Part shown: piece by piece, positions 1-25,719 of the stretch
Numbering within the stretch: the first letter of the stretch is position 1
How the letters are laid out: each line of letters opens with the position of its first letter
IMG/VR virus record: IMGVR_UViG_3300042554_000927
Coordinates: 1 to 25,719 of that record
DNA: 25,719 nt
Origin: a virus
Strand: one strand, 5' to 3'
The notes under the pieces: generated by a model
Told to the model about the DNA's origin: nothing
The model's input: the letters and a program-made list of their open reading frames with translations, nothing else
Databases searched by the model: none
Translations under genes and position numbers: made by a program

Positions 1-1
1 C

Positions 2-607
2 AAGACCTTCAGGTATGTCTTCAGTCTTGGTGTGAACATTCGTTGTGATTCGTTTCACAATCGATTCGCGCTTTGGGTGCGAATACAATCGATTGTATAA
101 ATCAGATTTGGTGATGTAATAGGTTTGAACTAACGCTTCTTGTCTATCGGTGTACGCAACGTCTTCGCGCAACACGCCGACCGATGACGGTTCGACCATG
201 TATGGGTGAATGCCGTTGTTGTAGACCAGCTTGATGAATGTCGTGTTAAACACGAGCGACCAAGTTAGCGCAGAGCTAAATACTTGGTCAGCGTTTGAGT
301 TTAGCCATTCATCGTTAAGTGCTGCGGTTAGCCGGGGAACCTTGATATGTTCTTGGTCTGGAACGGCTGCGCCGAGATTGATAGAGAAGCGAGTGGTTTC
401 TGCGGAATACAAGAATGAGGTGAGCTGGTCGATGTGCGGATAAATCTTATTGAACATCGCCGGTTGTTCTTCCGGCCCCGCACCGAACAAAAACCAAGAG
501 CGCAAAGCGGTATAGTCGCCCTTGCGGTCAGGCAAGGACACCATGCACTTCTCTATGAGGTCACGGTAGAAAAACTCCCGTTCGTCGTCGCCTTTAGGTA
601 TCCTCAT
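2..607 (-). CDS. Portal protein, N-terminal part (runs off left edge)
   Basis: Open for 202 codons from the ATG at 605-607 to the window edge with no stop. The portal forms the dodecameric ring at the packaging vertex; DNA enters and leaves the head through it. The assignment rests on place (downstream of terminase in the same operon) and on a segment around residues 55-80 (MFNKIYPHIDQL, then TSFLYSAETTRFSINLG) of the kind I remember from portal-like proteins of environmental podoviruses. The region after it (TWSLVFNTTFIKLVYN) also fits the portal fold's conserved core. The ATG overlaps the stop of the upstream gene as ATGA, supporting this start and translational coupling. The C-terminal half, including the clip and crown, is outside the window. 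The family call is from remembered sequence pattern, not a search. Confidence 0.82.
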   Translation of the reverse strand, partial: MRIPKGDDEREFFYRDLIEKCMVSLPDRKGDYTALRSWFLFGAGPEEQPAMFNKIYPHIDQLTSFLYSAETTRFSINLGAAVPDQEHIKVPRLTAALNDEWLNSNADQVFSSALTWSLVFNTTFIKLVYNNGIHPYMVEPSSVGVLREDVAYTDRQEALVQTYYITKSDLYNRLYSHPKRESIVKRITTNVHTKTEDIPEGL

Positions 608-1101
608 TGTTTAATTTTCAACTGTTCATGGTCGGCTATATAACTCGCCGTCTTCGGGCCTGTCAAGTTTCCTGCGTCTTTTGGGTTAAAAGATACCGCT
701 TCGCCAGCCACAGAGCGTACCGCCCCGCCTCTTAGCATATTGCTCATCGAATAACGACTGTCACCGCCCCAAATCGCGGCATCTCCCGGTCTAGGCTGTC
801 TATTTTGCTCGGCAACGGCTGCGGCTTCCTTCTCAAGCTGCTTTTTCGAGGTTTTGTTCTTTCTTGTAAAGAAACCTGCCTGATTTTCGCCTTCTTTCGC
901 GGATTTCACATTCGTCATGTCAAAATCCATTGCTAATTGCTTAATTGTCTTGTCATTCTTCTTAGTTTTGTCCGACATCAAGCCCGGAGGCTGCAAATAG
1001 ACCACAAAGACCTCCTCATGGCAGTCTTTCATCGGACATTGGGCTTTCATAGCCTCAAAATAGCCGTGTCGTGGGCATTTGTAGTCATGGAGTACCGGCA
1101 T
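604..1101 (-). CDS. Conserved phage protein with N-terminal zinc ribbon
   Basis: 165 residues. The N-terminus has a short metal-binding pattern, C9-P-R-H12 followed by C22-P-x3-C27-H28, resembling an FmdB-like mini zinc ribbon. Then comes a QPPGL segment (residues 57-61) and a Lys-rich, probably disordered middle (about residues 90-135). I remember proteins of this shape next to portal genes in environmental tailed phages, usually without a function. It sits between the 135-residue gene (17-base overlap) and portal (ATGA overlap), so it is co-translated with the packaging genes. A role in head assembly or packaging is an inference from position only. Confidence 0.8.
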   Translation of the reverse strand: MPVLHDYKCPRHGYFEAMKAQCPMKDCHEEVFVVYLQPPGLMSDKTKKNDKTIKQLAMDFDMTNVKSAKEGENQAGFFTRKNKTSKKQLEKEAAAVAEQNRQPRPGDAAIWGGDSRYSMSNMLRGGAVRSVAGEAVSFNPKDAGNLTGPKTASYIADHEQLKIKQ

Positions 1102-1492
1102 TGCTATCCCCTTCTAAGATTGGTGGCTGCGAATAATCGTCTATATTCCTCATACCTACTTTAATCTTTATCTGCCCGTTAATCATTTGTAATTGTGTGG
1201 TCGGCAGCACCCTTGGTTTCGGTGTTTCTCGGTAATCAACGTATTTGGTGCGGTTACGGTTTTGCATAATCGCTAATTTGCCGTCGCGCCATGCCTCATA
1301 CGCCTTAGACACCCGGATTTGCATCTTTTCGGTCAGCGGCACGGTGCGATACCAGAAAATGTCTAAGAAATGGAACTTGTCGAGGCCAGCGACTTGGCAA
1401 AACAGCTTGATAGAGATGCCTCTGTCCTTGTTTCTGATAAACCGGCGCATCAGCGCTATCAGTTCAACCTTGGTATGTGCTTTCGTGGGCAT
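1085..1492 (-). CDS. Conserved hypothetical protein, possible HTH fold
   Basis: 135 residues, function unknown. Residues about 26-75 (starting GISIKLFCQVAGL, ending VSKAYEAWRDGKL) are predicted helical and look like a helix-turn-helix followed by a long helix; the Arg/Lys-rich stretch after it could contact nucleic acid. The last 40 residues look extended. It overlaps the glycosyltransferase gene upstream by 29 bases and the zinc-ribbon gene downstream by 17, so it belongs to the leftward packaging operon. A small-terminase-like or scaffold role is conceivable, but nothing here proves it. Confidence 0.75.
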   Translation of the reverse strand: MPTKAHTKVELIALMRRFIRNKDRGISIKLFCQVAGLDKFHFLDIFWYRTVPLTEKMQIRVSKAYEAWRDGKLAIMQNRNRTKYVDYRETPKPRVLPTTQLQMINGQIKIKVGMRNIDDYSQPPILEGDSNAGTP

Positions 1493-2264
1493 AGTTCAAA
1501 ACGTAACCTTTGCTTTGCAAGAACGATAGAAACTCTGCTTCCCGATACCAATCCTTTGATTGGCCTCTGACGAGTATTTCGTTGTCTTTGATGAGGCGGC
1601 GGCTAGTGGCGTGATGTCCGAGCAACTTGTTGAAATCCAAGTCATCGTGAAAGTCAGGGGCTAGATGTTCTAGCGAGAACTCTTTGGCAACCCTTGGCGG
1701 GGCAATACGGTAGCCAAGTTCCTCAAACCAAGACCGGCGCAGACACGACAGTTGTACATCTTCGTTCCAAAGATGTATTTCACCGGAGAAGGCTTGGGCT
1801 ATGCCGTGTTTGTTCGAGGCTTCCAAGAAGCGGCGGCTACGCAATGAGAAGCCACCGTTCTGCACTAGCACAGCGTCAGGGTGCGTTACCCATCCAAAGC
1901 CCAAAAGAAGGCTATCACCAACAAGACCAGCATGAGTAATTCCACCGATGTAATCATAGTCGTAATACTCCGGCTTGAAGTTGCGACCATCCAAGACCCA
2001 TCCATCATCCTGCACGACAAGACAGAACTCGGACTCAATGTGAGCGTACAAACAATGCAGCATGAATGTCGAGTATTCCCGATACCCTAGCGGGTAAATT
2101 TTGCGCCACTCCACGCCGTCCGGCATTTCCTTCGGGCGTTCAACAGACAACAGCAAACCCTTTGACCCCGGCAACTCGCGCATACTGCGAACGATAGACG
2201 GCAACGCCCCTGACCCATCGTTGTGTCCATAGACAGAAACTATGGTTAAGTCTTTATGTTCCAT
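1464..2264 (-). CDS. Glycosyltransferase, DUF5672 type
   Basis: 266 residues. The motifs match DUF5672, a GT-A-like family: an N-terminal strand LTIVSVYGHN (6-15), an acidic QDDG (85-88) in the usual place of a DxD nucleotide-sugar/metal site, YDYIGG (103-108), the hallmark NGGFSLRS (136-143) and a later NEDV (167-170). Such enzymes move a sugar from an activated donor to an unknown acceptor in the cytoplasm. It sits between terL (11-base overlap) and the 135-residue gene, an unusual place for a sugar-transfer enzyme. Glycosylation of a virion protein, of phage DNA or of a host surface molecule are all possible. The family call is firm on motifs; the acceptor is unknown. Confidence 0.85.
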   Translation of the reverse strand: MEHKDLTIVSVYGHNDGSGALPSIVRSMRELPGSKGLLLSVERPKEMPDGVEWRKIYPLGYREYSTFMLHCLYAHIESEFCLVVQDDGWVLDGRNFKPEYYDYDYIGGITHAGLVGDSLLLGFGWVTHPDAVLVQNGGFSLRSRRFLEASNKHGIAQAFSGEIHLWNEDVQLSCLRRSWFEELGYRIAPPRVAKEFSLEHLAPDFHDDLDFNKLLGHHATSRRLIKDNEILVRGQSKDWYREAEFLSFLQSKGYVLNYAHESTYQG

Positions 2265-4014
2265 AAACGCCTATCGCCTTTAAGTAGTTTGCAACGCTTC
2301 TGCCGACAGCGACTTGTTCAGCGGTCTTCTCATCTTGCGCTCTTGCTACTTCGCGGGTGTACTTCATGTTGATGAGCCGTGGCTGCACCTGTTCAGAAAA
2401 AGCAACACAGGCAAGGGCGGTAGCAATCACTCGGTCATCCTTGTTGCGTCCAGAGGCTTCAATCGAACCCCCGTCCCGCACGATGGTCTTCATCTCCTCA
2501 ATCGTTTCTTCGGAATAAATCGCTAACATCCCGCGCTCGAACAAATCCTTCATGTAGTTCATCATGCGTTCTTTAGTCGCAGCGGTGGTCAGGAAGCCAA
2601 TAGAGTTTGATAGGCCACCCATCGTGTCATTGCGTCGCCAGATGTAGTTTTGCATTGAACCCAAGACATCGAGCAAGTCCTTAGCGACTTTGCCGCCAAG
2701 GGCGACGGCTTGTCTCTTTAGGTTATTCATTTCGTTGATGACGGCCTGCCCCGGCCCGTTGACTTCCAAGTTGACTGTCGAATTCTTGTAAGCGCCAGCA
2801 AGGTGGGCAATCACCCACGCGAACTGGTAGGTGTTCATCTCCGGTGACGCGAACTCAGCGACTTGCTCCATCCCATCAGCATAGCAACGGAAGACCTGAA
2901 TGCAGAAGCGGTCAGCCCAATCAGAGCTACCATAAGCAGGGTCTGCACCAATAACGTAATAAGCCGTATCAACGGGTTCCTCCCATACCTTTAATGTTCC
3001 CATCTTCTCGGTTGACGGCTTAACTTCTGTGTCTTGAAAGTTCACGCCCATGACGTACCGATAATTGTCATGGTCAATCTTCTTCGCTAACTTCATGGCA
3101 TCCGTGCAACGGGCGTTCGAGAAGAAGCTAGTCCCCGTCATGATGAAAGCGTAGTCTTCTGTCGGCGGGAACTCCTGATACATCAGGGCATCGTCTTTAA
3201 TGCCTTCCGCCATCATCCATCGCCACCACGCAAGCTGTCTGGACGTTATTTCAAAGTTGTAGAGCTTCTTAATATCCCGTGTCCATTCCTTTTCCTCGCC
3301 GGTCAGTTTGCCGTCCCAATACACCTTGTAGATGTTGGAAGACGGGTCAGCAGAGTAAAACTCATTGCGCCACCAGCCACAGAAGATGGCACGTTGGTTC
3401 AACGCCCTCTTAGCCGTGACATACATATCGTGGAACATATTGAAGCCACGGGCGGTGGACTCAAAGATATACAAACGATTTGGGTTGGTCTGTGCAAGCG
3501 AGGCCAGCAAGGAGGCTAGACCTTCTTCGTCACCCCAAGACGATGTTTCAGTGCCATGTAAGAAAGTGATGGCTTTTCCGCGACCAAGACTGCCCTTGGC
3601 CCGTAACCCCGCGACTTGATAAAAGAGGCGGCTTCTGTTCTTGAGCGAAAGCTGGTTACGGTTGTGAGCGACCAAGGGGATACGATATTCTTTAGGCAAA
3701 CCTTCCATATACATGGCAAGGGTTGACCGGAACATATCTCGGTTTTCTTCGGTGTCTGTGGTGAGTGTGCCTTGGAGTCCATCGTTTATAAAGTGCCAGT
3801 AAAGGTCGAGAGCCAGTGAAATGGTTGTGATACCAAGCTGGCGGCCTTTCAGTATCACAAAGAAATGAATGTCTTCCTCCAAACCTGATGCAATCTCATT
3901 CATCACATAGGTTTGGGTTCCCAACAGGTTGTCCATGCGGCGCAAGCCCTGTTCCTTGGTTTCAATCTTTAACTGCGAACAGAACTGGTAGAACTGCTTT
4001 AGATTAAATTTCAT
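2254..4014 (-). CDS. terL: Terminase large subunit (ATPase and nuclease)
   Basis: 586 residues, normal size for TerL, the motor that pumps DNA into the procapsid and cuts it. The ATPase domain has a Walker A variant LKGRQLGITT (55-64), a Walker B/acidic region around FLHGTETSSWGDEE (151-164) and a coupling motif FESTA (184-188). EFPPTEDYAF (281-290) closes the ATPase part in this family. The RNase H-like nuclease has its acidic residues at D358 (GADPAYG), E417 (NLEVNG) and in KDDRVIATALA near residue 543. The gene starts inside the stop of the 86-residue gene (ATGA) and overlaps the glycosyltransferase gene by 11 bases. The motif order leaves little doubt; whether packaging is headful or cohesive-end cannot be told from this gene alone. 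Confidence 0.96.
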   Translation of the reverse strand: MKFNLKQFYQFCSQLKIETKEQGLRRMDNLLGTQTYVMNEIASGLEEDIHFFVILKGRQLGITTISLALDLYWHFINDGLQGTLTTDTEENRDMFRSTLAMYMEGLPKEYRIPLVAHNRNQLSLKNRSRLFYQVAGLRAKGSLGRGKAITFLHGTETSSWGDEEGLASLLASLAQTNPNRLYIFESTARGFNMFHDMYVTAKRALNQRAIFCGWWRNEFYSADPSSNIYKVYWDGKLTGEEKEWTRDIKKLYNFEITSRQLAWWRWMMAEGIKDDALMYQEFPPTEDYAFIMTGTSFFSNARCTDAMKLAKKIDHDNYRYVMGVNFQDTEVKPSTEKMGTLKVWEEPVDTAYYVIGADPAYGSSDWADRFCIQVFRCYADGMEQVAEFASPEMNTYQFAWVIAHLAGAYKNSTVNLEVNGPGQAVINEMNNLKRQAVALGGKVAKDLLDVLGSMQNYIWRRNDTMGGLSNSIGFLTTAATKERMMNYMKDLFERGMLAIYSEETIEEMKTIVRDGGSIEASGRNKDDRVIATALACVAFSEQVQPRLINMKYTREVARAQDEKTAEQVAVGRSVANYLKAIGVYGT

Positions 4015-4271
4015 CGATGCTTTCGACGCTGCGTGTCAAACTCGGTCAGACTCCAATTCGCAATCCTGACCCGTGCCTCTGGATTCTTGGCTACGCGCAA
4101 TAACTCGGCAGCCAATGACGGCGAATAGTGTTCTTTCCACAAAGCCAGCAACTCCCGCTTCTCTGCCGGGGAAATCGCCCGTATCGCCCTCTGCATCTCT
4201 GTCCTCAGTATCCCTCTGGACAGACGCAGTTCTTCAGCGTAGCGGTCAGTTGACTGTTTGTAGTCGCTCAA
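4011..4271 (-). CDS. Small helical protein upstream of terL (candidate small terminase)
   Basis: 86 residues, basic, predicted to be almost all helical. It directly precedes terL with an ATGA overlap, the usual position of the small terminase subunit that recognises packaging sites. No HTH signature is obvious; the segment RGILRTEMQRAIRAISPAEKR (19-39) is a strongly charged helix, and the C-terminus is Arg/Lys-rich. Small terminases vary greatly in sequence, so position is the main argument. Alternatives are a packaging accessory protein or an unrelated small protein. Its start overlaps the end of the coiled-coil gene by 26 bases. Confidence 0.65.
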   Translation of the reverse strand: MSDYKQSTDRYAEELRLSRGILRTEMQRAIRAISPAEKRELLALWKEHYSPSLAAELLRVAKNPEARVRIANWSLTEFDTQRRKHR

Positions 4272-4452
4272 GCGTATCTTTCAAACGCTCATTTTCCTCA
4301 TGAACCGTCTGCAACAGCTTCGCTGACTCCGTATGCACCCGCATCAACTCATGAAACAACTCTGCATGACTCATCGCATACACCCGTTCCATGTACGCCT
4401 TTTTCACATCCTCTGCCGCTATCGGCATCAAATTACTAATTTGCTCTGTCAT
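4246..4452 (-). CDS. Small coiled-coil protein
   Basis: 68 residues from the ATG at 4450-4452 (MTEQISNLMP). An in-frame ATG lies 12 bases upstream at 4464, but only the inner one has a purine-rich GGGGG about five bases before it, so I chose the inner start. The C-terminal half carries heptad-like hydrophobic spacing (LLQTVHEENERLKDTLERL) typical of a coiled coil. Function is unknown. It overlaps the HTH gene by 17 bases and the candidate small-terminase gene by 26, and may oligomerise alone or with one of these neighbours. Confidence 0.65.
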   Translation of the reverse strand: MTEQISNLMPIAAEDVKKAYMERVYAMSHAELFHELMRVHTESAKLLQTVHEENERLKDTLERLQTVN

Positions 4453-4660
4453 CACTGCCCCCATTCAACATTGCCTTAATATCTTTAATCGGCATCTCAA
4501 ACGCCTCATGTATGCCCAGTATCAACGTGGGCGTTATCTGCTTATGACCCATCCTCACCCGCGATATGGTCGGCGCAGATGTGCCAATCTCTTTGGCTAA
4601 GTCGCCATCAGTTTCAATCTGAAACCTTTCCTTCAAGTAATCCAATAGCTTTGCTGTCAT
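4436..4660 (-). CDS. HTH (XRE/Cro-like) DNA-binding protein
   Basis: 74 residues. Residues 18-60 form a lambda-repressor-like five-helix HTH: GDLAKEIGTSAPTISRVRMG (18-37) holds helices 2 and 3 with the usual alanine, glycine and serine/threonine positions. There is no C-terminal protease or dimerisation domain, so it is Cro-like in size. It is the second gene of the leftward operon and lies close to the non-coding control region at 4931-5520, which has palindromes and direct repeats that could be its operators. With no integrase or larger repressor in view, I infer an early/late switch regulator rather than a lysogeny repressor. Start ATG is preceded by GGGGATAGAT. Confidence 0.85.
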   Translation of the reverse strand: MTAKLLDYLKERFQIETDGDLAKEIGTSAPTISRVRMGHKQITPTLILGIHEAFEMPIKDIKAMLNGGSDDRAN

Positions 4661-4717
4661 ATCTATCCCCAGTTTCTACGCCGTCCTCCAGTTGCTCCTA
4701 CGTCGCAATAGCGGGGT

Positions 4718-4930
4718 CTACGACACCCGCCACACCCTCACCCCATCGCCTTCCTTCCTAGCGATAAAGCTCATCCCTAACTTCTTGCCCATCCGGTAAT
4801 TCTGATTACACACGTTCTGTATCCCACCACCGTTCACAAAGAACGAGTCACCAACATCCATCTCCTTGTACGGGTACTTCTGCCGAGCGACAGGCAACGG
4901 CACACCCTTCTCTAACTCAACACTAATCAT
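4718..4930 (-). CDS. Conserved small phage protein, first gene of leftward operon
   Basis: 70 residues with the pattern EKGVPLPVAR (7-16), a KYPYKEMDVGDSFFV segment (19-33) and a C-terminal GMSFIARK...GVRVWRV. I know this pattern from many phages as a short uncharacterised family (I believe named DUF7303 in Pfam, from memory). It is mostly beta, probably a single small domain. It is the promoter-proximal gene of the leftward packaging operon, and its ATG is preceded by AAGGGATAGAT, a good ribosome binding site. A short gap (4661-4717) separates it from the HTH gene. No function is known to me. Confidence 0.8.
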   Translation of the reverse strand: MISVELEKGVPLPVARQKYPYKEMDVGDSFFVNGGGIQNVCNQNYRMGKKLGMSFIARKEGDGVRVWRVS

Positions 4931-4966
4931 ATCTATCCCTTATAACCAACATACGCACTATAGGCG

Positions 4967-4995
4967 AAAAAAAAGGACTCCGCAATAGAGTCCTT
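4967..4995 (-). terminator. Leftward intrinsic terminator ahead of the late operon
   Basis: Perfect 8-bp stem AAGGACTC / GAGTCCTT with a 7-base loop; read on the minus strand it is followed by a run of eight T (complement of 4967-4974, two of them paired). This is a textbook Rho-independent terminator for leftward transcription. Rightward it has no U-tract. It lies only about 36 bases before the ATG at 4930, so leftward RNA begun further right would stop before the late genes unless antiterminated. Confidence 0.8.
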
Positions 4996-5120
4996 AAAGC
5001 TCTCTCACCACGAGGAGAAAGCAGCAGCGAGGAAAAACATCCACAGCATACCAAAAACAGTAAATTTTTTTGGGGGGAAATGCGAATGGGGCGCGCACCC
5101 ACAGCCCCTCAAGTCCATTC

Positions 5121-5152
5121 AGGTTGGCAACCTCGCAACAGTATCAAACTGT
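5121..5152. promoter_or_regulatory. Two adjacent palindromes, candidate operators
   Basis: AGGTTG-G-CAACCT (5121-5133) is a perfect 13-base palindrome, and ACAGT-N5-ACTGT (5138-5152) is a second perfect inverted repeat five bases away. Spacing and symmetry fit dimeric HTH protein binding; the HTH protein encoded at 4436-4660 is the natural candidate. The binding itself is inference. Confidence 0.4.
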
Positions 5153-5156
5153 AAAC

Positions 5157-5303
5157 ATTGCCCATTGCCCAAGTGACCAAAATAGCAACTGTCAGCATGG
5201 CAAGTACTTATGAAAAGGGTAATTAGTATGCTTGCATCATTGCCCATGTGAAAGTGATACAAGCCGAGATGGTAGCTTGTAACATATCTCACAGAATTAC
5301 CCA
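5157..5303 (+). repeat. ATTGCCCA direct repeats (iteron-like)
   Basis: ATTGCCCA occurs at 5157-5164, 5164-5171 and 5239-5246, with a one-base variant ATTACCCA at 5296-5303. Two copies continue into a similar (A/T)GTGA. All are in the same orientation, inside a stretch with no credible gene. They could be operators or initiator-binding iterons next to the AT-rich block that follows. Confidence 0.45.
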
Positions 5304-5317
5304 ATTGCTAACATGGA

Positions 5318-5465
5318 TGATGTTCTTAATATATTTATATCATTACACTACTATATATTTATATATATGTAATAGATATATGTCTTAGTTATAGAGTTAT
5401 CATTTATAAAACTTAAAAATAAATACTAATATACCCTTGAGTTAATCATTCTAATCTGTATAATC
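5318..5465. other. AT-rich non-coding block, possible unwinding region
   Basis: Nearly pure A/T with repeated ATATAT and TTTATA tracts, much more AT-rich than the rest of the window, and no coding potential. Together with the ATTGCCCA repeats on its left it resembles a replication origin with a DNA-unwinding element, or simply a promoter-dense divergent control region. The whole 590-base gap 4931-5520 holds no gene that I can support. Confidence 0.4.
5437..5464 (+). promoter_or_regulatory. Rightward sigma70-type promoter for the early arm
   Basis: TTGAGT (5437-5442), 16-base spacer, TATAAT (5459-5464): -35 with five of six consensus bases and a perfect -10. It is the best promoter in the divergent region and points at the first rightward gene (ATG 5521). 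The leader carries a TGCAGT-N6-ACTGCA hairpin (5474-5491) followed by TTCCTAAA and the ribosome binding site GAGGGG. Confidence 0.7.
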
Positions 5466-5520
5466 CTAATCAATGCAGTTCAATTACTGCAGTTCCTAAA
5501 CCTAAATTGAGGGGTTAAAA

Positions 5521-5898
5521 ATGAAGATTGATGCCGTTACATTATTCGCTACTGCACACGCTGCAGGTAACGCTGCAGTCCAGGCCGCTACTGTCACACC
5601 GATGATTGTTACTCAGTGCCAGAATCCGCTTGATGATTCGAGCACTCCAGTACGTCAATACTTTGTCGAAGATGGTGTATGCGGATTCGCTTCAATCACT
5701 GTCAAACCTGCAAATAGTGCATTTGCCAAGTATTTGAAGCTGCACCATCGTGCTCACAAAAGCTACTACGGTGGCGTTTCCTTACCAGTGCGTGATTTCA
5801 ATCAATCACTGCAGAAAAAAGAGGCATATGCGTATGCATTTGCAAAAGTGCTAAATCAAGCTGGCATCAATGCTTACGTCGAAAGCCGTATGGACTAA
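5521..5898 (+). CDS. Conserved hypothetical early protein
   Basis: 125 residues, function unknown. The N-terminus (residues 1-25) is an Ala-rich helix, not a clear signal peptide. It is followed by a segment with EDGVCGFASITVKPANSAFA (around 51-70), a YYGGVSLPV strand and a C-terminal helix KKEAYAYAFAKVLNQAG. This arrangement is one I remember from proteins encoded by environmental phages, where it is uncharacterised. It is the first gene behind the strong early promoter, with a GAGGGG ribosome binding site about seven bases before the ATG, so it should be made early and abundantly. A host-takeover or protective role is plausible from position only. Confidence 0.8.
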   Translation: MKIDAVTLFATAHAAGNAAVQAATVTPMIVTQCQNPLDDSSTPVRQYFVEDGVCGFASITVKPANSAFAKYLKLHHRAHKSYYGGVSLPVRDFNQSLQKKEAYAYAFAKVLNQAGINAYVESRMD

Positions 5899-5906
5899 GC
5901 CGCTTC

Positions 5907-5941
5907 AAACCGCTTGCCAGTGCGTAACTGGCTTTCCTAAC
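5907..5941 (+). repeat. Intergenic hairpin module, copy 1
   Basis: 35-base module: AAACCGCTTGCC, loop GCGTA, ending GGCTTTCCTAAC. The stem is a perfect GCCAGT / ACTGGC (5916-5932). It is nearly identical to the module at 6121-6155; all five differences fall in the stem arms. TTCCTAAC at its end lies 16 bases before the next ATG. Confidence 0.65.
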
Positions 5942-5957
5942 CTAACAGGGGCATCAA

Positions 5958-6116
5958 ATGAAACAATCAACTATCGCAATGCTCGTTTTTCTGGCTTTTA
6001 CTCTTTGGTCATTGGTTTTTACTGTACACGGCGAATTCTTGTGCTCATTCGCGGCATTGGCTATTGCTTTCATTAGCTGGTTAGTCGGTATCGCGTTAGA
6101 ACGCGAAGCTAAGTAA
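5958..6116 (+). CDS. Small membrane protein, two predicted TM segments
   Basis: 52 residues. Two hydrophobic helices, about residues 6-22 (IAMLVFLAFTLWSLVFT) and 30-46 (SFAALAIAFISWLVGIA), are separated by a short HGEFLC turn, with a charged ERE-AK tail. The ATG follows AGGGGCATCAA, a good ribosome binding site, and TTCCTAAC lies 16 bases upstream, as for its neighbours. Function unknown. Small early membrane proteins of phages sometimes block superinfection or disturb host envelope processes, but there is no family evidence here. Confidence 0.7.
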   Translation: MKQSTIAMLVFLAFTLWSLVFTVHGEFLCSFAALAIAFISWLVGIALEREAK

Positions 6117-6120
6117 CAGC

Positions 6121-6155
6121 AAACCGCTTGCCGGAGCGTATACGGCTTTCCTAAC
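6121..6155 (+). repeat. Intergenic hairpin module, copy 2
   Basis: Same 35-base module as at 5907-5941, with stem GCCGGA / TACGGC (one mismatch) around the identical GCGTA loop. Two of the three inner stem pairs changed on both sides and still pair (A-T to G-C and T-A to A-T), which points to conservation of the RNA hairpin rather than of the bases. TTCCTAAC (6148-6155) ends 16 bases before the next ATG. Confidence 0.65.
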
Positions 6156-6171
6156 TTTTGAGGGTAAACAA

Positions 6172-6372
6172 ATGAAAAGCTATCCAAACATCGACAAATC
6201 AGCCTTCCGCAAAGGCGAATACGTTGGTTATGCCAATGGCAAGATTTTCCACATTCGCAAAAGCAATAGCAGTTTCGGTAACTGGCATGCAGCAAACCGC
6301 GACAACTGGAATGAGCAGTTATTCGCTTTCGGACTAGCTTCAATGTCAGACAAATTAGCAAACATCAAATAA
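6172..6372 (+). CDS. Small conserved phage protein
   Basis: 66 residues, no membrane segment or known motif. The N-terminal half, SAFRKGEYVGYANGKIFHIRK (residues 10-30 region), looks like a small antiparallel beta sheet and resembles short uncharacterised proteins I remember from other phages. The C-terminal half is helical and contains WHAANRDNWNEQ. The ATG follows GAGGGTAAACAA. Stop and the next gene's ribosome binding site (AAGGGGAAAA) are adjacent, so the two are co-translated. Function unknown. Confidence 0.75.
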   Translation: MKSYPNIDKSAFRKGEYVGYANGKIFHIRKSNSSFGNWHAANRDNWNEQLFAFGLASMSDKLANIK

Positions 6373-6382
6373 GGGGAAAACA

Positions 6383-6541
6383 ATGACACGCGAACAATTG
6401 ACAAATCTTTACATGGTTTGGGTGAATGATTTCCTGACTATCGGCGGCTTTGCTGACTATTTCGGGCTAACTGACAATGAAGCTGAAATGCTCTTAGCGG
6501 TAGCGCGTAGCGCATACGAAAACCCTCACCCTGAAGCATAG
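6383..6541 (+). CDS. Small acidic early protein
   Basis: 52 residues. The sequence is helical and acidic, with TREQLTNLYMVWVNDFLTI at the N-terminus and FADYFGLTDNEAEMLLAVAR in the middle; the second part resembles a helix-turn-helix-like pair of helices (GLTDNEAEMLL), though it is not basic enough to suggest DNA binding. A strong AAGGGG ribosome binding site sits seven bases before the ATG, 10 bases after the previous stop. Function unknown; its early-operon position suggests a regulatory or host-directed role (inference). Confidence 0.7.
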   Translation: MTREQLTNLYMVWVNDFLTIGGFADYFGLTDNEAEMLLAVARSAYENPHPEA

Positions 6542-6552
6542 AACCCGACTGT

Positions 6553-6599
6553 AAGCCGCTTCCGGCGGCTTCTGGGCGTGTTTTAACGCCATTCCTAAT
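6553..6599 (+). repeat. Tandem intergenic hairpins plus TTCCTAAT
   Basis: Two consecutive perfect hairpins: AAGCCGC-TTCCG-GCGGCTT (6553-6571) and GGCGT-GTTTTA-ACGCC (6575-6590), then TTCCTAAT (6592-6599), 15 bases before the next ATG. It occupies the same place relative to its gene as the 35-base modules upstream, with a different hairpin sequence. No U-tract follows, so these are not ordinary terminators. Confidence 0.6.
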
Positions 6600-6614
6600 C
6601 TACCGGAGTAAACA

Positions 6615-6860
6615 ATGGAAAAGCAAACCTATAACGGCTGGACTAACTACGCTACATGGCGTGTCAACCTTGAGCTATTTGATGGCGCGGAAGGTTACTG
6701 GACTGCCGAAAGCGCAAAAGAGTTCGCGGAAGAACTAATCGAGAGCAGCACAGAAGACGGCATCGGGCGTGACTATGCAATGGCATTTCTGGCCGATGTC
6801 AATTGGCACGAAATAGCCGAGCATTACCAAGAGGAAAATGAAGAGGAAGAGGAAGCATGA
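6615..6860 (+). CDS. YNGWTNYATW-family small protein
   Basis: 81 residues with the distinctive N-terminal motif YNGWTNYATWRVNLE (5-19), which I recognise from a widespread family of small phage and plasmid proteins (I believe DUF7249, from memory). The middle has two helices (ESAKEFAEELIES and the YAMAFLADVNWHEIAEHY region), and the tail is a run of glutamates. The strongly acidic character is reminiscent of DNA-mimic anti-restriction proteins, and the family is sometimes found near such genes, but that role is inference. Ribosome binding site CCGGAG precedes the ATG; the next gene overlaps by ATGA. Confidence 0.8.
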   Translation: MEKQTYNGWTNYATWRVNLELFDGAEGYWTAESAKEFAEELIESSTEDGIGRDYAMAFLADVNWHEIAEHYQEENEEEEEA

Positions 6861-6943
6861 AAACGACAATACTTGAAATGCTAGGTGGCTTTGTAGCTTT
6901 CCTATGCCTTTGGGCCTTTCTTTTCGTTTTGTTATCTTTTTGA
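6857..6943 (+). CDS. 28-residue membrane microprotein
   Basis: The ATG overlaps the stop of the acidic gene as ATGA, and a GAGGAAG ribosome binding site lies just before it. The product is a short amphipathic N-terminus (MKTTILEMLGG) followed by one transmembrane helix (FVAFLCLWAFLFVLLSF) ending at the stop. The overlap, ribosome binding site and clean hydrophobic helix argue for a real gene despite its size. Function unknown. The next gene begins 10 bases after the stop. Confidence 0.5.
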   Translation: MKTTILEMLGGFVAFLCLWAFLFVLLSF

Positions 6944-6953
6944 GGGGATTGTC

Positions 6954-7124
6954 ATGATTGAAAACAATCAACTATTGCCAAACGCTAATTGGCAAACGCA
7001 GCAGCGTGGTGGCAATGATGCCGAATATCAAATTTACCTTGCTTGCGCCAATGATGGCAAAGGGGGTGACATCACACGCAATGGTGCGCCACTGAAAACC
7101 TATGATGAGTGGCTGAGTAGCTAA
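6954..7124 (+). CDS. Small conserved early protein
   Basis: 56 residues. Contains NANWQTQQRGGNDAEYQIYLA followed by CANDGKGGDITRNGAPLKTYDEWL; I recall similar short proteins in other phages, with the DITRNGAPLKT(Y/F)DEWL ending conserved. It reads as a small alpha/beta domain with no motif I can assign. A GAGGGGATTGTC ribosome binding site precedes the ATG. It is the last gene before the 12-bp hairpin region. Function unknown. Confidence 0.7.
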   Translation: MIENNQLLPNANWQTQQRGGNDAEYQIYLACANDGKGGDITRNGAPLKTYDEWLSS

Positions 7125-7134
7125 AAACACGTTT

Positions 7135-7203
7135 TAAGCCGTTTTGTAGCTTAGGGGTTATCTGACTATGGATAACCCCTAAAAACCGCTTGTAAGCCGT
7201 TTT
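7135..7203 (+). repeat. 12-bp perfect hairpin flanked by an 11-bp direct repeat
   Basis: TTAGGGGTTATC (7151-7162) and GATAACCCCTAA (7171-7182) form a perfect 12-bp stem with an 8-base loop. TAAGCCGTTTT flanks it at 7135-7145 and 7193-7203. No U-tract follows on either strand, so it is not a standard intrinsic terminator. It may stabilise or process the polycistronic RNA, or bind a protein. It lies in the 99-base gap between two early genes. Confidence 0.6.
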
Positions 7204-7223
7204 AATCAATTCTGGAGGGTGTT

Positions 7224-7487
7224 ATGGGTAAATTCAAAGAGGCGCTAATCGAAATGGAAGCCATGATGATGGAGAAGCTTGACAGGCAATATAGGCCTTT
7301 CCAGCCAGCTACAAGGCTAGATGATGTCCAAGTACTAGGGGCAACCGTTAAGCCCGTGGAATCGCTTCTGGAGGGGCGTGAATGGGTTCCAAGTACGCAG
7401 ACTGACGTAACCCGTACATGGCGAAAGTTCGGCTGGAGGCCGATTGCTGAAATTGAAGCTGAAAAGGCTCTGAAGGGTGAAATGTGA
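7224..7487 (+). CDS. Conserved hypothetical early protein
   Basis: 87 residues. N-terminal amphipathic helix (MGKFKEALIEMEAMMMEKL), then an extended middle and a C-terminal segment TDVTRTWRKFGWRP (residues 60-73) of the sort I remember from short phage proteins of unknown function. Ribosome binding site CTGGAGGG lies seven bases before the ATG. The last codons overlap a GTG start for the membrane microprotein (GTGA), so the two are translationally coupled. Confidence 0.75.
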   Translation: MGKFKEALIEMEAMMMEKLDRQYRPFQPATRLDDVQVLGATVKPVESLLEGREWVPSTQTDVTRTWRKFGWRPIAEIEAEKALKGEM

Positions 7488-7609
7488 GTAGCACCTTTGA
7501 TATTGCTACATTGACAATCTTACTTGCGGGGGGATTTATGGGTGCTGGCCTGATGATTCTGTTCGGGGCGTGTTATGTAGTCTATTTGCTGTTGACATTT
7601 GATGATTAG
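7484..7609 (+). CDS. 41-residue membrane microprotein, GTG start
   Basis: Begins at GTG 7484-7486, overlapping the stop of the previous gene as GTGA, with AAGGG about seven bases upstream. The product has one long or two short hydrophobic segments (IATLTILLAGGFMGAGLMIL, then FGACYVVYLLLTF) and ends in two aspartates. The overlap and the fully hydrophobic, Gly-rich body support a real membrane peptide. Its 3' end carries a perfect TTGACA that may be the -35 of the RNA gene behind it. Function unknown. Confidence 0.55.
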   Translation: MSSTFDIATLTILLAGGFMGAGLMILFGACYVVYLLLTFDD

Positions 7610-7621
7610 ATAGATTATCGT
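7592..7621 (+). promoter_or_regulatory. Candidate promoter of the structured RNA
   Basis: Perfect -35 TTGACA (7592-7597) with a weak -10 TATCGT (7616-7621) at 18-base spacing; GATTAT (7613-7618) at 15 bases is an alternative. Transcription would start near 7628, just before the first hairpin of the RNA. The -10 is weak, so the call is tentative. Confidence 0.4.
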
Positions 7622-7627
7622 TGGCTT

Positions 7628-7730
7628 TGTCTATGTGACGGCATAGTCAGACTAAAGCCCTTTAGCTTTGGTTCTCACCCGAAAGGGAACGTGCCGTCAC
7701 ACGCGAGAGCCAAACCTAGAGGGCTTTTTT
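7628..7730 (+). ncRNA. Candidate small RNA with complementary (kissing) hairpin loops
   Basis: No credible coding frame. Hairpin A is CTATG-[TGACGG]-CATAG (7631-7646). A long stem pairs 7654-7676 with 7705-7727 (22 pairs including two G-U, one C/C mismatch). Its 28-base apical part holds CCC-GAAA-GGG (7678-7687, a GNRA tetraloop) and hairpin B, CGTG-[CCGTCA]-CACG (7690-7703). The loops of A and B are both six bases and exactly complementary, so they can form a loop-loop kiss; alternatively 7634-7643 can pair with 7692-7701 over ten bases. The long stem ends in a T6 run, giving a natural 3' end. A TTGACA box upstream fits its own promoter. Structure is read by eye; function unknown. Confidence 0.5.
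7654..7730 (+). terminator. Rightward intrinsic terminator (3' end of candidate sRNA)
   Basis: The base of the long stem, AAAGCCCTTTAG / CTAGAGGGCTTT, runs straight into TTTTTT (7725-7730; the first three are paired with AAA). This is a Rho-independent terminator layout for plus-strand RNA. It would end both the sRNA and any read-through from the early genes at 5521-7609, separating them from the recombination genes at 8037 onward. Confidence 0.65.
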
Positions 7731-7734
7731 GCGT

Positions 7735-7950
7735 TTAGACCGCTGTTCTGTGGGGGACTCAACCGCAGGGGGCAGGGACAACCGGTACTGTGGGAAAGCT
7801 CTGAGATACCGGAAAGGGCGGCGAAGCCAGCACCCTTGAGCGAAAGGCTGGCGAGTATGCGCGGCTCCGTCGAGCATTAAAGGAACTCGGTCAACCGTCT
7901 GAGGATGGCTGAGTTTCGCTCACCATCAAGCATACCAACGAAGTGATTAC
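7735..7950 (+). ncRNA. Second structured, apparently non-coding stretch
   Basis: GC-richer than the flanks and full of stems: CCGGTA / TACCGG (7782-7787 with 7807-7812); GCCAGC / GCTGGC (7826-7831 with 7847-7852); and a long-range GTATGC / GCATAC (7855-7860 with 7930-7935) closing a junction of three hairpins, GCTC-CGTC-GAGC (7864-7875), CTC..CGG-TCAA-CCG..GAG (7886-7903) and GATGG..TGAG-TTTCG-CTCA-CCATC (7904-7927). CCGTC occurs at 7867-7871 and 7895-7899, both able to pair with GACGG in hairpin A upstream. It could be a second domain of one longer RNA or a 5' leader for the genes downstream. I could not match it to a known RNA family. Confidence 0.4.
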
Positions 7951-7972
7951 CTAATGAAAGGAGAAAAATGAG

Positions 7973-8000
7973 TTGACTTAATCATACATATACCTTCTAA
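7973..8000 (+). promoter_or_regulatory. Candidate promoter for the recombination/replication genes
   Basis: TTGACT (7973-7978) is followed by TAATCAT. The 14 bases from TTGA to ATC match the early promoter at 5437 except at one or two positions (TTGAGTTAATCAT there, TTGACTTAATCAT here). The -10 is unclear: TTCTAA at 16-base spacing or TAATCT at 19. It sits between the structured RNA and the gene at 8037. Confidence 0.45.
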
Positions 8001-8036
8001 TCTTACTTACATTCCTAACTTTATATGGGGTACATC

Positions 8037-8279
8037 ATGGAATCACCAAAACTCTGCATTGATTGCAAGCATTACGTTGCTGTCCGTAACTGCAAGCACC
8101 CTTCCCTCGGTATTTCCCTAGTTGACGGAACACCCAACACCGATTTCTGCGCTGTTATGCGCTCATCTAATCGAAATTGTGGCGTAGACGCTGCATTGTT
8201 CGAACCTGTTGAGGCCGTTGTCTATGACCTCGCAGAGTTATTTCCTGAAGCACCATTTCCTAACCTTAGAAAGGACTAA
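8037..8279 (+). CDS. Cysteine-rich small phage protein, probable zinc binder
   Basis: 80 residues from the ATG at 8037; an in-frame ATG 12 bases upstream (8025) lacks a ribosome binding site, whereas GGGG lies about seven bases before 8037. Metal-ligand-like residues: C-I-D-C-K-H near the N-terminus, then C-K-H-P, then DFCAVMR and NCG. This C/H spacing recalls a small family in many phages (start of the form CxxC-x-H...CxHP). It may be a zinc-stabilised DNA- or protein-binding domain. TTCCTAAC occurs 17 bases before the ATG, as in the early genes. Confidence 0.75.
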   Translation: MESPKLCIDCKHYVAVRNCKHPSLGISLVDGTPNTDFCAVMRSSNRNCGVDAALFEPVEAVVYDLAELFPEAPFPNLRKD

Positions 8280-8281
8280 TC

Positions 8282-8506
8282 ATGGCTACCAAAAAAGTAA
8301 CCAAAGAAGAGAGCCACGAACCAACGAAAGCCTTTGACTGGCAACTCTACGCAGAGGAACTCGAAAAAGAGTGTGAACGTGTAAAGCGTACGCTTGCTCA
8401 AACTCAAGACTATGTAAATGACTTAGAAAACAGCACTTATGCGTTACGCCAAGCTATTAAATCCCTAATTAACGCTATGCACTACATTGAAAAGGGAGAT
8501 GAATAA
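8282..8506 (+). CDS. Small coiled-coil protein
   Basis: 74 residues. After a charged N-terminus (ATKKVTKEESHEP), residues 20-66 form one long helix with heptad-like spacing (LEKECERVKRTLAQTQDYVNDL and so on). No domain recognised. It starts two bases after the previous stop and its stop overlaps the ATG of the exonuclease gene (TAATG), so it belongs to the recombination operon and may assist or bind one of its partners. TTCCTAAC with AAAGGA precedes its ATG, inside the end of the previous gene. Confidence 0.75.
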   Translation: MATKKVTKEESHEPTKAFDWQLYAEELEKECERVKRTLAQTQDYVNDLENSTYALRQAIKSLINAMHYIEKGDE

Positions 8507-9405
8507 TGAATAACCGTGATGACTTTGCGCCGGAAGTACGCAACTCTGCGTGGTGGTCTGGCGACTCCAGAAAAGCAGCCAATGGGCGTGGCAACGAAGC
8601 TGTCCTTGAGAAACTTGGCCTAAAAGAACGGCCTGACTTATCGCACGTTGAAGCTGTCCAAATGGGTCATGTCATGCAACCCGTTATCGGCAGACTCGCT
8701 CAAGACAAGCTCCAGATTGAATTGAAAGACGCTGACTACTCACTCGCTCACCCGAAAGAGGGCTGGTTACGCTCACATTTCGATTTCATCTCTGCTGACG
8801 GCAAAACGCTCGTTGAAGCAAAGAACTACAACGCCAATGTTCGCAATAAGTTTGATGCAGAAGCAGGAATCATCCCGCCAGCGGACATGGCACAGCTTAT
8901 CCACGAAGCAGCTTGCCATGATGTTGAAAACATTGTTCTAGCCGTATTGTTTGGCGGTCAAAACTTTGAAACATTTTCCTTCACGATTAAAGAAGCACAG
9001 AAGGAAGAACTCATCAAAGACATGGCACGTTTTTGGGCGGCTGTACAAACCAAACAGCCCCTTGAGCCAGAAACACCGGAACAAGCAAAACTGATTTACT
9101 CGCAAGACAGGGCAACGACTATTGTTGCGCCACAACCGATTGAAAAGGCCGCTGAAGCTCTGAAGTACGTCAAAGACCAAATTAAGCAGCTAGAGGAAAA
9201 GGAAGAACAACTGGTCACTGCGTTACAGTCGCATATGCAGTGGTCAAGTGAACTGACTACCTTTGATGGTCGAGTTTTAGCTACTTGGAAAAACACCAAA
9301 GGTAGCAAGAAATTTGACTCAAAACTCTTTCAAGCCCAAATGCCAGACCTTTATGAAAAGTTTATGGTTGAAACGCCGGGTGTACGACGATTCCTGCTCA
9401 AGTGA
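8506..9405 (+). CDS. YqaJ-type recombination exonuclease
   Basis: 299 residues. Lambda-exonuclease/YqaJ-family fold: GHVMQPVIGRL (54-64) is the family's usual G-x3-(E/Q)P start, D93 (in HFDF) and E104-A-K106 (in TLVEAKNYN) form the PD-(D/E)XK catalytic set, and PADMAQLIHEA with VLAVLFGG follow in order. A C-terminal helix (about residues 215-245) and a short domain complete it. These enzymes digest one strand of double-stranded DNA 5' to 3' and hand the exposed strand to a partner annealing protein. The RecT-like gene begins about 230 bases downstream, giving the classical exonuclease/annealase pair. Residue 58 is Q where most family members have E, which may be worth noting. Confidence 0.88.
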   Translation: MNNRDDFAPEVRNSAWWSGDSRKAANGRGNEAVLEKLGLKERPDLSHVEAVQMGHVMQPVIGRLAQDKLQIELKDADYSLAHPKEGWLRSHFDFISADGKTLVEAKNYNANVRNKFDAEAGIIPPADMAQLIHEAACHDVENIVLAVLFGGQNFETFSFTIKEAQKEELIKDMARFWAAVQTKQPLEPETPEQAKLIYSQDRATTIVAPQPIEKAAEALKYVKDQIKQLEEKEEQLVTALQSHMQWSSELTTFDGRVLATWKNTKGSKKFDSKLFQAQMPDLYEKFMVETPGVRRFLLK

Positions 9406-9412
9406 GGTGACC

Positions 9413-9637
9413 ATGACTACGTTTGCTTTTCCATCAGGACACAACCCGCAAACAGGCCGTCAACACGATGGCATGACATTGAGAGACTACTTTGCAGCCA
9501 AAGCAATGACAATGATTCCGTATCCATCTCCTTTAAGCCAATTTAACGAAGAACATTTCCAAGATTATTTAAAAGAAGCAACTAAAGCTGCTTATCAAAT
9601 AGCTGACGCAATGATAAAAGTGAGGGATGAACTATGA
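9413..9637 (+). CDS. Small conserved phage protein between exonuclease and annealase
   Basis: 74 residues from ATG 9413, chosen because GAGGTGA lies just before it; a longer in-frame start upstream would overlap the exonuclease gene extensively and lacks a ribosome binding site. Sequence has the recognisable DGMTLRDYFAAKAM (19-32) and a C-terminal AAYQIADAMIKVRDEL helix, a pattern common in phage recombination/replication operons but without an assigned function. It overlaps the next gene by ATGA. I regard it as a genuine small gene of unknown role. Confidence 0.8.
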   Translation: MTTFAFPSGHNPQTGRQHDGMTLRDYFAAKAMTMIPYPSPLSQFNEEHFQDYLKEATKAAYQIADAMIKVRDEL

Positions 9638-10446
9638 GCGCGCTTGTGCCACTAAACGACATCAAAGAAATGGCTGAAGTCGCAGCCAAGTCCAAAATGT
9701 TTGGCTTCAAATCACCGGATGAAGCAATGGCAATTATGTTGCTCTGTCAGGCTGAAAATATGCACCCTGCTATCGCTATGCGTGACTATCACGTTATTCA
9801 AGGCAGACCTGCATTGAAGGCCGATGCCATTCTTGCCCGTTTTCAACAAGCCGGAGGTAGCGTTAAATGGGAAACCTATACTGATGAATGTGTCACTGGT
9901 ATCTTTTCTCATCCTGCTGGCGGTAGTGTGCCTGTTACTTGGACATTCGATATGGCTAAGAAAATCGGGCTTACCAGCAAAGATAATTGGCGTAATTATC
10001 CTAGAGCAATGCTCAGAAGCCGTGTCGTATCCGAAGGGGTACGCACCGTATTCCCGGGATGCGTTATCGGGGTCTATACGGATGAAGAAACTGAGGACTT
10101 TGCAGCCAGAAAGAGTGCGCCTGTGCAAGCAGCGCCAAAGGATATGGGCGCAGTCGAAATCGTCGAGATTGCGGAAACGGACTTTCCGTTATATCTCCCT
10201 GATGGAACGTGCTATGCGTACTGTAAGGACTGGAAAGACTACACCGACCAGTATGTATCAATGGTAGCGTCCATCAATGCTTCAGCGAAACTGAATCCAG
10301 AGCAAAAGGGCGAGAAAATCCTGCAATGGGAACAGGCCAACGAAGCAACGGTCAAGAAGATGGATGCGCCGACAAGGATAGCGTTTGTCGCAGCGAAGAA
10401 CGGTGTAGACACCTTTGATGACTTGGAGGATGCGATTGAACGATAA
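9634..10446 (+). CDS. RecT-like single-strand annealing protein
   Basis: 270 residues. Recalls a family of phage RecT-like recombinases: MFGFKSPDEAMAIMLLCQ, RDYHVIQGRPALKADAIL (50-67), FSHPAGGS, and YPRAMLRSRVVSEGVRT (122-138), where the Arg-rich helix matches the conserved part. Such proteins coat single-stranded DNA made by the partner exonuclease and anneal it to complementary strands. The gene order exonuclease, small protein, annealase supports this. The C-terminal about 100 residues are more variable. The assignment is from remembered family pattern; a structure comparison would settle whether it is RecT, Red-beta-like or another annealase class. Confidence 0.75.
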   Translation: MSALVPLNDIKEMAEVAAKSKMFGFKSPDEAMAIMLLCQAENMHPAIAMRDYHVIQGRPALKADAILARFQQAGGSVKWETYTDECVTGIFSHPAGGSVPVTWTFDMAKKIGLTSKDNWRNYPRAMLRSRVVSEGVRTVFPGCVIGVYTDEETEDFAARKSAPVQAAPKDMGAVEIVEIAETDFPLYLPDGTCYAYCKDWKDYTDQYVSMVASINASAKLNPEQKGEKILQWEQANEATVKKMDAPTRIAFVAAKNGVDTFDDLEDAIER

Positions 10447-10507
10447 CTGGCGCAGCCATGAAATGCAGCCCATCGGGGCTTATTTACCGAAGATAAAGGA
10501 ACCTGTT

Positions 10508-10786
10508 ATGTCTGAAAAACAGCAATACACGCCTTACCAGCCACAAGAAGGGCAAGGGAAAATTAAGCGTAACCACAAGAAAGAGGAAGGCGATAAAAAG
10601 CCTCATTGGATGGGTACGATAATGCACAAAGGCGAAATCATTGAGTTCGGCGTGTGGGAAAACGATGGTCAGTACGGCAAATATTTCACTGTGCGCGTCA
10701 ATGACCCGAACTGGAAGGATAAGCAGTATCCGAAAGACATTACGCCAAGAGAGCCAAGGAAAATGGCAGGTGATGTGCCTTGGTAA
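10508..10786 (+). CDS. Small basic protein, possible ssDNA-binding partner
   Basis: 92 residues from ATG 10508 (AAAGGAACCTGTT precedes it). The first 35 residues are Lys/Gln-rich and probably disordered (KIKRNHKKEEGDKKP); residues 36-75 look like beta strands (WMGTIMHKGEIIEFGVW, then YGKYFTVRVN) that could form a small OB-like barrel; the end is Pro-rich. Its place between annealase and resolvase suggests DNA binding, but no motif proves it. The RusA gene begins inside its last codons. Confidence 0.7.
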   Translation: MSEKQQYTPYQPQEGQGKIKRNHKKEEGDKKPHWMGTIMHKGEIIEFGVWENDGQYGKYFTVRVNDPNWKDKQYPKDITPREPRKMAGDVPW

Positions 10787-11163
10787 GTTCGTTTGAATTG
10801 CCCTTCCCGCCATCGATGAATACGATGTGGCGCAACTTCAGAGGCCGCACCGTACTCTCGAAGGCTGGCAGGGCGTTCAGAGAAGAAGTTCAAAACATTG
10901 TCGTTGACAAGAACATTCCTAAATTTGGTGATAGCAAATTGAAAATCACAATGATTTTGCGCCCTAGAGATAAGCGCAAAACAGACATCGACAACCGCAT
11001 CAAGGCTGTTTTAGACGCACTAGAACACGCAGGGGTGTTTGATGACGATTTCCAAGTAGACCATCTTGAAATGATTCGTGGTGAGCCACTTAAAGGCGGT
11101 CTATTGCACGTTGTGATTGAAGAAATATCGAACCCCCACCAGACCGAGGGTGAGCACCCCTGA
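10780..11163 (+). CDS. rusA: RusA-like Holliday junction resolvase, TTG start
   Basis: 127 residues. Family motifs: PFPPSMN (8-14), then KTDIDNRIKAVLDAL (67-81) and GVFDDD (85-90). D69, D71 and the D88-D90 cluster correspond to RusA's metal-binding aspartates. RusA dimers cut four-way DNA junctions symmetrically in recombination or replication clean-up. The start is TTG 10780: upstream in the frame is a stop at 10771-10773, AGGTG lies seven bases before it, and the conserved PFPPSMN would be lost with the next ATG. It overlaps the end of the preceding gene by seven bases. Confidence 0.88.
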   Translation: MVSSFELPFPPSMNTMWRNFRGRTVLSKAGRAFREEVQNIVVDKNIPKFGDSKLKITMILRPRDKRKTDIDNRIKAVLDALEHAGVFDDDFQVDHLEMIRGEPLKGGLLHVVIEEISNPHQTEGEHP

Positions 11164-11222
11164 GTGCAGGTTAGGAACGCTTGGGCAACGTCTCGGTCAG
11201 CCCATTTACTTTGAGGACATCA

Positions 11223-11963
11223 ATGAAAAATCATCTTTTTGTGGCAACACCGATGTATGGCGGTCAGTGTTTCGGTTATTTCATGCAGTCATGCCTAAAG
11301 CTGCAAACCCTGTGCAGTCAGGAAGGCATGAACATCAGCTTTAGCCACCTATTCAATGAGTCGCTGATTCAGCGCGGTAGAAACCTGCTATCCGCTAATT
11401 TCCTGAAGTCAGAAGCCACTCACCTGATGTTCATTGATGCCGACATCCTGTTTAAGCCAGAAGACATCTTCCCGATGATTGCTGCTGACAAAGACATCAT
11501 TTGCGGCATTTATCCGAAGAAAGAAATTAACTGGCACACCGTCAGAAACGCTATGAACGCTGGCGTTCCTGATAGCGAATTGAAGTTCCATACCGGTGCA
11601 TTTGTTGTCAACCTGAAAGGCTATCAGCCTGAAGTGACGGTTCCGGTCAATGAGCCAGTAGAGATTTGGAACGGCGGGACTGGTTTCATGCTGATTAAGC
11701 GCGAAGTCATGGAGGCAATGGCACTCCAGCTACCGAATTACCTGAACAACGTGCTAGACATGAACAACCCGACCAACGGCGAACGCATCGTTGAGTTTTT
11801 TGCAACCATGATTGAGCCGGAAACCGAGTTGCTGCTGTCAGAGGACTACTACTTTTGCAGAAAAGCAAGAGAAGCAGGGTTTTCGGTATGGGCAGCACCG
11901 TGGGTTGAGTTGAGCCACATCGGAACGTATGCCTTTGAGGGCAGATTGCTGAAAAGCCCGTGA
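11223..11963 (+). CDS. GT-A-type glycosyltransferase
   Basis: 246 residues from ATG 11223, chosen for the TGAGGA before it over an in-frame start 42 bases upstream. Motifs of a GT-A nucleotide-sugar transferase: N-terminal LFVATPMYGG, then RNLLSANFL, the acidic THLMFIDADILF with D-x-D, a Gly-rich WNGGTGFMLIKREVM, and EDYYFCRKAREAG. This is a type seen in many environmental phages. Substrate and acceptor are not readable from sequence: a modified DNA base, a virion protein or host lipopolysaccharide are options. It is co-translated with the next gene (GTGA overlap) in the rightward arm, unlike the DUF5672 enzyme in the packaging arm. Confidence 0.8.
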   Translation: MKNHLFVATPMYGGQCFGYFMQSCLKLQTLCSQEGMNISFSHLFNESLIQRGRNLLSANFLKSEATHLMFIDADILFKPEDIFPMIAADKDIICGIYPKKEINWHTVRNAMNAGVPDSELKFHTGAFVVNLKGYQPEVTVPVNEPVEIWNGGTGFMLIKREVMEAMALQLPNYLNNVLDMNNPTNGERIVEFFATMIEPETELLLSEDYYFCRKAREAGFSVWAAPWVELSHIGTYAFEGRLLKSP

Positions 11964-12325
11964 GAAACCCTTACGCCGCCCATATCGACTTTACAGAATT
12001 GACAGGACTGCTCGGCAAAGTAGTCCCGTCAAATCTGGATATGGTCTATGAGCGAAAAGGGAGCTTCCTAGTCGCTGAATGGAAGCGGGATGGGGAGAGG
12101 ATACCGCTAGGTCAGGAAATCCTCTTAAAAAGCCTCTCAAGGCTTCCTAGCCATACCGTTCTTGTCATCAATGGCTATACAGAAGACCGCAACATGGTGG
12201 TCAACAACTTTTTTCGTGTTTTGCCGCATGAGCCATGCGTTCAGGCCGGAAAAGGACTTATCGCACTCAAAGACTACATTACAGAATGGTACTTGAGTGC
12301 TGATGTTGCATTTGTGGAATATTAG
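11960..12325 (+). CDS. Small PD-(D/E)XK-like protein, candidate nuclease
   Basis: 121 residues, GTG start overlapping the previous stop (GTGA). D27 (NLDMV), E40-W-K42 (VAEWKRDG) and Q52 (GQEILLKSL) have the spacing of the PD-(D/E)XK nuclease core: aspartate, then E-x-K on the next strand, then Gln on the following helix. LSRLPSHTVLVING could be the next strand. Nucleases of this fold cut or process DNA, and a recombination module is a natural home. The pattern is short, so an inactive or non-nuclease relative is possible. The stop codon overlaps that of the opposing methyltransferase gene. Confidence 0.55.
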   Translation: MRNPYAAHIDFTELTGLLGKVVPSNLDMVYERKGSFLVAEWKRDGERIPLGQEILLKSLSRLPSHTVLVINGYTEDRNMVVNNFFRVLPHEPCVQAGKGLIALKDYITEWYLSADVAFVEY

Positions 12326-12864
12326 ATTTTCTTGGGGGGTGGTAAACCCGATTTAATGCCCCAAAAGTATAAGTCGTGCGCCGTATCATCCGTTATAAAT
12401 TCGTAGAACTCGAATTGGCTTAAATCGCATTTCTCGCGTACATCAGCCTCTGTGACGTTAGCGTAGTAGTCGCCAGCGGTATGCGGGGAATCCCAAGGGT
12501 TGCAACGGCTAGTTCCGTGTTCCGGGCGACCGGTTGTAGCGCAAGTAAAGAACACCAGTTTGCTGGCAAACCGACTCATATTGGCAAAGATGTCAGGCCA
12601 TGCAGCGGTATGCTCAAAGCATTCGGTGCTGCACACAACGTCAAATGAGCCGTCGCCGTAAGTCAAATCTTCACCCTTAGCAACCACATCGACACCGGGG
12701 CCGGGGCCAACATCTACCCCAATGTAATTACACTGCTCGAAATAACGACGAATCGTGCCGTTCAGGTTCAAACTGCCGATTTCTAGGACAGCTTGACGTA
12801 CAAAGTATTCAGGAAACTTCTCTTTCAGACGAACGACGAACGCCATCTGCGCTGGATGCGCCAT
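12322..12864 (-). CDS. SAM-dependent methyltransferase (class I), substrate unknown
   Basis: 180 residues. Rossmann methyltransferase motifs in order: AVLEIGSLNLNG (motif I, 25-36, binding S-adenosylmethionine), YIGVDVGPGPGVDVV (47-61, acidic end of strand 2), and GSFDVVCSTECFEHT (72-86, motif IV with the acidic FEH seen in small-molecule methyltransferases). There is no DPPY-type DNA amino-methyltransferase motif and no target-recognition domain, so a small molecule, sugar or peptide is more likely than DNA. It is the last gene of the leftward late arm, which suggests late expression. AGGGGATAAAT precedes its ATG. Confidence 0.82.
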   Translation of the reverse strand: MAHPAQMAFVVRLKEKFPEYFVRQAVLEIGSLNLNGTIRRYFEQCNYIGVDVGPGPGVDVVAKGEDLTYGDGSFDVVCSTECFEHTAAWPDIFANMSRFASKLVFFTCATTGRPEHGTSRCNPWDSPHTAGDYYANVTEADVREKCDLSQFEFYEFITDDTAHDLYFWGIKSGLPPPKKI

Positions 12865-12883
12865 ATTTATCCCCTAGTTGTAA

Positions 12884-13036
12884 TTACCGACGGCCTTTTC
12901 GCGCTGTCTTTGCTGACTTCCTGAACGCCGCATCGGTTGGCGCACCCTTGCTTCCGGGTGTCCTCATTCTCTCGCCAGAACCGCGCTTGATACGCTCACG
13001 CTTGGCGTTAATATTGGCGTATAAACCTTCACTCAT
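12884..13036 (-). CDS. Short basic conserved protein (GLYANINAKR type)
   Basis: 50 residues, easily missed. The sequence GLYANINAKRERI (4-16), then MRTPGSKGAPTDAAFRKSAK, is typical of a short Lys/Arg/Gly-rich protein family I know from many tailed phages, usually in the tail/late region. It is very basic and probably disordered alone. A role packaging with DNA or as a small virion component is possible. It starts inside the stop of the DUF6321-like gene (ATGA overlap), which supports the ATG at 13036. Function unknown. Confidence 0.8.
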   Translation of the reverse strand: MSEGLYANINAKRERIKRGSGERMRTPGSKGAPTDAAFRKSAKTARKGRR

Positions 13037-13257
13037 CTGCACCCCCATCTGCGTCTAGCTGCTTTACCTCTTTCACCCTTCCAATTCTTTGACCTTGCAC
13101 AGAATGACTTGTGCCGTGGCCCTGATTTGGTCGGCGCTTTTAACTTACTTCCGGTTGCTCGGTTGTACTTCTTGCGACCCTTAGCGGTCAAGCCACCACC
13201 GGCTTTGACAGAGAGCTTCTCACCCCTGCCGACAGAAAGATTGACGTTCCTAGCCAT
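13033..13257 (-). CDS. DUF6321-like basic phage protein
   Basis: 74 residues, strongly basic. GGGLTAKGRKKYNRATGS (20-37) and HKSFCARSKNW (49-59) are the hallmark segments of a family I believe is DUF6321. Its members are short, Gly/Lys-rich and widespread in environmental phages, often next to the GLYANINAKR protein, exactly as here. No enzymatic motif. It may bind nucleic acid by charge. TAATG overlap with the upstream gene, ATGA overlap with the downstream one. Confidence 0.85.
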   Translation of the reverse strand: MARNVNLSVGRGEKLSVKAGGGLTAKGRKKYNRATGSKLKAPTKSGPRHKSFCARSKNWKGERGKAARRRWGCR

Positions 13258-13658
13258 TATTTTGCCTTCTTCATCATGTTCATCAGCAGTTCTTGTTTGC
13301 GCTTCTTGACTGCTTCACGCAACATATCTGCTTTGACCTTGTTGAAATAAGCGCTTCTGGCTTGCGCTGCTTTTTCAGCTTCTTCTATGCTTGGAAAGTT
13401 AGGAAAACGAAAGCCTGACTGCGCTTGCTTCTGGACGTTCTCTTTAATGGTGTCAAACTGCGTTTTGGGGTCATAAATAACACCGCCGTAGATGCTAGGC
13501 ACGTTATAAAAGCCTTGTCCCGGCAACCCTAATGCCTCTGCTGATTCGGTAATCGATAATTCCGTATGAGGATTTTTGTAATCGCCTTCCTCAAATACGA
13601 CTGGCCTATCCATTTCAATCGGAAAGCCAGCAGGGTCTAATGTTTCTTTCTTAGGCAA
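13257..13658 (-). CDS. Conserved late protein, TTG start
   Basis: 133 residues. It starts at TTG (13656-13658) with AAGGAG six bases before it, a near-perfect ribosome binding site; no ATG is available. The first half is extended (PAGFPIEMDRPVV, then YNVPSIYGGVIYDPKTQFD), the second helical with RFPNFPSIEEAEKAAQARS (83-101), a pattern I remember from phage proteins encoded near virion and lysis genes. Function unknown. A virion-associated role is inferred from position only. It overlaps the endolysin gene by eight bases. Confidence 0.75.
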   Translation of the reverse strand: MPKKETLDPAGFPIEMDRPVVFEEGDYKNPHTELSITESAEALGLPGQGFYNVPSIYGGVIYDPKTQFDTIKENVQKQAQSGFRFPNFPSIEEAEKAAQARSAYFNKVKADMLREAVKKRKQELLMNMMKKAK

Positions 13659-14070
13659 TTTTCGCTCCTTGCTGCAACTGAGCTAACGCAAATCCCCCTG
13701 TGTACTGAAAGTGCGGGTACTCCCGAAACCGCTTCCAGTCGCCAGCCCACTCTAGCCCTGCCGCCTTCCCAAGTTTGCCAATCTTTTGCCAAACCTCGTC
13801 TTTGACATCCCAACGGGGTTTACCAGCGACAATAGGAACAACATCAACAGCGCAACGGTAATTGTGGAAACTCTGACCAGCTTTTGCGTTAGTGACAATC
13901 TTCCCCGGCGTAGTTCTTCCCTGTGCATAAAGCGCATTTTGGCTTTCATTGTCTCGGTAGGTACTGGTGACTAGCAAATCAATTCCCTCAGCCTTGCAAG
14001 CCGCTATAAATCGCTCTACTCGGCTTTTGACTTGCGGTAACAAGTCATCAAGACTGCGAGAGTTAATCAT
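13651..14070 (-). CDS. Endolysin, M15 (VanY/L-Ala-D-Glu peptidase type)
   Basis: 139 residues. Zinc peptidase of the M15 family that cuts peptidoglycan stem peptides to release progeny. Metal ligands fit S67-F-H69 ... D76 (SFHNYRCAVDV) and H120 (EYPHFQY); E107 in GLEWAGDW is the catalytic glutamate. There is no signal peptide or separate binding domain, so it needs a holin to reach the cell wall; the small gene directly upstream (14067-14231) supplies a likely one, and their stop and start overlap as ATGA. Together these form the lysis cassette. Confidence 0.92.
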   Translation of the reverse strand: MINSRSLDDLLPQVKSRVERFIAACKAEGIDLLVTSTYRDNESQNALYAQGRTTPGKIVTNAKAGQSFHNYRCAVDVVPIVAGKPRWDVKDEVWQKIGKLGKAAGLEWAGDWKRFREYPHFQYTGGFALAQLQQGAKIA

Positions 14071-14231
14071 CCTTTGGTGACCATACCCACGATGCCAGCC
14101 AAGGCAAGACCAGCAGCCACAATATGTTCAGCCAAAGCCGGAGCAATCGGCACACCAATCGCGGTCAGGAACAACAAAGCGCCACGCCATGTAGACGGTT
14201 CTTTTGCACGGTCAAGAATGTACTGTTTCAT
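14067..14231 (-). CDS. Holin-like small membrane protein
   Basis: 54 residues. N-terminal charged segment KQYILDRAKEPSTWRG (2-17), then two predicted membrane helices, ALLFLTAIGVPIAPAL (18-33) and IVAAGLALAGIVGMV (36-51), separated by a short acidic turn, ending in a Lys. The start resembles small phage holins I remember of the form K-x-I-L-D-R-x-K-E-x-S-T-W-R-G. It lies directly before the endolysin gene with an ATGA overlap, the classical holin position, and would form membrane holes for the endolysin. It also overlaps the structural gene upstream by ATGA. Confidence 0.8.
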   Translation of the reverse strand: MKQYILDRAKEPSTWRGALLFLTAIGVPIAPALAEHIVAAGLALAGIVGMVTKG

Positions 14232-14572
14232 AGTCCTTCTCCCGGAGTAACGTAAACTTCAGAGTTATTGTTTTCGCCGATTAAAGACACATACACAGTT
14301 TTAGTCGGGCCACATTGCACATTAGTAAAAATTACGCGAGTGCTTGGCGGTACAAGCATCGTGTATTGACCAGAACTGTCCGGCAAAACAGCAGCAACAT
14401 TTGATTCACTGATTCGAACGTAAGCACCTTTTCCAGCCGCTTCATGGTTGGAAAAATAATATTGATTACAAGGGCTATCAGCCGTAATCGCAATCGTCAC
14501 AGCCGTGTTTGCAGAAGGCGCAGAAATTTTGTACGTCTTGCCCATTGGCTGAAAAGCAATGTTATTAGCCAT
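14228..14572 (-). CDS. Beta-rich probable virion protein, copy A
   Basis: 114 residues, mostly Ser/Thr/Val/Asn and beta-prone, no membrane segment. It resembles the protein at 24143-24472: both have A-F-Q-x-M-G-x-T near the start, N-Q-Y in the first third, a P-x-T before a beta strand, and both end in TPG(E/D)GL after a V/I-Y-(V/I) strand. This suggests a small virion decoration, neck or tail component and an ancient duplication. Position between virion and lysis genes agrees. Function unknown. ATGA overlap with the holin gene. Confidence 0.7.
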   Translation of the reverse strand: MANNIAFQPMGKTYKISAPSANTAVTIAITADSPCNQYYFSNHEAAGKGAYVRISESNVAAVLPDSSGQYTMLVPPSTRVIFTNVQCGPTKTVYVSLIGENNNSEVYVTPGEGL

Positions 14573-14814
14573 TAGTACACCTTTTTGCCGCCACCAGAAG
14601 TCTTAGAAAGTTTTGAGGTGTAGTTGCCTTCCTCAAAACACAAAATGGAACGGAAGCCACCTATCGGCACTTGTCCGGGTTGCCACTTCTGCTTGTTCTC
14701 GGTTGCGTCAGAAGGCTTCTGCGGTCTAATAGCCTTTGCATACTTCTGGCTATAGTTCAGTTCCTCAGCGCCGGGAACGCTACTCTTGTATTGAAGGTCT
14801 TTCGGGTCGCGCAT
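14572..14814 (-). CDS. Hypothetical late protein
   Basis: 80 residues, polar, no clear fold. The N-terminus DPKDLQYKSSVPGAEELNYS and the tail YTSKLSKTSGGGKKVY are probably disordered; PGQVPIGGFRSILCFEEGN in the middle might form a strand pair. AAAGGAATAGCG precedes the ATG, and the start lies 35 bases inside the end of the upstream membrane-protein gene. TAATG-type junction with the next gene. Unknown function. Confidence 0.7.
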   Translation of the reverse strand: MRDPKDLQYKSSVPGAEELNYSQKYAKAIRPQKPSDATENKQKWQPGQVPIGGFRSILCFEEGNYTSKLSKTSGGGKKVY

Positions 14815-15007
14815 CGCTATTCCTTTCTTTAACTCTTACTAACAAATAACTGAATAGTACGAATATCGCTAGGGTCGATACTCGCTCCCACATCGGGTTC
14901 CACATCGTCCAACACCCTAGACCAAATGAAGTCAGCAGTGCCAAAATCGTAATTAAGCGGTCTGAGATGACGCGCAAGGCTATAGTAATGACTTGGATTG
15001 CTTCCAT
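14780..15007 (-). CDS. Small two-helix membrane protein
   Basis: 75 residues. Two hydrophobic helices: LITILALLTSFGLGCWTMW (18-36) and VSTLAIFVLFSYLLVRV (43-59), with a charged tail KERNSDARPERPSIQE. I know similar short phage proteins (N-terminus of the form EAIxVITxALRxISDRxITILAL), without a settled role. With a separate holin-like gene nearby it may be a second holin, an antiholin or a spanin-like part. AGGGGATAACT precedes the ATG at 15007. Confidence 0.78.
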   Translation of the reverse strand: MEAIQVITIALRVISDRLITILALLTSFGLGCWTMWNPMWERVSTLAIFVLFSYLLVRVKERNSDARPERPSIQE

Positions 15008-15037
15008 AGTTATCCCCTAATGTAAAGAATCTCAAGT

Positions 15038-15247
15038 CTAATCCTTATCGTCATCCTCATCAAGATTAAAGCCAGAACCCCACTCATCGTCTGACATTTT
15101 CAGCTTAATGGCTTCCAGCTTCAACGCCCTATCAATCACCTTCATCTTTTCGGTAATGCTTGCCATGCTGTCATTCATCACCGACTTCAAGGTACTCGAA
15201 ATCGCGTCCTCTAGGTCAGGATTTATCCCCTTGCTTTTCTTAGCCAC
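15038..15247 (-). CDS. Conserved acidic late protein, GTG start
   Basis: 69 residues from GTG 15245-15247 (GAGG six bases upstream); a longer in-frame ATG start at 15295 exists, but its extra part would lie wholly inside the basic gene upstream and has no better ribosome binding site. Sequence: [21 protein letters not shown], a long helix, [16 protein letters not shown], then DDEWGSGF and an acidic tail. I remember this layout (NPDLEDAI ... [13 protein letters not shown] ... DDEWGSGF) from many phages. Function unknown; its DEWGSGF tail often appears in virion-gene neighbourhoods. Confidence 0.75.
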
Positions 15248-15389
15248 GCTTGCCTCGCTTACCTTTCTTTGCTTTTCTAGCAACAGATAGCGCAATTGCT
15301 ACCGCTTGCTTTTGCGGTCTGCCACGCTTCATCTCACGACGAATGTTCTTGCTGATTGTCTTTTTGCTAAAACCTTTAGTTAGCGGCAT
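15240..15389 (-). CDS. Short basic conserved phage protein (SKNIRREM type)
   Basis: 49 residues. [20 protein letters not shown] (5-24) and [18 protein letters not shown] (25-42) match a short, very basic family common in environmental phages, where GFSxKTISxNI and [11 protein letters not shown] are conserved. It probably binds DNA or a virion partner through its charge. It ends eight bases inside the next gene and begins a few bases after the large virion gene's stop. No function is established that I know of. Confidence 0.8.
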
Positions 15390-15393
15390 ATCA

Positions 15394-17712
15394 TCACCTT
15401 GGTTCCATTGAGGTAACTTGACCTTTTCCGGTCAAGTAATCGTAAGCAGACGAACCAGCTCTATATACGCCGGGAGCCGCATAACCCGTAATTGCATTGC
15501 GTAATAGACGTTGAGACAAACTCAATCTTTGTTCTTCATTTATAGCTACTTTGGCTATTTCATCTAACTGCGATTGCAACTGAGAAATCTTTGCCTCATC
15601 CATCAAACCAGTGCGGCGTAAGGCTGGCGCAACAGCCTCTTTAAACGTAATACCCGCGCTTCTCATGCCTGTAGAAGCACGGTCAGCCATAATTTGACTA
15701 ACAGCGTCTGCCAGCGTTTCCTTTCCTTTTGCTGACTTGCTAATTACAGGCGCAATGGCATTCCATGTTTCTCTGTCACCAGACAAAATCATGTTTTTAA
15801 TTTGCAATGGAGCTTCTTTAGAGCCAATCAAACGGTCAACCATTTTTTCGGCTTCTCTAGTAATTTTTGTGGCTTCGCTGCCAGCAACCTTTTCAATAGC
15901 CTCGCCTTCAACGCCAGCCATTTTTCCGCGCTGCTCAATATTCTTTTGAACTTTTGCGCTTCTTGCGGCAAACCCTTCCGCACGTTCTAGAGCATTTAAA
16001 TAAGAACTAACTTTTGCATTAACTTCTGGCAACGCCTTAAGCCAATCAGAATTGGCGTTAGCCCACCGACGAACCGCAGTAGCGTCTTTTAGATTACGCA
16101 ACTGGTTAGCAGCAAAGTTACTTGCCTCTGTTGTTACAAAAGCTCTGTCACCCGTTAGGTCAATTAAATCTTTGACGCTCTGCTCACTCTTAAAATAATC
16201 TTTTGGCAAAGACTGTGCGTCGGTCTTGTAACGTGTGGCATCAAACCGGTCTAGCGCAGTTGCTCTTTCACCAGCTTTTGATTTGTATTTTTCTAACAAG
16301 CGAGATGCCATTTCATAATCGCGCTGCAATACATCTTGCGCGTCACCTGCAAACTTAGACTGTATCTCGCTAATTTTTCCGTAATACTTTTCTGCTAACT
16401 TTGTCCCAATCGCAGAGTATCCTTCAACCTCTTTTCCAAATGCAGCATCACCCAATCTTCTGCGAACATCATCAAGCGCCTGAAACGATGTTGGAAAAGT
16501 TTTAAACGCCGTTGGCTTTCCCGCTGAATCAAAAGCTGTCGCAACACGCCTTGCTGTAATCGCGTCATAAATGTTTTGATAAACCTGCAATACGCCTCTC
16601 TCTGTTACTGGCGCAGTCTTTTGCTGTTGAGCCGATTGACCAATCAACAACTTATTTCTAAGGTCAGTAATTAGAGATTTGTACTCTGGCAACGAATCAA
16701 CCAAAATGCCTTTGCTTTCTTTCTCGGCAACTGCGGCATCCCTAATTGCTTCTTGTTGTTTGTATCCTTGAGAACGCTGAACCGACTCTGTGCTAAACCG
16801 GTTTACAATTCTTTCTCTAATGGTGTTGCCGATAGATGATGTTTCTTGTGATGGGTCGCCGACTCTGCTTATCTTAGATTTGGCCTCATCAATCATTTGC
16901 TTGCCAGAAGCACCGACATCTTCAGCAAGCCCAGCCGCTTGCATAGCTTTGCGCTTTTGCTCCAATCCAGCCGCCGTTCCAGCGCGTTCTACGCCACCAG
17001 CGCGTTGAGCCGCTTCAGCCGCGACCCGTTCTGCTTCTGCGTTCAAATCAGCGAAAATCTTTTCTTGAGGAACGCCAGCTTTTGTTTTGCCGCGAATGTC
17101 GCTAATTTGTTTTTCGATAAACGCTCTTTGACTTGGCGTAAGTTTTGCCTCATCAACGCCTAAATCTTTGGCAACGGCGCTAACAGCACCAGCGGTGTTC
17201 AGTCCCAATAAACCTTGAAACCCTTTTCTGATTGCAAAGGTAGCGGCGTTAGCAAACTCCGGAACAACGATTGCACCACCAAATCTGATGGCCTCCACCG
17301 TTGCCGGAGAAGCGCCCATAGCTTCCGCTGTTTCACCTGCCGCCCCGCTACCAAACCCACCAAGCGCACCAAGACCAGCTTGAGCCAAGCGTTGACCCCG
17401 CATAGCCTGACCAGTAGAGAACAAAAATGGAGCCGCTGGAGCCGTTAATGGAAAAGCAGCCGCAGCACCACCAGCAAGCGTAAACAATTCTGGCGCTGCC
17501 GCACCAACCGCTGCACCCATCCCCGTTTCCGCAGCAACCTTTTTTGCTCGACCAAAAAAATCATCTTTTGGTTCAGCTTTTAAATCTAACTTCGGAGCTT
17601 TGTCACGGGTTGCACCAGACGGCAGAGGTGGCGCGCCCATTGTTGCGCCTTCAGGCAAGGGGGGCATATCCATAGTTGCCCCTGCTGGCAATGGGGGAAG
17701 TGGTTCAGCCAT
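15394..17712 (-). CDS. Large probable internal virion (ejection) protein
   Basis: 772 residues. The N-terminus has three tandem 11-residue repeats with core PPLP-x-GAT (residues 6-36), then a Gly/Ala-rich hydrophobic stretch (about 62-125), then several hundred residues of almost unbroken helix with many Ala, Lys, Gln. Such layout, size and place among other large Ala/Gln-rich genes behind the tail-fibre locus match the internal virion proteins of short-tailed phages, which leave the head and form a conduit across the cell envelope. No lytic transglycosylase motif is visible. The next upstream gene is joined by a TAATG overlap. Assignment is by composition and context, not by motif. Confidence 0.65.
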
Positions 17713-19349
17713 TATTTAGCATCCTCTCCAGTATCTTCAAAAACCCATTTGTTGCCGCGAACTACTATTGGTCTGCCTCTTAAAGTTGCGCGACCCGCCG
17801 ATGGCGTTGTAGCTGAATTACCAGAATCAACCGGCAAATCAACACCGCCTCTAGGGGTTGCCAATTCTTCAAATTGTTGATTGATAGTTTGTCGAGAACC
17901 TCTAGTTGCATCCAACACATCGTTAACATTGTACGGAATAGCTTTGTTAACAGCATTCATGTAATTGTTAACTTTGCCAGCCATCTTGTCAGACGAACCC
18001 GGATGAGCTTCAAACACATCAGCAAAAATACCAAGTTCTTGTTTGAATCGGGCCAAGAATAAAGCTGAGGTCGCAGCAGAATCACCAGCTCTTGGTAATT
18101 GCTGTTTGTATGCTTCAATCGCGTGTTTAGCGCCAGAATTAGCATAGCCACCGCCTAGTGTACGGGCCATGTTTTGGTCAAGACCAGCCACTAATTGAGC
18201 AAACATACGTTCGTCTTGACTTGTAATTTTTCTTCCTAAAGCGGCAGTTAATCCTTGTTTTAAAGAATCACCAGATTTGCCAGCAAGTTCGGCAAAATTG
18301 CCCATGACGGTATCTCTAGGCATATTTGTAATGTTGACCAAATCTTGAGCCGCTTGGCTAAACGCTTCAGCCATATTGAAAGCATATCGAGTGTTCGCTG
18401 CGCTTGCTTGACCTCTTGGTTGAGAAGCCTTTATTTGAGCAAGCCTCTCCCTTTGGGCAAGGTCTTCTCTGTGCCGCCTTTCCATTGCGGCTTCTCTAGC
18501 GGCTTGTCTGCGTTCAGCAGCGGCTTCTCTAGCGGCTTGCCTACGTTCGGCAGCCGCATCTCTAGCTGCTTGCAATCTTTCTTGAGAAGCTAACTTTTCA
18601 GTTTCTTGGGCATCTTGTTTTAATTCACTTAAAAACTTGAAATACCGTTCGATGCCTTGTTTCTCAAGAATCTGCTTGCCAACTTGACCGCCTAACTTCG
18701 CAGCAGACTGACCAGCCAACGCTTGCGCTTCCTCACGGTTGTAAGCCAGCATCTTGTATGCCCTGTCAGCATCTCTATAAGCATCGTCAAGAATGGCTTT
18801 TATCCTAGCCATGTTCTTGTCAAACTCAACCTTCTCACGCTCAAACAAATCTTTACGGCCTTGTTGCCAGCCTTTTAACATACCGTTCATGCTAACCAAG
18901 GCATTCATTGCTGACATCTTGCCGCCACCACCCATCCCTGTGCCGACCAACCCAATCAGGCTAAACAGAGTCGCCATGCTCTGCACGTTTTCTTGTGTCG
19001 GGTGAAACTGTGGATGCGGAAAACGCTGACGAATCGCGTCAAGGCCAGCCTCAATCTCTTGCGCTCCTTCTCTGGTCTGACGCGCTATATCGGCTTCAGC
19101 GCCAGCCTTAAATTGTTGTGTCGCTAACTGTGCAGCGCCAATATCTTGCTCTGCCTTTTCTAATCTGCCGAGTTGCCGAGTTTGTTCAGCGCCAATGTCT
19201 TTAGAGGTTTTTAATTCTCGGGCAACCTTTTCGTAATCGGCAACTTGAGGAATTGGCCCCAACTCCGTTTTGAATCCAGCCAAGTCAGGTGCGGCTGGCA
19301 AACTAAACGCCTTTGGCCTAGATGTCAGCGCTTTGGTTTCTTCAGCCAT
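17712..19349 (-). CDS. Probable internal virion protein with coiled coil
   Basis: 545 residues. Mostly helical. A hydrophobic, Gly/Met-rich segment (125-155, LFSLIGLVGTGMG then MSAMNALVSMNGM) may insert in the membrane or bundle with its partners; a long coiled coil follows (about 160-300) and includes three 11-residue repeats built on AAERRQAARE (256-290). C-terminal third is less regular. Context, size and composition suggest it is a second ejection protein working with the 772-residue one. TAATG overlaps on both sides indicate coupled translation. Confidence 0.65.
   Translation of the reverse strand: MAEETKALTSRPKAFSLPAAPDLAGFKTELGPIPQVADYEKVARELKTSKDIGAEQTRQLGRLEKAEQDIGAAQLATQQFKAGAEADIARQTREGAQEIEAGLDAIRQRFPHPQFHPTQENVQSMATLFSLIGLVGTGMGGGGKMSAMNALVSMNGMLKGWQQGRKDLFEREKVEFDKNMARIKAILDDAYRDADRAYKMLAYNREEAQALAGQSAAKLGGQVGKQILEKQGIERYFKFLSELKQDAQETEKLASQERLQAARDAAAERRQAAREAAAERRQAAREAAMERRHREDLAQRERLAQIKASQPRGQASAANTRYAFNMAEAFSQAAQDLVNITNMPRDTVMGNFAELAGKSGDSLKQGLTAALGRKITSQDERMFAQLVAGLDQNMARTLGGGYANSGAKHAIEAYKQQLPRAGDSAATSALFLARFKQELGIFADVFEAHPGSSDKMAGKVNNYMNAVNKAIPYNVNDVLDATRGSRQTINQQFEELATPRGGVDLPVDSGNSATTPSAGRATLRGRPIVVRGNKWVFEDTGEDAK
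18487..18585 (-). repeat. Three tandem 33-bp in-frame repeats
   Basis: Units at 18487-18519, 18520-18552 and 18553-18585. The first two differ by only a few bases, the third is more diverged. They encode the AAERRQAARE heptad-like repeats of the virion protein, so length changes keep frame and extend the coiled coil. Confidence 0.7.
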
Positions 19350-20449
19350 TACGGTCTCCTACCTTGTTGACCTTGTGGTATACCGCCAGCAGCAAATCCG
19401 GCAAGATTGGTATAGAAGTTTTGATTTGCTTCAAGCAACTGTCTATCAAGTTGCATACCCGTTCTAATAGCGCCCAACGCAATTTGGTCGCCAATCTGCG
19501 ACACCTGTAAACCGTAGTTAAATTGGTTTTGCAACAAGTTATTACGGAACATCTCTAGTTGCGCTTGTGCTTGTGCTGCGCCGACACCGCCCCTAGTCTC
19601 AACACCCTGCGCCAACTGTGCGCGAAGGGCTTGGAAAGCCTGTGCAGACTGCGGAGTCATTTCACCGGATTGAGCTTGACGCTGCAACTCCGAACCCATC
19701 TTCTTGTAAGGGTCGCCTAACGCTCTTTGCTCTGCAACGGATTGGTCACGCTGACGCTGCGCTTCTTGCGCTGCCCTTCTGCCTTGTACAGCGCCGAATG
19801 CTGCCGTTCCTAATCTCAAGGCTTCAGTAGGGGTCACGTTTTCTTTGAGATATTCAAAAGCACTCTTAGCTGGCCCAACCAATGCTCTATCAACTAAACT
19901 TGGAGGCGTTGGCATTTCGACATTTTGATAAGGATAAGTGTCGGGGTAAACCAAAGGAGTTTGGGTGTAACCTGTAGACGGAGCATAACCGCTGGTTAGA
20001 ACATTATCTTGTTCAAAACTAATGGGTGCTGGCGTAAAGTTTCTTTCCTGTTGAGAAGCAGAACTTTGTTCCGCTAAGCTAACGGGAGCAAGCCTAGCTG
20101 ACTGTTGAGCAATATTAATTGGTTCTACATCACCCGTTTCTGGTTGTGATGGACTTCTGTAATAAGTTCCTAAGTCAGAACTACTTGCTCTAGGCGTATA
20201 GTAAGAACTTGAACCGCCGTAACTTCCTGTATCAAAATCAAAGTCATCATAAAACTCTAACAAGCCGGTGTCAGGGTTGACGGTTCCTGCGCCACCAGAT
20301 TCCTTCAGAAGCGCAGCCTCTTTCGGCGTAATGTGTGCAAGCATGGTGTCACCACCACGACCTTTTTTCGATAGCATTCTGGCTATCTCTTTCAGGTCAC
20401 TTGTTTCCTGAATGCTTGCCTTTAACAGTTTTGCGATTTGCTTTGCCAT
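19349..20449 (-). CDS. Probable internal virion protein
   Basis: 366 residues. N-terminal helical part, then DTMLAHITPKEAALLKESGG (34-53), a segment I know from phage virion proteins in environmental phages; it then becomes Tyr/Ser/Pro/Gln-rich and disordered (about 65-175), and ends with a Gln/Ala-rich helical bundle (from residue 200). A VNPDTGLLEFYD motif follows the ITPKEA segment. The layout suggests a head-internal or tail-adaptor protein ejected with DNA. Adjacent genes are joined with no gap or one-base overlap. Exact role unknown. Confidence 0.65.
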   Translation of the reverse strand: MAKQIAKLLKASIQETSDLKEIARMLSKKGRGGDTMLAHITPKEAALLKESGGAGTVNPDTGLLEFYDDFDFDTGSYGGSSSYYTPRASSSDLGTYYRSPSQPETGDVEPINIAQQSARLAPVSLAEQSSASQQERNFTPAPISFEQDNVLTSGYAPSTGYTQTPLVYPDTYPYQNVEMPTPPSLVDRALVGPAKSAFEYLKENVTPTEALRLGTAAFGAVQGRRAAQEAQRQRDQSVAEQRALGDPYKKMGSELQRQAQSGEMTPQSAQAFQALRAQLAQGVETRGGVGAAQAQAQLEMFRNNLLQNQFNYGLQVSQIGDQIALGAIRTGMQLDRQLLEANQNFYTNLAGFAAGGIPQGQQGRRP

Positions 20450-21592
20450 TTAAGCCTCCGAATTACCCATGTAGCGGAGCGATTCCACGTTCCACCCTGA
20501 CCTTCTTCCTTCTTCTCTTTCGCCACCAAATACCGGCGCTCCAGCATCACCAATTCGTAACGCTTGTGCTAATGCTTGTGAACCGGGAGAAGCCTGTGTT
20601 AGCGGCGCTCCCAAACGTCTAGTCGCCCCAAGTTGCGTCGGAGACTCTGGCGCTTCTTGCGGCTGACCTCTAAACAAATAACCAAATGCTTCACCCAATG
20701 ACTCTTTTAATAAGTCTTCCTCTCGCCTTGTCAACGAAGGAGGCACAAAATCAGGTCTGTCTCTGTAAACAGGCGAACCAAATTGCATACCTAACGGCGT
20801 GATTAAACTCTCACCCGTTTGGTAAGCGGGTTGAACGCCCGCTTCAGTTGCTCTAAATTGCGCTCCCGGCGCTGCTAATCTTTGCTTGAAAGGGTCAAGT
20901 TCTGTTGGATTAGCAATCAAATTTGTTCGGTAAAGAGAACTGGTGTCGCCCACCAATCCTTGCCCACCACCTGTGGGTACGCGATTAGTAGCACCGGTTA
21001 CAGTTGGCGCATTAGCAATCGGCTGGCCTCTTTGATATTCACTTTGACCCGGAACCCGTAATCTTGCTTCACCGGCTTGTTGTGGGCCTTGTGCTGACAA
21101 ACCTCTAACTCCTTCAACGCCCGTTTGAACCAAACCAGCGGTAGCCGCACCCCTTAAGCCAGCTCTTAACGCTTCGTCAGGTTCTGCGCCTTGAACTATT
21201 GCGCCGGTGGTTGCACCCGCACCGCCACCAGCCGCAGCGCCAGCAACCCTGCCTGTCGTACCGCCAACCGCGCTACTTACTTTGGGGCCAACAACACTAC
21301 CAGCATAAGTACCAGCACCAGCAGCAGCACCTGCTCTCAAAATGTCTTTGCCAGTAGCATTTGGATTTAACGCAGTTAATCCTGAACTAATTGCTGCCGC
21401 CCCCGCAGCAGCAGCCGCAGCAGTATTAGCCGCAGCCGCTGGCAATAACGCATTTCCAATAGCTGTGCCAACGCCGGGTGCGATAATCGTCACCACCGCA
21501 GCAATAACAGGTGCGTTTTCAACAACAAAGTCACCAACTTTTCTTACACCTTTTTCTACTGCTTTTCCTAACTTTTTTAGTGGATTACCCAT
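20450..21592 (-). CDS. Probable internal virion protein, Gly/Ala-rich
   Basis: 380 residues. After a basic N-terminus (NPLKKLGKAVEKGVRKVG), residues 27-70 are hydrophobic and Ala-rich (VIAAVVTIIAPGVG and onward), followed by Gly-zipper-like repeats (AGAAAGAGTYAGSVVG, then VAGAAAGGGAGATTGAIV). The second half is Gln/Pro/Gly-rich and probably disordered. Gly-zipper segments often make channels or membrane-inserting helices; with its neighbours this fits an ejectosome part. There are no catalytic motifs. Confidence 0.62.
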   Translation of the reverse strand: MGNPLKKLGKAVEKGVRKVGDFVVENAPVIAAVVTIIAPGVGTAIGNALLPAAAANTAAAAAAGAAAISSGLTALNPNATGKDILRAGAAAGAGTYAGSVVGPKVSSAVGGTTGRVAGAAAGGGAGATTGAIVQGAEPDEALRAGLRGAATAGLVQTGVEGVRGLSAQGPQQAGEARLRVPGQSEYQRGQPIANAPTVTGATNRVPTGGGQGLVGDTSSLYRTNLIANPTELDPFKQRLAAPGAQFRATEAGVQPAYQTGESLITPLGMQFGSPVYRDRPDFVPPSLTRREEDLLKESLGEAFGYLFRGQPQEAPESPTQLGATRRLGAPLTQASPGSQALAQALRIGDAGAPVFGGEREEGRRSGWNVESLRYMGNSEA

Positions 21593-21605
21593 AACTGTTC
21601 TGCCT

Positions 21606-21938
21606 TCACACTAACTTGGCGGCTGTCGCTAAGACAGCGAGAACGCCATAATTGATAGTGGGGCCAAATACTCTGTCATCATCTTGGCCTAGCTCTCGAA
21701 CCTTTTCTAAGAACATCGGGTACAAACTTCTGTTGTAAATCGCTAACTCTGCTGCATTACCTAATTCTTTTATTTCCTGCGCTGACAGCCCCGTTTCTTG
21801 CATCATTTGCATGACTACCCGCTTTGCTTCCGCAACCTTTGGGTTAGACATCGGGTTCAACTCTTGCTGCAACCCTTGTAATGACGCTTGAGTTTGCTGT
21901 GCTGAAAAATCAGATTTTTTTTGGGACGGGGAAACCAT
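21606..21938 (-). CDS. Hypothetical virion-region protein
   Basis: 110 residues. A Gln/Ser-rich start (KKSDFSAQQTQASLQGLQQ), a helical core with a small HTH-like pattern (QETGLSAQEIKELGNAAELAI) and a hydrophobic C-terminus (NYGVLAVLATAAKLV). The start and context suggest a small virion or assembly protein. It begins two bases before the stop region of the triplicated-motif gene, and ends 14 bases before the Gly/Ala-rich gene. Unknown function. Confidence 0.65.
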   Translation of the reverse strand: MVSPSQKKSDFSAQQTQASLQGLQQELNPMSNPKVAEAKRVVMQMMQETGLSAQEIKELGNAAELAIYNRSLYPMFLEKVRELGQDDDRVFGPTINYGVLAVLATAAKLV

Positions 21939-21940
21939 TT

Positions 21941-22279
21941 TTAAAGTCCTAAAGAAGCCACGATTTGTTCGTGAATGTACAAATGGCTGGCTAACCAGTC
22001 GTAAAAATCTGACTCATTATTAAAATCAACATCTAACAAATTGAACGGATTGTTCAAATCTAACAGCCCCGCAAACGCCTGATGCTCGACCTGATGAGCC
22101 TGTAACCAGTCATCTAGGTTGCTTATTTCAGCGTCTATAAGGGGGTAAATCGGCACTACAAAGTTAGAATCCATCAAAACCTGCTGAAATAGCCGGTGTT
22201 GCATCCCATTTTCGAACAAAAACTCGCTCAATGAGTCGTTATCACCGAACTCAACCATTGAAAGCGTGTTCATGTTCAT
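21941..22279 (-). CDS. Protein with three copies of a 19-residue helical motif
   Basis: 112 residues. Three segments align without gaps over 19 residues: LSEFLFENGMQHRLFQQVL, LDDWLQAHQVEHQAFAGLL and FYDWLASHLYIHEQIVASL. Shared features are (L/F)-x-(D/E)-(W/F)-L, an N/H at position 8, H at position 12, a hydrophobic residue at 15 and L at 19. I remember similar short repeats in uncharacterised proteins of environmental phages near tail genes. Function unknown; the repeated histidines invite a metal or interaction role (inference). TAATG overlap with the upstream gene. Confidence 0.72.
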   Translation of the reverse strand: MNMNTLSMVEFGDNDSLSEFLFENGMQHRLFQQVLMDSNFVVPIYPLIDAEISNLDDWLQAHQVEHQAFAGLLDLNNPFNLLDVDFNNESDFYDWLASHLYIHEQIVASLGL

Positions 22280-22488
22280 TATTTGTCTGCCTTACTTTCT
22301 AATTTGTCAAAAATCTTACCCAACATCCCTTTGATTTCGTTGATGTCGTTCTTGTAATCATCTTTGCTCAAATAAACGTGCGGCAACTCACGAATGTCAT
22401 CATCAATACGATTCAACATCCGAGTAATGTTGTTTAACGTCCAGCCTCCGAAGAAAGCTGCTACGCCAACGACTAAGTTAAATAACAT
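22279..22488 (-). CDS. Membrane-anchored small coiled-coil protein
   Basis: 69 residues from ATG 22488, with GGAAGG ahead of it; a longer start at 22620 would add an implausible Arg-rich part overlapping the fibre gene, so I reject it. N-terminal membrane helix FNLVVGVAAFFGGWTL (3-18), then a polar segment and a helical tail (SKDDYKNDINEIKGMLGKIFDKLES) with coiled-coil spacing. This N-in anchor plus coiled coil resembles XhlA-type accessory lysis proteins or other tail-region membrane proteins. A role in lysis or superinfection exclusion is possible. Confidence 0.72.
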   Translation of the reverse strand: MLFNLVVGVAAFFGGWTLNNITRMLNRIDDDIRELPHVYLSKDDYKNDINEIKGMLGKIFDKLESKADK

Positions 22489-22501
22489 TTGGCCTTCCAA
22501 T

Positions 22502-23092
22502 TTACACTCCGTAGTAAGGAATCTTCTTGTTAGTACCGTTAATGCTAATTGTGATGTAACCCTCCGGCACAAGCGGCAAACTAGAGGTCGCAAACGTCGC
22601 ATTGGCTGACGTAGTTGCACTTATGTTGGCATTGCTTAATGTTGCAGCGTTAATCGTGACGCTGTTAATTGTTCCACCGGTAATGGTCACGCTGTTCGAG
22701 TTTTGCTGCGACATCGTGCCGTAGCCTGTCTGCTTCATCGAACCAAAAGTGTCGAACGTGCCGTCGGTTGTCCAAGTGTCACCGACATTTAATGTCACTT
22801 TGTAAAGTGTTCGTAGCGTACCGTTATTGTTGTAACTGATAGTGACCGTAACCGCAGCCGTATCCTTGTTTTCAACAGTAATCGACTTGATGGTACGTCG
22901 CGTAGAGGCCGCTGGAGCCGCTACAAGCGTTACTTCGTTTGTGCCATTGAGTGCGCCATCATTTGCACCCTCTGTAAAGTCTGTGCCGTTGTTGTCGCCG
23001 TAAGCGGCAGTAAAATCAGGATTCGTTGTTGCCGCTGGCCCTGACATTATGGCAACAATGGATTTTGTGGTTGCGTCGAGTATGAGATTCAT
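22502..23092 (-). CDS. Tail/adsorption protein, beta-rich
   Basis: 196 residues, Thr/Asn/Ser/Gly-rich. The middle holds strands such as RRTIKSITVENKDTAAVTVTI; the second half has a short beta-helix-like run (SVTITGGTINSVTINAATLS, then NANISATTSANATFATSS). These features are usual for small tail-fibre or virion-surface proteins. Next to the repeat fibre gene and between other late genes, it is likely part of the host-contact apparatus. No enzymatic motif. Starts nine bases after the stop of the fibre gene. Confidence 0.68.
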   Translation of the reverse strand: MNLILDATTKSIVAIMSGPAATTNPDFTAAYGDNNGTDFTEGANDGALNGTNEVTLVAAPAASTRRTIKSITVENKDTAAVTVTISYNNNGTLRTLYKVTLNVGDTWTTDGTFDTFGSMKQTGYGTMSQQNSNSVTITGGTINSVTINAATLSNANISATTSANATFATSSLPLVPEGYITISINGTNKKIPYYGV

Positions 23093-23101
23093 GTTGTCCT
23101 C

Positions 23102-24133
23102 TTAACTGATAAACCAAGCGTAGGCGTATGCCGTATTCGCGCTGACGTTGCCGCCGCCACCACCTGTAATTGTTACATTCGATACCGCAGTAATCCGACC
23201 TTGCGCGTCCACCGTAATCTGCGCTACCTGTGTATTGCTACCGTAGGTTCCTGCATTTGCTGTCGTATTGGCAAGACTAATAGTGACATTACTTGCCAGA
23301 TTTCCACCGCCAGTTAGCCCCGTGCCAGCAATAATAGTTGTCGTATTTACGACAGCCCCCGACACATTAGCAACAGCAATGTCAATCGCTACATTGGCAG
23401 CACTTGTCAGTCTGCCCTGTGCATCAACCGTAAACTGTCCTACCGAGGAGGCCGTGCCGTAGTTGCCAGCAGCCACCGCTGTATTGGCTAGTGTCAGCGT
23501 TACATTGCTGGATAGGTTGCCACCGCCTGTCAACCCTGTGCCAGCTAATACGCTGACCGTATTCGCTACACCGCCGGTCACATTAGCAATCGGCACGTTG
23601 GTCAGGGAAACCGTCACGTTGCCTGTCAAAGCACCGCCACCTGTCAATAAACCGTCAGCTAATACATTGACCGTGTTTGGAACCGCGCCAGAAACATTGG
23701 CTACCGCAATATTGATAGCGGCATTGCCAGCCGCCGTCAGTTGACCTTGCTGATTAACAGTAAACGTAGCTACGGTGTTAGCAGAACCATAAGAGTCTGC
23801 CGTAACCGCTGTGTTGGCTATGCTAATAGTGCCGGTTGACGTAACAGGGCCACCTGTTAAGCCGGTTCCGGTGTTGACCTGCGTTACCGTGCCAGTGCCG
23901 CCAACATCAATCGTGACATTGCTCGCAGAAGTAATGCGACCTTGAGCATCAATAACAATTTGCGGAACAACAACATTGCTGCCGTAAGTTCCGGCAGTCA
24001 CTGTCGTGTTCGCAAGGCGAATCGTTCCGCTGGTCGTAATCGGGCCACCGGTCAGTCCAGTACCCGTATTGACTTGGGTTACTGTGCCTGACGCATTACC
24101 TCCACCCCCTACACCGCCAGCTACCTTTAGCAT
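23102..24133 (-). CDS. Tail fibre with tandem GLTGG / DAQGR repeats
   Basis: 343 residues. Gly/Thr/Asn/Val-rich, built of tandem units of about 65-72 residues. Each unit has a GLTGG core (residues 23-30, 88-95, 160-167, 197-204, 269-276) and usually a DAQGR(I/L)T segment (62-68, 127-133 as NQQGQLT, 237-243, 309-315). The third unit, about 37 residues from 160 to 196, lacks the DAQGR half. The end is a Gly-rich linker and an aromatic tail (AYAYAWFIS). Such repeats form beta-structured fibre shafts; the repeat number controls fibre length. It is placed with receptor-contact genes. The unit count is read by eye. Confidence 0.82.
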   Translation of the reverse strand: MLKVAGGVGGGGNASGTVTQVNTGTGLTGGPITTSGTIRLANTTVTAGTYGSNVVVPQIVIDAQGRITSASNVTIDVGGTGTVTQVNTGTGLTGGPVTSTGTISIANTAVTADSYGSANTVATFTVNQQGQLTAAGNAAINIAVANVSGAVPNTVNVLADGLLTGGGALTGNVTVSLTNVPIANVTGGVANTVSVLAGTGLTGGGNLSSNVTLTLANTAVAAGNYGTASSVGQFTVDAQGRLTSAANVAIDIAVANVSGAVVNTTTIIAGTGLTGGGNLASNVTISLANTTANAGTYGSNTQVAQITVDAQGRITAVSNVTITGGGGGNVSANTAYAYAWFIS

Positions 24134-24142
24134 GATTGCTCC

Positions 24143-24472
24143 TTATAGACCGTCGCCCGGAGTAATGTATATCGTTGCCGTGCCACTCGACGTTGTTCCG
24201 GTAAAGTAAGCATTCGGCACAAACGTCAAAATCTCATCCGTATTCGGCAAAATGGGAAACGCAGGGCCAGAGCTAGTAACAATGGCTGCGTTGTTTGTCG
24301 CCTCCGCTGCTGTCATCCCATAGCCCATAAATACTGTTACCGTGCCAGTATTGATGACACGGTATTGGTTGCCATTGTTGGTTCCCGATGAAGCCTGAAC
24401 CGGGGTCGGGGCAGTTGTGTCAGCAATAAATGTGACCGTATTGCCCATCTTTTGAAAAGCATTAAGCCCCAT
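24143..24472 (-). CDS. Beta-rich probable virion protein, copy B
   Basis: 109 residues. Similar to the protein at 14228-14572: start NAFQKMGNTV against IAFQPMGKTY, an NQY motif near residue 35, PNTDEI near the middle and the ending ATIYITPGDGL against SEVYVTPGEGL. Thr/Ala/Gly-rich, beta-prone, without a membrane segment. It lies beside fibre genes, so a small fibre-attachment or neck protein is likely. It overlaps the end of the upstream gene by 11 bases. Confidence 0.7.
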   Translation of the reverse strand: MGLNAFQKMGNTVTFIADTTAPTPVQASSGTNNGNQYRVINTGTVTVFMGYGMTAAEATNNAAIVTSSGPAFPILPNTDEILTFVPNAYFTGTTSSGTATIYITPGDGL

Positions 24473-24824
24473 CTAACACCTCCCAAGCCTGATTTGCTTC
24501 ATTCCACACATAGCTGTTGTCATCAGTTGGCATCGGCACAGGCGGTTGCCAGTTGGCATCAGCGTCTAATGTCCACGATGAAAAAGGTTGTGGCGGAACA
24601 AACGCATCAATGTCTGCGCGATAGGTAAGACCTATTCCTGCATAGCGCTTACGAAAGTTTCCGTTGTAGCTGGTCTGCTTCCACGTTCCACTGAACAGGC
24701 GCTCACAGAAGGCTGCGCCGATGTGTTCTTTCTCAACACCGTTAGCGTCAGCGGTGTCCTTATTGTCAACCACGACTACGCGCAAGACCACGTTGTTGCT
24801 ATCTAATTCTGCAAAGTGAGCCAT
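24462..24824 (-). CDS. Conserved tail-region protein (MAHFAELD family)
   Basis: 120 residues. The start AHFAELDSNNVVLRVVVV, the middle WKQTSYNGNFRKRYAGIG and a Trp/Pro-rich end with PPQPFSSWTLD and VPMPTDD are the features of a small protein I know from cyanophages and other aquatic phages, where it lies in the tail-fibre neighbourhood. Mostly beta, probably a virion or fibre-assembly part. It overlaps the next gene by 11 bases and starts right after the oxygenase gene. Confidence 0.8.
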   Translation of the reverse strand: MAHFAELDSNNVVLRVVVVDNKDTADANGVEKEHIGAAFCERLFSGTWKQTSYNGNFRKRYAGIGLTYRADIDAFVPPQPFSSWTLDADANWQPPVPMPTDDNSYVWNEANQAWEVLDGA

Positions 24825-25427
24825 TCAAGCCTCCAATTTCAAACCAGTTAGTGACATCTCATCTCCAACGATGCCGACCGGAAATGTATTAAAACTCATG
24901 CTAATCCGAACATCGTTGCCTTGAACTGTTGGCACGTTATGCTCAAGTGATGACGGGAAAAGAATCAACCGCCCAGTGATGGCCTCAAACCACCACGACT
25001 CGGAGTTGTACAAGTTCCAGCTTTCAGGTGGAAACTTAATTTGCTGCCAGCCCGAGCGATAGAAATAAATGCGGTCATCCGGGTTAGTGTTCAGGTAAAA
25101 CACCCCTGACACAAAGCTGTTTGGGTGCGCGTGCTTGTGATGCCACTGCCCCTGTTCCGAATAGTTGAACCACGACTGTGTTATTCGCAAGTCAACATCA
25201 TGCTTTGGGTCGGTAGTCGCCTTGAAGTATTCAGCAACGCAACCCTCAATCCAATCCCGCAGGGAAGTCATTACGGAGTCACGCAGCACAAAATGATTTA
25301 CGCTGGTGGTATTTCCATCGTTTGGCCTAGTTTCCTGTCCACGCACGAATAGCATCTCCTCGTCCGTTAGTTTACGGTCAAGGTCGAACATCCCGATAGG
25401 TGTCGGAAATAGGTTGTGCATATTCAT
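24825..25427 (-). CDS. 2-oxoglutarate/Fe(II) oxygenase, phage type
   Basis: 200 residues. Recognisable from NLFPTPIGMFDL near the start (typical of the TIGR02466/2OG-FeII_Oxy_5 group), a metal region QWHHKHAHPNSFVSGVFYLN (H96-H101), FPSSLEHNV with H163, and R174 in NDVRISMSFN, which would hold 2-oxoglutarate. Such enzymes hydroxylate a protein, nucleic acid or small molecule using iron, oxygen and 2-oxoglutarate. They are common in aquatic phages, but the substrate is unknown. It lies between two tail-region genes, so it might modify a virion protein. Overlaps the 84-residue gene by four bases. Confidence 0.85.
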   Translation of the reverse strand: MNMHNLFPTPIGMFDLDRKLTDEEMLFVRGQETRPNDGNTTSVNHFVLRDSVMTSLRDWIEGCVAEYFKATTDPKHDVDLRITQSWFNYSEQGQWHHKHAHPNSFVSGVFYLNTNPDDRIYFYRSGWQQIKFPPESWNLYNSESWWFEAITGRLILFPSSLEHNVPTVQGNDVRISMSFNTFPVGIVGDEMSLTGLKLEA

Positions 25428-25678
25428 GCGATTGCTTCCTCAATTTCTTTGACTTGTGCGTTCATGGCTTCAAGTTGCTCTGGCAAGTAAATGGTCGGAA
25501 TGCTTTCCTCAAACTCTTTTATCTTGTCCATCACCCAATAGACTTCCTCAATGCTAGGACAAGGGCGAGGGTCTTCCCAGCGGGTGAAGACATTGTTGCT
25601 GATTTCCCATTTAGCACCCGGACGTAGCATTTGCATCGCTACGTCAATGCCATAGAAGCGGTAGATTTTTGTGTCCAT
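25424..25678 (-). CDS. Conserved tail-region small protein
   Basis: 84 residues. The segment MQMLRPGAKWEISNNVFTRW (15-34) followed by EDPRPCPSIEEVYWVMDKI is a layout I remember from cyanophage and other aquatic phage proteins in tail regions. The C-terminal half is a charged helix (EAMNAQVKEIEEA). No function is known to me. It starts two bases after the stop of the preceding gene, with TAACT before its ATG, and overlaps the oxygenase gene by four bases. Confidence 0.78.
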   Translation of the reverse strand: MDTKIYRFYGIDVAMQMLRPGAKWEISNNVFTRWEDPRPCPSIEEVYWVMDKIKEFEESIPTIYLPEQLEAMNAQVKEIEEAIA

Positions 25679-25680
25679 AG

Positions 25681-25719
25681 TTATTGATTGATTTTTATGA
25701 TTACGATGCCGGAACCGCC
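25681..25719 (-). CDS. C-terminal end of a Gly-rich tail protein (partial)
   Basis: Twelve codons then TAA: GGSGIVIIKINQ. The ending GGSG(I/V)VII followed by a basic residue is the usual C-terminus of glycine-rich tail-fibre or adsorption proteins in aquatic phages. Its start lies outside the right edge. The reading is short, so the call is modest; frame, two-base spacing to the next gene and pattern all agree. Confidence 0.6.
   Translation of the reverse strand, partial: GGSGIVIIKINQ

Follow-up and report, generated by a model that had tools for sequence, protein, structure and literature searches.

The window analyzed here (the whole stretch of DNA, 25,719 nt) contains, at positions 7629–7730, a small RNA that its sequence predicts to be transcribed as a stand-alone noncoding unit. 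Comparison of this RNA with its relatives strongly supports a pairing beyond chance between two of its loops, one in a 5′ hairpin and the other at the tip of the terminator stem. As a whole, these observations are best explained, with fair probability, by an intramolecular kissing pseudoknot in an early, trans-acting phage RNA, which would probably bind a protein. The predicted features of the RNA and its surroundings are as follows.

7592–7597, plus strand: −35 element, TTGACA.
7616–7621, plus strand: −10 element, TATCGT.
7629–7730, plus strand: small RNA, whole transcript unit; ends predicted from the promoter and the U-run.
7631–7646, plus strand: hairpin A, at the 5′ end of the RNA; CTATG (7631–7635), TGACGG (7636–7641), CATAG (7642–7646).
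7636–7641, plus strand: loop A, TGACGG; partner is loop B, from covariation.
7647–7654, plus strand: linker from hairpin A to the main stem; class medians of 3.5–9.5 nt in classes I–VI.
7655–7676, plus strand: 5′ arm of the main stem.
7678–7687, plus strand: hairpin C, CCC-GAAA-GGG; relatives differ in its sequence and size.
7690–7703, plus strand: hairpin B, at the stem tip; CGTG (7690–7693), CCGTCA (7694–7699), CACG (7700–7703).
7694–7699, plus strand: loop B, CCGTCA; partner is loop A, from covariation.
7705–7726, plus strand: 3′ arm of the main stem, which is the terminator stem.
7725–7730, plus strand: U-run (T6), intrinsic terminator tail; a T-run of at least 4 nt is found in nearly all relatives.
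7740–7856, plus strand: neighboring separate RNA, Rfam RF02932 Betaproteobacteria-1; scored at 91.9 bits (gathering score, 49.4).

The small RNA is about 102 nt long. Hairpin A starts two nucleotides from its 5′ end, and the U-run closes the stem. An earlier note on this DNA had pointed to the complementary six-base loops of hairpins A and B, and these are exact reverse complements; the CCC-GAAA-GGG element at 7678–7687 and the T6 run at 7725–7730 are also both present. The stem, described there as having 22 pairs, consists of 21 pairs and one C·C mismatch, or of 22 pairs if A7654–T7727 is counted. The minimum free energy of the region 7620–7740 was −50.6 kcal/mol (z = −4.88), which was not equaled by any of 200 shuffles. 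A ten-base match noted previously, between TGTGACGGCA (7634–7643) and TGCCGTCACA (7692–7701), is real and has no further occurrence within the window. The small RNA scored 100.8 bits with covariance model R1, which includes the window sequence itself among its members. A coding role for the open reading frames overlapping the RNA was rejected as unconvincing; loop and linker lengths vary freely among the relatives.

A putative sigma-70-type promoter, TTGACA-18-TATCGT, with an 18-nt spacer and a consensus match of 10/12, is located at 7592–7621. Its position places the start of the RNA near G7629, rather than at 7628 as previously proposed. The TTGACA had been correctly recognized, but it begins 37 nt before the RNA and not about 30. 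A perfect TTGACA was picked before 30 of the 32 RNAs of classes II, III, IV, and IVb (see below), and a TATNNT-like hexamer precedes most homologues. Thus, both the promoter and the intrinsic terminator of the proposed stand-alone unit were found in the sequence.

About 90 distinct sequences of uncultured phages contain homologues of the small RNA. The relatives were gathered by the downstream exonuclease protein, by the terminase protein, by a loop-selected DNA pattern, and by a loop-free DNA pattern. Since the loci from the loop-selected pattern were chosen by loop sequence, the conservation of AGCTTTGGTT is partly a search bias; the conclusions rest on the exonuclease, terminase, and loop-free searches and on the 60 exonuclease loci described below. 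Loops were parsed in a total of 89 distinct sequences belonging to the window's class. Exactly complementary loops were counted by script in 81 of 86 sequences, whereas, in 10,000 shuffles that re-paired the loops among relatives, perfect matches averaged 7 of 86 and never exceeded 18. Three sequences left unparsed by the script (L015, L217, and L274) and three mis-parsed ones (L028, L292, and L303) have perfect loops when read by eye, bringing the total to about 87 of the 89 distinct sequences. Imperfect complementarity was found at three loci, namely L038 and L228, which share one sequence, and L245; the loops could still pair in part there.

More than 20 different loop pairs were found in the window's class, with loop lengths of 5, 6, or 7 nt and with both loops changing together. 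These pairs include TGACGG/CCGTCA, TAGCGG/CCGCTA, TGTCGG/CCGACA, TGTGCG/CGCACA, TGTGGG/CCCACA, TAACGG/CCGTTA, TACCGG/CCGGTA, and TGCCAG/CTGGCA, as well as 7-nt pairs such as TGTCAGG/CCTGACA and a single 5-nt pair, GGCAG/CTGCC. The stacking energies of the six-nucleotide loops are narrowly distributed (−12.4, sd 1.1, vs. −10.7, sd 2.2, for random ones). In bacterial genome contigs, serving as a control, the 49 matches to the same pattern never combined hairpin A with the 3′ arm, and no bacterial host or prophage carrying the small RNA was found in these contigs. BLAST searches with several classes revealed no homologues in GenBank phage records; one of these searches matched mainly tRNA-Ser.

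Covariation of the loop–loop helix was analyzed in an alignment of 52 sequences (A1), which leaves out the known sequences with imperfect loops. In this alignment, the helix is Watson-Crick in 320 of 320 cells, and all seven loop pairs show compensatory changes, that is, changes on both sides. Neither the covariation score nor the percentage paired was reached in any of 500 shuffles, and slid controls were at most 59% paired. For hairpins A and B and the main stem, covariation support is lower or variation is almost absent; some of the 5′ arm was set by the search pattern itself. Because the loops change together from virus to virus, the contact has been kept by evolution. The kissing-loop interaction claimed earlier, for which covariation or conservation in related phages had been named as the check, is thus borne out: the loops co-vary and their contact is kept. 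Diversifying selection on the loops was also considered but is not shown, as in protein-selected loci the pairs of the loops change at about the same rate as those of the main stem (0.25 vs. 0.20 in class III, 0.21 vs. 0.21 in class IV, and 0 vs. 0.09 in class II).

In other phages, RNAs of unrelated sequence but of the same plan were found in the same place, upstream of the exonuclease. The shared plan includes a 5′ hairpin, the stem arms, hairpin C, and then a 7–8-nt strand complementary to the 5′ loop. This partner strand is a hairpin loop in the window's class and a plain bulge or an inter-hairpin strand elsewhere; classes II–IV have only a plain bulge where the window has hairpin B. The loop/strand pairs in these classes, whose labels are our own and were assigned by eye and by simple rules, include GTGGAAA/TTTCCAC, GTGAAGGT/ACCTTCAC, GTGATGGT/ACCATCAC, GTAGTGGT/ACCACTAC, GTAACGGT/ACCGTTAC, GTCGTGT/ACACGAC, GTCGTAC/GTACGAC, and GTCGAAC/GTTCGAC. 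Among the exonuclease loci chosen by protein alone and having at least 1300 nt upstream, 53 of 60 were positive for the plan, with 19 different loop words. Seven were called negative by the script; one of these (L021) is positive by eye, which makes 54 of 60. Despite full sequence replacement, the stem arms are mostly 22–26 nt long in all classes except class V (19 nt), as expected if stem length sets the geometry.

Class V has the loop pairs TTGGCGG/CCGCCAA, TTGGCAG/CTGCCAA, and TTGACGG/CCGTCAA. It shares a contig with class I in nine cases, on the same strand and 3–5 kb upstream. Representatives are located as follows.

L200 5312, L258 208, L262 2894, and L299 4430, plus strand: class V RNAs.
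L240 2080 and others, reverse-strand coordinates: class V RNAs.

In L258, the class V RNA precedes a gene for a primosomal protein. One genome can carry two or three copies of the RNA, some of them of different classes, and such co-resident RNAs are orthogonal (own loop match of 6–7 nt, cross match of 2–4 nt). Class VI is represented by two sequences (L129 and MW202753.1) and class VII by a single example. With an 8-nt match, the detector gave 122 viral hits and none in bacterial control stretches; chance hits appeared in these controls at 6 nt and, in part, at 7 nt (19/357). In the cross-pairing control, matches of 7 nt occurred at a rate of 1.6% and those of at least 8 nt at 0.7%. Because of these chance-hit rates, isolated hits, including classes VI and VII, are less certain than classes I–V. 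The small RNAs may form a superfamily of at least six or seven sequence classes.

The small RNA is found with early replication and recombination modules. Its neighbors in the window are genes for a RecE-like exonuclease, RecT, and RusA. In a group of 36–38-kb sequences, the neighbors encode a primosomal protein, a primase, and a DnaB-like helicase, and in a group of about 62 kb they encode Erf, an exonuclease, and a helicase. Among 23 longer contigs, one strong RNA of the plan was found in 14 of the 16 identified through the exonuclease, near the exonuclease gene (G001–G011 and G013–G015). No strong RNA of the plan was detected in the seven contigs found through a related terminase alone (G017–G023), where divergent forms may escape the detector. 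A terminase was also identified; it is full-length and has an RNase H-like domain. In several relatives (L200 at 9980–10085, L217, L222, L239, and L292), the ATG of the downstream open reading frame follows immediately after the U-run; in L200, this frame encodes an HNH endonuclease, and the small RNA there is an additional class I copy whose loops differ.

The RF02932 RNA is located directly after the terminator of the small RNA. In relatives, DNA conservation extends to about position 7934, past the 120-nt model. The two RNAs differ in that RF02932 is a separate structure, and the small RNA is not part of its model. RF02932 is next downstream in the window and in some relatives, and the 57-kb GenBank record MW202545.1 has an RNA of the plan just before its Betaproteobacteria-1 RNA. 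Many relatives of the small RNA lack RF02932; in L172, L177, L200, L207, L219, L256, L258, and others, it is replaced by an unnamed structured noncoding region of 250–330 nt. Analysis of 19 sequences of this region with RNAalifold revealed compensatory types in 19 of 37 pairs. No consistent complementarity was found between the small RNA and the downstream RNA. When RF02932 was used as a guide to the host, 5 of 401 genomes (family of Variovorax sp. PCZ-1) were above the cut-off, with no convincing small RNA within 1.5 kb upstream; RF02932-like RNAs from bacterial genomes of this family are represented by L358–L363. After the RF02932 region, at 7957–7976 of the window, AAAGGAG is followed by a two-codon frame, ATG AGT TGA; these bases could instead belong to a promoter (TTGACT).

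A search with the 4227 families of Rfam 15 gave no match above the gathering threshold on 7629–7730, RF02932 (7740–7856) being the only match. Up to E = 10, the region 7400–8100 gave, besides RF02932, only weak chance matches to microRNAs or sRNAs, which on the small RNA itself were microRNA models hitting the hairpin, and the bacteriophage pRNA model RF00044 had no match there. Together with a search of the available literature, which turned up no description of such an RNA, this agrees with the earlier statement that no phage RNA of this design is known. The pRNAs of phi29-like phages are phage RNAs of about 100–170 nt that keep their structure while losing their sequence and have complementary unlike loops. 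The small RNA resembles them in its size of about 100 nt, in its complementary and covarying unlike loops, and in its low sequence conservation. In contrast to pRNA, it has no RF00044 match, is located in early modules of terminase-encoding phages, went undetected in relatives whose terminase is similar, and has a loop contact of 5–8 bp that involves a 5′ terminal hairpin.

GOLLD and ROOL, encoded by phages or prophages, assemble into homo-oligomers by kissing loops that covariation supports; ROOL, GOLLD, and OLE RNAs are hundreds of nucleotides long and were shown by cryo-EM to be homo-oligomeric, and the function of GOLLD is unknown (PMC12286853). The small RNA is likewise noncoding and has a kissing loop backed by covariation, but it is about 100 nt long and has another plan. 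In its fully paired loops of 6–7 nt, it also resembles contacts of the RNAI/RNAII and TAR/TAR* type. ColE1 RNAI/RNAII, FinP, P4 CI, and P1 c4 are kissing antisense RNAs whose partner is another RNA. The small RNA differs from ColE1 RNAI/RNAII, FinP, CI, and c4 in having both partners in one transcript, with no second target found in its own contigs.

According to the favored explanation, the early replication/recombination module of a large phage group encodes a noncoding RNA of about 100 nt, which would be transcribed from a sigma-70-type promoter of its own. Sequence comparison shows that the 5–8-nt loop of its 5′ hairpin pairs, strictly Watson-Crick, with a strand at the tip of the terminator stem of about 22–24 pairs. 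The 5′ hairpin would then fold back alongside the stem, giving a compact knot that has no free 5′ end and whose 3′ end is closed by the terminator; with its ends closed in this way, such an RNA should be stable. More weakly, the knot may be suggested to serve as a scaffold or decoy that binds a host or phage protein early in infection, and its loops would have no antisense action. This trans-acting, protein-binding role is a working guess; no single-stranded motif shared by all classes was identified. The switch between two folds considered in the earlier note is unsupported, because the ten-base pairing is pseudoknotted with the terminator stem, and hence does not compete with it, and because the complementarity in other classes (7–8 nt) stops near the loop ends.

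Pairing in cis is likely from rough geometry, while the comparison of sequences fits pairing in trans equally. With A-form geometry taken as 2.8 Å per pair, a 5′ hairpin docked down a stem of 22–24 pairs reaches its partner with the observed linkers, the 4-nt linkers of class II being nearly taut. The alternative is intermolecular self-assembly, in which loop A of one copy would kiss loop B of another to form dimers, chains, or rings, in the manner of phi29 pRNA or the ROOL and GOLLD RNA cages. Complementary unlike loops are what head-to-tail assembly requires, the orthogonal loops of co-resident copies would keep assemblies apart, and the homo-oligomers of GOLLD and ROOL provide a precedent (PMC12286853). 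The narrow limits on stem length and on the distance from loop to stem are, on the other hand, directly explained by cis geometry. At equal pairing strength, a contact in cis also has a higher effective concentration than one in trans, a general argument in favor of cis, and self-assembly is possible but on balance unlikely. A cis-acting leader, that is, an attenuator or a put-like antitermination site at the start of the early operon, whose pseudoknot sets how frequently polymerase runs through the terminator into the RNA and genes beyond, is to be regarded as doubtful. The element does sit between the promoter and the noncoding leader region of the early operon, with a U-run in nearly all cases and usually one copy per operon. 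However, the sequence shows no antiterminator fold that would compete, the terminator stem stays intact when the loops pair, and a single genome may hold two or three copies that can differ in class.

Antisense RNAs that act through kissing loops are frequent among plasmids and phages, which lends some plausibility to an antisense or seed RNA in which one loop would be directed at an RNA of the phage or the host, the A–B pairing being its off state. Against this, loop words show no excess elsewhere in their own contigs (14 third copies vs. 17.1 expected, 81 loci). Near relatives have different loops whose mutual complementarity persists, which leaves no way for a fixed host target to be tracked, and the action on a host RNA proposed earlier is improbable in that form; the antisense explanation as such is very unlikely. 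A pRNA-like packaging RNA working with the terminase would fit the size, the complementary unlike loops, and the low sequence conservation. It is nevertheless highly improbable, because the RNA follows the early modules (it is present in MW202545.1) and was not detected in the seven terminase-related contigs; additionally, the terminase is full-length with its RNase H-like domain, and Rfam gave no match other than RF02932 and weak chance hits. The element also has the form of a good terminator, but the explanation that it is a strong terminator only, with accidental upstream complementarity, is refuted by the compensatory changes in every loop pair and by the same plan in several classes and retains practically no probability.

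The freely diverging loop code, which is self-complementary almost without exception, might be an address that limits assembly to RNAs of one kind, with a homo-oligomeric particle or an identity tag as the result. We consider this rather unlikely; if true, an identity tag would keep the replication modules of co-infecting phages apart. The covarying loops supply natural compensatory mutants, so that the contact, and cis vs. trans pairing, can be tested in vitro without a cultured host. Judging from Rfam 15 and the literature search, the RNA family is apparently undescribed, while the kissing loop as a building block is already known. The small RNA is a clear case of tertiary-contact covariation. 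It is common in its group of uncultured phages, has been kept through complete sequence replacement, and marks a so far unstudied early function of phages that is linked to the modules for replication and recombination.
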